A DNA stretch of 64,000 nucleotides from Desulfobulbaceae bacterium (GTDB lineage: Bacteria > Desulfobacterota > Desulfobulbia > Desulfobulbales > Desulfocapsaceae). Below, one piece after another: positions 1 to 64,000 of the stretch. Under the pieces are notes generated by a model. It was not told the DNA's origin. It did no database searches and saw only the letters and a program-made list of their open reading frames with translations. Made by a program: the position numbers and the translations under genes. The number at the start of each line of letters is the position of its first letter. Position 1 is the first letter of the stretch. The stretch lies in the NCBI GenBank assembly GCA_009773475.1, contig WSXV01000004.1, positions 62,001-126,000 on the forward strand, given 5' to 3'.

Positions 1-142
1 CAGTCGACCTCTCGGAAAAAAATCTGGTGAAAGATCAAAGCCGAATGTTCATGCCAGCGGAGGCCATTCAGCAAGATCAAAGTCAAAATATACACACTGA
101 TGTCAATGCAAGTAAAACAATAAATTACAGGCACCTGAAACA

Positions 143-1228
143 CTATTCATGACATTTCAATATCGAATATCCATGTTTTTTGACCAGTTCATCCCGTTCG
201 GCAGTTTTCAGGTCTTCGCGTACCATCTCAGCAACTAATTCATCGAAGGTGATTTTTGGCGTCCAGCCCAGTTTCTCTTTGGCCTTGGAGGGATCACCGA
301 GCAATGTTTCCACCTCCGTTGGGCGAAAGTAGCGCGGATCAACGGCGATGATGCACTTTCCGGCATGGTTATAGCCTTTCTCATCTTTCCCACTGCCTTC
401 CCAGCGAATTTTCATGCCAAGTTCAACGGCGGCGGCATTGACAAAATCACGTACACTGTATTGTACGCCGGTCGCAATAACAAAATCTTCGGGCTTGTCC
501 TGTTGCAACATAAGCCACTGCATTTCAACGTAATCCTTAGCGTGTCCCCAGTCACGCTTGGCATCCATATTGCCGAGATATAGAGCATCTTGCAACCCAA
601 GCTTGATCCTCGCCAAAGCACGGGTGATTTTGCGAGTGACAAAAGTTTCACCCCGAACTGGCGATTCATGATTAAAGAGTATACCATTGCAGGCATACAT
701 ACCATACGCCTCACGATAATTAACCGTAATCCAGTATGCGTAAAGTTTGGCCACTGCGTAAGGCGATCGGGGATAAAAAGGCGTGGTTTCCTTTTGCGGT
801 GTCTCCTGTACCATGCCAAAGAGTTCAGAAGTGGATGCCTGATAAAAGCGGGTCTTCTTCTCAAGCCCCAGAATGCGGACCGCTTCTAATACCCGTAAGG
901 TCCCGAGAGCATCAGAGTTGGCGGTATATTCAGGTTCTTCAAACGATACCGCGACATGACTTTGCGCGGCCAGATTGTAAATTTCATCGGGCTGCACCTG
1001 TTGAATTATGCGAACCAGGCTGCTGGAGTCGGTCATATCACCATGGTGCAGGACAAAATGTCGATTCTTCTCATGCGGATCCTGATACAGGTGATCTATA
1101 CGGTCCGTGTTAAACAAAGATGTGCGGCGCTTAATGCCATGCACATGGTAACCTTTTTTTAATAGGAATTCAGCAAGATAAGCCCCATCCTGCCCGGTGA
1201 TACCGGTAATTAACGCGTTCTTTTTCAT
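143..1228 (-). CDS. gmd: GDP-mannose 4,6-dehydratase
   Basis: Converts GDP-D-mannose to GDP-4-keto-6-deoxymannose in the cytoplasm, first step to GDP-fucose, GDP-rhamnose or related 6-deoxy sugars for surface polysaccharide. An extended SDR protein of 361 aa: the NAD(P)-binding [14 protein letters not shown] motif is at the N terminus, followed by STSELFG and the catalytic YAVAK (YxxxK), and the C-terminal part follows the Gmd pattern. The frame is open to 1261, but the extra 11 residues precede the family start MKKNALITG, so the ATG at 1228 is preferred; the ribosome site is weak. It points away from the divergent msbA-like gene. No reductase or epimerase partner is in the window, so the final sugar cannot be told. 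Confidence 0.95.
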
Positions 1229-1524
1229 TTCATTATCACGATTGTAAAGTCGGCAATCCAAAGTCCTGGATATGTATTATTTGATTTCACATTACTTCCA
1301 AGGCTCTTTATATATAAAAAGTTAGTTATTCAATATAAAGGCGAAAACTAATATCAAGTTTACATCAAAGAATCAATTCTATTAAAGTCCATGCTATGTA
1401 TTCATTTTCCTTTCGCAACACAGGATGAGTAAAATATCAACGAAATAAAACTTTCGAATTTCCTTCGAGTGAAGTAAAGATATTTGCTCCTTTCATCACA
1501 GTATCTTATTAATCCAGATCCCTT

Positions 1525-3339
1525 GTGGAATTTTACTATCGTAAGCAAATTGCTTATTTTCTCCAGATCCGTACTCCATCTTCTTTACATACCATGCCAA
1601 CGAGTCTCTTTTCCAACAAACAACTCATCTATCGCCTTTTTCAACTGATCAAGCCCTACAAAGCCAAATTTTTTTTAGCGATGTTTGCAGCCCTTGCGGT
1701 TGCCGGCTTAAGTGGTGCCCAGGCCTATATGGTTAAACCCTTGCTGGACAAGATCTTTTTTGAGAAAGATACTTTTTTCCTGGCCGTTCTTCCCTTTGCC
1801 ATGGTGGCTCTGTTTTTGACCAAGGCCATTTTTTATGGTCTGAATTTTTATCTGCTGGAACAGGTTGGCCAAACGGTCATCCGCGACATGCGTGTGCGGT
1901 TGTTTGACCATATCCACCGGCAGTCCCTCTCCTTTTTTCATAAAACTCCCACCGGCGAGATTATTTCGCGCATTCTTTCAGACATCACCCTTATGCAAGG
2001 TGCCATTTCCAATGTGGTGGTGGGACTGTTACGAGATTTTTTTCAGGTCATCTTTCTCCTTGGCGTGATTTTCACCATGGACTGGAAGCTGGCCCTGCTC
2101 TCCATCGTCTTTTTACCGTCCGCCACTTTTCCCATAGTTAAGTTTGGCCGCGCTTTCCGCCGTATCAGCACAACCATGCAGGAAGAGACGGCGAAAGTTT
2201 CAAATATCATTCATGAATCCATTACCGGCGCGCCGGTGGTCAAGGCCTTCGCCATGGAGCAATATGAATCAAAACGCTTTAGAGCCCAGGTTCAAAAGCT
2301 CTTTACCGTCATCATGGAGGAAGCCCGGTACCGGCGGATTCAACATCCGCTTATGGAGGTGATCGGCGGAATCGGCATGGCCCTGATTATCTGGTTTGGC
2401 GGTAAAGAGGTTATTGCCGGCAACTCAACCCCAGGTACCTTTTTCTCGTTTATGACCGCCTTGATTATGGTCTATGAGCCGATCAAAGGAGTCAGTCGAA
2501 TTAATTCCATTGTCCAGCAGGGTTTTGCTGCCGCCACCCGGGTCTTCACCCTCCTTGATATTGTGCCGGACATTGAAGACAAGGCCGGGGCGCGTCCCCT
2601 GCCCCCCTTTCACCAGGATATTACCCTGAAGGATATCACTTTTAGTTATGATGGTCTTATACCAGTACTGAGCAACATCAACCTTTCGATCAAACGGGGT
2701 GAAATCATAGCCATTGTGGGCCCCAGTGGATCAGGAAAATCTACGCTCTCCAATCTTCTTCCCCGCTTTTTTGATATTCAGCATGGTTCCCTGCTGATCG
2801 ATGGCACTGATATTCGTGACGTGACCCTTGAATCCCTGCGCAGCCAGATTGCCATTGTCACCCAGCAGACCATCCTGTTTAATGATACCATCCGTAATAA
2901 CATAAGTTACGGAGATCCAGACAGGTCGGAAGCAGAGATCAAGGAAGCAGCCCGGGCGGCTTATGCCCTCAATTTTATTGAGCAACTGCCTGAGGGCTTT
3001 GAGACGATCATCGGAGAGTCAGGGGTCAGATTGTCCGGAGGAGAAAGACAGCGACTCTCCATTGCCCGAGCTATCCTCAAAAATGCCCCGATATTGGTGC
3101 TTGATGAAGCCACCTCCGCCCTTGACAGTGAGTCCGAGCGAGAGGTTCAACGCGCTCTGGACAATCTGATGAAAGACAGAACCACTCTGGTCATTGCCCA
3201 CCGATTATCCACCATCAAAAATGCCGACCGGATCATCGTCGTGAAAAACGGAGTTATTGCTGAAGAAGGGAACCATGAATCTTTGCTTGAACTCCATGGC
3301 GAATATGAATCGTTATATAATATCCAGTATCAGAATTGA
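1525..3339 (+). CDS. msbA: MsbA-like lipid A/lipopolysaccharide ABC exporter
   Basis: Half-transporter that as a homodimer would flip lipid A-core across the inner membrane using ATP. The N-terminal ~330 residues hold the six-helix exporter domain; the C-terminal nucleotide-binding domain has Walker A GPSGSGKST, signature LSGGERQRLSIARA, Walker B ILVLDEATSALD and the switch histidine (IAHRLST). Length (604 aa) fits MsbA. The start is uncertain: GTG at 1525 gives the longest frame, ATG at 1594 gives a 581-aa protein nearer family length; neither has a clear Shine-Dalgarno site. It faces a convergent glycosyltransferase operon for LPS core, which supports the lipid A role over a drug or peptide exporter. 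Confidence 0.88.
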   Translation: MEFYYRKQIAYFLQIRTPSSLHTMPTSLFSNKQLIYRLFQLIKPYKAKFFLAMFAALAVAGLSGAQAYMVKPLLDKIFFEKDTFFLAVLPFAMVALFLTKAIFYGLNFYLLEQVGQTVIRDMRVRLFDHIHRQSLSFFHKTPTGEIISRILSDITLMQGAISNVVVGLLRDFFQVIFLLGVIFTMDWKLALLSIVFLPSATFPIVKFGRAFRRISTTMQEETAKVSNIIHESITGAPVVKAFAMEQYESKRFRAQVQKLFTVIMEEARYRRIQHPLMEVIGGIGMALIIWFGGKEVIAGNSTPGTFFSFMTALIMVYEPIKGVSRINSIVQQGFAAATRVFTLLDIVPDIEDKAGARPLPPFHQDITLKDITFSYDGLIPVLSNINLSIKRGEIIAIVGPSGSGKSTLSNLLPRFFDIQHGSLLIDGTDIRDVTLESLRSQIAIVTQQTILFNDTIRNNISYGDPDRSEAEIKEAARAAYALNFIEQLPEGFETIIGESGVRLSGGERQRLSIARAILKNAPILVLDEATSALDSESEREVQRALDNLMKDRTTLVIAHRLSTIKNADRIIVVKNGVIAEEGNHESLLELHGEYESLYNIQYQN

Positions 3340-3471
3340 ATCGTTCATGGTTGATACATGGAACGCCATAATTTAATTATGAATTCTTAGTAAAATCCCC
3401 CTGCCTTTGACCATCTGTTATTTCTGCTTCTTAATCTCTACAGTACCTCATGATGATGAATTGTGCCTGGG

Positions 3472-4551
3472 TCAGGCATAATTCATCATCTTAGCCATTG
3501 CTTCGATTACCTTTTCAGGGGGCAATAAAAGAAGGCAGTCGCTTTCGCTTGCAATGTGCCGATTACATCCTTCCTCCATACAAGGGACACAGCTACCACC
3601 TCCTTGCAATAAAGCTACATTGTTAATCGTCTGACTGCCACGCATGGAAAATGGATTACTTGATTTTTCGTACCCCTTTGGCCAGGGTCCCCACTTCACT
3701 ATATTCGTCGGTCCATACAGGGCGACGGTGGGCACGCCCAAGGCTGCGGCCATATGCGTCACCGCTGTGTCGGGCCCGACATATATCTTTGCCTTGTTGA
3801 TGAGGAAAGCAAGCTCCGCAAGCGATAGTTTGCCGGCAATGTTTGTTGTACCTGATGGCATCTGTTGCTGAAGCGATGCAATATAGGCAAGCTCGTGTAA
3901 ATCTTTTCCTCCGGTCAAGACTATGTCAATCCCCTGAGCGGTGAGCCATCGCGCTACCTCCAGCCAGCCCTGCCGGCGCCACATCTTGTAATTGTATTTT
4001 GGAAATATATGCAGGATTGCATAGGGTTTTATTAAAACGTTGGGCAATAAACACTCAACTCGTTCGCGATCAGTCTCTTTCCAGTCAACCACAACATTGT
4101 AATTTCTCTGAATTCTTAACAGATCGGCTAGAGCTAGATTCATCAAAACAGTATGAGTATTTCTATCATCAAATAATGTCCCGTGTGACAACATGAGTCG
4201 CTTCCAAAGATTCTTTGCTCCGCTTAAAATAAACCCGATGCGGTGACGGCCTGTGAGCCAGGCATAAAATGTGGGGCGGTCGCCGGGAAGGGTTGATATC
4301 GAAAGATCGTAACGTCTTGTCAGAGAAAAGAGCATCCTCAGGTGGGATTTATCTTTCGCATTCTCCGGAACAATAATCACCTTACGCAGATCAGAATTAG
4401 CAGATAGCACGCCCTCTGTTCCAGAAAAAACCAAGACATCAACCGCAGCATCTGGCCATGCCAGCTTGAGTGAGCGGATCAACGGAGTGGTTAACAAAAC
4501 GTCACCAATTCGTCTGGTAACGATAACAAGAATGGATTTTGGAGGTTTCAA
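3472..4551 (-). CDS. Glycosyltransferase family 9 (heptosyltransferase-like)
   Basis: Predicted ADP-heptose:LPS transferase acting on the LPS core at the inner face of the inner membrane. The 359-aa protein starts with the family signature (VTRRIGDVLLTTPLIRSL) and has the donor-site region near the C terminus (KIYVGPDTAVTHMAAALGVP, then ALYGPTN), typical of WaaF/WaaQ proteins. A short Cys-rich stretch (CVPCMEEGC) lies close to the end, as in many GT9 enzymes. Last gene of an overlapping minus-strand operon: its start overlaps the stop of the upstream GT2 gene by 4 bp. The exact heptose linkage is not deducible. Confidence 0.87.
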   Translation of the reverse strand: MKPPKSILVIVTRRIGDVLLTTPLIRSLKLAWPDAAVDVLVFSGTEGVLSANSDLRKVIIVPENAKDKSHLRMLFSLTRRYDLSISTLPGDRPTFYAWLTGRHRIGFILSGAKNLWKRLMLSHGTLFDDRNTHTVLMNLALADLLRIQRNYNVVVDWKETDRERVECLLPNVLIKPYAILHIFPKYNYKMWRRQGWLEVARWLTAQGIDIVLTGGKDLHELAYIASLQQQMPSGTTNIAGKLSLAELAFLINKAKIYVGPDTAVTHMAAALGVPTVALYGPTNIVKWGPWPKGYEKSSNPFSMRGSQTINNVALLQGGGSCVPCMEEGCNRHIASESDCLLLLPPEKVIEAMAKMMNYA

Positions 4552-5360
4552 AGATATTGACTCGCCCCTTTATTTGCCAGAATTCTGTGGGATGCGACCA
4601 GCTCAGCAAGTCGCCTTCTGTTCTTTTCCAGTAAACCTCTGTCGTACTCCATATGCCAAAGATGGAGGACAGGCGCGGCAAAACGGGCACTTTTACGATA
4701 TATTCCTGAGCGGATAAGGCGAATGGTAAGATCGGAATCCTCAAGACCCCATCCAGAGTATGACTCATCAAAGCCGTTAACATTCAGAAGATTTTCTCGC
4801 CATGCCGCCAAATTGCAAGTCATAGCTCCTTGCCAACGACGTGCTGGGAGCTTACGTACCCACTCTGGAACAGGCAGACTACATAACGGGAACCAGCGGT
4901 TTACCTCCCCCCGGAGAAAAGCAACAAGCCATCTCCTAACCGGCCACTGGTTCGCTGATATTCGCTTTTCAAGAATTTCCCGGCTCAATGTCTCGCCAAG
5001 TAAGATCCGATTCCCTGTTACGAACCACCCTTGTTCCGCCAATCGCCGGTGTTCAGAAACAAAGTCAGGCATAGGGATACAATCACCGTCAGTGAAGATT
5101 ACATAATCCGCCTTTGATTGAGCCAAAGCTCGATTGCGGATCGCACCGGCCCTAAATCCCTGATCATCCTGCCAGACATGGTGCACTTCAAAATCTGCTC
5201 GCTCACGAAAGGAATTTATTGCCTTCGCGGTTTCCGCTCCGGAGCCATCGTCAGCCACTACAATTTCAAAATTTTTGTCTTTCTGTTCCAGAAAACCTTC
5301 GAGAGAGGCCAGCAGTGCATCTGTTCTATTATAAGTGGTTATTACTACTACAATTTTCAT
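4548..5360 (-). CDS. Glycosyltransferase family 2, LPS core/O-chain type
   Basis: Inverting GT-A glycosyltransferase, cytoplasmic or membrane-associated, adding a sugar to core LPS or O-antigen. The 270 aa contain the start VVITTYNRTDALLASLE, VADDGS, a DxD-type TDGDCIP motif and the GWGLEDSDL motif of the C-terminal galactosyltransferase-like subdomain (Glyco_transf_7C), which places the catalytic aspartate. Stop overlaps the next gene by 4 bp and its start overlaps the preceding GT2 gene by 4 bp, so the genes are translationally coupled. Donor and acceptor are unknown. Confidence 0.88.
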   Translation of the reverse strand: MKIVVVITTYNRTDALLASLEGFLEQKDKNFEIVVADDGSGAETAKAINSFRERADFEVHHVWQDDQGFRAGAIRNRALAQSKADYVIFTDGDCIPMPDFVSEHRRLAEQGWFVTGNRILLGETLSREILEKRISANQWPVRRWLVAFLRGEVNRWFPLCSLPVPEWVRKLPARRWQGAMTCNLAAWRENLLNVNGFDESYSGWGLEDSDLTIRLIRSGIYRKSARFAAPVLHLWHMEYDRGLLEKNRRRLAELVASHRILANKGASQYL

Positions 5361-6106
5361 TGTGCTTTTTCCGCCAACAGCATGAGTTTCAGGTAGCGGT
5401 AATAGGTTCCTTCGGCATTCGATAAAGCCAGCATGAACCCCTCACGACCATCGAGGAACCCTGCTCTCACCACATAAGTCTGGAAAAAACTCCATAGGCC
5501 GTGAAGGATTGCCTTGGATAACGTGCCCCGCTTTCCTTGCTCATGCATCATCTTGGCCCCGATTGTGGAGTAGCGGTTCATCGTCTCCAGAACTTCATCC
5601 ATATCCTCGAAAGCTGCATGGATAATAGGATGTTTCAAACGCCCCAAAGATCCGTCGACAATTATACGTTCATGGATAAGATCATCGCTGAAGCGAGCTG
5701 ATCCTTTACGAAAGAGACGCGTAACGTAATCCGGCCACCAACCGCTATGATGCATAAACTTTCCACAATAGCTGGAACGGCGTGGAGTAACAAAAGCTGA
5801 ATGTGCTTCAGGATTGGTCATCACGTCTTCTATCTCTCTGCGCAGCTCAGGGCTGACCATTTCATCAGCATCGATAGAAAGTACCCAATCCTTCGAGGCC
5901 ATTGCAAGGGCTTTGTTTTTTTGTGGACCAAAACCACTCCAGTCATTCGTGTAAAAGTTGTTCGTATATTGTCGGCAGATTTTTTCTGTCCCATCAGTAC
6001 TGCCCGAATCAACGACGACGATCTCGTCGGCCCAGGCAACCGATGAAATACAATTTCCTATGGACGCCTCTTCATTTTTAGTGATTATTATAACGGAGAG
6101 CGACAT
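5357..6106 (-). CDS. Glycosyltransferase family 2, WaaE/KdtX-like
   Basis: Member of the WaaE/KdtX group that adds a hexose to the inner LPS core. Shows SVIIITKNEEASIGNCISS at the N terminus, VVDSGSTDGT, and the nucleotide-sugar motif SIDADEMV; the C-terminal RAGFLDGREGFMLALSNAEG segment is the family's membrane-proximal tail. The open frame reaches 6166, but ATG at 6106 has a strong AAGGAG site 7 nt upstream and begins at the conserved MSLSVI, giving 249 aa; it overlaps the O-antigen ligase stop by 19 bp. The same C-terminal tail is found in the truncated remnant at 9435-9659. Confidence 0.88.
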   Translation of the reverse strand: MSLSVIIITKNEEASIGNCISSVAWADEIVVVDSGSTDGTEKICRQYTNNFYTNDWSGFGPQKNKALAMASKDWVLSIDADEMVSPELRREIEDVMTNPEAHSAFVTPRRSSYCGKFMHHSGWWPDYVTRLFRKGSARFSDDLIHERIIVDGSLGRLKHPIIHAAFEDMDEVLETMNRYSTIGAKMMHEQGKRGTLSKAILHGLWSFFQTYVVRAGFLDGREGFMLALSNAEGTYYRYLKLMLLAEKAQ

Positions 6107-7353
6107 GGTCTGGCTCCTTGATCGCCGGCGGATTTCCATCCGGCAAAAAGAAGGGCACTCATCCATACATAAAAGAGCCCCTCTGTATGGTCTATAAGAG
6201 TGGAGGTCACAAGACTTGCCGACACTATCAGAATCACAAGCCCCCTAGCGGCTAAAAAATCAAAACTGTCTGGAAGTAATGGTGCCATTCTCCACTGGAC
6301 TATAAAAAGCCAGAGCATCAACCCAAGCCCCATAACACCAGTCTGAACAGTCACCATCAGATACTCATTGTGAGGATTATCGGATGGATCCATTTTTGTA
6401 TCCTTTACCAGTGCTGCATAAGCTCCTTTAAATCCACCAGTTCCAGCCCCCCAAATAGGATTTTCGCGAATCAGTCTCAAGCTGTTGGTCAAAAATTCCA
6501 AGCGATCGCCAGTTGATGAGTGATCCGACTGGCCTGGTTGCCATTGCTTTGCTTCATTATACATTAATAAAACACGTTGATGGGGGGTTGAAGAAGGTAG
6601 CTTATAGATGGTTCCGAAAAGAATCATCAGGAACAAAACAGCAATGCCTGTGCTTCGCCAACTCCAATGAGAAACAATAAAATATACCCCCAGTGCCAAG
6701 GCAACGATATAACTGGTCTTACTTGCAACCATAAAAAATACATTATAAAAAGCGGCGAGGGCAAGCACTCCAAAGAGAATGCCTGACGGCTTACTTATGC
6801 ACTGTCGGGCTTTTAGCAAAAACAAATAGGCCCCGTAGGCCATAAGCAAACTGTGGGTTATTCTGAGTTTGAACACAACGGGTTCGTCCTGATCACCTTT
6901 AAAAAAATTGTTTGGCTCTATAACCCCTACCCATATCAGATATGACAACAACATCGTCAGGCATACTGCACCGAGAAAACCCCAAATGGCAAAGTGCCGG
7001 AGTTTCTCCTCTTTAAATATCGGAATCATAACAAGAATCAAGAGGAGGTTGGCAGCTTTTTTGAGAGATCCCAAAGCATCATGCCAGGTTGCAACCCCAT
7101 AAAACAATCCCAGGACATAGATCCCAAATAACATCAGGGCAGGAATAACAATCGGATTATCCAGAGCAGAACTTACCTTCTCTCTAAAACGCCCTTCCAA
7201 AAGCCATAGCGCTAACAGTAGGGCTAGTAAAATGTTATCCAGTGAGGTTGAGATCGGAATTGAAAAACCTATGGCGACTGCTATCCAGCCAGCCCATTTA
7301 TTATCACTTAGAACCATCGTCATTTGAATCCAGTTTTTCCTGATTTTTATCAT
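6088..7353 (-). CDS. O-antigen ligase family membrane protein
   Basis: Probable WaaL-type ligase that joins undecaprenyl-linked O-antigen to lipid A-core at the periplasmic face; Wzy-type polymerases share the fold. The 421-aa protein has about ten to twelve hydrophobic segments and a periplasmic loop with GAGTGGFKGAY followed by DNPHNEYLMVTVQTG, the Wzy_C region with its conserved histidine. The start at 7353 overlaps the upstream methyltransferase stop in an ATGA arrangement; ATGs at 7323 and 7317 are alternatives. Setting among LPS core transferases favours ligase over polymerase. Confidence 0.82.
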   Translation of the reverse strand: MIKIRKNWIQMTMVLSDNKWAGWIAVAIGFSIPISTSLDNILLALLLALWLLEGRFREKVSSALDNPIVIPALMLFGIYVLGLFYGVATWHDALGSLKKAANLLLILVMIPIFKEEKLRHFAIWGFLGAVCLTMLLSYLIWVGVIEPNNFFKGDQDEPVVFKLRITHSLLMAYGAYLFLLKARQCISKPSGILFGVLALAAFYNVFFMVASKTSYIVALALGVYFIVSHWSWRSTGIAVLFLMILFGTIYKLPSSTPHQRVLLMYNEAKQWQPGQSDHSSTGDRLEFLTNSLRLIRENPIWGAGTGGFKGAYAALVKDTKMDPSDNPHNEYLMVTVQTGVMGLGLMLWLFIVQWRMAPLLPDSFDFLAARGLVILIVSASLVTSTLIDHTEGLFYVWMSALLFAGWKSAGDQGARPCRSPL

Positions 7354-8117
7354 TTCTCTGCAAAGGCAATGAGAGATTTTCTAAAAGAAGGGATACCATC
7401 CCTGAGAGCGCTTCCGATTGAGCGTATCTTTTCCAAGCCTTTCCGGTACCGTCTTGATTTAAGGAAAGTAATGTCGATGTGCTGGAAACCAGCTTCTTTC
7501 AAGAGAAATTGCAGCTCATTCTTTGTAAACTCCCGGTTATGGCGGGCAGGATAAAAGGACATCCCGTTGCAAGATTCGGGAACAGCATGAAGGTAATGCT
7601 CTGCATAATCAAAGGTGATGTGCTTACCCCTGATCATGCGGCTCCGGTTATGAAAGCAGACGGCATTTGGCACATCAATCTCGAGAATCCCTCCTGCTTT
7701 CAGTACCCGCCTCATTTCTTTAACTGCCGGCAAGTGAGAGTGTGTAAAATGCTCCAGCACCTGGCAGCAGACAACACCATCAAAGAAATCATCTGTAAAC
7801 GGAAGCGGATCTATCTCAACATTGCATTTCTGGAAGCTGATAAATTTTTTACGGTACGCATCAGGATATTTTTCCGTCTGGTCAAAAAAATCTACAGCAT
7901 GACACTCGTGACCCAACGAGCTCAGCAAAGAAGAAAGCATCCCATGACCAGCCCCCACATCGAGAATACGGACAGCGTTCTGCAATTTGAAAGCAATGTC
8001 ACAAAAACGATCAATACTTCCATCGAAGAGATCGTCCAGTTCCATGTCTCCATGAGGATAGAGCTCTCCAAAAGCTTGAAGAGACAAGGCCCTGTTCAGT
8101 ATTTCTTTTTTGTTCAT
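7350..8117 (-). CDS. Class I SAM-dependent methyltransferase
   Basis: Predicted methyltransferase, probably acting on a sugar of the LPS or its precursor. The 255 aa have motif I VRILDVGAGHGMLSSLLSSL, an acidic motif II (CHAVDFFD), and motif IV/post-I regions PFTDDFFDGVVCCQVLEHF, of the Methyltransf_11 type. It leads the overlapping LPS block that continues through ligase and transferases. A plausible promoter lies directly upstream. The substrate cannot be told from sequence. Confidence 0.82.
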   Translation of the reverse strand: MNKKEILNRALSLQAFGELYPHGDMELDDLFDGSIDRFCDIAFKLQNAVRILDVGAGHGMLSSLLSSLGHECHAVDFFDQTEKYPDAYRKKFISFQKCNVEIDPLPFTDDFFDGVVCCQVLEHFTHSHLPAVKEMRRVLKAGGILEIDVPNAVCFHNRSRMIRGKHITFDYAEHYLHAVPESCNGMSFYPARHNREFTKNELQFLLKEAGFQHIDITFLKSRRYRKGLEKIRSIGSALRDGIPSFRKSLIAFAEK

Positions 8118-8135
8118 GTTGTAACCTAACGAAAT

Positions 8136-8164
8136 ATTTTATACTTATCGCACAGCGATCTCAA
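8136..8164 (-). promoter_or_regulatory. Candidate sigma-70 promoter for the LPS methyltransferase-ligase operon
   Basis: On the minus strand TTGAGA (8164-8159) and TAAAAT (8141-8136) are separated by 17 bp. The predicted start point would be about a dozen bases before the ATG at 8117, so the leader would be very short and no good ribosome site is visible. Motif match only. Confidence 0.35.
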
Positions 8165-8382
8165 AGAAAAATTAGTAACTACCAGAAAAGGTGAAGAACG
8201 AGTGAAATGGCTTGCATGTACTCTGTTCACCATCATTTTGCCATGATCTTTTAAACGTCCGGCCTCATGCGCACTTTTTTACAGAACACTCAAGAGGGAG
8301 GTGGCCTTTACTGGCATGCCGAGCGTATATATCATGCGATATTGGCAACTATCCATCGGCACAGCGAAGAGCAAATATATCG

Positions 8383-9438
8383 TTATGAACCATGTACATT
8401 CAACACCTTCTCTGCTGCTTGCACCACCTGATCAACGGTCAACTGATCCATGCATTCGTGATTATACCTGCACGTCCTTTTAAGACAGGGGCTACAGGCC
8501 AACTCCATCCGCAACACCGTATGTTCAGCACCAAAAGGCCCCGTTCTCCATGGGGCCGTGGGGCCAAACAGGGCAACCACCGGCGTATCCATGGCTGCCG
8601 CCAGATGCATAGGGCCGCTGTCAATGGTGACCACCAGGCTGGTGCGTTCATACAGCGCAGCCAAGACTTTCAAAGAGGTTCGGCCCGCCATGTTGATCCC
8701 CCTGCCGTTCATGGCCACGCAAATTGTCTCGATATCGGCCACATCCTTCGGTCCGCCTGTGAAGATCACATTCATCCCCAGAGCCTGCAACCGGTCAGCA
8801 ACCTGGGCGAAGCGTTCATTAATCCAATGTTTCGTGGGCCAGGTGGTCATGGAATTAATCACGACCAGAGGGCGGGTCAGGTCAAGACCGGTTTCTTTGA
8901 GCAAGGCGTTGGCTTCCGCTTTGTCCTTGTCATCGATGGGGAAGTCAAAAACGATCCGGTCACATGGGAGCCCGAGCCCGGCAAGGAGGAGCAACTCGCG
9001 AGTTAAGGCATGTTGATCCATATCCACCGGTTGAACGCGCTCGTTCAAAAAAAGCCAACTGGCTTCGGAATGGTCCATGCCCTTGCCAAAGCCAGCCTTC
9101 CTTTTACCCCTGGCAAGGGCGACAAAGAGACCACTTTTGAGCAAGCCCTGGAAATCAATGACCAAGTCATATTCAGTGGCACGCAACTGTCGAATCAAAG
9201 AAATGAAGCCTCGCCAGGATTCAGCCCACCTACCCTGTCGGAATAATTGAATCCACCGTTTTCGCCCGGACACCAGCACTTGATTTACGGCCCGGTGACC
9301 AAGCACCGCCTCAGAGGCAGCCTCCTCCACCAGCCAGTCAATGCGCGCATCGGGATAGTGCTTGCGCAAACAATTGAGGGCAGGCAGAGTGTGAATGACA
9401 TCGCCGATGGCGCTGGTCTTGACGATAAGGATTTTCAC
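8383..9438 (-). CDS. waaC: Lipopolysaccharide heptosyltransferase I
   Basis: Adds the first L,D-heptose to Kdo of the LPS inner core at the cytoplasmic face. GT9 fold: N-terminal ILIVKTSAIGDVIHTLPAL, characteristic of WaaC, and C-terminal VVTIDSGPMHLAAAMDTPVV with ALFGPTAPWRTGP. The open frame extends to an ATG at 9495, but the conserved protein begins at VKILIVKTSAIGD; GTG at 9438 matches this and overlaps the stop of the upstream remnant as GTGA, a coupled start. The result is 351 aa, usual for WaaC. The 265 bp between its stop and the next operon hold no gene. Confidence 0.9.
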   Translation of the reverse strand: MKILIVKTSAIGDVIHTLPALNCLRKHYPDARIDWLVEEAASEAVLGHRAVNQVLVSGRKRWIQLFRQGRWAESWRGFISLIRQLRATEYDLVIDFQGLLKSGLFVALARGKRKAGFGKGMDHSEASWLFLNERVQPVDMDQHALTRELLLLAGLGLPCDRIVFDFPIDDKDKAEANALLKETGLDLTRPLVVINSMTTWPTKHWINERFAQVADRLQALGMNVIFTGGPKDVADIETICVAMNGRGINMAGRTSLKVLAALYERTSLVVTIDSGPMHLAAAMDTPVVALFGPTAPWRTGPFGAEHTVLRMELACSPCLKRTCRYNHECMDQLTVDQVVQAAEKVLNVHGS

Positions 9439-9659
9439 AGGTCTATCGAGTTGGGATGTTTGCCGGAAAGACTGCCTTGTTGCTGCAATTCCCATGGCTT
9501 AAGATATTTGAACAAGGTGTTGACCGCGTGAGTCTGGGCCTGGATAAGGCCAGGGGCTCCATCCAATATACCAGCCCGCAGAAAGTAACAATTGAAAAAG
9601 GCCCAAGCAGCTTGAGCTGCTGCCTTGAGCACTGAAAGAAGCAGGGAATCAAAACCCAT
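9435..9659 (-). pseudogene. C-terminal remnant of a WaaE/KdtX-like GT2 glycosyltransferase
   Basis: A 74-codon frame whose protein resembles only the last quarter of WaaE-type transferases: AAWAFFNCYFLRAGILDGAP and TLFKYLKPWELQQQG correspond to the tail of the intact paralogue at 5357-6106 (GLWSFFQTYVVRAGFLDGRE). The DxD-containing catalytic two thirds (~190 residues) are missing, and the 135 bp up to the pilB stop do not encode them in any frame. The fragment still ends in a 4-bp overlap with the waaC start, so its translation may drive waaC. Most likely a deletion relic kept for coupling; a functional small protein cannot be excluded. Confidence 0.72.
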
Positions 9660-9788
9660 AATTTTCTTTATTCCGCATATCTATAGTACATTTTACATTT
9701 TGCCCCTGAATCACTCGCTATCACAAGTGTTCAGTTATTCGGGCTGAATAATCACAAGGGGAAAATAGGAAAAAAAGACAGAAAAAGA

Positions 9789-9804
9789 TCCGGCTTATGC
9801 CGGA
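9789..9804 (-). terminator. Rho-independent terminator overlapping the pilB stop
   Basis: Minus-strand hairpin TCCGGC-ATAA-GCCGGA containing the stop codon, followed at once by a U-rich tract (TCTTTTTCTGTCTTTTTTT). It would separate pilB transcription from the waaC remnant. Confidence 0.65.
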
Positions 9805-12038
9805 CGCGGAGGTGGGGCCGCTGGTCGCCCGCCGCCAGCAAGTTTAACGATTATCTGGTTTGACTTCTGAAGCCTGGTGACAATGGTCTTGAAAAGATGC
9901 TCTGAAACTTCAGGATATTTCCGAATCACTTCTTCCAGTTTGTCTCCAGGAAAACGCTTCACGGTGGATCGTCCCTGGGAAATGATCGAGGCGGCCCGTT
10001 GCTCCCCTGAGATTGCCGCCATCTCCCCGAAATACTCGCCTGGTTCCGTCAATTCGGCAATTTTCTTTCCACCCTTGATGACCGTCAGGGAGCCACGAAT
10101 CAGCTTAAAAAAATCAATATCCCGATTTCCCTCCCGAATGATCATGTCACCATCTTCATAATTTTCCTGATCGGGATTCACCAGATAGGCGGGAAGGCTC
10201 TCCTCATGGGCAACGGTACGACGCAGCACCTCCTCCACACTGGTTATCCCAACACGAACTTTTTGCAGGGCTGCTTGCCGCAAAGGGACCATTCCTGACT
10301 GAATCGCCACCTTGCGCAGGGTGTCTTCCGACACCTCCGCGCTGATTGCTGTGGCCACCTCATCGGTGACCTCCATCAGTTCAAAAAAACCGACCCGTCC
10401 TTTATAGCCGACCCCATTGCATTCAGGGCATCCAACCGGCCCATAGGTGACCAGCTCTGCCACTTCATCTTCGTGGAACCCTATCTTGATAAGGTCATGT
10501 GGGTCATGCATCTCTGGTTTCTTACATTTCTGACACAACTTTCGGCCCAAGCGTTGGGACAAGACCATGGTCACAGATGAGGCCAACATAAAAGAGGGAA
10601 TGCCGATATTGACAAGCCGAGCGATGGTTGCCGCGCTGTCATTGGTATGGAGGGTTGAGAAAACCAGATGTCCGGTCATGGCAGCCTTAATTGCAATCTC
10701 AGCCGTGTCGATATCCCGGATCTCACCCACCATAATAATATCCGGATCCTGACGGAGAAAGGCCTTCAGGGCAGCGGCAAAGGTCATGCCGACTTCCGGA
10801 TTCACATGCACCTGGTTGATCCCCTTGAAGTTAAACTCAACCGGATCTTCAGCCGTCAGTATCTTGATATCCTCTTTATTCAGGGAGTTCAGGGCTGAGT
10901 ACAGGGTGACTGTTTTCCCGGAACCAGTGGGCCCGGTAACCAGTAAAAGCCCTTGCGGACGATGCAGACAGCGCTTCAGCATCTCAAAGGTCTCAACTTC
11001 AAAACCAAGTTTGGTCAGATCAACATTCAAAGAGCTTTTGTCAAGGATACGCATGACCACCGATTCGCCAAAGAGCGTTGGTAAGGTGGAAACGCGAAAA
11101 TCAACGGATCGGTTATGCCCCATCCGCATCTTGATCCGGCCATCTTGAGGAATGCGCCGCTCGGTGATATTGAGATTGGCCAGAATTTTTACCCTGGCAA
11201 CCAGGGCATTCTTAATCGTCAGGGGCAGATTCATGGACTTGAACAATGCCCCGTCTTTCCGATAACGAACCTGCATGTTTTTTTCATACGGTTCCAGATG
11301 GATATCAGAGGCGCCATCCTGAACTGCCTTCACCATGATCCCGTTCACCAGCTTGATGATCGGGGCATCATTGGCGGCAAATTGTTCAGATCCCTCTTTA
11401 TCGTCAACCGATTCAATTTCAAATCCATCTGCAGCCTCAGCCACGATGGAACCGAAGTTGTCAATCTCAGTGACCGACATTTCTTCTTCGGCCTTCTCTG
11501 CCTGGCCGCTGCGCAAAGCGTCAACTTCAGCGGCGTCTATACCATAATACTTTTGATAGGCCGCAATAATATCATCTTCGGTGGAAACACAGACTGACAA
11601 CTCGTGACCAACCAGATCCTGCAACTTGGCAACCGCTTCGGTATCGGTGGGTTCAGCCATGGTGATCTGCAAGGTGTTACCGATACTCTGCAAGGGAAAC
11701 GCCATGAATTTCTTGGCCGTTTCATAGGCCATAAGTTTCATGGCATCCATTGCGGGTGGCTCCTTGGCAATGACGACCGAAGAAATATTATACTGCCGAT
11801 TGAGCAGGTTACTGATCGTATCTTTATCGATATATTCCGATTGAATAAGGATCGCGCCGATACGGCCGCCATTCTTTTTCTGCTGCTGTTTGGCGGTCTC
11901 CAGTTGGGTCGGAGTGATATAACCCGCCTTGCAGAGAAGCTCACCTATCTTGTATTTGCCAGCCCCGGACTGATCCTTGACGGTACCCCGTAGACCGGTT
12001 TTTTTGGGCGACATTTTATTGTCAGGTAAAACTGCCAT
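9795..12038 (-). CDS. pilB: PilB/GspE-type ATPase with MshEN and C-terminal cyclic-nucleotide-binding domain
   Basis: Hexameric extension ATPase of type IV pili or type II secretion. Order: MshEN domain (~25-170) with two motif copies (KIGELLCKAGYITPTQL and RIGAILIQSEYIDKDTI), the c-di-GMP-binding type; secretion ATPase core (~195-590) with GPTGSGKT near 370-380, catalytic Glu/Asp boxes and a CxxC...CxxC zinc site; then an extra CNB domain (~620-735) absent from ordinary PilB of ~570 aa. The CNB keeps the phosphate-cassette Glu and Arg (FGEMAAISGEQRAAS), so ligand binding is plausible. ATG at 12038 (GTGAG 5 nt upstream) is preferred over the GTG at 12047. No other pilus genes are nearby. Confidence 0.88.
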   Translation of the reverse strand: MAVLPDNKMSPKKTGLRGTVKDQSGAGKYKIGELLCKAGYITPTQLETAKQQQKKNGGRIGAILIQSEYIDKDTISNLLNRQYNISSVVIAKEPPAMDAMKLMAYETAKKFMAFPLQSIGNTLQITMAEPTDTEAVAKLQDLVGHELSVCVSTEDDIIAAYQKYYGIDAAEVDALRSGQAEKAEEEMSVTEIDNFGSIVAEAADGFEIESVDDKEGSEQFAANDAPIIKLVNGIMVKAVQDGASDIHLEPYEKNMQVRYRKDGALFKSMNLPLTIKNALVARVKILANLNITERRIPQDGRIKMRMGHNRSVDFRVSTLPTLFGESVVMRILDKSSLNVDLTKLGFEVETFEMLKRCLHRPQGLLLVTGPTGSGKTVTLYSALNSLNKEDIKILTAEDPVEFNFKGINQVHVNPEVGMTFAAALKAFLRQDPDIIMVGEIRDIDTAEIAIKAAMTGHLVFSTLHTNDSAATIARLVNIGIPSFMLASSVTMVLSQRLGRKLCQKCKKPEMHDPHDLIKIGFHEDEVAELVTYGPVGCPECNGVGYKGRVGFFELMEVTDEVATAISAEVSEDTLRKVAIQSGMVPLRQAALQKVRVGITSVEEVLRRTVAHEESLPAYLVNPDQENYEDGDMIIREGNRDIDFFKLIRGSLTVIKGGKKIAELTEPGEYFGEMAAISGEQRAASIISQGRSTVKRFPGDKLEEVIRKYPEVSEHLFKTIVTRLQKSNQIIVKLAGGGRPAAPPPRPA

Positions 12039-12137
12039 AAAACTCACAGAGAAAATTTTAAGGAAAAAGAGGCCGAAGATAAAACATTAAAATGACTATA
12101 AACTGAATGAAGATACCTCTTTTTCTCCAAAAAAACA

Positions 12138-12172
12138 AACGGGTTAAAAAGAAAAAATCTTTTTAACCCGTT
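12138..12172 (-). terminator. Strong hairpin terminator between fhs and pilB
   Basis: Perfect 15-bp inverted repeat AACGGGTTAAAAAGA/TCTTTTTAACCCGTT with a 5-nt loop; on the minus strand it is followed by TGTTTTTTT. It lies 235 bp beyond the fhs stop and 91-100 bp before the pilB start, so it should end read-through from fhs. Confidence 0.75.
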
Positions 12173-12289
12173 ATAATGGACTGATGCTGTTCTTGCAAAC
12201 CGTTAAGCTAAGTGATTTGCTCGCCAATAAACAACCGTTATGACGAGACGAAACAATGAGTTGTGGAATCATTAAGATCGCCGACGCAT

Positions 12290-12409
12290 GTTTCTTGCCA
12301 AACGCCACACCGTGAAACAGCGGTACAGATTGCTGTTTCACGGATGCAGCATAAGAGTCCGTAAGTAAAAAGAGCAAGAAAAGCTTTGCTCTTTTTACAA
12401 CGGTCTCTA
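12290..12409 (-). repeat. Two-hairpin dispersed element, copy A (at the fhs stop)
   Basis: Begins with the fhs stop codon (TAGAGACCGTT). Hairpin I: 13-bp arms at 12386-12398 and 12365-12377 inside an outer AGAG-A-CCGT/ACGG-A-CTCT stem (12408-12400 with 12362-12354). Linker: TTACGGACTCTTATGC. Hairpin II: 12-bp arms at 12332-12343 and 12310-12321, with an outer wobble-rich stem. Aligns with copy B at 57889-58004: linker, loops and outer stem are nearly identical, while the inner arms differ with pairing preserved. Hairpin I may also terminate fhs. Between this element and the terminator at 12138-12172 (about 12173-12289) nothing is recognised. Confidence 0.75.
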
Positions 12410-14170
12410 AAATACCCCTTTCACCTTTCCAGTCTCCACGTCAACATCGACACGGCGGTAAGCCGGATCGGATGCAGTCCCCGGCATCAGGCTGATGGCA
12501 CCGGCCACCGGTACCACAAACCCAGCACCCTTATAGGTGAGAATATCGCGAATGGGCAGAGTCCAACCTTTAGGCACCCCTTTGAGTTTTGGATCATGGG
12601 AAAGAGAAAGATGGGTTTTAACCATACAGGTTCCCATCTCTTTCATATCGGGATCATCGGCCAGACGTTTCAGCTTGGCCTGGGCCTCAGGGGTATAGGA
12701 AACACCATCGGCGCCATAGACTTCACGCGCAATCAGATCGATACGTTTTTCCAGAGGGTCGGACAGATCGTAGAGGAACTTGAAATCATTTGGTTCTTCA
12801 CAGGCGTCCACAACGGCATCGGCAAACTCAAGGGCTCCTTCACCACCATGCTGCCAATGACGAGAGAGGGCAACCCGAGCGCCAGCAGCCTCACAGATCC
12901 GGCGTACCGCCTTGATCTCGTTATCAGTATCGGCGTAAAAGGCGTTAATACAGACCACGGGATTAATCCCAGCTTTCTTGACCGTTTCAATATGATGGAG
13001 CAGGTTTTTACAACCCTCCTCCACCCAGCCCACGTTCTCTTTTCCATACTCAGCCGGCATCGGCTTGCCGGGAACCGGAATGGGGGCACCACCATGACAT
13101 TTCAGTGCCCGGATAGTAGCGACGATAACCGCACAGTTGGGTTTATTGCCGGAGAAACGGCACTTGAGATTCCAGAACTTCTCAAAGCCGATATCAGCAC
13201 CGAATCCGGACTCGGTCACATTGTAATCGGCAATCTTCAGGCCAAGACGATCGGCTATGACTGAGGACTGGCCAATGGCTATATTGGCAAAAGGTCCGGC
13301 ATGCACCAGAACCGGCTGGCCTTCCAGGGTTTGTAATAGATTTGGATTCAAGGCCTGCACCATCCAGGCGGTCATGGCGCCATCGACCTCCAGATCAGCA
13401 GTGGTCACCGGCCTGTCCTGACGGTCATAGGCAACCACGATCCTGCCCATGCGTCTTCGCATATCAGCAAGATCATTGGACACTGAAAGAATCGCCATGA
13501 TCTCGGAGGAAACGGCAATGGCAAAGGATGATTGCATGGTATAGCCATCCATCTTGCCGCCGATACCAATGGTAATATTGCGCAGGGCCTGGGCGCAAAA
13601 ATCAATGATCCAGTTAAACTCCACTTTTTTGGGGTGGATATCGAGCCGCCGTAGATTGCGTTTTGCAAGCTGCTCATCGGTATAATTGGCCTCATGCTGC
13701 ATGCGCGAGGTCAGTGCCACCATCCCAAGATTGTGGGCATTCATGATGGCGTTAATATCGCCGGTCAGGCCAAGGGAGAATTCGGTCAGCGGAATACACT
13801 GGGCTAAGCCCCCACCAGCGGCAGACCCCTTAATATTCATGGTCGGCCCGCCGGATGGTTGCCGAATGGCACCGATAACGCTCTTGTTCCGCTTCCCAAG
13901 CCCCTGCACCAGCCCCATACAGCAGGTTGATTTCCCTTCACCAAGGGGCGTGGGTGAGATGGCAGTCACATCAATATATTTGCCGTCAGGTTTACTGCCC
14001 AGCCGGCTCATGATCTTCTTGAAATCAAGCTTGCCAATATAATGACCGTGCGGCAGGATCTCTTCTTTTGCAAGGCCGAGTTTTTCTCCCAGCTCATACA
14101 CTGTTTTCATCCGGCTTTCGGCTTCATGGGCAATTTCCCAATCAGCATGTTTGGTTGGATCAAGCACCAT
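12407..14170 (-). CDS. fhs: Formate-tetrahydrofolate ligase
   Basis: ATP-dependent activation of formate to 10-formyl-THF, entry of the methyl branch of the Wood-Ljungdahl pathway and a source of one-carbon units for purines. The 587-aa protein carries the ATP motif [11 protein letters not shown] near residue 75, the conserved [20 protein letters not shown] block and, near the C terminus, [18 protein letters not shown]. About 30 residues longer than the usual ~557 aa, mostly at the N terminus. ATG at 14170 has an AAAGGAG site 6 nt upstream. The stop codon is the first base triplet of the two-hairpin repeat. Confidence 0.97.
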
Positions 14171-14443
14171 ACCCTACTCCTTTCAAGGCAAAGGTTAAAA
14201 ATCAAGATATCAAAGGAAACAATGTCCATCGACATGACTCGCCCTTTGATACGTTAAGATTAATCATAATTGATGATTCATATAACTAATTGTTAAGAAA
14301 GTGTCAATATGGGAGCAACATTCAAACAATCAGCAACAGGATGTATTGCCCTTGCTGCATAGCCGCTTGTTATAGAAATGAACCGATCTAACTAAATTTT
14401 AATGTATTTTCTAGATTTTGTTGCTGCTAGCGAGCAATAAAAA
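14171..14443. other. Intergenic region upstream of fhs
   Basis: No coding potential or known RNA recognised; AT-rich and expected to contain the fhs promoter, which could not be placed with confidence. The thyX terminator follows. Confidence 0.5.
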
Positions 14444-14477
14444 AGGCCCTTTGCCTGAAAATCATGACAAAGGGCCT
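14444..14477 (-). terminator. Terminator after thyX
   Basis: Inverted repeat AGGCCCTTTG/CAAAGGGCCT (10 bp, 14-nt loop) followed on the minus strand by TTTTTTATTGC, 27 bp after the thyX stop. Confidence 0.75.
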
Positions 14478-14503
14478 AAAAGAAAAAAGCACGATTAATT
14501 TGC

Positions 14504-15433
14504 TCAGACAAAAATCTGTGGGTACCTTTTCTTAACTTCAGCCTCCAGAGGTATCATGACCTCACGCATAGAAGGTTCGGCGGCAGGAGTTGTGCGCAAT
14601 CTGAAAATATGCCTCCATTCAGCGAGGTTGCAATAGACAATGATCTCGGTTTTACAGGAATTAGGCAAGACGGTCCTTGCTGCCTGGGGGGTGGATGTTT
14701 CCAGAAGCTGGAGATATAAAGCCTCGGTTTCTTCCATGGCCTCTTTCCATAGGTTATATTCAGGAGAATCAGGGGCAAAAAACATGGGCCGGATAAAGGT
14801 CACCTGATTGCCGAATTTATCCTGACTATACCGACAGTAGCGCTGACTCTCCTGCAAAAAAGAACAGGGGCGATGCCGGACAATCTCATGGGTGACGGCC
14901 CGGTTGACGATAAATTTTACCCCTAAATACCGATGGCGAGACAGTAAGTCAGCAGCAAAGTGCTCTACTTCCTCCAGAGAAATCTTCTCAACAACAATGG
15001 CCGAAATATCAGATTTGTTATCAGGTTTCCAGACATTCTCAAAAAGAAAAGGATGTCTGGAACCAAGGAAATCCACCATGGCAGAAACCACTTCTATCCT
15101 TGAAAAAGTGCTGTACAACTCCCGGAAAGTGCGGATCGAACCAGTCACCAGCAGACCATTCTCCACCACATCAATAATCAGAAATTTAGGCTGGCATTGA
15201 AGTAAATCAGTAATCTGAATTGCTGTGCAGCGAAGACGCAAGGTGACCACTGCCATTTCCATGACCGAGTTATGACCATGTTCGGCGATCTTCTTAACAA
15301 AGGGCAAGGCCGAATCAACAGTGATCTTTTCCTCACTTTTATAGCAGATACGACCACAGGCCTCCAACCGCACCGCAAGGGATGCCTGGTCCAAGGCATC
15401 CTGAATCTCAAAACCCGGATCAACAATAATCAT
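14504..15433 (-). CDS. thyX: Flavin-dependent thymidylate synthase ThyX
   Basis: Makes dTMP from dUMP using methylene-THF and FAD/NAD(P)H, replacing ThyA. Shows the ThyX motif variant RHRPCSFLQESQRY (RHRxxSxxxxSxRY) and the downstream RTVLPNSCKTEIIVYCNL segment with the substrate-binding region. 309 aa, slightly longer than common ThyX. It starts directly after the nifS stop (adjacent coordinates), so it is probably co-transcribed with nifU-nifS. Use of THF one-carbon units links it to the neighbouring fhs. Confidence 0.93.
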   Translation of the reverse strand: MIIVDPGFEIQDALDQASLAVRLEACGRICYKSEEKITVDSALPFVKKIAEHGHNSVMEMAVVTLRLRCTAIQITDLLQCQPKFLIIDVVENGLLVTGSIRTFRELYSTFSRIEVVSAMVDFLGSRHPFLFENVWKPDNKSDISAIVVEKISLEEVEHFAADLLSRHRYLGVKFIVNRAVTHEIVRHRPCSFLQESQRYCRYSQDKFGNQVTFIRPMFFAPDSPEYNLWKEAMEETEALYLQLLETSTPQAARTVLPNSCKTEIIVYCNLAEWRHIFRLRTTPAAEPSMREVMIPLEAEVKKRYPQIFV

Positions 15434-16618
15434 TTACATATCCGCCTTCCAGAAAGGAGACATCTCACGCAGCCCGGCAATAATGGAGGGCATCTTTGCC
15501 AGCACAAAATCGATCTCTTCTTCAGTATTGTAGACACTTAAGGAGTATCGAATGGAGCCATGCGCCGCGGTAAACGGAACTCCCATGGCACGCAGGACGT
15601 GGGATGGTTCCAATGACCCGGAGGTGCAGGCGGAACCGGATGAGGCGCAAATATTATACTGATCCATGTGGAGCAGGATAGCCTCGCCCTCTACATACTC
15701 AAAGCTGATATTCGCGGTATTGGGTAACCGGTCAATCTTGTGCCCATTGAGCATGGAATGCGGAATTGAGGAGAGCAGTCCCTGCTCGAGCTTGTCACGC
15801 ATCTTTTTAACCCGGCTGTTCTCATCCGCCATATTGGCTGCCGCCAATTCACAGGCCCGGCCAAGGCCTATAATCGAGGCAACATTTTCGGTGCCGCCGC
15901 GCCGGCCTCTTTCCTGATGACCGCCGACCAGAAATGGCATAAATGGAGTTCCCCGCCGGACATACAGCACCCCAATGCCTTTTGGACCATGCAGTTTATG
16001 TCCTGAGATGGAGAGAAAATCAATATCCGTCTCTTTCAGGTTGATGGGAATCTTGCCTACAGCTTGGACGGCATCGGTATGAAAAAGAATGCCCCGTTCT
16101 TTTGCCATTTTGGCCATCTCGACCACAGGGAAAATCACGCCGGTCTCATTGTTGGCCCACATCACACTGACAATCGCCGTATCCTCGGCGAGGGCTTCTT
16201 CGTATTTTTGAAGATCAAGGCACCCTTCAGGGTCCACCATTAACCGGGTTAATCGATGTTTGTGCCCAGTCAAACGATCAAGATTTTCGCTTAGATTTTT
16301 TACCGCCGGATGCTCGACCCGGGTTGTAATCACATGCCGCTTTTCAGGAAATGACTGCAGGGCCGAGAAAATGGCGGTTGAGTCACTTTCCGTGCCGCAA
16401 CTGGTAAAAATAATCTCTTCCGGTTCAGCCCCCAGTAAATCCGCCACTTGTTTTCGGGCCTGGGAAATCGACGCACCAACCTGGCCGCCAAAACGGTGCA
16501 TGGATGAGGGATTGCCGTAATAATCCTGCAAATAGGGCAACATTGCCTCCAGCACCTCGGGCGCAATCCTTGTTGTAGCATTATTGTCCATATAAACGGC
16601 ATCGTTGTGATTCATCAT
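15434..16618 (-). CDS. nifS: Cysteine desulfurase, NifS type
   Basis: PLP enzyme that takes sulfur from cysteine and hands it as persulfide to the NifU scaffold. Seen: MDNNATTRIAPEVLEAMLPY at the N terminus, PLP-lysine motif SISGHKLHGPKG, and the mobile-loop catalytic cysteine in CASSGSACTSGSLEPSHVL. 394 aa, normal for the family. Start overlaps the nifU stop by 4 bp. No nitrogenase genes are near, so this is likely the housekeeping Fe-S system, as in other anaerobes with NIF-type machinery. Confidence 0.95.
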   Translation of the reverse strand: MMNHNDAVYMDNNATTRIAPEVLEAMLPYLQDYYGNPSSMHRFGGQVGASISQARKQVADLLGAEPEEIIFTSCGTESDSTAIFSALQSFPEKRHVITTRVEHPAVKNLSENLDRLTGHKHRLTRLMVDPEGCLDLQKYEEALAEDTAIVSVMWANNETGVIFPVVEMAKMAKERGILFHTDAVQAVGKIPINLKETDIDFLSISGHKLHGPKGIGVLYVRRGTPFMPFLVGGHQERGRRGGTENVASIIGLGRACELAAANMADENSRVKKMRDKLEQGLLSSIPHSMLNGHKIDRLPNTANISFEYVEGEAILLHMDQYNICASSGSACTSGSLEPSHVLRAMGVPFTAAHGSIRYSLSVYNTEEEIDFVLAKMPSIIAGLREMSPFWKADM

Positions 16619-17454
16619 TTGGATTCCTCCACGATCAGGGTATCAAGAACCAGCTCCCGCAGTTTTTTCTCCACATATTCCTTGATCGTGGTCTGTGATT
16701 TTACACAACTTGTGCAGGCACCGCGCAGGGAAACAAAGACAAAATCACCGTCCACATCAACGAGTTCGATGTCTCCGCCATCTTTTCGCAGGCCAGGCCT
16801 GATCTCACGCTCCAAGGCTTCTTCGATCTTTTTGATCTTCTGCAGAGTGGTCATTCGTGGTTTGGTTTTTTCTGCCAGATTTTTGAGACTGATCCCCTGA
16901 TGGGAAGTTTCCACCAGAATCTCACGCAGACGATCCAGGCATTTGCCACAACCACCGCCGGCTTTGGTAAAGTTAGTGATCTCTTCAACCGAATGCAGAT
17001 TGGACTCTTTAATGGCCCTGATAACCTCCAGGTCAGTGACCCCAAAGCATTCACAGACGACCTCGCCTTCTGCCATGGGTAACTTCAGGCCGCGATAATC
17101 GGCAATGGCTGCCTCGAGGGCCTCGCGCCCCATGACCGAACAGTGCATCTTCTCTTTAGGCAAACCACCCAAACGATCCGCGATATCTTCATTGGTGACC
17201 TTCGAAGCCTCTTCCAGGGTCATGCCTATGATCATTTCGGTCAAAACAGAAGAGGAAGCAATGGCACTGGCACAACCAAAGGTCTTGAATTTGGCATCGG
17301 TTATTACCTCTTTATCATCAAGCTTAAATGTCAACTTCAAGGCATCACCACAAGCCAACGATCCTACATTGCCGGTGCCCGAGGGATTCTCAATCTCCCC
17401 GACATTCTTGGGAAACAAAAAATGCTGCTGAACTTTATCGGTATATTCCCACAT
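16615..17454 (-). CDS. nifU: Fe-S cluster scaffold NifU (three-domain)
   Basis: Scaffold for Fe-S assembly with NifS. Domain order: IscU-like (~1-125; cysteines in SLACGDAL, FKTFGCAS and MHCSVMG), BFD-like [2Fe-2S] domain (~130-180; CECFGVTD and GGGCGKC), and C-terminal NifU domain (~205-279; GACTSCVKS, CxxC). The frame is open to 17511 but the protein proper starts MWEYTDKVQQHF at ATG 17454, with AGGAG 6 nt upstream, giving 279 aa. First gene of a nifU-nifS-thyX unit; the 249 bp upstream contain no gene and presumably the promoter. Confidence 0.95.
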   Translation of the reverse strand: MWEYTDKVQQHFLFPKNVGEIENPSGTGNVGSLACGDALKLTFKLDDKEVITDAKFKTFGCASAIASSSVLTEMIIGMTLEEASKVTNEDIADRLGGLPKEKMHCSVMGREALEAAIADYRGLKLPMAEGEVVCECFGVTDLEVIRAIKESNLHSVEEITNFTKAGGGCGKCLDRLREILVETSHQGISLKNLAEKTKPRMTTLQKIKKIEEALEREIRPGLRKDGGDIELVDVDGDFVFVSLRGACTSCVKSQTTIKEYVEKKLRELVLDTLIVEESK

Positions 17455-17703
17455 GTGTTGCTCCTGTTTATTTGTAAAAAAGAGTGAACAAAAAAGACAT
17501 TTTCGGTTCACTTTTTATTTTTCAATATTGATCACACTAAATACTGCAGGGTTAAAAATCAACGAACAATTCAAGTCATCAAATTCATTTCATCTAAAAA
17601 AACTACCAAGTCAAAATGTCCCCAACTGATAGCTTCTCTTCATACAATGCTGAAGCGCAGGAAGATATCTAACAAAATCAGATCTTTGCTTCCTCCATAA
17701 AAG

Positions 17704-19443
17704 TTATAACAAACCGGTCTCCTGCAACATCGCCCTAGCTGCCTGCACAAGGTTTCCAGTCCCGCTGGCAGTCCGGGACTCCACATAATAGCGAACCTTT
17801 GGCTCCGTCCCTGAGGGCCGGATCATGATCCAGGAACCATCATCAAAAATCATCTTGCGGCCATCAATATCAATCACCTCGGCGATGCGCTGTTCATTCT
17901 CCCCCACCCTGACATATTCACCCACCCCGTACTTTTGCAGGCCTTGAAGAATAGACTTCAGCTCTTCTCCTTTGGCACTTAGCGGCAGCCCCCCACGATC
18001 GGGATAATAGGCCCCATACTCGGCTTCAATGCGATGCAGATATTCACCCAGATTAATATTCAGCGTCAAGACCATATCCATGGCCAGCAGCAAACCAATA
18101 TAGGCATCTTTTTCCGGGGTATGGCCAATAACCGAAATCCCGTCTGACTCCTCAAAACAGACCAGAGCCCGACCAATCACCGGCTTGAATTCTTTGAACC
18201 CAACGCGGGGCTCAAAGACCTCTTCATGGAAGGCTTTAGCAAGCGCATTGGCAAGATTGGAGGTGGCCACGGTCTTGGCCACCATTCCCCGTTTGCCCTT
18301 GACCTCGTGCAGAAAATGATAGGCCATGGCCCCAAACTGGTTCATACTGATCTCAACAGTGCCGTCGGTGAAACGAATGCGATCTCCGTCCGGATCAATG
18401 ATGGCTCCGAGTTTAAACCTTTCCGGTCGTGCCCGTAATGTTTCTCCCACCTGTTCCATATTCACCGAGGAAGGTTCCGGGGCAATGCCGTTAAAGGTCA
18501 CATCCGCGTTGGCGCGCAGGTGGATCAATCGCGCTCCACCATTGCCCTCAAAAAGAGGTGCAATATGCAGCCGACTGGCGCCATGCACAGAATCGATGGC
18601 CACACAGAAATCATGATTGCCTGCAAAGGCCTGCATGATATCGTCCAGATCCAATCCATGCCTGGAAACATTGCGTCGCACCAGACTCTTCCAGCATTCG
18701 AGTGAATCAAATAAACGAATATCGGTGCGCTCGGAGGCAACGACAATGCTTGCGAAAGCTGCTTCTCCATGGACGTCATTTTTCACAACAAGTTTCCGGG
18801 CATTGGCCGTAATCCTGTCGGTCAACTCAGAGGCAGCCGGGCCGGCATCAGCAGCATTGTATTTAAACCCACCATACTGCAAAGGATTATGGGATGGGGT
18901 GAGATTGATGGAAAAGGCCGCACCAAGTTCCAGAAGAGCTGCCGACAAAACTCCGGTGGTGGACTCTCCAGCGTAGTGTACTGTAAATCCAGCCTTCACC
19001 AGAACCTCAATGACTGCAGCGGCCAGAATCTCACCACCAAAGCGGTTGTCGAATCCAACAACACAACCCTTTTCCTGGGCCTCTCGCAAACTGACAACAC
19101 CTAAAAAAGGAGCCAGTTCCTGCTGTTTGTCAAGCACCTGATACATCTGAACAATGGCAGTGGTAACAAAAGAAACAGACCGGACAAAAAGGTCTTTTCC
19201 CAACATTCCCCGCCAGCCGGAAGTCCCAAAATTAACAACTTCCTGAGGTTGGCCGGTATTGGTAACAATCTCGGCCAGAACCAACTGGTACACCTGGTCA
19301 ATATATCTCTGCCAAGTCCCACCCTCATTCTTTCTTTTTGCAACAAGCTTTTGAATTAGCGCGAAATAATCACTATTGGCATGATCAGGTCCAATGTTGC
19401 AGCTTTTATAGAGATCACGAACGGTTTCAGTTATTAACGACAT
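17704..19443 (-). CDS. Alpha-D-phosphohexomutase (phosphoglucomutase/phosphomannomutase)
   Basis: Interconverts hexose-1- and 6-phosphates, supplying GDP-mannose or UDP-glucose synthesis and glycogen metabolism. Four-domain superfamily: early GTSGWRGMLG, catalytic phosphoserine loop LTPSHNPLQYGGFKYN, metal loop DPDGDRIRF, sugar-binding ESDGISVIGHTPEKD, and C-terminal phosphate loop MIRPSGTEPKVRYYVES. 579 aa, longer than AlgC/ManB (~460), resembling larger bacterial phosphoglucomutases. It may feed galU and gmd in this window. Substrate preference cannot be read from sequence. Confidence 0.9.
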   Translation of the reverse strand: MSLITETVRDLYKSCNIGPDHANSDYFALIQKLVAKRKNEGGTWQRYIDQVYQLVLAEIVTNTGQPQEVVNFGTSGWRGMLGKDLFVRSVSFVTTAIVQMYQVLDKQQELAPFLGVVSLREAQEKGCVVGFDNRFGGEILAAAVIEVLVKAGFTVHYAGESTTGVLSAALLELGAAFSINLTPSHNPLQYGGFKYNAADAGPAASELTDRITANARKLVVKNDVHGEAAFASIVVASERTDIRLFDSLECWKSLVRRNVSRHGLDLDDIMQAFAGNHDFCVAIDSVHGASRLHIAPLFEGNGGARLIHLRANADVTFNGIAPEPSSVNMEQVGETLRARPERFKLGAIIDPDGDRIRFTDGTVEISMNQFGAMAYHFLHEVKGKRGMVAKTVATSNLANALAKAFHEEVFEPRVGFKEFKPVIGRALVCFEESDGISVIGHTPEKDAYIGLLLAMDMVLTLNINLGEYLHRIEAEYGAYYPDRGGLPLSAKGEELKSILQGLQKYGVGEYVRVGENEQRIAEVIDIDGRKMIFDDGSWIMIRPSGTEPKVRYYVESRTASGTGNLVQAARAMLQETGLL

Positions 19444-19489
19444 GGAAATCCCTATGTGAGTGAAGAGAACAGTTCAGAAATAAAAAAGA

Positions 19490-21913
19490 TTAAATGGCAT
19501 TAGTAATTTGTTTTTTGGAAGATTTCACCTTGCCGGGACCCTTTTTTTCCAGAAGAATTCCAAGGGCATCTTCAATGGTCTGCGGATAATGGAAGACAAC
19601 CCCTTCCCGAATGTCTTCTGGAATTTCAAGGACATCTTTTTCATTTAAAACCGGCAGCACCAACTCCCTGATGCCGGCCCTAAGAGCGCCAAGGACCTTC
19701 TCCCCTATTCCGCCCACCGGCAATACGTCGCCTCGCAAGGTGATCTCGCCGGTCATGGCCAAATCGGGGCGAACGGACTTGCCGGTGATAACAGAAACCA
19801 GAGAGGCTACCATGGCGACTCCGGCAGAAGGACCATCTTTGGGAATTGCTCCTTCCGGCACATGCACATGAATATCAATCTTGGAAAATATCTCCTCATC
19901 AATACCCAACGCCTTCGCATGCGACCTGATATAACTGTGCGCAGCCGTGGCGGACTCCTTCATCACATCGCCCAGCTTACCGGTCAGGGTCAAACCGCCG
20001 TTGCCTTTCATCTTCGAGCTTTCAATAAACAGGATCTTTCCACCGACCGGCGTCCAGGCAAGCCCCGTGGCCAGGCCAGGTCCCCAATTTCGGGCCTTGA
20101 TCTCCGGGAAAAATCGGACGGGACCGAGAAAGGTGTACAGATCAGCGATACCAACTACCCGTTTCCCCTTACGCCCCCTCGCAACTTCTGCGGCAATCCC
20201 CCGACAGATTGCAGCGATCTCCCTCTCCAGATTACGGACACCGGCCTCACGGGTATAGGATTCAACAAGTCCACCCAGAGCTTCATCGGATAACTCCAGA
20301 TCATCCTCGCCCAGGGCATGTGCCGTCATCTGTTTGGACAGGAGATGGCGCCTGGCAATGGCTACCTTTTCCTGCAAGGTGTAGCCGGACAACTCCACCA
20401 CCTCCATCCGGTCTCGTAATGGTTCAGGAATCGTATCAAGAACATTGGCGGTGGCGATAAACATGACCTTGGAAAGGTCAAATTCCAGGTCCAGATAGTG
20501 ATCGGTGAAGGTGGAGTTCTGCTCTGGGTCAAGAACCTCGAGCAGCGCTGATGAAGGATCGCCCCGAAAATCATTACCAAGCTTGTCAATTTCATCGAGC
20601 AGAAAAACCGGATTATTGGTCTTGGCCTTTTTCAGGCTCTGAATAATCCGGCCCGGCAAGGCGCCGATATAGGTCCGTCGATGTCCTCTGATTTCCGCTT
20701 CATCCCTGAGCCCACCCAAGGCAATCCTGACAAATTCGCGATTCATGGTCTTAGCAATGGACTGGCCAAGGGAGGTCTTGCCCACTCCTGGCGGTCCGCT
20801 GAAACAGAGAATCGGCCCATGCATATCCTGCTTCAGTTTGCGCACCGCCAAAAACTCGAGGATTCGTTTTTTTATCTTCTTCAGACCATAATGGTCTCGC
20901 TCCAGATCACTCTCCGCCTTATCAAGATCCAGGGTGTCGGTGGAGGATTCGAGCCAGGGAAGATCAAGAATCCAATCCAAATAATTACGGGTAACGGAGT
21001 ACTCCGGTGAGGACGGAGAAATTCTCTCTAGACGAACCAACTCCTTATCTACGACACTCCGAGTCTCTTCCGGTAGGTTCTTGGCTGCAAATTTCTCGCG
21101 TAGCTCCTTAACCTCTACCTTTTCACCGTCTTCCCCCAGTTCCTTACGAATGGAGTCCATCTGCTGGCGAAGATAGAATTCACGCTGCCTGCCATCGATG
21201 TCCTTTTTCACGGATTCCTGCAGTTTATGACTGGTCTCGACGGTTTCCAGTCGTTTACTGAGCTCCATCATGACCCTTTTGAGGAGTTCTTCAAAGTCCT
21301 TGATCTCAAGGATCTCCTGTTCATCTCCCACTTTAAGATTCAGCTGGCTGCTTACCAGATAGCTGATATGAAATGGATTCTCGAGGGCGTTTAGGGTGGC
21401 GGCCAGCTCTTTTGGCAGCTCCATTAGTTGCACAAGCTTGGCAAACTGGGTTCGAAGGCTGAGAATCATGGCCTGCCCTTGTGGGCTTTCATGCCATTCC
21501 ATGGGGATTTCTGCCACCATCGCCTGATGATATGGGGTCGTCTCTATAATTTTGAGGATTTCAATTTTTTTGGTACCGCTGATCATCACATGGTAAAGGC
21601 CTTCTTTTTCCTTGCTGAGCTTATGAATGTAGCCAATGACACCCACCCGGTACAAATCTTCTTCGGAAAAGTGATCCACACCTTCCGGCACGGGTTTTTT
21701 AGTTGAGGCAAGCCCTATCATCCGATCACCCAGCAAAGCAGCATCAATGAGCTGCTTTGATGAATCGTCTGCAATCTGCAGTGGAAACCCCATCCCCGGG
21801 AAAAAGACGAAACCGTTTAATGGAAGAATGGGAAGAATCTCCGGGACTTCCAGGCTAGTTGGATCAACTTTTTTCTCTGATTGATTTTCTGTTTGCTGCT
21901 GTTCCTTTTCCAT
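19490..21913 (-). CDS. lon: ATP-dependent protease Lon
   Basis: Cytoplasmic AAA+ serine protease for damaged and regulatory proteins. N-terminal substrate domain beginning PEILPILPLNGFVFFPGM, coiled-coil middle, AAA+ module with Walker A GPPGVGKTSLG and Walker B VFLLDEIDK, and C-terminal protease domain with the Ser-Lys dyad (KDGPSAGVAM serine; GEKVLGALRAGI lysine). 807 aa, normal. Starts 3 bp after the small heat-shock gene, so the two proteostasis genes form one operon. Substrates are not deducible. Confidence 0.97.
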   Translation of the reverse strand: MEKEQQQTENQSEKKVDPTSLEVPEILPILPLNGFVFFPGMGFPLQIADDSSKQLIDAALLGDRMIGLASTKKPVPEGVDHFSEEDLYRVGVIGYIHKLSKEKEGLYHVMISGTKKIEILKIIETTPYHQAMVAEIPMEWHESPQGQAMILSLRTQFAKLVQLMELPKELAATLNALENPFHISYLVSSQLNLKVGDEQEILEIKDFEELLKRVMMELSKRLETVETSHKLQESVKKDIDGRQREFYLRQQMDSIRKELGEDGEKVEVKELREKFAAKNLPEETRSVVDKELVRLERISPSSPEYSVTRNYLDWILDLPWLESSTDTLDLDKAESDLERDHYGLKKIKKRILEFLAVRKLKQDMHGPILCFSGPPGVGKTSLGQSIAKTMNREFVRIALGGLRDEAEIRGHRRTYIGALPGRIIQSLKKAKTNNPVFLLDEIDKLGNDFRGDPSSALLEVLDPEQNSTFTDHYLDLEFDLSKVMFIATANVLDTIPEPLRDRMEVVELSGYTLQEKVAIARRHLLSKQMTAHALGEDDLELSDEALGGLVESYTREAGVRNLEREIAAICRGIAAEVARGRKGKRVVGIADLYTFLGPVRFFPEIKARNWGPGLATGLAWTPVGGKILFIESSKMKGNGGLTLTGKLGDVMKESATAAHSYIRSHAKALGIDEEIFSKIDIHVHVPEGAIPKDGPSAGVAMVASLVSVITGKSVRPDLAMTGEITLRGDVLPVGGIGEKVLGALRAGIRELVLPVLNEKDVLEIPEDIREGVVFHYPQTIEDALGILLEKKGPGKVKSSKKQITNAI

Positions 21914-21916
21914 ATT

Positions 21917-22312
21917 TCAGCCCCCAACCTGTATCCTGACAGTTATCTGACTTCCGGCTTTCTTCTTTCTCAGGGAAACAATAAGAACTCCGTCAAGATA
22001 AGAGGAAGTAACCTTTTCCACATCAATCATCACTGGAAGCGCAACGGTACGTGCAAATGAGCCATGCTCCAATTCAAGCTGATGGATACAGACAATGGTT
22101 TCCGGCCTTGCAAGCTGGCGTCGGCCACTTATATGCAGTTGATGTTCTTCCACTAAAAGCTCGAGTGAATTCTTAGTAATCCCTGCAAGATCACAATAGA
22201 CAATGATTTCATCACAGGATTCATAGATGTCCACCGAGGGCCGCCAAAGACCGGAGTCAAGTCGGATCATTTTAGCATACGACAGATTTCGCATAATACG
22301 ACCAGTTAACAT
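21917..22312 (-). CDS. Small heat-shock protein, Hsp20/alpha-crystallin family
   Basis: ATP-independent holdase that binds unfolding proteins. The 131-aa product contains an alpha-crystallin domain: PSVDIYESCDEIIVYCDLAG, LHISGRRQ, and GSFARTVALPVMID, with the terminal strand GVLIVSLRKKK (the A-x-x-x-n-G-v-L motif is weakened). The frame is open to 22384, but ATG at 22312 has AAGGAG 6 nt upstream and is chosen. Lies immediately upstream of lon; heat-shock control is likely but no CIRCE or clear sigma-32 site was identified. Confidence 0.88.
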   Translation of the reverse strand: MLTGRIMRNLSYAKMIRLDSGLWRPSVDIYESCDEIIVYCDLAGITKNSLELLVEEHQLHISGRRQLARPETIVCIHQLELEHGSFARTVALPVMIDVEKVTSSYLDGVLIVSLRKKKAGSQITVRIQVGG

Positions 22313-22558
22313 TTGTATCTCCTTCACTTTTATAAAAAACCAAACCCTCAGTAAATCCAAACTCAACTGAAACGTTACTGGCAAAACAAGTCACTCACTT
22401 AATTTGCAAACTATGAAATAAAACTTAGCTAAAAGTCAACAAAATAGAGGGCGATGTGGAGTATGAATTTCAAAACAAATTTCAGATCAGTCTCATAATT
22501 ACATCATAAAATAATTGCACAAACCGTCTATATTAAGGGCCTAATTCCAGACTACTCC

Positions 22559-22588
22559 TTGACGAATTGACACTATTTTTTATATAGT
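22559..22588 (+). promoter_or_regulatory. Candidate sigma-70 promoter of ppsA
   Basis: TTGACG (22559-22564) and TATAGT (22583-22588) with an 18-bp spacer, about 80 bp before the ppsA ATG in an AT-rich spacer with no gene. Motif match only. Confidence 0.45.
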
Positions 22589-22668
22589 AAACATGTTATT
22601 CATACAGGCGATGACAAACAAACATTTTCCATTTTTTTTACAAACTTATCCCAGCAGGAGAAATTAAC

Positions 22669-25122
22669 ATGGGTCACACTCACGACAAAGAACTTATTCT
22701 TTGGTTTGATGATATCGGCATTGACGATGTCCCTATGGTTGGCGGCAAGAACGCCTCCCTCGGCGAAATGTACCAACATCTTACCTCAGAAGGTGTTGCG
22801 GTACCCCATGGTTTTGCCATCACTGCCTACGCCTATCAATATCTCATTCAATCAGCAGGCATTGAAGATGCTGTCCGTGAAGCACTCGACGGCCTTGACA
22901 CCCATGACCTGAGAAATCTCCAGGCGCGGGGGAAAAAAGTTCGTGCCATAATCAGGGGCGCTGCGTTTCCACAGGATCTCCAAGACGCGATCATCAATGC
23001 CTACAAAGTTATGGAGGCTGAGTATGGTAAGGATGTTGATGTCGCCGTCCGTTCCTCCGCCACCGCTGAAGACCTTCCTGACGCCTCTTTTGCCGGGCAG
23101 CAGGAGACCTATCTCAATGTCCGGGGATACGAAGCCATCCTTGATTATTGCAGTCAGTGCTTTGCAAGTCTTTTTACCGATCGCGCCATTTCTTACCGAC
23201 ATGACAAGGATTTTGGTCAGTTTGACGTCTATCTCTCCATCGTTATCCAGAAAATGGTTCGTTCCGACTCTGCAAGCGCTGGTGTTCTTTTTACCATTGA
23301 TACCGAATCAGGCTTCAAGGATGCGGTCTTTATCACCGGAGCCTGGGGGCTGGGCGAGAATGTGGTTCAAGGTGCTGTGACCCCTGATGAATACTTTGTT
23401 TTTAAGCCCACCCTGAAGGAAGGGAAACGCCCCATTGTCTCCAAGCGTGTTGGCTCGAAAGAGCTTAAAATGATCTACGACAACGATCCCAACACCCCGC
23501 ATCCCGTCAAAAATATACCCACAACCAAAGAAGAGCGTGAGTCTTATGTCATCAGCGACGACGAGATTCTGCAACTGGCCAGATGGGCGGTTATTATTGA
23601 GAACCATTACAAAAAAGGCATGGATATCGAGTGGGCCAAAGATGGTGACGGGATCACCAAGGGTACCGGCAAGCTATTCATTGTCCAGGCCCGTCCAGAG
23701 ACCGTCCACTCTCAGACCTCGAAGAAGGTCATGGAAACCTATGTCCTCAAAGAGCATGGCAAGCAAATTGCTCATGGTCAGGCCGTTGGCGCTAAAATCG
23801 GTCAAGGCCGCACCAGGGTTATTGAAGATGTCTCCGGCATCCATGATTTTAAGAAAGGCGAGGTGCTTGTCACCGATATGACCGATCCTGACTGGGAGCC
23901 GGTTATGAAAATCGCCGGTGCCATTGTCACAAACCGTGGTGGTCGTACCTGTCATGCTGCGATTATCTCCCGAGAGCTTGGCATCCCCTGTATCATTGGC
24001 ACTGTAAATGGCTCCAAGGCCATTCCCAGCAACATTGATGTCACCGTTTCCTGCGCTGAAGGCGAGACCGGCGTGGTATATGATGGTCTGCTGAAATTTG
24101 AAGTGGAGCGACTTGATCTGGATAATGTCCCGGCAACCAAAACCAAGATCATGATGAACGTGGGGATTCCAGAAAAAGCCTTTACCGAATGCCAGATCCC
24201 CAACGAAGGTGTAGGGCTTGCCCGTGAGGAATTTATCATCAACTCCCACATCGGCATCCACCCTCTGGCTCTATACAACTTTGAAGAACTGAAAGCCAAG
24301 GCTGCAGCAGGTGATCTTGAGATTGACTCAATCGTCAAAGAAATTGAGGCCAGGACTACCGCCTATCCCCTGGACAAAAAACAGTTCTTCATCGACAAGA
24401 TCGCTGAGGGTGTTGGTCGCATTGCGGCCGGCTTTTACCCAAAAGACGTCATTGTCCGTCTCTCAGACTTTAAATCCAACGAATATGCCAATCTTGTTGG
24501 CGGAAAGCTTTATGAGCCGGTGGAAAGCAATCCCATGATTGGCTGGCGTGGCGCATCCCGTTATTATGATCCAAAGTATAAGGTCGCCTTTGAAATGGAA
24601 TGCATGGGGCTGCTCAAGGCCAGAAACGATATGGGTTTGACCAATATCAAGCTCATGGTGCCTTTCTGCCGCACACCAGCTGAAGGCCGAAAGGTTATCG
24701 AGGTGATGAAGGAGTTTGGCCTGGTGCAGGGTGAAAACAATCTCGAGGTCTATGTCATGTGTGAGATACCCTCCAATGTCATCTCCGCTGACGCCTTTGC
24801 CGATATCTTTGATGGCTTCTCCATCGGTTCCAACGATCTGTGCCAACTTACCTTGGGACTTGATCGTGATTCAGATCTTGTTGCCCATCTTTTTGATGAG
24901 CGCAACCAGGCCGTCAAGGATATGGTCAAGATGGTTATTGATACCGCTAAACGAAGGGGCAAGAAGATCGGCATCTGCGGTCAGGCCCCATCCGACTTCC
25001 CGGAATTTGCCACTTTCCTAGTGGAATGCGGCATTGACTCAATGAGTCTGATTCCCGATACTGCTATCAAGACTCGATTGGCCGTCCATCAAAAGGAAAA
25101 AGAACTGGGAATTAATCCCTAA
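22669..25122 (+). CDS. ppsA: Phosphoenolpyruvate synthase
   Basis: Converts pyruvate and ATP to PEP, AMP and phosphate, for gluconeogenesis in an organism growing on C2-C3 compounds or CO2. N-terminal ATP-binding domain with MVGGKNASLGEMYQ, swivel domain with catalytic histidine in GGRTCHAAIISRELGIPC, and C-terminal PEP domain with VMCEIPSNV and GSNDLCQLTLGLDRDS. The GGRTCHAAI sequence and 817-aa length fit PpsA rather than pyruvate phosphate dikinase. Start has AGGAG ahead of the ATG. Ends in a shared bidirectional terminator. Confidence 0.94.
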   Translation: MGHTHDKELILWFDDIGIDDVPMVGGKNASLGEMYQHLTSEGVAVPHGFAITAYAYQYLIQSAGIEDAVREALDGLDTHDLRNLQARGKKVRAIIRGAAFPQDLQDAIINAYKVMEAEYGKDVDVAVRSSATAEDLPDASFAGQQETYLNVRGYEAILDYCSQCFASLFTDRAISYRHDKDFGQFDVYLSIVIQKMVRSDSASAGVLFTIDTESGFKDAVFITGAWGLGENVVQGAVTPDEYFVFKPTLKEGKRPIVSKRVGSKELKMIYDNDPNTPHPVKNIPTTKEERESYVISDDEILQLARWAVIIENHYKKGMDIEWAKDGDGITKGTGKLFIVQARPETVHSQTSKKVMETYVLKEHGKQIAHGQAVGAKIGQGRTRVIEDVSGIHDFKKGEVLVTDMTDPDWEPVMKIAGAIVTNRGGRTCHAAIISRELGIPCIIGTVNGSKAIPSNIDVTVSCAEGETGVVYDGLLKFEVERLDLDNVPATKTKIMMNVGIPEKAFTECQIPNEGVGLAREEFIINSHIGIHPLALYNFEELKAKAAAGDLEIDSIVKEIEARTTAYPLDKKQFFIDKIAEGVGRIAAGFYPKDVIVRLSDFKSNEYANLVGGKLYEPVESNPMIGWRGASRYYDPKYKVAFEMECMGLLKARNDMGLTNIKLMVPFCRTPAEGRKVIEVMKEFGLVQGENNLEVYVMCEIPSNVISADAFADIFDGFSIGSNDLCQLTLGLDRDSDLVAHLFDERNQAVKDMVKMVIDTAKRRGKKIGICGQAPSDFPEFATFLVECGIDSMSLIPDTAIKTRLAVHQKEKELGINP

Positions 25123-25150
25123 TCAGTCCAACGACTCTTGCAAATGAAAA

Positions 25151-25192
25151 ACTAAAAAAGGCATGACCCGATGGGATCATGCCTTTTTTAGT
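25151..25192. terminator. Bidirectional terminator between ppsA and the Trm112 gene
   Basis: 16-bp inverted repeat ACTAAAAAAGGCATGA/TCATGCCTTTTTTAGT with a 10-nt loop, giving a T-run on either strand between convergent genes. Confidence 0.85.
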
Positions 25193-25217
25193 CTCAAATA
25201 TCCAAAAAGCTTTTCAG

Positions 25218-25397
25218 CTATTTCTCCTGCTCATCCAGACTTTTTGCCTCATCAATCAGCATCACCGGAATATCATCACGAATTGCGTACACCAACCGGC
25301 ACTTTTCACAAACCAGTCCATCAACCGATTCGTTGAGCTTAATGGGCCCCTTACATTTGGGACAGGCCAAGATATCCAGCAATTCTTTATTAATCAT
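25218..25397 (-). CDS. Trm112 family small zinc protein
   Basis: A 59-aa protein. Sequence begins MINKELLDILACPKCKGPIK and has two CxxC pairs (C12/C15 and C30/C33, CEKC) forming a zinc knuckle, followed by YAIRDDIPVMLIDEA, the Trm112/YcaR (UPF0434) signature. In yeast and archaea Trm112 activates methyltransferases; in bacteria the role is unclear. ATG at 25397 has GGAG 5 nt upstream. It converges on ppsA and shares its terminator. Confidence 0.92.
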   Translation of the reverse strand: MINKELLDILACPKCKGPIKLNESVDGLVCEKCRLVYAIRDDIPVMLIDEAKSLDEQEK

Positions 25398-25589
25398 TTT
25401 TTCTCCAATGAAGTCTGTCGAACTTATTATTTTTATTATGTCAAAATCTCGGAAACTTGCGCCCTTTCCCTAGATAACGCTGCCAGAAGCGGATATTCCG
25501 GTCTTAACATCTCAGCTTTGCCAAGGAAGAGTGATGGGGGAAAATAGAACTCAGCGTCTTCCATTTTTTGCATGCTCTCAGCTGTTCAA

Positions 25590-27383
25590 CTATTCCATTC
25601 CCAGCGTATCGCGTACCTTGGTTGCGAGTTCATTCGCAGAGAAAGGTTTCTGAAGAAAATGCACCCCTTCGTCCAGCACCCCCCCTCTATCTGCGATTAT
25701 ATCAGCCGTGTAGCCGGACATGAACAGCACTTTGAGATCTGGATAAAGCAGGTGAAATTGATCGGCCAAATCACGTCCGTTCATTTCAGGCATGACAACG
25801 TCGGTTATTAACAGATGAAGCTTGTGAGTAAGCGTCTTCGACAATCGCAAAGCCTCTCCCGGTGTGTTCGCAGTCAATACTGAGTAACCAAACGCTTCAA
25901 GCATTGTTTTGTATAATTCTAATATCGAGACATCATCCTCCACAACCAGAATGATCTCACCATGACCAGACTGGATTGCCTCATTGATTATCTCAGCATT
26001 TTCTCCGATCTCCGCCATGTGACATGGTAGATATATAACGAATGTCGTTCCGAGCCCAAGTTCGCTGTGGACGTTGACGAATCCATTGTTTTGCTTGACG
26101 ATACCATAGACCGTTGACAATCCAAGGCCGGTCCCCTGACCTTCTGCCTTGGTGGTAAAGAAGGGTTCAAATATATTAGCTAGAGTATCTTTATCCATAC
26201 CGCCACCAGTATCAGTTACTGATAGGGTGACGAAATTCCCTGGGCTAAAATCAACATGATCGACACAATAAGCTTCATCAATGGTCGCCAGACTGGTTTC
26301 AATGGTAATCTTGCCGACACCAGTGATGGCATCACGGGAGTTAACGCACAGATTGGCAAGGACCTGATCCATCTGTGAAGGGTCCAGTTTAACTGGCCAG
26401 AGGCCCGCGCCTGGTAACCAGGCTAAGGTGATGTCCTCACCTATGAGTCGCCGCAGCATCTTAAGCATGCCTTCCACGGTTTCGTTCAGATCGAGCACCT
26501 TGGGCGCGATGGCTTGCTTACGTGCAAAGGCCAGCAGCTGCTGGGTAATCTCAGCCGAACGCGTGCCGGCATTAAAAATTTCCTGGAGCGCTTTATGAAG
26601 CCAATCAGACGAGTCGACCTTACACAATGCCATTTCCGCATAGCCAAGAATCACGTTGAGCATATTGTTGAAATCGTGGGCCACTCCACCTGCTAACCGC
26701 CCCACGGATTCCATCTTTTGGGCATGATTCAACTGCGACTGTAATTTCTCCCTCTCGACTTCCGCCCGTTTATGCTCGGTAATATCAAGGATTACACCAA
26801 TAAAGCCGCTACTCAATCCGGATGAGTCGAGGAATGGTGCTTTATGAATAATGACATTATGACAAACACCATTGGAATCCTGAAGTGTCGTTTCGAAGAC
26901 CTGAACCACCTGCTTTTCAAAAAGTTCGATGTCTTTAGCATGATAGGGCTGGGCAAGTTCGAGAGGGATAATGTCAAATGCGCTTTTGCCGATCATCTGA
27001 TCCTTTGTCTTGCCGAAGAAATCTTCAAAAGCCTTGTTGAATCCTAAATACCGACCTGCTGGATCTTTGTAAAAGACTGGAATAGGGATGGTTTCAAGCA
27101 ATGAATCCTGGAATGCTTGACTTTTAGCCTGCAGCAGCTGCGCCTGAGTACGCTGAAGGTCACTCAATGCTATTTTTAATTCATCTCCCTGTTGTTGTAA
27201 AACAGCGGTCTTACGTTGAACGATCTGTTCCAGGTTTAGGTTCTGTAAAAGTAACTCAACGGGTGTCGCATCGTTAACGAATTGTTGCTCCACTGTGTCC
27301 ATAAGGACCTTAATGGTCTTCTGTTGCGCTTTCAGTTTGGCATGAAGTTCTTCCATTGTTATTGATTCATCGCTAACGGTCAT
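25590..27383 (-). CDS. Hybrid sensor histidine kinase (PAS-HisKA-HATPase-REC)
   Basis: Cytoplasmic two-component kinase; no membrane segments are visible. Order: N-terminal coiled coil (~5-95), PAS domain (~100-215, IPIPVFYKDPAGRYLGFNKA), HisKA with H-box GGVAHDFNNMLNVILGYAEM (~234), HATPase (~335-445, PGNFVTLSVTDTGGGMD and GTGLGLSTVYGIVKQ), and a C-terminal receiver (~470-590) with the phospho-acceptor in LLITDVVMPEMNG. 597 aa. Start overlaps the FIST gene stop by 4 bp, so the FIST protein is the likely sensor partner. No output regulator is adjacent. Confidence 0.93.
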   Translation of the reverse strand: MTVSDESITMEELHAKLKAQQKTIKVLMDTVEQQFVNDATPVELLLQNLNLEQIVQRKTAVLQQQGDELKIALSDLQRTQAQLLQAKSQAFQDSLLETIPIPVFYKDPAGRYLGFNKAFEDFFGKTKDQMIGKSAFDIIPLELAQPYHAKDIELFEKQVVQVFETTLQDSNGVCHNVIIHKAPFLDSSGLSSGFIGVILDITEHKRAEVEREKLQSQLNHAQKMESVGRLAGGVAHDFNNMLNVILGYAEMALCKVDSSDWLHKALQEIFNAGTRSAEITQQLLAFARKQAIAPKVLDLNETVEGMLKMLRRLIGEDITLAWLPGAGLWPVKLDPSQMDQVLANLCVNSRDAITGVGKITIETSLATIDEAYCVDHVDFSPGNFVTLSVTDTGGGMDKDTLANIFEPFFTTKAEGQGTGLGLSTVYGIVKQNNGFVNVHSELGLGTTFVIYLPCHMAEIGENAEIINEAIQSGHGEIILVVEDDVSILELYKTMLEAFGYSVLTANTPGEALRLSKTLTHKLHLLITDVVMPEMNGRDLADQFHLLYPDLKVLFMSGYTADIIADRGGVLDEGVHFLQKPFSANELATKVRDTLGME

Positions 27384-28522
27384 GATTGTCCCCCAATTGC
27401 AACCCCTGTGAAGGTCTGGTTGACATGAATGGAATTGAACTGCTCGCCATACGTACTAAAGCCAACAACTTTATTCTGGGCCAACAACTGCCCGATGTTT
27501 TTATCGATACCTTGCGCCTCCATCTCAAGTCGTCTGTAAATACAATCACAGCCGATGATTACAGCGGGTTCACCGATCTGTTGTTTTACCTGTAGGAGGT
27601 TTTTCTCCAGCCCTTCTTGGATGGAATATCCTTTACCAATAGTAAGTACAAGACCGGCATTAATCGCACAATACAACTTCAAAAACCCATTTTTTTCGAC
27701 ACTTGCGATTGATCGCACATAGTAATCATCTTTAATACGCAGCATCAAAGGATTCTGCGAAAATACGGTCCCATTGAGCTTGTCGACGGGTATGCCGATC
27801 AGTCGGGCATAAGCTTCCGCTGCAGGTTCACCATTAATTTCTTTGACAAGACGCTCATTGGGTTCTGCCTCAGTGACGACAAGTTTGGTGGTTGAGGGGA
27901 GAAAATGTTGGTGTTTGAAGACATGGAACGGCAGGGAGGTGAGAAACAGGGTGAAAATTGCAGCATCACTTAATAATTCACCATTGTGATACACAAACGT
28001 TTTTTGAAACTTCAACATGTCACCGGCGGAACCACCGACAATCGGTACATCGCCTAAAACTCTGTATAAAGCAGCAGTCAGCAGTTCCTCTTTCGTCGAC
28101 AAGCCATCTACCAGCAGAAGGCCAAATGCCGGCAACTTTAAGCGACTAATCTTGTCCTGGGCATCTGCTGCGATTACCCCTATTTGCTCAACCAGCGAGG
28201 AAAGAGGGTGAATGAGGTAGGGCACAGCAATCAGTTCGTCGCTGGCGAAAGAGACCCCACTTATACCTCCGCATTGAAATCCAACGGACGAAAGTTGCCC
28301 GGCAGTTGTACAACCTACTACCAGACCCGGCAGATGTTCTTGCAAGGCTTTGCCGAGTTTTTTCTTATCATACTCATCGGAGAAAAACACCAGACATATT
28401 TTGCTCTGCGGCTGCCGGATTTGAACTGCCAGTTCCTGCACCGCCTCGTTGGGATTGATGTTGGTTGAGTATCCCTGCAGCACACTAAGGCGTGGAGTCG
28501 CAATACTATTTGTGGATGTCAT
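27380..28522 (-). CDS. FIST domain sensory protein
   Basis: FIST_N/FIST_C protein of 380 aa, a family thought to bind small ligands such as amino acids and to act beside kinases or methyl-accepting proteins. Seen: VVGCTTAGQLSSVGFQCGG, IVGGSAGDMLKF, the C-terminal MLRIKDDYYVRSIASV, and near the end VVGFSTYGEQF with HVNQTFTGVAIGG. No signal peptide or transmembrane segment. First gene of a two-gene signalling operon with the hybrid kinase. The ligand is unknown. Confidence 0.9.
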   Translation of the reverse strand: MTSTNSIATPRLSVLQGYSTNINPNEAVQELAVQIRQPQSKICLVFFSDEYDKKKLGKALQEHLPGLVVGCTTAGQLSSVGFQCGGISGVSFASDELIAVPYLIHPLSSLVEQIGVIAADAQDKISRLKLPAFGLLLVDGLSTKEELLTAALYRVLGDVPIVGGSAGDMLKFQKTFVYHNGELLSDAAIFTLFLTSLPFHVFKHQHFLPSTTKLVVTEAEPNERLVKEINGEPAAEAYARLIGIPVDKLNGTVFSQNPLMLRIKDDYYVRSIASVEKNGFLKLYCAINAGLVLTIGKGYSIQEGLEKNLLQVKQQIGEPAVIIGCDCIYRRLEMEAQGIDKNIGQLLAQNKVVGFSTYGEQFNSIHVNQTFTGVAIGGQS

Positions 28523-29030
28523 AATCCTCCTACTTGTGAAACAAAGAGGGTTACTTTATTGAACCAGTGTCAGTTTAACGGCTTGTACAAATTCCCAGGG
28601 CCACGTTTGTAGTAAAAAATATTTTATCTCAATAATCAATATAATACAAGGCTACATCAGCCTGTGTTACCACCCTATGCTAGGAAAGATGTCGCCTCAA
28701 TTTTTAATTTGGGTGTTAACTCGCTACCCAGTTATGCTCAGATCTGGACTTTAGCTCCAAAGCAGATTCCCACCATCTGGTATGGAATGTTTTGCAGCGA
28801 CATGGTACAGTCGCCTCATCTTGGCAGAACGACTAGCAGGGATTGGACAAAAACTCTGGCAGACAAACAACCTTGTACGAGACCACTCAAATAACCATTG
28901 GTTTAAAAATCCATCGCATTCACTTTTTCCTTAGCAAACCTACGACACGGCTCAGTCACTGACCAACTTATGGAAAGAGTTGCGTAAGCCATAAACATTG
29001 ACGGCATATTTTAATATTTGGGAGTAAGAA
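28523..29030. other. 508-bp gap between divergent FIST and proC genes
   Basis: Longest gene-free stretch in the first half. It must carry promoters both ways; an AT-rich segment near 28610-28650 is a candidate promoter area. A 76-codon frame at 28664-28894 resembles nothing known and has no ribosome site. Shortly before proC a GGGAG site lies 6 nt upstream of its ATG. No repeat or known RNA recognised. Confidence 0.4.
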
Positions 29031-29849
29031 ATGACAAAAATCACAACAAAACTCGGCTTCATTGGTGGAGGCCAGATGGGTGAGGCCCTGATTCGCGGTA
29101 TTATTCAGTCTGGACTCTACGCAGGGGGTGACATTCTTGTCACTGAGCCAAATGAGAGCAGGCGCACATATCTTCAAGATACGTATCAGGTGCAAGCTTT
29201 TGACAGCGGAGCAACCATCTGGAGCTCCTGTGCCACCGTTATTCTGGCGGTGAAACCGCAGGTCATGGGGAGCCTTCTCGCTGATGCAAGAAAGTTGATT
29301 ACCTCTCAACACCTGATCATTTCCATTGCTGCCGGTCTTCCTATTTCCTTTTACGAAGAACACCTCAACGATCAGCAATACAGAATCGTCCGAGTCATGC
29401 CCAACACTCCGGCCCTTATCCTTGAAAGTGCTTCTGCCCTCAGCGGCAACAGTCACGTTACCTCTGCCGACATGGATCTTGCCAAATCACTGTTTGACGC
29501 CGTTGGCAAGGCCATCGTCATGGACGAGCGTTATCTGGATGCGGTCACCGGGCTCAGTGGTTCCGGCCCGGCTTACGTTTTTAGTTTTATTGAGGGCATG
29601 ATCGATGCGGGAGTCAAAGTTGGTCTGGCTAGACCCGTTGCTGAGGCACTGGCGCTCCAAACCGTCCTTGGATCGGTCAAGCTTATGCTGGAGACGGGAA
29701 AACATCCAGCCGTCCTCAGGGACATGGTAACCTCTCCAGGAGGCACCACCATTGCGGCCCAGCATGTCATGGAGAGAGCTGGATTTAAGGGAATAATCAT
29801 GGATGCCATTGAGGCGGCGACCAATCGTTCTGCGGAACTGGGTAAATAA
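29031..29849 (+). CDS. proC: Pyrroline-5-carboxylate reductase
   Basis: Last step of proline synthesis, NAD(P)H-dependent. N-terminal Rossmann motif LGFIGGGQMGEALIRGI, central VRVMPNTPALI, and the C-terminal dimerisation/active-site segment with TGLSGSGPAYVFSFIEGM and LRDMVTSPGGTTIAA. 272 aa, standard. Good GGGAG Shine-Dalgarno site 6 nt before ATG. Followed after 1 bp by nadK. Confidence 0.96.
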   Translation: MTKITTKLGFIGGGQMGEALIRGIIQSGLYAGGDILVTEPNESRRTYLQDTYQVQAFDSGATIWSSCATVILAVKPQVMGSLLADARKLITSQHLIISIAAGLPISFYEEHLNDQQYRIVRVMPNTPALILESASALSGNSHVTSADMDLAKSLFDAVGKAIVMDERYLDAVTGLSGSGPAYVFSFIEGMIDAGVKVGLARPVAEALALQTVLGSVKLMLETGKHPAVLRDMVTSPGGTTIAAQHVMERAGFKGIIMDAIEAATNRSAELGK

Positions 29850-29850
29850 A

Positions 29851-30747
29851 ATGGCAGCACCTGTGAAGCTTCTGGCAAGACCATTTCGGAGTGAATCTGA
29901 TTTTCAGGTGCGGCGCGCTGGTATTATTATAAAAAAAAATCATCCACCGGCTGATATTTTTACTGAAAGGCTTAAGGGTTGGCTGGATGATAAGAAAATT
30001 GATATCACCATCAATGAGATACTACCGGATCTTGATATTTTGATCATCGCCGGGGGAGATGGAACCCTGCTTCATGTGGCTGAACAGGCCGCGCGTTACT
30101 CCATTCCGGTGATCGGCATCAACCTCGGAAATCTTGGTTTTTTAACTGAACTCACGGAACAAGAAGCTTTTCCTGCCTTGGAGAAAATCATCAACGGATC
30201 TGTCTCCGTAGAAAATCGAATGATGCTTAAGGCAAGGATCAGCAGGGAGGTTCGCGGGCTCCATCCCACAGAATACCGGTATGCATTAAACGAAGTGGTC
30301 ATCAGCAAGGGTACCCTGGATCGGGTAATGCAACTCTCCACCAGGGCCAACCAGGATTTCATCACCACCTATAAGGCTGATGGCCTGATCTTCTCAACCC
30401 CTACCGGCTCCACTGCTTATAATCTTTCGGCCGGTGGGCCTCTGGTCTATCCAGGGCTGGCCTCAATCCTGGTCACCCCTATCTGCCCCTTCATGCTCAG
30501 CAGCCGTCCAATTCTCCTGCCGCCGGAAACCAGACTCAGCACCTGCATTGACAATGGCCCTGGCTGCTACTCCGCCAAAATCATCATCGATGGTCAATCA
30601 GACTGGGACATGCAGGAGGGTGACATTCTGGAAATAGAGGTGGCGGAACACCCTCTGCTCCTGATCACTTCACCTCACCGCGATTATTTTTCCATCCTGC
30701 GGAACAAGCTGCACTGGGGGATTACCCAATCCGTCAGGAACTTGTAA
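29851..30747 (+). CDS. nadK: NAD kinase
   Basis: Phosphorylates NAD to NADP. Contains the GGDGTLLHVAEQ motif, GINLGNLGFLTEL, NEVVISKG, and the conserved FSTPTGSTAYNLSAGGPLVYP-type region (STPTGSTAYN). The frame is open from 29803 inside proC; ATG at 29851, one base after the proC stop (TAAAATG), gives 298 aa and is preferred. Co-transcribed with proC, an NADPH-using enzyme. Ends before a strong terminator. Confidence 0.95.
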   Translation: MAAPVKLLARPFRSESDFQVRRAGIIIKKNHPPADIFTERLKGWLDDKKIDITINEILPDLDILIIAGGDGTLLHVAEQAARYSIPVIGINLGNLGFLTELTEQEAFPALEKIINGSVSVENRMMLKARISREVRGLHPTEYRYALNEVVISKGTLDRVMQLSTRANQDFITTYKADGLIFSTPTGSTAYNLSAGGPLVYPGLASILVTPICPFMLSSRPILLPPETRLSTCIDNGPGCYSAKIIIDGQSDWDMQEGDILEIEVAEHPLLLITSPHRDYFSILRNKLHWGITQSVRNL

Positions 30748-30833
30748 TTTCAGGTGGTGCACGCCAAGTTAAGGGTGAGCAGAAACAAAACTACACAAGA
30801 TTATAAGTTAGACGCCATTGCAGCTGAGATGAA

Positions 30834-30884
30834 GGAATGCTTGCTTTAATGCTTTATGGCATTCAGCAAGCATTCCTTTTTTTT
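30834..30884. terminator. Terminator shared by nadK and the NtrC-type gene
   Basis: 12-bp inverted repeat GGAATGCTTGCT/AGCAAGCATTCC with a 19-nt loop, followed by eight Ts on the plus strand. Lies between convergent genes. Confidence 0.85.
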
Positions 30885-32271
30885 ACTTCTCTTTTTTTAT
30901 GCCGAATTTCTTCATTTTATACTGCAACAAACTCTTGGTAATTCCCAATCTCTCAGCTGCGCGCGCCTGGACAAAACCAGCGGAATCAAGGGCACGGTTC
31001 AACATCTTTTCCTCCACTGCGTAGAGGACATCACCAAGTTCAGCAGAATCGGGAATGAGTTGCCCCAGATCCATGGCATGGCTCCAAGGTGCCTGAGCAT
31101 TCCTGTTGGTTGATTCCGGCTGCACATCATCGGCCTCTATTCGGTTATCATTGCAAAGGATTGCTGCTCGCTCAATGGTATTTTCCAACTCCCTTACATT
31201 CCCTTCCCACGGTAGCATCACCATCAGTCGCAAGGCATCAGGACTAATGGTGAGACCAGGCTTGGCCAGCCGTTCAGCCACAGTTCCGACAAAATATTCC
31301 ACCAGAATCGGAATATCATCCATTCGTTCCCGCAATGGCGGAAGCAAAACATGAATCACCTTAAGCCGGTAATAAAGATCTTCACGAAACCGGCCGGAAT
31401 CGACCTCTTCCCGCAAATCCTTGTTGGTGGCACTGATAATGCGTACATCGACAGCCAGGGTTTTACTGCCCCCCACCCGTTCAAACCTTTTTTCCTGCAA
31501 GGCCCGTAAGAGCTTCGCCTGCAGGGACAGAGGAATCTCGCCTATTTCATCAAGAAAAAGAGTGCCGCCGTCGGCCAGTTCAAAACGCCCTTTACGCATG
31601 GCATAGGCACCGGTAAAGGCCCCTTTTTCATGACCGAAAAGTTCGCTCTCCAGCAAATTTTCCGCCAAAGCTGCACAATTTACGGTGATAAAAGCTTTCT
31701 CCTGACGGGGGCTGTTCATATGGATGGCCTTGGCCACTAGTTCCTTGCCGGTTCCACTTTCACCGGTGATCAGAACAGAAGACGGGGTCGGCGCCACTTT
31801 TTCAATAAGTTCATATACCTGAATCATGCGCGTATTCTTGCCCACCATACCGGAAAAACCGGTACGGGTTAGAATCGATTGGCGCAAACGGATGTTTTCA
31901 CGAATCAAAGAATAGTGTTGTAAGGCCTTGTTAATTGTGACAATCAGCTCTTCATTGGAAAAAGGCTTGGCTAAATAATTGAAAGCTCCGGCCTGCATGG
32001 CTGCAACGGCTTTATCCACCTCAGCAAAAGCAGTAATGATAATAACCGGCAGATGGTTGTTAATCTTCTTAATGGCCTCAAGAAGTTGAAGGCCATCCAT
32101 CCCCGGCATCTGCATATCGGTAATCACCAAATCCAGATCAACATCCCGCACCAACTTCAGTCCTTCAGCACCATTCGAAGCGGTAAACACCTCAAAACCA
32201 TCATCGCGCAGCAACTCAGAAAGGATCACCAGATAGTTTGGTTCATCGTCAACGATCAGTATGGAGTTCAT
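30883..32271 (-). CDS. NtrC-family sigma-54-dependent response regulator
   Basis: 462 aa: receiver (1-115, acceptor Asp in LVITDMQMPGMDG), AAA+ sigma-54 activator (~142-370) with Walker A GESGTGKELVAKAIH, the GAFTGA loop contacting sigma-54, and LFLDEIGEIPLSLQAKLLRALQ (shown in part) and C-terminal Fis-type helix-turn-helix (~415-458; AAERLGITKSLLQYKMKKF). No kinase lies beside it: an orphan regulator. Its targets are unknown; no sigma-54 promoter was identified in the window by eye. Confidence 0.95.
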   Translation of the reverse strand: MNSILIVDDEPNYLVILSELLRDDGFEVFTASNGAEGLKLVRDVDLDLVITDMQMPGMDGLQLLEAIKKINNHLPVIIITAFAEVDKAVAAMQAGAFNYLAKPFSNEELIVTINKALQHYSLIRENIRLRQSILTRTGFSGMVGKNTRMIQVYELIEKVAPTPSSVLITGESGTGKELVAKAIHMNSPRQEKAFITVNCAALAENLLESELFGHEKGAFTGAYAMRKGRFELADGGTLFLDEIGEIPLSLQAKLLRALQEKRFERVGGSKTLAVDVRIISATNKDLREEVDSGRFREDLYYRLKVIHVLLPPLRERMDDIPILVEYFVGTVAERLAKPGLTISPDALRLMVMLPWEGNVRELENTIERAAILCNDNRIEADDVQPESTNRNAQAPWSHAMDLGQLIPDSAELGDVLYAVEEKMLNRALDSAGFVQARAAERLGITKSLLQYKMKKFGIKKEK

Positions 32272-32438
32272 AATCAGTTCTCGTACACTAGAGGTTATTG
32301 CAAGCCGTTACAGAATAACGATTTAACTATTGAATATCTCGATAGACAGATGGCGATATTGCTTCACGAAACAGCCTTGGATCAATGTTGATAATCTGTA
32401 AGTCACTAATCCAGTTTATCTGGGTCAGATACTAATAT

Positions 32439-33284
32439 TTATGCCTGTGTGCGCAGTCGTTCTTTCATCTTTACCAGAAGCTCCGGGGGTACAAAGATGT
32501 TTCCGCCACCAGCCAGAGTGGTTCCGGGCCGAACATCGCCATGATAATCACTGCCACCGGTGAGCAAAAGATTATTCTGCTCAGCGAGTGCTCGAAGTTT
32601 TTTCTTAATCTTATGCGAATGCGTTGGGTAGTAGACCTCAAGCCCATCCAATCCTGCCGGCACTAAACCGGTTAGCACAAGGGGGAGGCGCGTGAGTTCC
32701 GGATCATTCTGAATGGGATGAGCCAGCACCGCAAGTCCACCGGCCTGACGAATCAACGACACCGCCTCAATGGCGGTATAAGCAAAGCGTGAGACATATG
32801 CCACCGCTCCTTTTTTCAGAAATTGATCAAAGGCCTGGGTGATGGTCTTCACCGCTCCATATCGAACTAAAAGCCTGGCGATATGTGGACGACCGGTCTG
32901 CCCTTGTTCCGACACCCGCTCAAGTTCGTCATTGGTTGCTGGAATTCCGAGCTCATTCAGCTTTTGCAGAATCCTGCTGTTCCGTTCTGATCTTGCCCCC
33001 TGCAATATGGCCAAAGCTTCTGCAAGCACACTGTTTTGGGAGTCTGCCCAATATCCCAAAATATGATATTCAACTTTATCATGAAGGACACTGATTTCAA
33101 TGCCGGGAATAATTTCCACCCCCATCATTTCTCCTGCCCTTACAGCCTCTTCAACTCCTGCCATGGTGTCATGATCGGTGAGAGCCAAGGCAGAAATTTT
33201 CTTTTCTCTAGCTAAATTTACGAGTTCAGTCGGAGTCAAGGTTCCATCAGAATAATTAGAATGGGTGTGTAAATCAATGGACAT
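32439..33284 (-). CDS. PHP domain metal-dependent phosphoesterase
   Basis: Member of the YciV/TrpH (RNase AM) group; the characterised E. coli member is a 5'-3' exonuclease on short RNA and also hydrolyses 3',5'-nucleotide bisphosphate. Metal ligands seen: DLHTHSNYSDGTLTP, ALTDHDTMAGV, IPGIEIS, LAVLAHPIQN and GGSDYHGD. The frame is open to 33377, but the first metal motif must sit at the N terminus, so ATG at 33284 is chosen (281 aa). Stands alone, divergent from the next gene. Confidence 0.88.
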   Translation of the reverse strand: MSIDLHTHSNYSDGTLTPTELVNLAREKKISALALTDHDTMAGVEEAVRAGEMMGVEIIPGIEISVLHDKVEYHILGYWADSQNSVLAEALAILQGARSERNSRILQKLNELGIPATNDELERVSEQGQTGRPHIARLLVRYGAVKTITQAFDQFLKKGAVAYVSRFAYTAIEAVSLIRQAGGLAVLAHPIQNDPELTRLPLVLTGLVPAGLDGLEVYYPTHSHKIKKKLRALAEQNNLLLTGGSDYHGDVRPGTTLAGGGNIFVPPELLVKMKERLRTQA

Positions 33285-33697
33285 GGCAAAGCACAGATGG
33301 CAGGAAACAGCTAAACTTGAATGGTGAAAATATCCCAAAGAGGATATCAACCTACCGGAAGCAGATAAAATTTTCAATGAGATAGAGCAGGCGGTGCAGA
33401 AGACATTTCACTTTAGATCTCGTGTGGTATGGAGAAGATACGTGTAACCCGTTCTTGAAAGGGGTTACACGTATCATGATGGCCACCATACGTTTATGAA
33501 AACACAGTGTATGTTATAGGGAAGCCTTGATCGTTAAAAATACAGCACCACAACCACTGTCCCCCTCATCTGATTGCCAGTTTAGCCTCGAACTAAAAGT
33601 CCTATTACGAAAATTGTATTGACCTGAATGCCATTATCCATTTAGATAGCCAGCAATTTCTTTACAATATTCATCAATCTCTACATCGGAAAATGAT
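33285..33697. other. Divergent intergenic region with a perfect 14-bp inverted repeat
   Basis: 413 bp between the PHP gene and the plus-strand gene at 33698. It holds one striking feature, GATACGTGTAACCC (33437-33450) and GGGTTACACGTATC (33462-33475) around an 11-nt spacer. There is no T-run on either strand, and both flanking genes point away from it. Otherwise no coding sequence recognised. Confidence 0.6.
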
Positions 33698-34054
33698 ATG
33701 GCCTCAAAGACAAAGAAAGCACTGATAAGTGCGAAGCTGGTCGCGGAAAAATCAGAAGAAGCAATGATAGCTGGGATCTTGGAAGGAAGCCCGGACGGAA
33801 TCGGGGTGGTGGTGGTCAGGCTTGAATGCGGTTGTCGAAAGATGGCGGCAGTTGACAAAGATGGCGAACCAGCATCTAAGGTTATCATCTACCGTGATCA
33901 GGCAGAAAGTATTTGCGACAAATGCAAAGAGGATAATGGCGATTTCATGCGGGTTGCCGAGTCCTTTATTCATTGGGTACAACCCGAGCCAGCCGAGGGC
34001 CAAAAGCAGGTGATCACTGCCAAGGTGCTGGGAACCGTACCTACCCCCCATTGA
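33698..34054 (+). CDS. Hypothetical protein with CxC and CxxC motifs
   Basis: 118 aa, not recognised. Lys-rich N terminus (MASKTKKALISAKLVAEKSE), a middle strand-rich part with LECGCRKM, then ESICDKCKED: the CGC and CDKC pairs could bind zinc or a cluster. No signal peptide, soluble. The weak GGAAA site precedes ATG. Its stop lies two bases before the ATG of the CHAP lipoprotein, so the two are probably co-translated. Coding status is supported by the full open frame and coupled spacing; function unknown. Confidence 0.6.
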   Translation: MASKTKKALISAKLVAEKSEEAMIAGILEGSPDGIGVVVVRLECGCRKMAAVDKDGEPASKVIIYRDQAESICDKCKEDNGDFMRVAESFIHWVQPEPAEGQKQVITAKVLGTVPTPH

Positions 34055-34056
34055 CA

Positions 34057-34773
34057 ATGAGTTGTTTTGCATCACATCTACCAGCATGGAAGACAGGCAG
34101 CCTTTTGCTGATCATGCTTTTTGTGACAGGATGCGCCAGGGATCAACAACAGGCAGCGATTAATGGCAGCCAGGAGTCTCTGCAGGAAGGTATCTGTCAA
34201 AATACTCCAGAGGATACATCGCAGGCCGCGCTCCTTACACCAGATCAAGACACCCCAGACGATACCGATCTATCGCTTGAATCCGGCCTCAAATCCCCTC
34301 CCTTGCAACAACGCTCAACTAAAGAATGTTATTCGTTGCAACCAACCTGCACTCAAAAAACAAAAAAAAAGGGTGGCAGATGTGAGCCACAGAGCCTCCC
34401 TTTTGCTCGTTGTCGAAGCGGGATCAAGAGTTGTGGTCTAGGTTGGAACAACGGCCCGTTGACCTGGTTTGCCTGCGAAAAAAAACAGGGTAACACCTCT
34501 TCTGTTCCCAGAGCAGGCAGCGTCCTCATCCTTGATGCTGTGACGCGTCATAAAATGCCCACAGGTCATGTCGCGTATGTAGAAAAAGTTTTTGCCGAAG
34601 ATGATGCTCATTACCAGATTGTCTTCAGCCATACCAACTATGACCGCCAATGCAGCCTGGAGACGAATATCAAAGCCAGCTACAACAGTTCTACAAAAAA
34701 CCTCGACATTTACAGCGGCGCTTGGAAAGACTGGGGGAAAAGACTCCCGGTGGCTGGATTTATCCTCAGATAA
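34057..34773 (+). CDS. Lipoprotein with C-terminal CHAP-like amidase domain
   Basis: 238 aa. A hydrophobic leader ends in the lipobox FVTGC (Cys ~26), so it should be anchored on the periplasmic side or outer membrane. A low-complexity Gln/Pro/Asp/Ser linker follows, then from ~150 a papain-like CHAP pattern: PRAGSVLILDAV, GHVAYVEKVF (catalytic-type His) and VFSHTNYD. The frame is open from 33973, but that extension overlaps the upstream gene; ATG 34057 starts the signal peptide. Probable peptidoglycan amidase/endopeptidase; the active-site Cys is not identified with certainty. Confidence 0.72.
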   Translation: MSCFASHLPAWKTGSLLLIMLFVTGCARDQQQAAINGSQESLQEGICQNTPEDTSQAALLTPDQDTPDDTDLSLESGLKSPPLQQRSTKECYSLQPTCTQKTKKKGGRCEPQSLPFARCRSGIKSCGLGWNNGPLTWFACEKKQGNTSSVPRAGSVLILDAVTRHKMPTGHVAYVEKVFAEDDAHYQIVFSHTNYDRQCSLETNIKASYNSSTKNLDIYSGAWKDWGKRLPVAGFILR

Positions 34774-34800
34774 AATCAACCAACTTCGTCGATCTTTCCC

Positions 34801-36213
34801 CTAATCTGAAAACTTATTTTTCATTTCCTTCACTCTTCTACACCTATCGATGAACCCTGGCGCCCATTCGGGGGTGCCTTCGGAATGGACATGGGTGTAT
34901 AAGGCCAGAACATTGTTCACGGTCAGCCCGTCACGGCCAGACATAAAGCCCTGACCTCGCGACATCTTCAAGACCAGCTGCTCCGGTTTCCCTTGCCAGT
35001 CAAGGACGGTGGAATAACGAAATTCATGACCCTTGACGGTAACTCCAGGTGCATAAAAGGGATTATCGATCTCCACTGAAAAGACTGAATACCCGTGGGC
35101 CTGCGGCCTTTTTGACATCCCAAAACGAATGGGGAATACACCGGCCAGTGGATACTCTTTCCCTTCAAGAACAATCGACTCCCCCAGATAAATCAACCCG
35201 CCACATTCTGCATACATCGGCAACCCGGATTTAGCCGCCTGCTTCACCGATTGCCGGAAATCAATATTCGCAGCCAGCTCAACGGCATTGGTCTCTGGGA
35301 AACCTCCTCCGATATATAAGCCGTCAAGGTCTGGCAAAGCCTTTGCGGTGAGGGCATTGATCATGATCAGTTCTGCTCCCAACTGTTCAAGCGCCTGAAG
35401 ATTATCCGAATAGTAAAACTGAAATGCTGCATCCATAAAGACACCAATCCGCAGCTTGGCGCTATCGGCGATCTCATTTTTCTTTGACTCCATGCCCAGA
35501 GGAACTGCAGTACTGCTCAACGGAGCCATAATGTGTTCAATACTAGCGATATCAAGATGTTCGGTCATGGTTGCAGCCAGAAAATCTATGGCTGCATCAC
35601 TCCCTTCATATTCCTGATGGGGAGTGACGCCAAGGTGCCGCATGGGAAATATGTCATGTTTCATCCTGGGCACTGCACCCAAAACCGGTAGGCCGGTGTA
35701 GGTCTCGACTGCCTGGGTCACAATAGCTTTATGCCGATCCGTACCAATCTGATTCAGTACCACACCCTGGATGTTCACCCGCTCATCCAGCTTTTGACAT
35801 CCAAGGACCAGAGCAGCCACGGTGCGGGTGGTCTTTGTGCAATTCACCACCAGTAATACAGGCATATTCAAGGCGATCGCCAACTCTGCCGTCGAAAATC
35901 CTCCTTCTGCATTCACGCCGTCATAGAGGCCCCTGTTGCCTTCGACGATGGCCAACTCTGCCTCCAATGAATGGGTTAAAAATGAACGCCGCACCACTTC
36001 TTCATCCATCAAATAGGGATCAAGGTTATAACAATGACGACCGGCAGCCAACTTTAACCAACCGGCATCAATATAGTCAGGCCCCTTCTTAAAAGGCACC
36101 ACTCTTCTGCCAGCTCGAGCCAGCGCGGCTGTCAGGCCAACTGAGACCACACTCTTCCCGGAGCCACCGGCAAGACCTGCGATTACAATTCCTTTTCTCT
36201 GTATTTTTGGCAT
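34801..36213 (-). CDS. cbiA: Cobyrinic acid a,c-diamide synthase
   Basis: ATP- and glutamine-dependent amidation of carboxylates a and c of the corrin ring, in de novo cobalamin synthesis. N-terminal P-loop-like dethiobiotin-synthase fold (IAGLAGGSGKSVVSVGLTAA), then class I glutamine amidotransferase domain with LYIGGGFPE, nucleophile Cys in MYAECGGLIYLGE, and His in LALYTHVHSEGTP. 470 aa, normal. No other cob/cbi genes adjoin it. Relevant to the B12-riboswitch gene at 47133-48455. CobB would be the name in the aerobic pathway. Confidence 0.93.
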   Translation of the reverse strand: MPKIQRKGIVIAGLAGGSGKSVVSVGLTAALARAGRRVVPFKKGPDYIDAGWLKLAAGRHCYNLDPYLMDEEVVRRSFLTHSLEAELAIVEGNRGLYDGVNAEGGFSTAELAIALNMPVLLVVNCTKTTRTVAALVLGCQKLDERVNIQGVVLNQIGTDRHKAIVTQAVETYTGLPVLGAVPRMKHDIFPMRHLGVTPHQEYEGSDAAIDFLAATMTEHLDIASIEHIMAPLSSTAVPLGMESKKNEIADSAKLRIGVFMDAAFQFYYSDNLQALEQLGAELIMINALTAKALPDLDGLYIGGGFPETNAVELAANIDFRQSVKQAAKSGLPMYAECGGLIYLGESIVLEGKEYPLAGVFPIRFGMSKRPQAHGYSVFSVEIDNPFYAPGVTVKGHEFRYSTVLDWQGKPEQLVLKMSRGQGFMSGRDGLTVNNVLALYTHVHSEGTPEWAPGFIDRCRRVKEMKNKFSD

Positions 36214-36736
36214 CTTATGTTACCAATTCCGACTTCAAGAATTTCTATGAATGGAGAGCTGAAAGCGCTCCAGCACAAGGAAAGGAGCTGCTCCACAAAA
36301 TCTAATCCACTGATGTTCCAGAAGCATTTTTTCCAAATTAAATATAAAAAAATATGGGACGGCAATCAGCTGAGTGAATCCATCCTGATCCTTAAACATT
36401 TCGGTCAGCTCTTACAGAAGTAAATCCAACTACCTGTAATCTTATCGGTTAATAGACATTTCACAGGTCAATAATCATGGATTGCGCTTCAACAAACTGT
36501 CACTTGGTTCTTTAATGGTTAGAGGTTATCCCTAGATAAAATTCAATAATAAATACAAGTAAATATAGCTTGATCACGGCTGGCTTTCAACGCTAGAGTT
36601 GCATTTATTGTCAAAATATGATAATAAATACTTATAAGTATCCAGACAAAGTCGTCGCTCAAAAAATAGCCATCTCATTAATGTAATAGAGAACTGGCTG
36701 TTTCGTAAAACGACCCCTAACTAATGGAGTAATATA
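36214..36736. other. 523-bp gap upstream of the SleB-type hydrolase gene
   Basis: AT-rich in its second half. A 68-codon frame at 36217-36423 resembles nothing known and lacks a ribosome site. Promoters for the divergent cbiA and hydrolase genes are expected here. No strong hairpin, repeat or RNA seen. Confidence 0.4.
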
Positions 36737-37096
36737 ATGACACTACTGGAAGGAATTCTATGGCTAACCCTGAACATCTACCATGAAGCCCGTTCGGAAC
36801 CGCAGATAGGACAAGTTGCTATCGCCCATGTCACGCTGAATAGGGCTAAACAAAAAAACATTTCCATCAAAGATGTCCTCGAACAACCAAAACAGTTCCA
36901 CTGGATAGAGAAGAAATCCTATATCCCGAACAATGTTCCTGTTTTTTTCCAATGCATGCAGTCTGCCTTGATCGCCGTCAGCACTAGAGATTTTACCGCA
37001 GGGGCAACCCATTTTCATCTGGTTACTAAAAAGCCTAAATGGTCATCCAATCTCACCTATATTGATCAATACGGCAGTCACAAGTTTTACAGATAA
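36737..37096 (+). CDS. SleB-type cell wall hydrolase (Hydrolase_2)
   Basis: 119 aa, essentially just the catalytic domain of the SleB/CwlJ family. Seen: NIYHEARSEPQIGQVAIAHV, with the presumed catalytic glutamate, VTLNRA, and GATHFHLVTKKPKW ending in GSHKFYR. GGAG lies 7 nt before ATG. No signal peptide, unlike most export-dependent hydrolases; such bare domains occur as phage endolysins or need another release route. No phage genes are near. Ends in a bidirectional terminator. Confidence 0.82.
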   Translation: MTLLEGILWLTLNIYHEARSEPQIGQVAIAHVTLNRAKQKNISIKDVLEQPKQFHWIEKKSYIPNNVPVFFQCMQSALIAVSTRDFTAGATHFHLVTKKPKWSSNLTYIDQYGSHKFYR

Positions 37097-37103
37097 TACC
37101 TAT

Positions 37104-37148
37104 AAAAAAGCCCTTTACTGAACATCTCTATCAGTAAAGGGCTTTTTT
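37104..37148. terminator. Bidirectional terminator
   Basis: 18-bp inverted repeat AAAAAAGCCCTTTACTGA/TCAGTAAAGGGCTTTTTT with a 9-nt loop, between the convergent hydrolase and DegT genes; overlaps the DegT stop codon. Confidence 0.9.
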
Positions 37149-38350
37149 TATAGTTGAGCAGCCAGAGACAATGCCGCTCGCATCTCCGCCAGCCTCTCTT
37201 CCGACATCTTGACGGGAATCGGATACACCAGGGTTCGACTGATCAATTCAGCTGAAACAGGGAGTAACTCCGGGTCATACACCACCCTTCTCTTACCGCC
37301 TGGCTCACAAAATGGCCAGCCGCTTCTGGCTACAGTCGCTCCAGCCAGCAGATGTTCCCATCTTGGATAAAAATGCCAGGTATTTTCGCCAAAATTAATG
37401 GCACCGGCCTTGTTCTCAGTCAGCACCCTGTTGACATGTTGACAGTGTTCGCGACTCTCCATAAAAAAACAGAAGAACGTGGCGGAATCGCCTGCCTCAT
37501 CAACAAGCTCTCTGAATGATACGCCGGGAATGGCGGAAGCGGCCTCTTTTAAAGCGGCCTTGTTCTTTTTCTGGGCATCTATCATAGAATCAAGTTTTGC
37601 CAGCTGAGCGATGCCAATGGCTCCCTGCAACTCCATCATCCGATAATTAAATCCGACAAAACGCCTGCCTTCTCCACCGCGGGTACCTGGATTGACCACA
37701 TGATCATGACCGTGATCATGGTACTCCGACATGGTTCGCCACAGTTCTTCGTTGGCCGTAATGATCATTCCACCTTCACCGGTGGTCATGGTCTTCACCG
37801 CATCGAAGGAAAAGGTTCCACAATCCCCAAAGGTGCCAAGATGCTGGCCATCTATTCGACATCCAGCTGCCTGGGCTGTATCCTCAATCACAGGAATTCC
37901 ATGCCGTTTGGCGATGGCAACGATCTCACGGATCCGGGCAGGAGCGCCCAGCATATGGACAGGAATAATACACCGGGTTTTATCGGTAATCTTCTTTTCA
38001 AGATCCAAAGGATCCATATTCAGGGTTTTATCCACCTCGGTAAAAACAGGAATGGCACCAATATCGAGAATCGCTTCCCAGGTGGCAACAAAGGTAAATC
38101 CCTGAGTGATAACCTCATCTCCAGGCCCTACACCAAGGGCTGCCAAGGCGACTTTCAAGGCGGCAGTGCCGGAAGTGACGGCTTGTCCGAACGAAGTTCC
38201 ACAGTAAGTGGCAAATTGTTTCTCAAATTCCAACACCTTGTACACGCCTTTGCGCTGGGCACCAAACTCATAGCGAAAGAGAACTCCAGTATCAAGGACG
38301 TCCAAAATCTCTTTTTTTTCTTCTTCACCAAAAATCTCAAAACCAGGCAT
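37148..38350 (-). CDS. DegT/DnrJ/EryC1/StrS family sugar aminotransferase
   Basis: PLP-dependent aminotransferase acting on a keto-sugar, usually for surface polysaccharide. Start MPGFEIFGEEEKKEIL at ATG 38350 with AAGGAG 9 nt upstream (400 aa); the open frame to 38461 is rejected because it overlaps panD. Seen: VTSGTAALKVALAALGVGPG, PVHMLGAPAR, VIEDTAQAAGCRI and the PLP lysine in FSFDAVKTMTTGEGG. The N-terminal VLDTGVLFRYEF pattern recalls proteins annotated as KdnA (8-amino-Kdo transaminase), but no KdnB partner is visible. Follows panD and panC, perhaps same transcript. Confidence 0.87.
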   Translation of the reverse strand: MPGFEIFGEEEKKEILDVLDTGVLFRYEFGAQRKGVYKVLEFEKQFATYCGTSFGQAVTSGTAALKVALAALGVGPGDEVITQGFTFVATWEAILDIGAIPVFTEVDKTLNMDPLDLEKKITDKTRCIIPVHMLGAPARIREIVAIAKRHGIPVIEDTAQAAGCRIDGQHLGTFGDCGTFSFDAVKTMTTGEGGMIITANEELWRTMSEYHDHGHDHVVNPGTRGGEGRRFVGFNYRMMELQGAIGIAQLAKLDSMIDAQKKNKAALKEAASAIPGVSFRELVDEAGDSATFFCFFMESREHCQHVNRVLTENKAGAINFGENTWHFYPRWEHLLAGATVARSGWPFCEPGGKRRVVYDPELLPVSAELISRTLVYPIPVKMSEERLAEMRAALSLAAQL

Positions 38351-38384
38351 TGACGATATCTCCTTTTGAAATAAATCTGTTAAA

Positions 38385-38747
38385 CTATATGGCAAGTCTT
38401 TGCTTGATCCCATTCTGCTCATCAAGGAGAAGAATCGCGGGTTGATATCCCGGCAGATCATCCTCCGTCAATAAGCCATAGGTACAGATTATCACCTTAT
38501 CACCGACCATTCCCATCCGAGCAGCCGCACCATTCAATCCTATCACGCCGCTTCCCGGTGTTCCGACTATGGCGTAGGTGTCAAAACGTGCGCCGTTATT
38601 AATATTATATATATAAACCCGTTCAAAGGCCCTGATACCGACGGCATCCATTAAGACTTTATCAATGGTCAGACTTCCCTCATAATTCAAATCTGCTTCG
38701 GTAATAGTGGCCCGATGCAGCTTTGCTCTCAATATCTGTTGCAACAT
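38385..38747 (-). CDS. panD: Aspartate 1-decarboxylase
   Basis: Makes beta-alanine from aspartate for pantothenate. 120 aa, starting MLQQILRAKLHRATITEADL; self-cleavage Gly-Ser that yields the pyruvoyl group is in YEGSLTIDK, and GAAARMGMVGDKVII is the conserved C-terminal stretch. Lies 26 bp after panC, whose product pantothenate synthetase uses the beta-alanine formed here. Confidence 0.96.
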   Translation of the reverse strand: MLQQILRAKLHRATITEADLNYEGSLTIDKVLMDAVGIRAFERVYIYNINNGARFDTYAIVGTPGSGVIGLNGAAARMGMVGDKVIICTYGLLTEDDLPGYQPAILLLDEQNGIKQRLAI

Positions 38748-38773
38748 ACGTTTATTAGATCTCAGTAGTTTTT

Positions 38774-39631
38774 TTACAGTTCAACTAATCCGGCATTATC
38801 AATCAGGCGTACCTTCCGGTTCACCCTTACTGCCATAATTAACCTGCTGTTTTTATTTACGGTTTCACAGCTCTTAAGGCTGTCAGCATCAACGATTTCG
38901 ACATACTCCACATCACAGCCAGGTGTTGACTGGATATTTTTTATTATTTTACTGCATACTTCAGCAGCAACCAGAGGAACCGTAGAAGCTTTCACCATTT
39001 CCCGGGCGAAACAAATGGCCCGGTAGAGACAAAGCGCCTGCTCAATTTCCTCTTCCTGCAAATAACTATTGCGGGAACTCATGGCTAACCCGCTTTTTTC
39101 CCGTACCGTAGGATGGGCGATGATGGCAACGGGCAAATCTAGATCGCGGGCCATCCGCCTGATTACCGCCAGTTGCTGAAAATCCTTCTCGCCAAAGATC
39201 GCCAGATGGGGGCTGGCCTGCTGAAACAGCTTCATGACCACCGTACAGACACCATCAAAATGACCCGGTCGACTGGCACCGCACAGACCTTTGCCCAACT
39301 CAGCCACCCGAATAGTGGTTTGAAATCCGGGAGGATACATATCAGCTGCAAGCGGGGCATACAAGACATCAACCCCAACGCTTGCGGCAAGATGCATATC
39401 TTTCTGAAGATCACACGGATAGGTGGCAAGATCTTCGCCAGGGCCAAACTGGATGGGATTTACAAAGAGGGAAACCACTACCTGGTCACTTAACTGCCTG
39501 GCCTGACGCATCAAGGCCAGATGACCGGCATGAAAAGAGCCCATGGTTGGCACCAGGGCAATCGTCCTGCCTTCATCCCGCCACAAGGTCGCCAACTCAG
39601 TCATCTCCGCTGGATGCTGGACCAGTTTCAC
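38774..39631 (-). CDS. panC: Pantothenate synthetase
   Basis: ATP-dependent joining of pantoate and beta-alanine. Nucleotidyltransferase motifs: ALVPTMGSFHAGHLALM (HxGH), VSLFVNPIQFGPGEDL, GEKDFQQLAVIRRM and SGLAMSSRNSYL (KMSKS-type). 285 aa, normal. Upstream of panD; with coaBC at 44554-45771 the window covers several coenzyme A steps. Confidence 0.96.
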   Translation of the reverse strand: MKLVQHPAEMTELATLWRDEGRTIALVPTMGSFHAGHLALMRQARQLSDQVVVSLFVNPIQFGPGEDLATYPCDLQKDMHLAASVGVDVLYAPLAADMYPPGFQTTIRVAELGKGLCGASRPGHFDGVCTVVMKLFQQASPHLAIFGEKDFQQLAVIRRMARDLDLPVAIIAHPTVREKSGLAMSSRNSYLQEEEIEQALCLYRAICFAREMVKASTVPLVAAEVCSKIIKNIQSTPGCDVEYVEIVDADSLKSCETVNKNSRLIMAVRVNRKVRLIDNAGLVEL

Positions 39632-39652
39632 CTTGACACCTCTAAGAGAGAT

Positions 39653-40348
39653 CTAAAGCGTAGCCTTGAGTCTGGCAACTTTTTCATCCAGAGCGATCTT
39701 GGCTGGATTATTCTGCTCCTGACCAGGGAAAAATGCCAGATACTCCTCATATACAGCCAACGCTTCTTTTCCTTTGCCCTGTGACTCATAAATCCTTGCA
39801 AGTCCGGAAAATCCTTCCCCTTCATAGCCAGCAATCTTTTGCAGTGCTTTATATTCCAGGGCTGCAGCCTCTAACTCACCGCTGGCTTCATGAGCCTGGG
39901 CCAGACCAAAGCTCAAAAGAGCATGGAGTGGATCAGAATCGCCTATTTTTTTTCGGACCACAACGAATCGTTCGGCGGCCTCTTTAAACTTACCCGCCGC
40001 AATCAAATCATTGGCCATCTCGGCATCCGCCCAAATGGCGGAAGGTGTCCCGGAAAAATCTGCGGTTACTGCCACCAGCCCCTTGTGTCTTTCCTCACCA
40101 GTCACCTGCATCGCTATAGCCAAGGCTGCAGAAGCCTTTTCAATGCGGTTGGTCCGATACGAGCTGTACATGGTCAAAGAGAGAACGACCACTGCGGCGA
40201 AGGCAGCTCCTATCTGCAGATTTTTTTTATTTTTCTTCACATACCGGATCACAGCAGGCGGAAGATTCAGATGTTCAAGCAATCCGACGCTTCCCTCTGG
40301 AGAAATTTCCTGAAGCTGCTGTTTATCAAAGGCGCTCTGTCCAGCCAT
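39653..40348 (-). CDS. YfgM-like TPR membrane protein
   Basis: 231 aa: cytoplasmic N terminus (~1-45), one transmembrane segment (~46-64, IGAAFAAVVVLSLTMYSS), then a periplasmic helical region with TPR-like repeats (~110-220; GLAQAHEASGELEAAALEYKAL and GLARIYESQGKGKEALAVYE, each seen in part). This is the YfgM/ancillary Sec-translocon topology in enterobacteria; the role here is inferred only from architecture. 21 bp upstream of panC on the same strand. Confidence 0.72.
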   Translation of the reverse strand: MAGQSAFDKQQLQEISPEGSVGLLEHLNLPPAVIRYVKKNKKNLQIGAAFAAVVVLSLTMYSSYRTNRIEKASAALAIAMQVTGEERHKGLVAVTADFSGTPSAIWADAEMANDLIAAGKFKEAAERFVVVRKKIGDSDPLHALLSFGLAQAHEASGELEAAALEYKALQKIAGYEGEGFSGLARIYESQGKGKEALAVYEEYLAFFPGQEQNNPAKIALDEKVARLKATL

Positions 40349-40500
40349 ATCAAACTCCCTTTACTTTTCTCTGAGAAACCCCTGAAAGTGACACTTACAC
40401 CTTCTTAGGGATTCCAAAAAATTATATCCCCAAAAGACAGGAATCATTGTTAATCTGTGAATGATAAAAAAAATCTCAACGAGTTTTTTTGCAATCCTTG

Positions 40501-41325
40501 TTAATCAATCTTTACCAATTCTACCCTGCGGTTTTTGGCCTTCCCTGCTTCTGTGGTATTGTCGGCAATCGGCATGGACATACCATATCCCTTCACAACA
40601 AGCCGAGAAGGATCGATTCCTTTTGCAATTAAAGCATTTTTTACAGTCTGAGCCCGCTCAGAGGAAAGCTGTTGGTTTCTCTCCATCGTACCATCTCCAT
40701 CAGTATGCCCATCGATGGAAAGCTTCAGATTCGAGCGTTGACTCAGCATAGTAAAAATATCCTTCATAACAGACTCAGCATCAGGTTTCATCTGACTACT
40801 GGCCGCATCAAAATTGATATAGACAGTCGCTTTGCCGGTACCATCAATAGCACCAAGAAGTGGATTGACCGCAACCTCTTGCTTCATAGAACTTTTCTCT
40901 ATAATATTAAGAGAGTACCAGCCACCATTAGCGGCACAATTCACCCGTACCCAGATCTCTTTATTTCCTTGGATAATACGCATAACGGCACTATCGCGGG
41001 ATTCATCAAGAACCTCACCCCCTGTCTGCCGTACCGAATTGGTAAAATTTCTGATAACCAGCAGGCCGCCAGGAGCTTCAATCCCTTTGTTAAGCTTATA
41101 ATGGAGATCAAAAAATTTACCTTCAACTGTTACTTTGTCACTTGGAGTTTTTCCTGTCTTAAAAGTATAGGTATCAAACTGCGTAGATTTACTCATCTCT
41201 GGATGATAGGTAAACCCTTCCAATGTATTAAAAAGGGGATATTCCTCAACGGCAGCTGCTGCCATGGAAACAAAAGCAACAAGAAGACAAGGCAAAAAAT
41301 ATAATTTTTTAAGCAAGTTAAGCAT
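40501..41325 (-). CDS. OmpA family outer-membrane/periplasmic protein
   Basis: 274 aa. Signal peptide MLNLLKKLYFLPCLLVAFVS ending near AAA|VEEYP; a unique N-terminal domain (~26-160) rich in strands; and a C-terminal OmpA peptidoglycan-binding domain (~165-274) with INFDAASSQMKPDAE, LSIDGHTDGDGTMERNQQLS (GHTD) and KAKNRRVELV. Start at ATG 41325 has GGAG 9 nt upstream; the frame is open to 41367. The N-terminal domain is not a porin-like barrel that I can identify. Anchors the envelope to peptidoglycan by inference. Confidence 0.9.
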   Translation of the reverse strand: MLNLLKKLYFLPCLLVAFVSMAAAAVEEYPLFNTLEGFTYHPEMSKSTQFDTYTFKTGKTPSDKVTVEGKFFDLHYKLNKGIEAPGGLLVIRNFTNSVRQTGGEVLDESRDSAVMRIIQGNKEIWVRVNCAANGGWYSLNIIEKSSMKQEVAVNPLLGAIDGTGKATVYINFDAASSQMKPDAESVMKDIFTMLSQRSNLKLSIDGHTDGDGTMERNQQLSSERAQTVKNALIAKGIDPSRLVVKGYGMSMPIADNTTEAGKAKNRRVELVKID

Positions 41326-41543
41326 AATAGTAAACTCCATATCTGTAAGTAATAACAAAAAAAACAATCATCCTGAGATGCATGATTCTTTTAGGCAGGA
41401 ATTCATTTTAAAGCTGATAAACTTACCATTCAAGTTACTAAATATGCCAGTTAAAAATAAAGAGGTTTTCAGTTTCCCCATTCAAGTGTAAAATTACAAA
41501 AAAAAATTAAATAAAATTCCATTACTTCTACGAGCAACCTGCC

Positions 41544-42260
41544 ATGCGGATCCTTCTTCTTTCAGACATCCATGGAAATCTTCCTGCCCTTACTGCCATT
41601 GAACATTTTTTTGCTGGCCGATCCTTTGATTCCATCATTAATTGCGGAGACTCAACTGTTTACGCGCCATTTCCCAACGAAACGATACAGTGGCTGCAGG
41701 ACAGGAAGGCTTATTCCATCCTGGGGAATACCGACCATAAGGTTATCACTCTACTCCAGGGCGGCACCTTCAAAAAACCCCATGATGAAGAGAAAAGGAT
41801 TATGTACCGATCAACAATGCAGGGGTTGAATGCCCGCAGCAAACAGTATCTCCTTGCCTTGGAAGACTCTCAGAGACTGATCTTCGAGGATTGCTCCATC
41901 GGTCTCTTCCATGGCAGCCCTGATCATCCGCGGGAACTGCTTTTTGCCCAGACTCCGGCTGATCGCTTTCAGGAACTCAGCCAATTGACTGATTGCCGAA
42001 TAGTTGTGACCGGTCATTCCCATTCGCCCTATCATAAGCACATCGATGGAACCCATTTCATCAATCCCGGCAGCGCGGGCCGTATGTTTGACGGCAATCC
42101 AGAGGCCAGTTGCGCCACTCTGACCATCACCAACTATGATATCCAGGTTCGTCATCACCGTATCGCCTATCCTGTGGAAGAGGTTGTAGAAGCTCTCCGC
42201 CGCGAACATCTGCCTGAAATCTATGCGGATATGTTTCGCCAGGGACGCAAATTAAACTAA
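41544..42260 (+). CDS. Metallophosphoesterase, YfcE-like
   Basis: Calcineurin-like phosphoesterase of 238 aa with all metal motifs in order: LLSDIHGNLPAL, INCGDSTVYAPF, LGNTDHKV, GLFHGSPD, and VVTGHSHSPYH. Substrate unknown; YfcE/MJ0936 relatives cleave phosphodiesters in vitro. Followed 72 bp later by rsmA on the same strand. Confidence 0.88.
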   Translation: MRILLLSDIHGNLPALTAIEHFFAGRSFDSIINCGDSTVYAPFPNETIQWLQDRKAYSILGNTDHKVITLLQGGTFKKPHDEEKRIMYRSTMQGLNARSKQYLLALEDSQRLIFEDCSIGLFHGSPDHPRELLFAQTPADRFQELSQLTDCRIVVTGHSHSPYHKHIDGTHFINPGSAGRMFDGNPEASCATLTITNYDIQVRHHRIAYPVEEVVEALRREHLPEIYADMFRQGRKLN

Positions 42261-42332
42261 AGCCAGTACTGCAATTCGCAGCCAGGCTAGTGTTTTTCAC
42301 CAATAAATGTAGAAAGTCCACATGGTATTCTA

Positions 42333-43214
42333 ATGACTATCGCCCATAATACACGAGCAGCCCTTGCCAAACACCAGCTGGCTCCGAAAAAACGCTTTGG
42401 CCAGAATTTCCTGGTCCATACCTCTACCGCGGAGTCCATCGTTCGTGCAGGCGGTGTGACAGCCGATGACATCATCATTGAGGTCGGTGTTGGTCTTGGC
42501 GCCCTCACCCGCCCCATAGCCCGCGCTGCCAGACAGGTATTTGGACTTGAAATCGACAGCGGCATTATCAGGTATCATCAGGAAGAACACGACCTGCCTG
42601 AGAATGTCACCCTGATGCATCAGGATATATTAAAGGCTGATTTTCAAAATCTGGCAGACTTGGCGCAAGGCCCGATCAAAATCATGGCCAATCTTCCTTA
42701 TTCCATCTCCAACCCTTTTCTCTTTACGCTGATCGAAAATCAAGAGAAAATGGCCTGGGCCACAATCATGTTGCAAAAGGAGGTGGCCGATCGGTTGACG
42801 GCTCAGCCTGGAACCAAACAATACGGTGTCCCCACGGTTTTACTTGGCGCCTGCGCAACGGTGAAGCGACTCTTGACCCTGAAGCCTGGAGAGTTTCATC
42901 CCCGACCTAAAATTGACTCAGTGGTAGTGCGCATCGATTTTAATCGGCAGGCTGATCGCCTCAAAGCCCTCCCTTCGTATGATCATCTCCTCTTTCATCG
43001 TGTTGTCCGAGGCGCCTTCAGTCAGCGTCGCAAGACTCTGCTCAACACCCTGAGCAGTGCAAAAATCATACCCGGTGCAGCTGATCAGGAAAATATCCCC
43101 ATCAAAAAACTCACCGAGGCAGCCATCCGCAGGGCCGGCATCGCCCCAACAGCAAGGGCAGAGGATCTGAACCTGGAAGAATTCATTCAGCTCTCCCTGG
43201 CCTTTTCTGAATAG
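42333..43214 (+). CDS. rsmA: 16S rRNA dimethyladenosine transferase
   Basis: Dimethylates two adjacent adenosines of the 3'-terminal helix of 16S rRNA (A1518/A1519 in E. coli). N-terminal KKRFGQNFLVH, SAM motif IIEVGVGLGALTRPIA, catalytic NLPYSISNPFLF, and the C-terminal helical domain. 293 aa, normal. Also named ksgA; loss gives kasugamycin resistance. Upstream of an alcohol dehydrogenase gene by 33 bp. Confidence 0.95.
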   Translation: MTIAHNTRAALAKHQLAPKKRFGQNFLVHTSTAESIVRAGGVTADDIIIEVGVGLGALTRPIARAARQVFGLEIDSGIIRYHQEEHDLPENVTLMHQDILKADFQNLADLAQGPIKIMANLPYSISNPFLFTLIENQEKMAWATIMLQKEVADRLTAQPGTKQYGVPTVLLGACATVKRLLTLKPGEFHPRPKIDSVVVRIDFNRQADRLKALPSYDHLLFHRVVRGAFSQRRKTLLNTLSSAKIIPGAADQENIPIKKLTEAAIRRAGIAPTARAEDLNLEEFIQLSLAFSE

Positions 43215-43247
43215 GCCAACATTTTTTCCATAGAGGAATTTCATCTC

Positions 43248-44408
43248 ATGCAGAACTTCGTCTTTCATAATCCCACCAAGATCCTCTTCGGCAAGGGCAC
43301 CATTTCCAATATAGGCCCTGAGACCACCGCCTTTTCCAATAAAGTCCTGCTGGTCTATGGCAGTGGATCAATCAAAAAAAACGGTTTATACCAGCAGGTC
43401 ACGGAGTCCCTGCAAAACGCCGGGGCCGAAATTGTCGAACATCCAGGAGTACAATCCAACCCCCTGCTCAGCCACGTGCGGGCAGGAATAGCCCTGACCA
43501 AGACACACCATTGCCAGGTTGTCTGTGCTGTTGGTGGTGGCTCCGTCATCGACGAGGCCAAGGCGATCTGCGCCGGTGCTATGGTTGACCATGATGTATG
43601 GAAATTTTTCACCGGCAAAAAATCAATCACTTCCACTCTGCCCCTGACCACGGTATTAACCCTGGCCGCATCCGGCTCGGAGATGAACTCCGGCATGGTT
43701 ATCACCAACGAGGAGACCAATCAGAAATTTGGTTTTGCCAATAAACATCTCTTTCCCAAGGCCTCCATTCTCGACCCGGAGGCAACCTTCAGCGTCCCGG
43801 CCAACTACACCGCTTATGGGGCAGTGGATGCCATCGCCCATGTCCTTGAGTTCTATTTTACAACCGCTGATCCATCTACACCGGTGCAGGACCGATTTAT
43901 GGAAGGACTTGTCATCAATGCCATGGAGAGCTGTGATCGAGTACTCGCTGACTTGCACGACTATCAGGGGCGCGCTGATCTCATGTGGACTGCCACCCTC
44001 GCCTTAAACGGCCTGACTGGTGCCGGACTTGGCAAGGTCGGCTTTCCCATGCATATGATCGAGCACTCCCTGTCGGCACTCTATGATGTCCCCCATGGAG
44101 CTGGACTTTCCGCCATCATCCCTGGATGGATGCGCCACCAGAGCGAAATCACACCCAAGCGATTTGCCCAGTTTGCTGAACGGGTGTTTGACTGCAGAAA
44201 CGGCAGCGTCGAAGAACAAGCCCAGATGGGAATAAATTCTCTGCAAAAATGGTTCGAAAAGGTTCACAGCCCTACTTCTCTTCAAGCCCTGCATATCCCA
44301 ACACAGGACATCCCCAGGATTGCAGAAAATGCCCTGGCCCTGGCAAAAGTCTGGCGCATGCCCGACTATGACAATGGCCGAATTCAAGCCATTCTGGCTG
44401 GTTGTTGA
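43248..44408 (+). CDS. Iron-containing alcohol dehydrogenase
   Basis: NAD(P)-dependent group III alcohol dehydrogenase, 386 aa, closest in pattern to butanol dehydrogenase/YqhD types. Seen: GGGSVIDEAKAI (nucleotide), LAASGSEMNSGMVITNEETN, and metal ligands in AYGAVDAIAHVLEFYF (D, H) and HMIEHSLSALYDVPHG (H...H). The substrate may be a short-chain aldehyde or alcohol. The spacer to the convergent coaBC is AT-rich with a weak hairpin. Confidence 0.9.
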   Translation: MQNFVFHNPTKILFGKGTISNIGPETTAFSNKVLLVYGSGSIKKNGLYQQVTESLQNAGAEIVEHPGVQSNPLLSHVRAGIALTKTHHCQVVCAVGGGSVIDEAKAICAGAMVDHDVWKFFTGKKSITSTLPLTTVLTLAASGSEMNSGMVITNEETNQKFGFANKHLFPKASILDPEATFSVPANYTAYGAVDAIAHVLEFYFTTADPSTPVQDRFMEGLVINAMESCDRVLADLHDYQGRADLMWTATLALNGLTGAGLGKVGFPMHMIEHSLSALYDVPHGAGLSAIIPGWMRHQSEITPKRFAQFAERVFDCRNGSVEEQAQMGINSLQKWFEKVHSPTSLQALHIPTQDIPRIAENALALAKVWRMPDYDNGRIQAILAGC

Positions 44409-44553
44409 AGTGGAGTAAAAGGAAAACCAAAAGGGGGGGAGACAACAGAAGCTGTTAAAGCGTAATCCTTTGTTTTTATATTTTTTTTTAAAACAATGCA
44501 AAGAAGGTTTTTTATCTTCCACTTCACTGTCAGGCTATTGTGCGGGCGTGTAG

Positions 44554-45771
44554 TTACTCGCTGCTTCTTGCACCCAGCATCTTCACCACATGATCCCAGA
44601 TCAGGTCTGCCGTCTGCTCCTTACTCACCAGAGGCAGGTGATTGATCCCTTTGTTATCAAGGAGGCTTACCTGGTTGGTATCCGCCTCAAATCCCGTATG
44701 GACGGATTGGATATCATTAATGGCGATCAGATCGAGGTTTTTCTTCGTAAGTTTTCTTTCCCCTTCTGCCACGTGTTCTTTACTTTCAGCTGCAAAACCA
44801 ATCAACAGGAAGCCTGCTTCCTCTTTTATCGCCCCCAATTCATGCAAGATATCCGCCGTTTGCTCCAAAGACAGTTGCAGATTGGCCTGTTCTTTTTTTA
44901 CCTTGTTAACAAATGGTACTACCGGTCGAAAATCACTCACCGCAGCTGCCTTGACGATTATTGATGCTTGCCGGCAGCGGCTCAAAACTGCTTCAGCCAT
45001 CTCAGAGGCGGTCTCCACCCGTACACAGGTCACACCTTGCGGCAAGGGTAGTGTTGTCGGGCCGGAAATCAGAGTCACTTCCGCCCCACGTCTTCGTGCA
45101 GTTCTAGCCAGGCTGTACCCCATCTTTCCAGATGATCGATTGCTTAGAAATCGTGCGGGATCCAGAGGCTCACGGGTCGGTCCGGCAGTGATCAAAATCT
45201 TTTCACCGGCAAGATCCTGCAATGCAAGATTTTGTAATATGGCTTCACGGGCCGGCTCCCATTCCGGTAGACGCCCGGCCCCCTCCTCTTTGCAGGCCAT
45301 CCGTCCACTCTCCGGCTCAATTACCTGATACCCAAGGTTTTTTAGCTTCAGAATATTCTCCTGAACAGCAGGATGCTGGTACATTTGAGTATTCATGGCT
45401 GGAAATACCAAAACTTTTGCCTGAGTGGCAAGGACCGTGCAAGCCAGCAGATCATCAGCCATCCCATGCGCCAACCTGGCAATGGTCTGGGCAGTGGCCG
45501 GGGCAATCACCACAAGATCTGTTTCCCGCGCCAGATGTATATGGGGGATGATCTCCGCATCTTCTTTGGCAAAAAGATCGGCATGCACCCGCTCACCAGA
45601 AAGGGCGGCAAAGGTGAGAGGAGTGACAAACCGGCAGGCCGAATCAGTCATAATCACCGTTACCCGTGCCTCTTCCTTGACAAGAGAGCTGACCCAACCG
45701 GCGACTTTAAAGGCCGCAATGCTGCCAGTCACTCCCACCGTGATTCGTTTCCCAGCAAATGTTGTATGCAT
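44554..45771 (-). CDS. coaBC: Bifunctional phosphopantothenoylcysteine decarboxylase/phosphopantothenate-cysteine ligase
   Basis: Two steps of coenzyme A synthesis. N-terminal CoaC flavoprotein (~1-190): ITVGVTGSIAAFKV, catalytic His in IIPHIHLAR, and FPAMNTQMYQHP. C-terminal CoaB ligase (~190-405): ILITAGPTREPLDPARFLSN, KMGYSLARTA, and VKAAAVSDFRP. 405 aa, normal fusion length. It follows BI-1 on the same strand, but a strong terminator separates them. Works after panC/panD products. Confidence 0.96.
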   Translation of the reverse strand: MHTTFAGKRITVGVTGSIAAFKVAGWVSSLVKEEARVTVIMTDSACRFVTPLTFAALSGERVHADLFAKEDAEIIPHIHLARETDLVVIAPATAQTIARLAHGMADDLLACTVLATQAKVLVFPAMNTQMYQHPAVQENILKLKNLGYQVIEPESGRMACKEEGAGRLPEWEPAREAILQNLALQDLAGEKILITAGPTREPLDPARFLSNRSSGKMGYSLARTARRRGAEVTLISGPTTLPLPQGVTCVRVETASEMAEAVLSRCRQASIIVKAAAVSDFRPVVPFVNKVKKEQANLQLSLEQTADILHELGAIKEEAGFLLIGFAAESKEHVAEGERKLTKKNLDLIAINDIQSVHTGFEADTNQVSLLDNKGINHLPLVSKEQTADLIWDHVVKMLGARSSE

Positions 45772-45810
45772 TTATTTTATCCCAGAAAATTGAGCAGAGG
45801 TTTTTAAAAA

Positions 45811-45852
45811 AGGAAAAGGCATGTCCCACCATTGAGGGACATGCCTTTTCCT
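45811..45852 (-). terminator. Terminator after the Bax-inhibitor-1 gene
   Basis: 17-bp perfect inverted repeat AGGAAAAGGCATGTCCC/GGGACATGCCTTTTCCT, 8-nt loop, followed on the minus strand by a T-run; 27 bp beyond the BI-1 stop and upstream of coaBC. Confidence 0.88.
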
Positions 45853-45878
45853 AATTCATCTTATAATAATCGTAAAGT

Positions 45879-46586
45879 CTAATCCCTGCTGCCTCCAAAG
45901 AATCTAAGCATCATAAGAAAGAGATTGATAAAATCAAGATACAGGGCCAGGGCTCCCATGATCGAACCCTTCCTGACCATCTCTTCTCCCTGAGTCATGA
46001 TTCCCTGTTCGCCGATGGCCTTAATCCTCTGCACGTCATAGGCCGTCAAGCCAGTGAAGACAAGAACCCCAACCATGGAAATCACCCAGGACATGGCGGA
46101 ACTCTGGAAAAACATATTCACCAGCGAGGCGACAAGAATTCCAATCAAGCCCATAAATAGAAAAGAACCAAACCCTGAAAGATCCCTTTTGGTGACCAGG
46201 CCATAGACGGCCATGGCGCCAAACATCGCAGCGGTAATGAAGAAAGTGCCGGCAATGGATGAGCGCGTATAGGCAAGAAAAATAGTGGAGAGAGTCACCC
46301 CGTTTAACACTGCATACCCGATAAAGAGTCCGGTGGCTGTAGAGGCCTGCAACTTGTCAACTCTGGCCGAGAGGAAAAAAACCATCCCCAGTTCAACCAG
46401 GACAAGAACCATGAGCATGGGGCTAGAGACAATTTGCATGGCAATGCCCGATGAAGCGGTTAGATAGGCCACAATACCGGTCAGTCCAAGCCCAATGGCC
46501 ATCCAGTTGAAGACCTTGGCCAGAAAGATGGTGGATGCCTCCTGTCGGGCCTGGGTCAAGGTTATCTGATTAGTATTTCCGTACAT
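45879..46586 (-). CDS. Bax inhibitor-1/YccA family membrane protein
   Basis: 235 aa with seven predicted transmembrane helices. Family signatures: FLAKVFNWMAIGLGLTGIVA in helix 1, FFITAAMFGAMAVYGLVTKR, and the C-terminal GALALYLDFINLFLMMLRFFG. YccA in E. coli modulates FtsH; other members are Ca2+ leak or pH-sensitive channels. ATG has AGGAGG 6 nt upstream. Function here inferred by family only. Confidence 0.92.
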   Translation of the reverse strand: MYGNTNQITLTQARQEASTIFLAKVFNWMAIGLGLTGIVAYLTASSGIAMQIVSSPMLMVLVLVELGMVFFLSARVDKLQASTATGLFIGYAVLNGVTLSTIFLAYTRSSIAGTFFITAAMFGAMAVYGLVTKRDLSGFGSFLFMGLIGILVASLVNMFFQSSAMSWVISMVGVLVFTGLTAYDVQRIKAIGEQGIMTQGEEMVRKGSIMGALALYLDFINLFLMMLRFFGGSRD

Positions 46587-46850
46587 ATCCTTCCTCCTTT
46601 TTTAATAGTAGCTAACCAAAGAGAACTACTTTGTTTTTTTAACACAAGTCATGAAGAAACAAAAAATAAATTCAGATCAGCTAAAATATAACACAGAAAC
46701 AGGTAACATATATTCATAGCACCTGAAATCTCTATAAAGCTTAGTCTTTACTGCCAGCTCACTTGAAAACAAAAGCTAATGTAATCATTTTATTCATGTA
46801 TGCAAGAAAAAGGGGCCGGGACGACCTCGTTCATCAGAGGTAAGCACAAA
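46587..46850. other. Intergenic region between BI-1 and tRNA-His
   Basis: AT-rich, presumed BI-1 promoter region. No gene, repeat or known RNA recognised apart from the tRNA terminator that follows. Confidence 0.45.
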
Positions 46851-46888
46851 AAAAAGGAGTTCCCGGCATCAGCCGGGAACTCCTTTTT
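46851..46888 (-). terminator. tRNA-His terminator
   Basis: 17-bp perfect inverted repeat AAAAAGGAGTTCCCGGC/GCCGGGAACTCCTTTTT with a 4-nt loop, 6 bp after the tRNA 3' end, ending in a T-run on the minus strand. Confidence 0.9.
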
Positions 46889-46894
46889 CATCGG

Positions 46895-46972
46895 TGGGGT
46901 GAATGATGGGACTTGAACCCACGACCTCCTGGGCCACAACCAGGTGCTACCACCAGCTGAGCTACATCCACC
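46895..46972 (-). tRNA. tRNA-His (GTG anticodon)
   Basis: Cloverleaf with acceptor stem GTGGATG/CATTCAC, D-arm GCTC...GAGC-type, anticodon stem-loop CCTGG-TTGTGGC-CCAGG giving anticodon GTG, T-arm TCGTGGGTTCAAGTCCCATCA (standard GGTTCAAGTCC loop). The histidine-specific extra G at -1 pairs with C73, and CCA is encoded. No other tRNA is adjacent. Confidence 0.96.
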
Positions 46973-47003
46973 ACAGATCAGTTTGTCAATAATCAAGCCA
47001 TTT

Positions 47004-47032
47004 TTTATACCTGTTGCTACTGTTTTTCGCAA
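47004..47032 (-). promoter_or_regulatory. Candidate tRNA-His promoter
   Basis: Minus-strand TTGCGA (47032-47027) and TATAAA (47009-47004) with a 17-bp spacer, about 32 bp ahead of the tRNA. Good spacing and position; motif match only. Confidence 0.5.
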
Positions 47033-47132
47033 GCATAAAATGCAGAACAAAAAAGTGTTAATGAATTACAAAAATTCGTTCTACGAAATGAACGTGTCAG
47101 ATATGTTACCACTAATGACAAGTCGGAGACCT

Positions 47133-48455
47133 TCAGCAAGGTGATTTCTTATCCCCTTTAATGTCATCCTGAAACAGAGAAATTCCACGCTCCATGGCAC
47201 AAAAATCTCCGCACATGGTGCATGTGCCGCTGTTCTCCGGGGTGCGGCTGTTTCGAATTTCCCGCGCTTTATCCGGAAACATCAGCAACGGAAAATGCTC
47301 CTTCCAGTTGGTGTCACGTCGGGTCAGCGCCACCTTTTTTTCCTGTTCCCGGCGATCCGGGTATTTGGCAATATCGCCGATCCTTGCGGCCAGCCGCGTG
47401 GCCCGTACTCCTTCCCGCACATCGTCTTCGTTTGGCAGGGCCAGATGTTCAGCAGGAGTGATATAGCAGATAAGATCGGCGCCAAAGCGGGCCGAACTGG
47501 CAGCTCCGATAGCGGCGGTAATATGATCATATCCTGCTCCTGAATCTGCAGGAAGTGGACCGAGCACATAATATGGAGCTCCGCCGCTCATCCGTTTTTC
47601 GAGCATGATGTTGCCTTCAATCTCATCCAGAGGAACATGCCCCGGTCCTTCCACCATCATCTGACAGCCCATATCACGTCCTATCTCCGCTAACTCACAA
47701 TTGATCACCATTTCCGCCATCTGAGCCCGGTCATGACTGTCATGGATCGCCCCGGCCCGGATGCCGTTGCCAAGGGAGAGCACTGCATCATATTTTTTCA
47801 TCAGATTACAAACCCGGTCAAACTGTTCATACAGAGGATTTTCTCGATTATTATACTCCATCCACGAAACCATGAAGGTGCCGCCCTTGGAAACCAGCCC
47901 CCCGTATCGATACCCCTGTTTCCGCAGTCGTTCGATGGAAAATCGATTAATCCCGCAATGAATGGCCATAAACGAGATGCCGTCGGCAAGCTGTCGCTCA
48001 ATGAGTTCAAAGAGATACTCGCTATCCAGTTTATTGGGGTTATGAAATTTGCGACTGGCCTCGGAAAAAGCCTGATACAAAGGTACATTGCCAACCGGCA
48101 GGGTAGTTGCGGCAAGGACCCGTCTCCGTACCAGGTCAAGATTTCCGCCGGTGGAGAGTTCCATCAGGGTGTCAGCCTGTTCGGTTTCAGCCACCAGAGC
48201 CTTGCGCACCTCAAGCTCAATATCGGCAATGTCCGACGAGGTGCCAATGGAGGCGTTCACCTTGGTGCGCAGCCCACGTCCGATGCCGACGATCCTCTGA
48301 GCAGGTCGGTCTGGACGGACGGCAATGACAATATGCCCATCTGCCACCCGCTGACGGATGGTTTCCGGATCAAGACCAAAACCTTCGTCGGTCGCTACTT
48401 TTTTCATCGCTTCGCTAATAATACCTGCACGGGCCAGTTCAATCTGGGTCTTCAT
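47133..48455 (-). CDS. bzaF: ThiC-family radical SAM enzyme, probably 5-hydroxybenzimidazole synthase (BzaF)
   Basis: ThiC and BzaF both rearrange aminoimidazole ribotide; ThiC gives the thiamine pyrimidine, BzaF gives 5-hydroxybenzimidazole for the cobalamin lower ligand. The 440-aa protein has GIGRGLRTKVNASIGTSSDI, MEGPGHVPLDEIE, YVLGPLPADSGAGYDHITAA and a C-terminal cluster motif CTMCGDFCAM (spacing CX2CX3C). Sequence alone fits either. A cobalamin riboswitch plus terminator, not a TPP riboswitch, precedes it, which argues strongly for BzaF. Good site AAGGAAGGA 5 nt before ATG. Fits with cbiA nearby; no other thi or bza gene is seen. Confidence 0.75.
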   Translation of the reverse strand: MKTQIELARAGIISEAMKKVATDEGFGLDPETIRQRVADGHIVIAVRPDRPAQRIVGIGRGLRTKVNASIGTSSDIADIELEVRKALVAETEQADTLMELSTGGNLDLVRRRVLAATTLPVGNVPLYQAFSEASRKFHNPNKLDSEYLFELIERQLADGISFMAIHCGINRFSIERLRKQGYRYGGLVSKGGTFMVSWMEYNNRENPLYEQFDRVCNLMKKYDAVLSLGNGIRAGAIHDSHDRAQMAEMVINCELAEIGRDMGCQMMVEGPGHVPLDEIEGNIMLEKRMSGGAPYYVLGPLPADSGAGYDHITAAIGAASSARFGADLICYITPAEHLALPNEDDVREGVRATRLAARIGDIAKYPDRREQEKKVALTRRDTNWKEHFPLLMFPDKAREIRNSRTPENSGTCTMCGDFCAMERGISLFQDDIKGDKKSPC

Positions 48456-48491
48456 CTCATTCCTTCCTTGTTAAATGTTTCGTCCGGGCAT

Positions 48492-48545
48492 AAAAAAAGT
48501 CCGCACCGCATCCTGGGTATTAAACCCAGAACACAATACGGACTT
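48492..48545 (-). terminator. Riboswitch expression-platform terminator
   Basis: Minus-strand hairpin with AAGTCCG/CGGACTT base and an inner CTGGG/CCCAG stem, followed by seven Ts. It sits between the B12 aptamer and the ribosome site of the ThiC-family gene, as expected for cobalamin-induced premature termination. Confidence 0.8.
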
Positions 48546-48568
48546 CCATGGACAAGAATTCCTTTCTT

Positions 48569-48882
48569 CTTCCGGCAGGTCTTCTGACTCACGGATCAAC
48601 CGTAAACCGCGCCTTCCCATCCATCATCGAATTTCCCCAATAACAGACAGTGACTTCGGGAGGCCTTAATATGGCAAGCCGTCGCTTAAAACAACCTATA
48701 CTTTTTTGGTTCGTGAACGGCATAAGGAGCCGTAATGAAATGGATAAAAAAAGTATAAGTTATTTCTTAACGGCCCCTAAGGATCCCAATTGCGGTTTTT
48801 GTCCCCGTTTACAGCGCTGGCCCAACGTTACGGTTTTGCACCGTATTCCCTTTTCACCGTCCAATCAGGACGACACCGGAAG
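48569..48882 (-). promoter_or_regulatory. Cobalamin (B12) riboswitch with a large peripheral insert
   Basis: Minus-strand aptamer. P1 pairs CTTCCGG (48882-48876) with CCGGAAG (48575-48569). Core motifs in order: AAAAGGGAA (48854-48846), GGTGCAAAACC, GCGCTGTAAACGGGGAC, GTCACTG (48654-48648), GATGGGAAGGC, and the B12 box AGTCAGAAGACCTGCC (48589-48574). Between GGGGAC and GTCACTG lies an insert of about 145 nt, much larger than usual; most of it matches the two-hairpin element. Controls the ThiC-family gene 114 bp downstream. Confidence 0.9.
48663..48785 (-). repeat. Diverged third copy (C) of the two-hairpin element, inside the riboswitch
   Basis: Minus strand. Hairpin I: AGGGGCCGT (48778-48770) pairs with ACGGCTCCT (48733-48725), with inner GAAAT/ATTTC. 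Linker TTACGG...CTTATGCCG matches copies A and B at 15 of 18 positions. Hairpin II: GCCGT/ACGGC (48721-48717 with 48682-48678) and AACC/GGTT inside. TTGCC follows, like GGCAA ends of the others in position only. A CCTTA/TAAGG helix (48782-48778, 48668-48664) closes the insert. Homology to A and B is likely but not certain. Confidence 0.45.
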
Positions 48883-49081
48883 AATTCCACTCGCAATGAG
48901 TGTCTGTAAAATTAGTCAATAATAAGAAAAATGTAAAGATCAGGAATAGGACGCATTGCATTTTCAGGACTTTCTCACTATATTAAATCAAATAAAATAA
49001 CCACTTATTCACGAACCTATTCGCTCCATTTTTGCACCTTCCCGGCCACACCCTCAAAAATCTGAATCGCAGACTTTTCGT

Positions 49082-50956
49082 ATGTTTCCTCCTGACATCC
49101 TTGCATCCACCCCTCATTCACCGGGTGTTTATCTAATGCTCGACAAGAAGGCAGGCGTCCTCTATGTCGGCAAAGCCAAGGATTTACGAAAAAGATTGGC
49201 CTCGTACGCCCGAGTCACGGAACCTGGACAGGATAAAACTTCCGTCATGCTTTCCCATGTCCATAAGGTTGACACCCTGATCACCCGAACCGAGAAAGAG
49301 GCCTTGATCCTTGAGGCCTCGCTGATCAAGAAACATCGCCCACGCTACAATATCATCCTCCGCGATGATAAAAACTATCCCCTGATCAAAGTGACAAGCC
49401 AGGAAGAATGGCCACGGGTCATGATGACCAGGCGTCGGAAAAAAGACGGAGCCCGCTACTTTGGCCCCTATTCTTCTTCCACTGCCATGTGGGCCACCCT
49501 CAAACTGCTCGCCACCCTCTTTCCTCTTCGACGCTGCAAGACCTTCCGACTCCAGGCTCGGACCCGTCCCTGTCTCAACGGACAGATGCATAACTGCCTG
49601 GCCCCTTGCATGGGTAACACCGACCGGGCTGCGTACCTGGAGATGGTGGACAGAATCATCATGGTGCTCAATGGCCACAACCGTGACCTGATCAGGGCTA
49701 TGAACCGACAGATGACAGAGGCCGCAGGGGCCCTGGAATTTGAGCAGGCCGCCCTTTTGCGCGACCAGATCCAGGCCCTGTCGAGAACCTTAGAGAAACA
49801 GGTCATTGTGGCCACCCATGCGCGGGATCAGGACATCTTCGGGTTGGTCAGAAAAGACACCTCCCTGGCCCTGGCTATCCTCATGGTCAGAAACGGAATC
49901 ATCAATGGCAGTCGGACCTTTTTTCTGGCTGACCCCTTAGGTGATGATGCAAGCGTTCTCACCCAGGTCTTGATTCAGCACTATGACACAGGGGACAACC
50001 TTCCTCCTGAGATCCTCCTTCCCTGCGAACCGGAAGACAGTGAACTCCTCGCTGAACGCCTCAGCGATCTGCATGGTGAAACCGTCCATCTCCACGTTCC
50101 GCAGCGGGGCGACGGGTTGCAGCTCGTCGCCATGGCCAATGCCAATGCGGGTCAACTCTTTGCCGACCGGGAGAACAAGGAACAATCCTGGCAGGCCCTG
50201 GCTGCCGCCATGGTCAAGAATCTTCATCTGATCCATCCCCCTCATACCATCGAATGCCTGGATATTTCCAATATCTCCGGTCAGCAGGCGGTGGGTTCCC
50301 TGGTCTGCTTTGAACAGGGGGAGCCTGCCCCCCATCGGTTTCGCCATTACAAGATTCGAACGGTCGATGGTCCCAATGATTATGCCATGATGGCTGAGGT
50401 TCTGGAACGTCGGTTGAAGCGTGGCCTCCTGGAAAACGATCTACCGGATCTCCTGATGCTCGATGGTGGGCGCGGTCAGTTAGGGATGGCCATGGCGGTG
50501 AAACGTGAAATGAAATCAGCAAACAGAAATGAAGATGACACAGAGGAAGGTGCTGAAATTCTTGAAGAACTGGAGTGGATCTCCATTGCCAAGGAAAAAC
50601 AGAGTGAGGGGGAGAAGCTGTATCTGCCGGGCCGTAAAAACCCCATTCTACTGGCGCACCATAGCCCGATACTGCTATACCTCATGCGCATCCGCGACGA
50701 ATCGCACCGCTATGGGGTTAGCTTGCACCGCAAACTGCGGAACAAATCAACACTGGCCTCAGAGCTGGACGCCATTGACGGCATTGGACCACAAAAAAAA
50801 CAACACCTGCTCAAGTCCCTGGGCAGCCTGACCCGAATCAAACAGGCCTCGGAGGAAAAACTGCTACAGGTTCCTGGAATCGGGCCAGAACTGGCGCGGG
50901 AAATCTACCGTCATTTTCATCAAGAGTGCCCGCGGTCGGGGCCACCTCAGGCATAA
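49082..50956 (+). CDS. uvrC: Excinuclease ABC subunit C
   Basis: Makes both incisions in nucleotide excision repair. GIY-YIG domain at the N terminus (SPGVYLMLDKKAGVLYVGKA), cysteine cluster region ~150-175, UVR domain (ALEFEQAALLRDQIQAL) binding UvrB, RNase H-like C-terminal nuclease (IECLDISNISG, DGGRGQLGMA) and a C-terminal double helix-hairpin-helix (DAIDGIGPQKKQHLL, VPGIGPELAREIY). 624 aa, normal. No clear ribosome site at ATG 49082. A small Fe-S protein gene follows after 6 bp. Confidence 0.96.
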   Translation: MFPPDILASTPHSPGVYLMLDKKAGVLYVGKAKDLRKRLASYARVTEPGQDKTSVMLSHVHKVDTLITRTEKEALILEASLIKKHRPRYNIILRDDKNYPLIKVTSQEEWPRVMMTRRRKKDGARYFGPYSSSTAMWATLKLLATLFPLRRCKTFRLQARTRPCLNGQMHNCLAPCMGNTDRAAYLEMVDRIIMVLNGHNRDLIRAMNRQMTEAAGALEFEQAALLRDQIQALSRTLEKQVIVATHARDQDIFGLVRKDTSLALAILMVRNGIINGSRTFFLADPLGDDASVLTQVLIQHYDTGDNLPPEILLPCEPEDSELLAERLSDLHGETVHLHVPQRGDGLQLVAMANANAGQLFADRENKEQSWQALAAAMVKNLHLIHPPHTIECLDISNISGQQAVGSLVCFEQGEPAPHRFRHYKIRTVDGPNDYAMMAEVLERRLKRGLLENDLPDLLMLDGGRGQLGMAMAVKREMKSANRNEDDTEEGAEILEELEWISIAKEKQSEGEKLYLPGRKNPILLAHHSPILLYLMRIRDESHRYGVSLHRKLRNKSTLASELDAIDGIGPQKKQHLLKSLGSLTRIKQASEEKLLQVPGIGPELAREIYRHFHQECPRSGPPQA

Positions 50957-50962
50957 TCAATA

Positions 50963-51172
50963 ATGAGCACCGAAGAAGAAATCCTTGCCCGGATGAAACC
51001 CGGCTGCATCTGCAAAGGAATCAAGCTGCACCGGATTCTCCAGGCCATCAAAGACGGCGCTGAAAGCTTTGAAGAGGTGGCAGAGATGACCGGCATTGGC
51101 GATGGCTCCTGCAATTCGAAACGCTGCCGCCAAAAAGTGGCCCAACTCCTGCAGAAGAAGGAAGAGCCCTGA
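50963..51172 (+). CDS. Small BFD-like (2Fe-2S)-binding protein
   Basis: 69 aa. Pattern of the bacterioferritin-associated ferredoxin-like domain: CIC pair (MKPGCICKGIKLHRILQAI), the helix AIKDGAESFEEVAEMTGIG, and GSCNSKRC as the second cysteine pair. Cx C plus Cx4C spacing differs slightly from classical CxxC. Starts 6 bp after uvrC and ends 3 bp before the convergent phasin-like gene, so it is in the uvrC operon. Redox or cluster-transfer role is inference. Confidence 0.8.
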   Translation: MSTEEEILARMKPGCICKGIKLHRILQAIKDGAESFEEVAEMTGIGDGSCNSKRCRQKVAQLLQKKEEP

Positions 51173-51175
51173 GTC

Positions 51176-51514
51176 TCAGACGTCTTTCTTTTCTTCCTCG
51201 GTTTGCGTCTCCCCTTGAGCTCCTGCTTGCGCATCCTGCAATTCCTTAATCTGCCGTTTCAGCTCTTCAATCTCGCTGACCTTCACCAGATTCATCTTTT
51301 TCAAGATGTCATCCACCCGTTCCTCTATCTGTTTTTTGATCTCCTGCTTAGACTCATCAGCCTTGGCCAGAAGCTCATCCATAAGTTTCTCTCCTTCCTG
51401 CTGCGAAAGCTTGCCCTTCTCGATGAAATCCCGGCCGATCTCTTCAATTTTTTCCCTGGTCAAAGAAGCTACTCCCAATCCGGTGAACATTGCCTTCTTA
51501 ATCAACTCAATCAT
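51176..51514 (-). CDS. Phasin-like coiled-coil protein
   Basis: 112 aa, highly charged and nearly all helical: MIELIKKAMFTGLGVASLTR, then a long amphipathic coiled coil (KIEEIGRDFIEKGKLSQQEG and following) and an acidic Gln/Glu tail. Matches the small phasin/poly(hydroxyalkanoate)-granule or PhaM-like pattern; such proteins also occur without PHA storage. ATG 51514 has AAGGGGGGA ahead and is preferred over 51520. No PHA genes in the window, so the role is open. Confidence 0.6.
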   Translation of the reverse strand: MIELIKKAMFTGLGVASLTREKIEEIGRDFIEKGKLSQQEGEKLMDELLAKADESKQEIKKQIEERVDDILKKMNLVKVSEIEELKRQIKELQDAQAGAQGETQTEEEKKDV

Positions 51515-51553
51515 GGTCATTCCCCCCTTGCGTGATGATATCTGACGTTTCGT

Positions 51554-52567
51554 TCAAGCCTCTTGTGCCTTCCTGCTTTCTTGAAAAAAATCGAGTGCCC
51601 GCTGAACAGCCTGCTCTACTGAAATACTGGTCTGCACGGCAATGGCTAAATGGTGGCCAAAGGTATAGTTCTGACAATAATAATGGGTAAACTGTTTTAA
51701 TCGTCCCAAACGTCGTTCCGGACGAAATCGCTCCAGCAACCGGACAAAATGCAAATAAAGTTCTTCAAGATGCAACGGGTCTGAATCTTGAAAAGAAAGT
51801 GTGGACATGCCATAGATGTCCCGAGCAATCTCACTAAAGAGCCAGGGACGAATTGCGGCCCCCCGACCGATCATCAAGCCATCGGCCCCTGAAACTTCAA
51901 GGCATTTTCTCGCATCTTCTACACAAAAGATACCACCATTGGCCAGCACCGGAATCGTAATCGCCGTCTTCACTTTGCCGATCCAGTCCCAGCGCGGCCG
52001 ACGACAGAATTTTTCCCCGTGCAGACGTCCATGCACGGAAAGAAGATCAACCCCTTCGCCTTCGAGCATCCGGCAAAAATCAAGCAGTTGGTGCTCATCC
52101 AACTTGATTCCTAGACGTATTTTGGCGCTCAGTGGTAACTCTGTGGCCTTCCTGAGCTTGATAACAAGATTCCGCACCTGTTCAGGATCATCGGTGAGAA
52201 AACACCCGGCCCCCTGTTTTCGCATGTTTGGAGCCGGACACCCAAGATTCAGATCAATGCCCTGGGCGTCAAGTTGGTGCAGACGTTCCACTGCCGGGAG
52301 CACATCCTGTCCCGGGCTGACAAAGAGCTGATAAAAAAGTGGCCGCTCTTCCGGATACCGCATGAGAAAAGGAGAGGCCCCGACATTCTCCTGGGGAAGC
52401 CTGGTCACAGACAGCATTTCAGTAAACAACAGGCCAACTCCACCCAACTCAAGGGCCAGAGTCCGCAAGGCCGAATGGGACAAGCCCACCATGGGAGCCA
52501 GCGCCAGTGGCGGAGAGATGGTCAGATTCCTGATCGCAAGGGTTTCAATCATACAATGAACCGACAT
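51554..52567 (-). CDS. dus: tRNA-dihydrouridine synthase
   Basis: FMN enzyme reducing uridines in tRNA D-loops. TIM-barrel signatures: LALAPMVGLSHSALRTLALE, GIDLNLGCPAPNMRKQGAGC (conserved cysteine region), VDLLSVHGRLHGEKF, PVLANGGIFCVEDARKCL and GADGLMIGRGA. 337 aa, normal. The start at 52567 or ATG 52552 is not settled by ribosome sites. Only 3 bp separate it from the upstream HEAT-CNB-PilZ gene. Which of DusA/B/C it is cannot be told; DusB-like is likely. Confidence 0.92.
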   Translation of the reverse strand: MSVHCMIETLAIRNLTISPPLALAPMVGLSHSALRTLALELGGVGLLFTEMLSVTRLPQENVGASPFLMRYPEERPLFYQLFVSPGQDVLPAVERLHQLDAQGIDLNLGCPAPNMRKQGAGCFLTDDPEQVRNLVIKLRKATELPLSAKIRLGIKLDEHQLLDFCRMLEGEGVDLLSVHGRLHGEKFCRRPRWDWIGKVKTAITIPVLANGGIFCVEDARKCLEVSGADGLMIGRGAAIRPWLFSEIARDIYGMSTLSFQDSDPLHLEELYLHFVRLLERFRPERRLGRLKQFTHYYCQNYTFGHHLAIAVQTSISVEQAVQRALDFFQESRKAQEA

Positions 52568-52570
52568 CCC

Positions 52571-54931
52571 TTATTTACGCCATTGCAGCATGATGTTTTT
52601 AAGATCAACTGCTGAAAGCGACAGGTCAAATCGCACATGCACAAGATAGTCCTGATCAACAAAATCCTCAATGGTAACACCAACAATCTCCCCCCTGCTT
52701 TCACGAACCCTATTTGTTCCAGTGGGCAGCAAAGAGACGATCCGCCTTCCCAACAATAGTCTGGCATTTTCCTTCTTCGAGATGCGGATCAATAATGAGA
52801 GACCACCAATGGAAATATCTTCCAGTTGCCCCCTGAACCGCTGGGCTGTGGGATTACCCTTCTCGTCCAGCATGCTGTTGGAAATTTTGAATTCAGTTGA
52901 ATATCGAACATCCTCACGGCGATCTTCGCCGGACAGCGTCACAAGTTCAGCAATCTTTTCCGAACGTCTGCAAAAATCCATCAATCTGGATTCAAGGCCG
53001 GGATACTGCACCAATAGCTTCTGAAATGATTCTCGTTCCAAAATCTGAACCTTTACTGCCGTCATAGCCGTTAAGGTCACCGTCCATACCGATACATCAA
53101 AAAAAGGACCGACGCCGACGATTTCTCCGGGATTCAGTCGCTTCAGGAAAATCTCATCCAGGCCTTTCCTGCAGGTCAGCCCCACCTGCCCTGTATTAAT
53201 AAAAAACAGTGATGGATTAACCACCCCTTGTTGGACAAGAACCTCCTCCGGCTGGTACTCCTGAAATCGCTGACAATGATAGAGGGCGGCAAAGGTGTCG
53301 GAGTCTAAATAATCGTAAAGATCATTCCAGAGACTAAGGTGATGACTGCTGATGGCATTACTTTTTTCTTCTTCTATAACCCCGCTTACCCGGATAACCT
53401 CAATCAGGGCATTGGGGTTGACCGCAAGCATCCGGTCACGCAAGATCTCCGCCGTCACAAAATCCTTCTCTTTAGCTGCCTGAACGGCATGCTCAACAAT
53501 CAGAGTGGTGACCTCGGCAATTTTTTTGTCCTTCATCAATTGTTGAATCTCTAGATCCAACCCCCGCAGATTAAGCCTTGCCCGCTGTTCCTCCTCCTTA
53601 TCCAATGCAAAAGAGATTTCTTCCTGTTCTTCGCCGCTCTTTTGTGCAGCAGGCTGAAGCTGGGGTTCTATAATTTGCAGGGTACGTCTGGCGATGATAC
53701 TGACGGTATCCCGTCCGCCTGCCACCAGCTTAGTTCGCTCTGCGATAAGCTCTCGCAAAAGAATGAGCGTTCGTTTCTGGGGTGCCAGGCGCAGAGCAAT
53801 ACAAATTTGACCTATCAATTCATCACGGATATCAGCGGCGATGGAATCACGGTCAACCAGAATATCCAGCAAAACCTCCGCACACTCCGCATCGCACCCA
53901 AGCTGCCCCAGATGAACAATCAGGCTGACCTTCAAGGCATCATTCACCAGAGACAAGGCCGACAGTAAATAGTTTTTTTTGTCTGCTCCCCCAAGAGTAT
54001 CAATACACTCAACAACCTGCTGCTGCACCCGGATATCGACATGTTTGAGCAACGGAAGCACCATGGGGACATGGGCTGCATCACCCATGGCAGCAATGAG
54101 CAGGACAATATTGCGCAATCCGTACCAGGGAAGCTCCTTGTTCAGATATTCCTTGAGCACCGGAACTGCGACCCTGCCGGTTTGAGGAATCAACTTGACA
54201 AGATAGAGCCGTTCCGTTTTTTGTTGTGAGATCAGCAGCTTTTCCAGAAGAAAAATTACGGCACGCCTGCCAAGACGGGTAAGAATCCTTTCCACCAAGG
54301 CCTGTCGTTCTCCTTGCCCATGCAGACAAACCAGAACAAGTTCTTCCAAAATATGATCAGCCGCAAGAGCATCCTGGGTTCTGGAAACCAGACCTCTTAT
54401 AACATTTCCTTTTTCCAAAACACCGGATTGAATCTGAAAAAGGACCTCAATTAATGGCTCAAACTGCTGCCAATGTCCCTCCGCCATCAACTTCAGGCCA
54501 CTTTGCTGAAGCTGCCGACAGACGGTATCACAGACTGGGAGGTACGACGTTTCCAACTTCAGCCAATGCGCCTGGGCAAAAGTCACCTGCATCAGCAAAT
54601 CGTATTGCTTTACAAAAGATACAAGACCGCCACAGAATGAGAGGGCCATAACTGCCCTTTCCCGGAGTGTGCTGTTTTCACCACAGGCATATTTTTCAAG
54701 ACTCTGCACTAACTTGGAGCCAAACTCAGCAGAGCCCTCCTGGGAACCTTCAGCAATTACTTGTGATACATTCTGGATAAATTCATCCTGCAACAACACG
54801 TTGCTGTTTCCAGACACAAATTCTTCTATCTGGCGAGACATTCGGGCTTGAGCCCTCTTTTTTTCGCCTTCTGCAATTAATTCCCTGGCTTTCTGTAAGG
54901 CCAGTTGTTTTTGTTGATGATCGATATCCAT
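52571..54931 (-). CDS. HEAT-repeat/cyclic-nucleotide-binding/PilZ signalling protein
   Basis: 786 aa, cytoplasmic. N-terminal charged coiled coil (~1-35), long helical-repeat region with HEAT-like units (~60-440), linker (~440-530), CNB domain (~545-660; YQPEEVLVQQGVVNPSLFFI and LNPGEIVGVGPFF) and a PilZ domain (~670-775) with RREDVRYST and DISIGGLSL, i.e. the RxxxR and D/NxSxxG c-di-GMP motifs. The CNB lacks the Glu and Arg of the phosphate cassette at the expected place (VGVGPFFDVSVWTVTLTAM), so cAMP binding is doubtful. Probable c-di-GMP effector scaffold; partners unknown. Confidence 0.8.
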   Translation of the reverse strand: MDIDHQQKQLALQKARELIAEGEKKRAQARMSRQIEEFVSGNSNVLLQDEFIQNVSQVIAEGSQEGSAEFGSKLVQSLEKYACGENSTLRERAVMALSFCGGLVSFVKQYDLLMQVTFAQAHWLKLETSYLPVCDTVCRQLQQSGLKLMAEGHWQQFEPLIEVLFQIQSGVLEKGNVIRGLVSRTQDALAADHILEELVLVCLHGQGERQALVERILTRLGRRAVIFLLEKLLISQQKTERLYLVKLIPQTGRVAVPVLKEYLNKELPWYGLRNIVLLIAAMGDAAHVPMVLPLLKHVDIRVQQQVVECIDTLGGADKKNYLLSALSLVNDALKVSLIVHLGQLGCDAECAEVLLDILVDRDSIAADIRDELIGQICIALRLAPQKRTLILLRELIAERTKLVAGGRDTVSIIARRTLQIIEPQLQPAAQKSGEEQEEISFALDKEEEQRARLNLRGLDLEIQQLMKDKKIAEVTTLIVEHAVQAAKEKDFVTAEILRDRMLAVNPNALIEVIRVSGVIEEEKSNAISSHHLSLWNDLYDYLDSDTFAALYHCQRFQEYQPEEVLVQQGVVNPSLFFINTGQVGLTCRKGLDEIFLKRLNPGEIVGVGPFFDVSVWTVTLTAMTAVKVQILERESFQKLLVQYPGLESRLMDFCRRSEKIAELVTLSGEDRREDVRYSTEFKISNSMLDEKGNPTAQRFRGQLEDISIGGLSLLIRISKKENARLLLGRRIVSLLPTGTNRVRESRGEIVGVTIEDFVDQDYLVHVRFDLSLSAVDLKNIMLQWRK

Positions 54932-55011
54932 AACAAGAAAAATCCAGTGGTCAGCTAAATAAACACTCAGAAAATTGACATTTCAGCAATGATACCTCAT
55001 AATGCCGGCCT

Positions 55012-56103
55012 ATGAAAACATGGCAAAACATCCTGGGGGACTCCATCACCAGTGCTGCTCACTTGAAAGAGCACCTGGACCAGTTGGAGACGGAATTCAA
55101 CGCTGCCCCACAACCGGCACATCTAGACATTACCTCAATTAGCCGGATAATTGCAACGTATCCCATGCGGATAAACTCCTATTACCTGCAATTAATCAAA
55201 AAAGTTGGCGATCCCCTCTGGAAACAAGCCGTTCCCGATGCTGCCGAGCTTCTTGACCCTGTCTGCATTGAAGACCCGCTTGGCGAAGAGGACCTCAGTC
55301 CAGTCCCCAATCTGGTCCACAAATATCCTGACCGGGTCCTTTTCCTGGTTTCCAGCCAGTGCGCCATGTACTGTCGTTTCTGTACCAGAAAACGTATGGT
55401 GGGAACTGGGAAAATGATCATTACTCAAGAAACCATTGCGGCTGGTCTCGATTATATCCGACGGCACCCGGCAGTCCGGGAGGTGCTCCTTTCAGGCGGC
55501 GACCCTCTTCTGTTGCCGGATGCTCAAATTGACTATCTGCTCAATGAACTGCGAACCATCCCCACCCTCAAGGTGATCCGTATCGGCACCAGGGTTCCCT
55601 GCACCCTGCCCATGCGCATTACTCCCGAACTTGTTGCTATCCTGAAAAAATATCACCCTCTCTATATCAATACCCACTTTAATCATCCAGCTGAGATTAC
55701 ACCGCAGTCCAGTGCCGCCTGCAATCTTTTGGCTGATGCCGGCATCCCTCTGGGATGTCAGACCGTGCTTTTAAAAGGGGTGAATGACAATACCGAAATC
55801 ATGCGGGAACTGCTGCTGAAGCTCTTGGAGATTCGCGTCAAACCCTACTATCTCTTTCAGACTGATCTTACTCGCGGAACCAATCATTTCCGCACCTCAA
55901 CTGCTGCCGGAATCAAGATAATGCGCAGTCTCATCGGCCATATCTCCGGGCTTGCCATTCCAACCTTCGCCCTTGACGGTCCAGGCGGTATGGGTAAAAT
56001 TCCACTCACTCCGGATTATATTCTCAGCCGGGGCGATAACCTTATTTTTGAAAATTTTCGGGGCGACATCTGCACCTACCCTGAATCAGGAGACGCTATC
56101 TAA
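55012..56103 (+). CDS. KamA-family radical SAM aminomutase (EpmB-like)
   Basis: 363 aa. Radical SAM CX3CX2C in CAMYCRFCTRKR, SGGDPLLLPD, substrate region IRIGTRVPCTLPMRI, and the PLP lysine motif DGPGGMGKIPL. The length is near EpmB (342 aa; makes (R)-beta-lysine for EF-P) rather than full lysine 2,3-aminomutase (~415 aa). No epmA or efp in the window. Beta-lysine for osmolyte or antibiotic is an alternative. Divergent from the HEAT-CNB-PilZ gene by 80 bp. Confidence 0.85.
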   Translation: MKTWQNILGDSITSAAHLKEHLDQLETEFNAAPQPAHLDITSISRIIATYPMRINSYYLQLIKKVGDPLWKQAVPDAAELLDPVCIEDPLGEEDLSPVPNLVHKYPDRVLFLVSSQCAMYCRFCTRKRMVGTGKMIITQETIAAGLDYIRRHPAVREVLLSGGDPLLLPDAQIDYLLNELRTIPTLKVIRIGTRVPCTLPMRITPELVAILKKYHPLYINTHFNHPAEITPQSSAACNLLADAGIPLGCQTVLLKGVNDNTEIMRELLLKLLEIRVKPYYLFQTDLTRGTNHFRTSTAAGIKIMRSLIGHISGLAIPTFALDGPGGMGKIPLTPDYILSRGDNLIFENFRGDICTYPESGDAI

Positions 56104-56340
56104 GGGTAGGCTGTATTACCTTCTTCTCCCTCTTCATTTCCTGTGGTTTTATCGAAATAACGATTGGCAGCTCTGCGGCGGATGCGCAGTTGAAAACCTC
56201 ATTTTTCTACCTCAGTTTGATGGCATCTTCATGGACAATTTCCAACTTTTTGTGGTATGTTGTCATAATTCAACACGAATATTCATACTGCAAGCAACGC
56301 TTTCACTAGCCCCGGAACCTCAATCATTGATACTCCTGCC
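56104..56340. other. Spacer between the KamA-like and HDOD-GGDEF genes
   Basis: 237 bp, same-strand neighbours. No terminator or clear promoter recognised; no gene seen. Confidence 0.4.
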
Positions 56341-57891
56341 ATGAAATCTGACGATATCCTCAAAATTGTCCTCAATTCTCCTGAACTGCCCACCTTGCCC
56401 ACAGTGGCATCGGCAATCATCTCCCTGACTTCCCGGGAAGATGTCACCTTATCGGACATCGCTGAGCTGGTTTCAAAGGACATTGCCCTGTCTGCTAAAA
56501 TTCTCAAGGTTTCAAATTCCGCATTTTACAGCTTTCCCCAGCAGATCGGTTCCATCAACCAGGCCGTCTCCATTTTAGGGATCAATGCCGTTCGCTCTCT
56601 GGTGCTCTCGTTTTCATTTCTTTCGATCAAGACCGGAAATAAAAGCGATCATTTTGATTTTCAAAAATTCTGGGAAGATTCTCTCGCCTCAGCCGTCGCC
56701 GCCAGGCTTATTCTGGGGAAGGTGAAAGGGGCAGATACGGAAGAGATCTTTGTTTCAGGACTACTGCAGAACCTTGGGTCATTGATCTTTGCCAAGACCT
56801 TTCCGGATGAATATGAAAAAGTTCTTGTCCAGCTCGCTGAAGAAATAGAAACTATGTCTGAGATTGAAACAAAGGTGGTGGGAATCGATCACTGCATTCT
56901 TGGCTATGAGGTCGCCAAAAGCTGGGGTTTTCCTGAGGTTTTACTACTCCCCCTGTTATTTCATCATAATCCCCAGCAATATCAAGGACAAAACCCCAAG
57001 ATTAAGGCGACGATCAGCGCAGTCTATCTCTCGGATATTCTTGTTCATATCCTCTCCTCCACGAACCCGGAGGGGTATCATAAGCTGTTTCGCAAAGAGG
57101 CGAAAAGACTCCTGGGCCTGAGTAGTGAAGACATCGACAACATCCTGTCCAGTCTCCATCACCAGATGGATCAGGCGGCAGCATATTTTGGCCTGAACAT
57201 CAAAAACACCAGATCCATTCAGGAAATTCTGCAAGAGGCCAACATCAAGCTCAGCCTGCTCAACCTCAATTATGACCAGATTAACCAACAACTGGTGCAG
57301 ACCAAAATTAAACTGGAAAAGCTGACCGAGGAACTCCAGAATAAAAACAAGATCCTGGACAACCTGGCCAACATCGACGGATTAACCGAGGTTTACAACC
57401 ACCGTTATTTTCAGAACAGTCTGGAACAAGAGATCAATCGTTCCAGCCGTCATCAGACCGCCATCTCCCTGCTCCTTCTAGATATCGACCATTTCAAAAA
57501 GTTTAATGATACCTACGGTCATCAGGCAGGGGATTTTGTTTTGAAGAAATTTTGTGAGATTCTCCAGGAAAACCTTCGTAAATATGACACCCTGGCTCGT
57601 TACGGCGGAGAAGAATTCGTCATCATTCTCCCGGAGACTGTAGAATCAGAAGCTCTCGCCGTTGGGGAAAAACTGCGCGCGTCCATAGAAAACGCAATTT
57701 TTGACGACACCGATAACACCTACCGGGTAACGGCAAGTTTTGGCCTGACCAGCGCGTTCCCAGCCACGGTGGAGAATTTCAACAAGAACAACTTTATCAA
57801 TCAAGCAGATCTGGCCCTCTATGAGGCCAAACATGAGGGGAGAAACCGGGTTGTGGCCTACACCCCGAAGAAGAAGTGGTTTAATTTTTAG
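56341..57891 (+). CDS. HDOD-GGDEF diguanylate cyclase
   Basis: 516 aa, soluble. HDOD domain (~5-215; PTVASAIISLTSREDVTLSD and ILKVSNSAFYSFPQQIGSIN) senses an unknown cue, coiled coil (~300-345), and GGDEF domain (~350-510) with DNLANIDGLTEVYNHRYF, the active site RYGGEEFVIILPE, and the allosteric I-site RKYD five residues before GGEEF. The catalytic GGEEF and I-site are both intact, so a c-di-GMP-making, product-inhibited enzyme is expected. Its TAG stop is the beginning of the two-hairpin repeat copy B. Confidence 0.92.
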   Translation: MKSDDILKIVLNSPELPTLPTVASAIISLTSREDVTLSDIAELVSKDIALSAKILKVSNSAFYSFPQQIGSINQAVSILGINAVRSLVLSFSFLSIKTGNKSDHFDFQKFWEDSLASAVAARLILGKVKGADTEEIFVSGLLQNLGSLIFAKTFPDEYEKVLVQLAEEIETMSEIETKVVGIDHCILGYEVAKSWGFPEVLLLPLLFHHNPQQYQGQNPKIKATISAVYLSDILVHILSSTNPEGYHKLFRKEAKRLLGLSSEDIDNILSSLHHQMDQAAAYFGLNIKNTRSIQEILQEANIKLSLLNLNYDQINQQLVQTKIKLEKLTEELQNKNKILDNLANIDGLTEVYNHRYFQNSLEQEINRSSRHQTAISLLLLDIDHFKKFNDTYGHQAGDFVLKKFCEILQENLRKYDTLARYGGEEFVIILPETVESEALAVGEKLRASIENAIFDDTDNTYRVTASFGLTSAFPATVENFNKNNFINQADLALYEAKHEGRNRVVAYTPKKKWFNF

Positions 57892-58004
57892 AGACCGTTA
57901 GAAAGCCAGCAAGGTCTTTTTCTTGCTGGCTTTCTTTACGGACTCTTATGCCGCATCCAGAAACAGCAATCCTTACCGCTGTTTCTGGATGCGGCGTCCG
58001 GCAA
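57889..58004 (+). repeat. Two-hairpin dispersed element, copy B (at the GGDEF stop)
   Basis: Starts at the stop codon with TAGAGACCGTTA. Hairpin I: arms GAAAGCCAGCAAG (57901-57913) and CTTGCTGGCTTTC (57922-57934) inside AGAG-A-CCGT/ACGG-A-CTCT (57890-57898 with 57938-57946). Linker TTACGGACTCTTATG. Hairpin II: perfect 18-bp GCCGCATCCAGAAACAGC/GCTGTTTCTGGATGCGGC (57950-57967, 57978-57995), then GTCCGGCAA. Same layout as copy A, with loop AATCnnTACC identical at ends and stems changed on both sides. Confidence 0.8.
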
Positions 58005-58298
58005 ATAATAACTGCCATTAAGTCATATATCAATACCCGTCAGCCCTGCCTCCAGAGGTATCCTCCCGGCCAATTAAAATCCTTCATCCAACGGTGTCTC
58101 ACACATCCAGACCACTTCTGACCCTAAAAAATCTGTCCCCTTTTATTGAAATGAGTCATTTTGGTTCCCTTATTTGGATGGTGGTCATGGACGATGGTCG
58201 AGATTCGAGGGGCCTGACGTTTTGAATCACCAGAGCGGTCCACCCCGGACTCACCGCTCCACACCGCCACGTTCTTGCCGCCTCTGCAAACGCTTTAG
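58005..58298. other. Gene-poor segment after the repeat, possible mobile relic
   Basis: No intact gene. The stretch near 58122-58145 (CTGACCCTAAAAAATCTGTCCCC and following TTTTATTGAAATGAGTCATT) reads like flanks often seen beside IS200-like (Y1) transposases in related bacteria; this is recollection, not a database match. No transposase fragment seen. Confidence 0.3.
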
Positions 58299-58913
58299 TT
58301 ATTTTGTTGCACGAAGCGCTACCAGGGCCGACGAAATAACCCGAATGGAAGAACGGATTAACAACCATACGAGAGCTATCGCAACAATGATATCGGGCCA
58401 ACTGGAACCGGTGAACCAGACCCCACCGGCCGCTACAAACACTGAAATGTTTGTAGCGATGTCGTTTCGTGAGCACTCCCACACCGAGCTCATATTCACG
58501 TCTGTGTGGCGATGCCGCCAAAGGAGGTAAAGACAGAGTGAGTTTGCAACGAGGCCAAGAAGACTGAACACGCCCATAATCTCAAAAACAGGGACGCTTG
58601 GAATAAAAAATCTGTAGCCTATTTGGGCAACCACGACCCCAGCCGCCAAGAAAATTAAGCCGCCCTTGAACAGGGCGACTTTCGCCTTTACGGCATCGCC
58701 CCTCGAAACAGCGTACAGGCTCAGGCCATAGGTCAAAGCATCACCCAGATTATCAAGGCTGTCTGCCAGCAACGCCGTTGACTTGCCATAAAGTGCGGCT
58801 ATCAAGATCAATAAAAACATTCCAGCATTAATGGCGAGCACAATGCGCAAAGTTCCCCTTTGACCTTCGTGCAAGGCATCTACCTCACAATTGTTTTCAC
58901 AGCAACCACCCAT
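58299..58913 (-). CDS. Cation diffusion facilitator family transporter
   Basis: 204 aa with five to six transmembrane helices, a divalent-metal/proton antiporter of the CDF/ZitB type. The Asp-rich motif in helix 2 is ALLADSLDNLGDALTYGLSL; the partner helix carries RNDIATNISVF. An N-terminal cytoplasmic MGGCCENNCEVDALHEG could bind metal (CC...C). No C-terminal cytoplasmic domain, so it is shorter than classical CDFs (~300 aa). ATG 58913 has GAGGAG 9 nt upstream; the open frame to 58976 is not used. Metal unknown. Confidence 0.82.
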   Translation of the reverse strand: MGGCCENNCEVDALHEGQRGTLRIVLAINAGMFLLILIAALYGKSTALLADSLDNLGDALTYGLSLYAVSRGDAVKAKVALFKGGLIFLAAGVVVAQIGYRFFIPSVPVFEIMGVFSLLGLVANSLCLYLLWRHRHTDVNMSSVWECSRNDIATNISVFVAAGGVWFTGSSWPDIIVAIALVWLLIRSSIRVISSALVALRATK

Positions 58914-59135
58914 TCTATATTTCTCCTCAGGTAACCTGGCAGCGTTGGTCTGATAACGTTCCCAGGATACTCTCAAACAACATTTAATTACAGATAGTTA
59001 TGATACAACAACCAATTATTGAATAATTTAAATAAGTTCTACCTTACCCCCAACCATATTTCTTGAAAATCAGAAAATCAAAAGTCAATCCTGTGCTCCA
59101 GAATATGGCTCGAAAAAGAAATATTGATTATATCA

Positions 59136-59260
59136 AGCCTCTTGCAAAACTCCAAAAACACCCTTCGACAAGCTCAGGGTGAACGGTATCTTAACGGTAT
59201 CTTGATTGTTCCGTTCGTGGTGAGCCTGTCGAACCACAGCTCATACTTTTGCAAGAGGCT
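59136..59260. mobile_element. MITE-like element with terminal inverted repeats
   Basis: 125 bp. Terminal repeats AGCCTCTTGCAAAA (59136-59149) and TTTTGCAAGAGGCT (59247-59260) are perfect over 14 bp; internal imperfect inverted repeats read CCTTCGACAAGCTCAGGG and CCGTTCGTGGTGAGCCTGTC, a palindrome frequent in many bacterial genomes. A direct ACGGTATCTT repeat lies in the middle. TATCAA flanks both ends (59131-59136, 59262-59267), a possible target duplication with one base offset. No transposase. Confidence 0.65.
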
Positions 59261-59354
59261 CTATCAATTTTGTTTTTCATCCTGCTGTCTAGAGTCGGCA
59301 AGGAACGCTTCTTCCAAAATAACTAAAAAACGCTGTCCGTGCTCGTGTCGATTC

Positions 59355-59615
59355 TCAGCCATGTTTTATCTTAAGCACCAAGACACAAAGGGACAGGGTC
59401 AGACTGACACTATTTGCGACAATCAATGGAATATCCTTGAGTATCAACCCATACACCAGCCAGAGCAAGAGTCCAGTCGTGAGAATGGCGTACATTAGAA
59501 GAGAAACGTCATTGGTTCGTTTTGATCGCCATATTTTGACCACCTGGGGCAGGAACGAACAAGTCGTACAGGTTGCCGCGATCAAGCCTATTATGGTTGT
59601 CCAGTCAAATCTCAT
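59355..59615 (-). CDS. SemiSWEET (PQ-loop) sugar transporter
   Basis: 86 aa with three transmembrane helices. PQ-loop CSFLPQVVKIWRSKRTNDVS, then helices LLMYAILTTGLLLWLVYGLI and IPLIVANSVSLTLSLCVLV. Works as a homodimer for passive sugar transport by family. In an accessory patch with a CDF gene and a MITE-like repeat; no clear ribosome site. Confidence 0.9.
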   Translation of the reverse strand: MRFDWTTIIGLIAATCTTCSFLPQVVKIWRSKRTNDVSLLMYAILTTGLLLWLVYGLILKDIPLIVANSVSLTLSLCVLVLKIKHG

Positions 59616-59805
59616 AATTTTTTTTTCTATTAGTTAGTTAACAGCTAAAACAACCATCGTTCCATTTTTTAATCAGGTGCAAGACTTACCGGCTGGGCTG
59701 GGCGGTTCCATTGCATACTTCTTCCGCTGTCTCATCGCCATTCTCTTGTCATCGCGTTTCCATCACAATCAGGATTAGGAATAGCGAATAAAAGCACCAA
59801 TCCCC
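59616..59805. other. Spacer between priA and SemiSWEET genes
   Basis: 190 bp without a recognised gene, hairpin or repeat. Confidence 0.4.
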
Positions 59806-62400
59806 TCACATCATATTCTCCGGATCTACATCAACGGCAATCTGAATATCCCCCACCGCCACCTCAGCCTGACGCGTTACCACTTGATCACAAACCGCGT
59901 GCAGATCATCCTGACAGGCGCTTTTGAGTAGTACCTGCCAGCGATAGCGATCACGCAGGCGGTCTAAAGGAGATGGAGCCGGGCCTAGAATCTCCACCGG
60001 CATCCGCTTCGAATCTGCCGCCTGCGCTTTAGCAAATGTCCGGCACATCATACCGATTTCGGCAGCCGCCTTCTGCACCTCACGTTCCCCACTTCCCTGA
60101 ATATGTATATTTATCATCCGCAGCATGGGAGGGAAGGCTGGCATTCGCCGGATTGCCATTTCCTTCTCATACATCTCAGTGTAGGCATGGCGCTGGGCGA
60201 AGGCCACGGCATAATGATCCGGTCGCAGAGTCTGGATAATCACCTGACCCGGGGTGTCGCCCCGACCGGCCCGGCCGCTGACCTGGGAAAGGAGCTGATA
60301 GGTGCGCTCTGCCGCGCGAAAATCGGGCATGCTCAGACCTCCGTCAGCCCACACCACTCCCACCAAAGTCACCTCCGGAAAGTCATGGCCCTTGGCAATC
60401 ATCTGGGTTCCAATCAATATATCAATCTCACGGTTGTGCATGGCCGAGAGAATATGGAGGAATTTTTTTCGATCCAGTGCGGTGTCTGAGTCGAGGCGAG
60501 CGATTCTGGCTGTGGGCAGCAGCTCCAACACCTCCTGTTCGATCCGTTCAGTGCCAAAACCCACCGGGACCAATTTCTCCGACCGGCACCCGGAGCAGAG
60601 CTGACTGCTGGTCAAGGAATACCCGCAGTAATGACAGACCAATTGATTTTTGCCCTTATGATAGGTGAGAGAAATATGACAATGACGACATTCCACTGGT
60701 TTGCCGCAATCCTGACATAAATACACCGAGGAAAAGCCCCTGCGATTCAAGAGCAACAGGCTCTGTTTTCCTTGGGCGAGTGTCTCCTGCAGCCGCAGTT
60801 GCAGTTTATGACCCAGTGCCTTGCCATAGGCCTTTTCTGATTTATCGCGCAAATCAACCAGGGATACTGAAGGAAGGGATCGTTCCTGAACCCGTTTACG
60901 CATGGTCAAAAGGGTATACTTCCCCTGCCGGGCATGAAAGAAGCTGGTCACAGAAGGGGTGGCCGAGCCCAACAGGACCACGGTATTCTGCAGACGGCCG
61001 CGCAGCACCGCCAGATCCCGGCCATTATAGCGCAGTCCGTCATCCTGCTTAAAACCGTTGTCATGCTCTTCATCAACCACGATCAGTCCTGGATCCGGCA
61101 AGGGTGCAAACACCGCGGATCTGGCCCCAATAACAATGCGCGGCTCACTCTGGCCTGCATCTGTCTCATTCTGATTTCTAAAGGCCAACGCCCACTGATC
61201 GTAGCGCTCACCAGTGGACAGTCCACTGTGCAGAATCAGCACCCGGTCTCCAAATCGAGAGACAAAGTGGGCTTCGAGCTGGGTGGCAAGGGCGATCTCG
61301 GGAACCAGAACCAGGACGTCACGACCGGCAGCAAGGGTTGCCTCAGCCGCTCGCAGATAGACCTCGGTTTTACCGCAGCCGGTCACACCGTGAAGTAAAA
61401 AAGTAGCAAATTCTTTCTTTTCTATGGCAGGAAAAAACTCCAAAAGGGCCTGTCCTTGTTCCTCAGTGAGGGTTTCTGGGCGGGGAAACCAAGCAAATTT
61501 CTCTCCGTAGGGATTACGAAAGACCCGTTGCTCCAATCGCGTCACCAGCCCCTGTTCAACCAGCAAGGGCAGGGCCTTGGCAGCGCCGTTGTAGGCTCGA
61601 GTCAGTTCGCGAATCGGAACAAGCCGCTCAGTGTCAGCTCCCGCCAACAATTTAAGGACATACAGGGTCTTGATTTGAGTGAAGGGAAAAACAACGGACA
61701 ACTCTGTAGAAAGACTTTGACCAAAAAGCTTGATCTCATCCTTCGAGGGATCTGAGGTGATACAGGGAGGGAGGTTCAGGGAGGAGGAACAGGAATAGCA
61801 GGTCTCCTGTTTGATCCGGACCGCATTACCAGTCATTATCTCACGGATCTCAATCAGCCCCTGTTCTTGCCAGGAGTTAATCAGCGTACGTTCACGATGC
61901 CGTCCCATAATCTTGCGGGATTCTGCAACTGTGAGTTGTCCTTTTTCCAAAAGAATTGGAACCCAGGCAGGCGGCTGTTGAGCTGACACTTCAAAAACCT
62001 GCTGCATCTCTATGCGCCCAAGGTCGGTGAGATGAATCTGCTTGCCGCTGCGCGGGGCAAGGCCACCGGGCAAGGCCGTTTTAATGACCTCACCCAGCGG
62101 ATAATGGTAATAGTTTGCCACCCAACGAAAAAAAGGGATCAGGTTAGCGGGAAAAAGCGGTTCCTGATCAAGAAACTCAATGATTTTTCGTAATTTGTAG
62201 GCAATATCTTCGTCCGGCATAAGCCCCAAAACATAGCCGGTCACCCTGCGTTGACCAAGGGGAACAAGCACTCGTCTGCCGATCAGACCAGCCGGGCCAT
62301 CGATTCTGTAAGCTGAATCAATCTCATCAGTCTCTTCATCCAACAGATAGGTGAGTGTCTGCCATAGGGGCACAGCGACCGCCACCTCAAGCCGGATCAT
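59806..62400 (-). CDS. priA: Primosomal protein N' (replication restart helicase)
   Basis: 3'-to-5' helicase that reloads the replisome at stalled forks. N-terminal DNA-binding domains, Walker A HGVTGCGKTEVYLRAAE, DEEH box VVDEEHDNGFKQDD, SATPS, a zinc-binding cysteine array (CQDCGKPVECRHC, CHYCGYSL, CSGCRSEK), and motif V/VI regions with GRAGRGDTPGQVIIQT. 864 aa is longer than E. coli PriA (732), mainly in the middle of the N-terminal half. Start overlaps the galU stop by 4 bp, an odd pairing of genes. Confidence 0.95.
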   Translation of the reverse strand: MIRLEVAVAVPLWQTLTYLLDEETDEIDSAYRIDGPAGLIGRRVLVPLGQRRVTGYVLGLMPDEDIAYKLRKIIEFLDQEPLFPANLIPFFRWVANYYHYPLGEVIKTALPGGLAPRSGKQIHLTDLGRIEMQQVFEVSAQQPPAWVPILLEKGQLTVAESRKIMGRHRERTLINSWQEQGLIEIREIMTGNAVRIKQETCYSCSSSLNLPPCITSDPSKDEIKLFGQSLSTELSVVFPFTQIKTLYVLKLLAGADTERLVPIRELTRAYNGAAKALPLLVEQGLVTRLEQRVFRNPYGEKFAWFPRPETLTEEQGQALLEFFPAIEKKEFATFLLHGVTGCGKTEVYLRAAEATLAAGRDVLVLVPEIALATQLEAHFVSRFGDRVLILHSGLSTGERYDQWALAFRNQNETDAGQSEPRIVIGARSAVFAPLPDPGLIVVDEEHDNGFKQDDGLRYNGRDLAVLRGRLQNTVVLLGSATPSVTSFFHARQGKYTLLTMRKRVQERSLPSVSLVDLRDKSEKAYGKALGHKLQLRLQETLAQGKQSLLLLNRRGFSSVYLCQDCGKPVECRHCHISLTYHKGKNQLVCHYCGYSLTSSQLCSGCRSEKLVPVGFGTERIEQEVLELLPTARIARLDSDTALDRKKFLHILSAMHNREIDILIGTQMIAKGHDFPEVTLVGVVWADGGLSMPDFRAAERTYQLLSQVSGRAGRGDTPGQVIIQTLRPDHYAVAFAQRHAYTEMYEKEMAIRRMPAFPPMLRMINIHIQGSGEREVQKAAAEIGMMCRTFAKAQAADSKRMPVEILGPAPSPLDRLRDRYRWQVLLKSACQDDLHAVCDQVVTRQAEVAVGDIQIAVDVDPENMM

Positions 62401-63269
62401 AGAGATGCTGCTAACTCCTTGATATGGGCCTTGAGCTCAGCGCCGAGTTTATTGTGGAGCATGCCATAGGCGATGATGGCCTTCAGATACCCCATCTTGT
62501 CACCGGCATCATAGCGGGTTCCCTGGAACTCATAGGCATACATATCCCGTCTTTTCCCAAGGGCCTGCAAGGCATCGGTCAACTGGATCTCACCGCCGTG
62601 TCCGGGTGTGGTCTTTTCCAGGAGTTCGAAGATCTCGGGCATGAGAATATAGCGTCCGATAATGGCGAGGTCGGAATCGGTGGTTCCGGGCGCCGGTTTT
62701 TCTATCATCCGGTTGACCTTATGGGTGCGATCACGTTCTAATAATTCACCCTCAACAATGCCATATTGAAAGGTCTGATCCTCGGGCACCCGCTGCACTG
62801 CGACAATGGACTCCTGCACCTCATCAAAAAGATCAAGCATCTGGCGGGCACAAGGGGTTTTGCTCAAGACCAGATCGTCGCCCAGCATGACCATAAAGGG
62901 CTCATCCCCCACCACGTGCCGGGCAGTCCAGATGGCATGGCCAAGACCAAGGGGTTTTTTCTGGCGGATGGAGACGATATCAATGAGATTGGAGATATTA
63001 TTCAGCTCTTCCCCAAGGGCGATCTTCTTCTTTTCCTTGAGAACGCTATCGAGATGAAAGTCATAGTCAAAATGGTTCTCAATGGCCGATTTACCGGCAC
63101 TGGTGATGAAAATCACCTGGTCAATCCCAGAGGCCACGGCCTCTTCAACGATGTACTGGATGGTTGGCCGATCCACAATGGTGAGCATTTCTTTTGGAAT
63201 GGCCTTGGTGGCGGGCAGGAACCTTGTTCCAAGGCCGGCCACGGGAATCACTGCTTTTCGTACCTTCAT
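62397..63269 (-). CDS. galU: UTP-glucose-1-phosphate uridylyltransferase
   Basis: Makes UDP-glucose for LPS and exopolysaccharide. 290 aa with the nucleotide motif IPVAGLGTRFLPATKAIPKE, VMLGDDL, and EKPAPGTTDSDLAIIGRYIL-type substrate loop (EKPAPG). Divergent from the hrpA-like gene. Works with the phosphohexomutase at 17704-19443 that makes glucose 1-phosphate. Confidence 0.95.
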   Translation of the reverse strand: MKVRKAVIPVAGLGTRFLPATKAIPKEMLTIVDRPTIQYIVEEAVASGIDQVIFITSAGKSAIENHFDYDFHLDSVLKEKKKIALGEELNNISNLIDIVSIRQKKPLGLGHAIWTARHVVGDEPFMVMLGDDLVLSKTPCARQMLDLFDEVQESIVAVQRVPEDQTFQYGIVEGELLERDRTHKVNRMIEKPAPGTTDSDLAIIGRYILMPEIFELLEKTTPGHGGEIQLTDALQALGKRRDMYAYEFQGTRYDAGDKMGYLKAIIAYGMLHNKLGAELKAHIKELAASL

Positions 63270-63392
63270 GTAACGTTCTCCTCTTTCAGGGTGACGGATG
63301 AAATGTTATAAGAACCCAGGTTATAGAGCCTGCAACACTCTTTATTCAAAACAATCCTATACCATAGAATCGAAAGATCAACCATCCATTCC

Positions 63393-64000
63393 ATGACAAT
63401 TCATCCCCCGGAAACCCTTCCCATCCTTAATCATAAAGCCGAGATCCAAGAGGCTTTACGAGCTCATCAGACCATCATTATTGCCGGTGACACCGGCTCG
63501 GGGAAGACAACACAACTACCGCAGTTCTGCCTGGAGCTTGCGCAAAACAAGGGGACTGACAACCACCAAAGAAAGAAAAGAACGGATCTTATCATAGGCT
63601 GTACCCAACCGCGACGCATCGCCGCCCTGTCGGTTGCAGAACGGGTACGTGAAGAGTTGACTGAAAAAGGTGAAAACGGCCTCCTGGTTGGTTCCAAGAT
63701 CAGATTCCATGATCAGACAACTCCTGATACCCGCATCAAGTTCATGACCGACGGAGTCCTGCTGGCCGAGACCAGAAACGACCCAATGCTCAGGAAATAC
63801 GGGGTGATCATCATTGACGAGGCCCATGAAAGGAGCCTCAACATCGATTTTCTCCTTGGCTTTCTTAAAAACCTGCTCCCCAAACGGCCTGAGCTCAAAC
63901 TGATCATCACCAGCGCCACCATCGATACCGCCATCTTTTCACACCACTTCGACCAGGCGCCGGTGCTCACCATTGCCGGCAGGGTCTACCCGATTACGGT
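63393..64000 (+). CDS. hrpA: HrpA-like DEAH-box ATP-dependent helicase, 5' part
   Basis: Runs off the window; about 202 codons seen. Walker [17 protein letters not shown], motif Ia [30 protein letters not shown] box [19 protein letters not shown], and SAT box [11 protein letters not shown]: a DEAH/HrpA RNA helicase. ATG at 63393 is the first candidate; no ribosome site is clear. E. coli HrpA is ~1300 aa, so most of the gene is missing here. Divergent from galU. Confidence 0.9.

Follow-up and report, generated by a model that had tools for sequence, protein, structure and literature searches.

Two-hairpin repeats with variable but paired arms at stop codons and other transcript 3′ ends in a genus of Desulfocapsaceae

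What kind of element is a two-hairpin repeat that begins at the stop codon of one gene and recurs at the stop codon of another? The question arises from a 64,000-nt window, the whole stretch of DNA analyzed here (assembly GCA_009773475.1, contig WSXV01000004.1, positions 62,001 to 126,000), in which the original prediction, made from the letters alone, had described two related copies extending from the host gene's TAG onward. The model scores, the folds and the two stop codons all bear this description out. Copy A runs from TTAG to CAAGAA at 12292-12410 on the minus strand and copy B lies at 57888-58007 on the plus strand; each is ~120 nt long and consists of TTAG, hairpin I, a short linker and hairpin II. 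The TAG of copy A is the stop codon of fhs (formate--tetrahydrofolate ligase, 12407-14170, minus strand; NCBIfam NF010032 above cut-off), and that of copy B is the final TAG of a GGDEF-domain gene (56341-57891, plus strand; TIGR00254 above cut-off), to which the original prediction also assigned a putative HDOD part. RNA folding places hairpin I at 12354-12408 in copy A (minus strand), with the A and G of the TAG stop in the stem, and at 57890-57946 in copy B (plus strand), with hairpin II at 12302-12352 (minus strand) and 57948-57997 (plus strand), respectively. A conserved block, TTACGGACTCTTATGC, spanning the end of hairpin I, the linker and the start of hairpin II, is exact in both copies (12349-12364, minus strand, and 57936-57951, plus strand); with up to three mismatches allowed, the window holds 3 matches to it vs. 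0.35 expected from shuffling. A covariance model built from 35 copies of the same genome (hereafter R1) scores copies A and B at 125.5 and 130.3 bits, which serves as a register check and not as a test, since both are among the training rows.

The predicted folds are very stable, with RNA folding energies of -56.6 (copy A) and -73.0 kcal/mol (copy B), z-scores of -7.7 and -13.0 (0 of 200 shuffles as low in either case), and DNA folding energies of -35.0 and -46.5. The opposite strand folds about equally well, so that energy alone cannot identify the acting strand. Between the two copies the arms differ in sequence and their pairing is retained.

If the two copies belong to a family, as originally predicted, the genome should hold more of them, and R1 indeed places the element at 48 loci. 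Queried by BLAST with one copy, this 3.03-Mb genome (91.48% complete) gave hits at 59 places. R1 returned 94 matches at E ≤ 0.01, including 63 of at least 50 bits. An antisense self-match accounts for one of the 63; by hand count of these rows, the genome contains 62 units at the 48 loci, with 14 units being further members of tandem arrays, where the 5′ leader and part of hairpin I are often missing from later units. BLAST detected the family in 17/17 genomes of the genus (Desulfocapsaceae MAGs) and in 0/41 other relatives, and R1 gave 15 to 120 matches per genus genome at E ≤ 0.01, totals that are inflated by antisense self-matches and by a sister family (family 2, below). A search of a species-genome collection with the linker pattern recovered 56 stretches which, besides one Nitrospira and one Geothrix, come from Desulfocapsa, Desulfobulbaceae and other delta-proteobacterial or unspecified proteobacterial records. 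Applied to six of these 56, R1 matched Geothrix terrae at 47.7 bits and four others; Nitrospira was rejected as a host and its hit taken as a chance pattern match, R1 having no match in that locus or genome. Family 1 had no match in plasmids and phages, nor did family 2 or the Geothrix copy in plasmids, and viral contigs yielded no stretch with the family-1 linker pattern and one with the family-2 pattern (L350), which R1 does not match. One array (L104:2690-3552) comprises a full first unit and four more at 190-nt spacing with equal low scores.

This distribution bears on the simplest alternative, namely that the copies are unrelated intrinsic terminators alike by chance or convergence. Some arms do carry A- and T-tracts like those of bidirectional terminators, but linker, loops and TTAG are common to 48 loci and 17 genomes, and presence is species-specific. 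We consider this explanation extremely improbable, and already refuted by the shared sequence blocks.

Where does the element sit? TTAG occupies the first positions of R1 at 48/48 loci of the genome, including 13/13 loci outside the training set. In a script that took the longest of three frames, the element's TAG closes an open frame of ≥75 codons at 35 of the 48; we count 34, because the frame at C6:205925 runs antisense over a gene start, and these are open frames by length, the 91-codon one at C1:61001 being doubtful. As a background, 8 of 186 TTAA/TTAG sites of the window (non-coding or at stops) are stops, a figure based on coarse gene calls and including copies A and B themselves. Among relatives, 51 of 71 distinct copies pass the in-frame stop test (240 nt upstream present, own copies excluded), and family 2 lies at in-frame stops in 2 of 18 cases, under a laxer 50-codon limit. 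The proposal that copies always follow stop codons thus applies to most loci but not to all of them. By eye, the element comes after an intrinsic terminator's T-run at three loci (C1:91899, C1:450175, C4:14510) and after rnpB at one, and at two it abuts an apparent ribosome-binding site of an opposite gene. Across the genus, again by eye, the element follows the T-run of rnpB in 12/16 genomes; in G012 it starts as the family-2 form, in G005, G002 and G015 the T-run is followed by other sequence, and G010 lacks the T-run. Since T-run and rnpB sites occur besides stops, the common factor seems to be a transcript 3′ end rather than the stop codon: the left end joins after TTA, often inside a T-run, and mostly at transcript 3′ ends.

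Two further features of position were seen at individual sites. The left end lies at or near an apparent opposite-strand ribosome-binding site at C6:205925, C1:315512 and C24:62894 in the same genome, and at L349 in Geothrix. At L003, L034 (C1:118611), L327 and L330 a long upstream frame is open into the element, which may there supply the last codons of a protein.

Comparison of orthologous sites indicates that the element comes and goes. At fhs it is present in four genomes (G000, G009, G014, G008), all with TTTTAG, and absent from seven others, all with TTTTAA; of ten orthologues of the GGDEF gene, four carry it and six do not. For 18 sites and five relatives, 60 site-genome pairs were found and sorted by a simple rule into 31 filled, 27 empty and 2 without data, the filled count being a lower bound because three or more of the alleles called "empty" hold degenerate or N-masked copies. 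Stop triplets extracted by script are TAG in 29 of the 31 filled alleles, and TAG (14), TAA (11) or TGA (2) in the empty ones. At C1:118611, empty alleles read TTTTAA and filled ones TTTTAG, with the exception of TTTCAG in G009. Occupancy thus varies between species at the same stop codon, which means that the element is gained and lost; at one site (L007), it is found at the same stop codon in 6/6 species sampled.

Termination was among the functions first proposed, and the evidence does not support it. A terminator scan of the two window copies found no intrinsic terminator (a GC-rich hairpin followed by a T-run) inside copy A or copy B. The native intrinsic terminator of fhs lies downstream of copy A (12138-12172, minus strand) and is retained in 11/11 orthologues with a 3′ end, 4 with the element and 7 without. 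As it is kept either way, termination by the element is unneeded at fhs, and termination as the function of the two window copies is unlikely.

More generally, the element could be a functional RNA of the 3′-UTR, with hairpins selected in the mRNA for stability, processing or termination control and with covariation as the trace of that selection. Consistent orientation, a left end mostly at transcript 3′ ends and also after rnpB, and the stability of the folds would all fit such an RNA, as would the filled site L007. Its patchy presence across orthologues, the native terminator that fhs keeps besides, and the lack of a terminator-like site inside copies A and B speak against it. So do the Rfam searches: over the whole window, only cobalamin and tRNA families scored above gathering, none of them on copies A or B, and at five loci searched at E ≤ 1 all matches to the element fell below gathering.

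The arms offer a more direct view of what maintains the hairpins. In an alignment of 120 distinct units, pairing holds in 96.3% of 4636 cells, and 30 of 39 pairs have changed on both sides. Covariation reaches 0.493 vs. 0.150 ± 0.005 when shuffled and 0.06-0.09 with slid partners (120 units), with the caveat that this alignment was fitted to the structure, leans to it and includes the training copies. Changes in the arms come in both halves together, and loops and linker are far better conserved. The predicted contrast between arms that differ and arms that stay paired is therefore confirmed, with covariation above background in both comparisons. Pairing selected in RNA is, however, expected to leave G-U in excess of A-C. 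Over all pairs, G-T/T-G outnumbers A-C/C-A by 207 to 70, but 140 of the 207 fall in two fixed pairs of hairpin II, and without these two (excluded after the table was seen) the counts are 67:67. In the control, RNase P RNA from this genus, the ratio is 100:12 over 28 variable pairs, on a predicted fold with 95% mean column identity and some fixed wobbles. When the pairs that show each kind are tallied by hand, RNase P has 16 vs. 7 and the element 27 vs. 25, a contrast in the same direction as the cell count but weaker. The two fixed pairs are strand-asymmetric (G-T 72 and T-G 68 vs. A-C 0 and C-A 3), which suggests that the sense strand is the recognized strand, by a protein or as RNA.

Orthologous copies point the same way. 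At nine hand-picked sites (19 non-independent comparisons), we counted 70 double Watson-Crick changes, 11 GT, 11 AC and 14 other; adjoining coding DNA is ~83-98% identical to that of the own genome where measured as DNA. Because double changes outnumber intermediates, we read the pairing as restored at the DNA level, and infer that template switching or conversion from other copies restores it. The absence of a G-U excess outside the two fixed pairs likewise favors DNA-level upkeep of pairing over RNA selection. That the sense strand conserves two G-U pairs speaks for a functional RNA, and the 67:67 ratio elsewhere speaks against it; with the evidence above, we consider that explanation unlikely. 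Of the original claim that covariation reflects selection on structure, the covariation itself is real, whereas RNA selection is unsupported, no G-U preference being seen outside the two fixed pairs. Covariation is widely taken to prove a functional RNA, and this family provides a test case for separating RNA selection from DNA-level hairpin upkeep, since it combines near-perfect covariation with no wobble bias at most pairs in a large natural family.

A third copy in the window belongs to the sister family. It lies at 48676-48780 on the minus strand (from 48666 by its R1 match, 35.4 bits, E 2.6e-6), in the loop of a peripheral hairpin of a cobalamin riboswitch (48557-48895, minus strand; RF00174, 74.2 bits) that stands upstream of a ThiC-type gene. 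The RF00174 alignment leaves a 148-nt stretch unshown where this copy sits, and in G009 and G004 the riboswitch has a short loop without a family-2 element. Family 2 is ~105 nt long (YTTA-GGGGCCGTTAAG...GACGGC-TTA), follows the same plan as family 1 with better conservation of its sequence, has matches in all 17 genus genomes and shows no tie to stop codons. The plan recurs in the Geothrix terrae genome, which has two R1 matches of 47.7 and 43.6 bits (L111:4112-4222, minus strand, and L349:1501-1615) with TTAGGGGCC or TTAGGGGGCC starts, CCTCTTATG linkers, and arms that are paired but different.

Two other repeats were seen in these sequences. A short repeat, approximately CACCCCCAACCCCCTCCTT and in most cases followed by the complementary AAGGAGGGGG, occurs near elements in L017, L018, L033, L038, L042, L048 and L050. 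A palindromic repeat, GATTATTTTCTTG...CAAGAAAATAATC, is present in L242 and L314, in the latter within a family-2 element.

The ends of family 2 raise the alternative of a DDE-type MITE that carries terminal inverted repeats and has TTA at its left and right boundaries, of which family 1 would be a decayed relative. By hand count, family-2 copies have YTTA on the left in 29/36 and CTTA on the right in 28/36, and their ends read as imperfect inverted repeats over 14/19 positions; in addition, when 108 family-1 copies were examined for a right end that inverts the left one, 4 had it, L098 loosely. The remaining 104 show no such right end, however, and the linker between the hairpins also holds TTA, so that TTA may mark each hairpin and not a duplication. 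This origin appears improbable to us.

Which enzyme might move the element? The original prediction had offered a REP/IS200-type palindrome as one explanation, and had counted a known IS end as evidence against its own reading; no known IS end was identified. Matches to PF01797 (Y1_Tnp) occur in all 17 genus genomes (75 in total), but at the 33 of these 75 loci examined with the covariance model and BLAST no Y1/HUH gene is flanked by the element: up to 1.5 kb on each side contained a single R1 match (15.2 bits, E 0.14), and BLAST at 5 loci of the own genome found no element beside a Y1/RAYT gene. In genome G015 (94% complete), R1 matches number 103 at E ≤ 0.01, but Y1 is limited to one fragment in a 65-codon frame. 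The REP-like half of the proposal, a repeated family of short palindromes, holds, and the link to IS200/RAYT found no support at these 33 loci. Integron attC sites were set aside, as the ends of the element do not appear to fit the attC core.

On balance, we lean slightly towards a small non-autonomous mobile palindrome, REP/BIME-like and recognized by its shape, that settles at transcript 3′ ends. Its unit would be TTAG, hairpin I, a linker around CTTATGCC and hairpin II, as observed, often in tandem. What an endonuclease or transposase would recognize is a single DNA strand in its folded form, by way of the foot, linker and loops; arm sequence would be irrelevant to it, leaving the arms free to drift, and their pairing would be restored when one arm is copied from the other (template switching) or when other copies act as donors in conversion. 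The observed position could then arise if the element inserts into T-rich non-template DNA where transcripts end and if harmful insertions are lost. In the mRNA, a hairpin whose base includes part of the stop codon may slow translation termination and protect the 3′ end, as a side effect that is possibly retained; by analogy with E. coli REPs, this is plausible because the A and G of the stop codon lie in the stem. Several observations count against the mobile palindrome: no Y1/HUH gene is flanked by the element at the 33 loci examined, G015 has the Y1 fragment alone, a terminal inverted repeat occurs in 4 of 108 family-1 copies, fixed G-T pairs are also predicted by an RNA function, and some sites are filled in all species sampled (L007 in 6/6), as would be expected of a retained function. 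More tentatively, and with rather more doubt than conviction, we propose that the element homes to the 3′ ends of transcription units, that its heritable identity is the fold, loops and linker, with sequence-free arms kept complementary by DNA-level copying, and that the mover is an enzyme other than a known RAYT. Such a family would be a mobile repeat unusually precise in its placement at transcript 3′ ends, with filled and empty alleles in several species.

How does the element compare with known systems? Titles and abstracts searched, among which few subscription papers were covered, do not describe this repeat in Desulfocapsa relatives, nor its stop-codon precision, free arms or lack of wobble bias. 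Single-strand MITEs derived from IS200/IS605 have subterminal hairpins recognized by shape and a fixed short target at the left foot. The element resembles them in its fixed left foot and in hairpins that are probably recognized by shape, but no TnpA gene carries its ends at the 33 loci.

With REPs and BIMEs in the broad sense, the element shares many short extragenic palindromes that also occur in clusters, and with GTAG REPs, as described in PMC3733652, a tag at the foot of the palindrome as well. The link to stop codons is likewise known in kind, since GTAG termini often supply the TAG stop of flanking ORFs (PMC3733652). GTAG REPs, however, have an unpaired GTAG at one palindrome end, stems of 5-13 bp (Table 1 of PMC3733652) and a RAYT gene flanked by copies, whereas the element has TTAG with its A and G paired, two hairpins per unit of ~20-25 pairs each, arms almost free to vary, a position mostly exactly at the stop codon, and no adjoining RAYT gene at the 33 loci examined. 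CGTC REPs lack a dedicated adjacent transposase, just as none was seen beside the element at the 33 loci, and the family-1 consensus carries GGCGTC after hairpin II; the stems of CGTC REPs are 8-9 bp with a terminal CGTC, these REPs are mostly head-head dimers, and the passages on them consulted in PMC3733652 mention no TTAG foot.

In E. coli, REPs lying no more than 15 nt from a stop codon are reported to stall ribosomes (Liang 2015, as cited in PMC12306157). The element similarly places a stable hairpin directly at the stop codon, with the difference that part of the stop codon itself lies in its stem. A parallel to its arms comes from hairpins in RNA genes maintained by template switching, where multi-base compensatory changes keep stems perfect (PMC8794818): multi-base compensatory changes preserve the stems here too, although in a repeat family without wobble preference and not in RNA genes.
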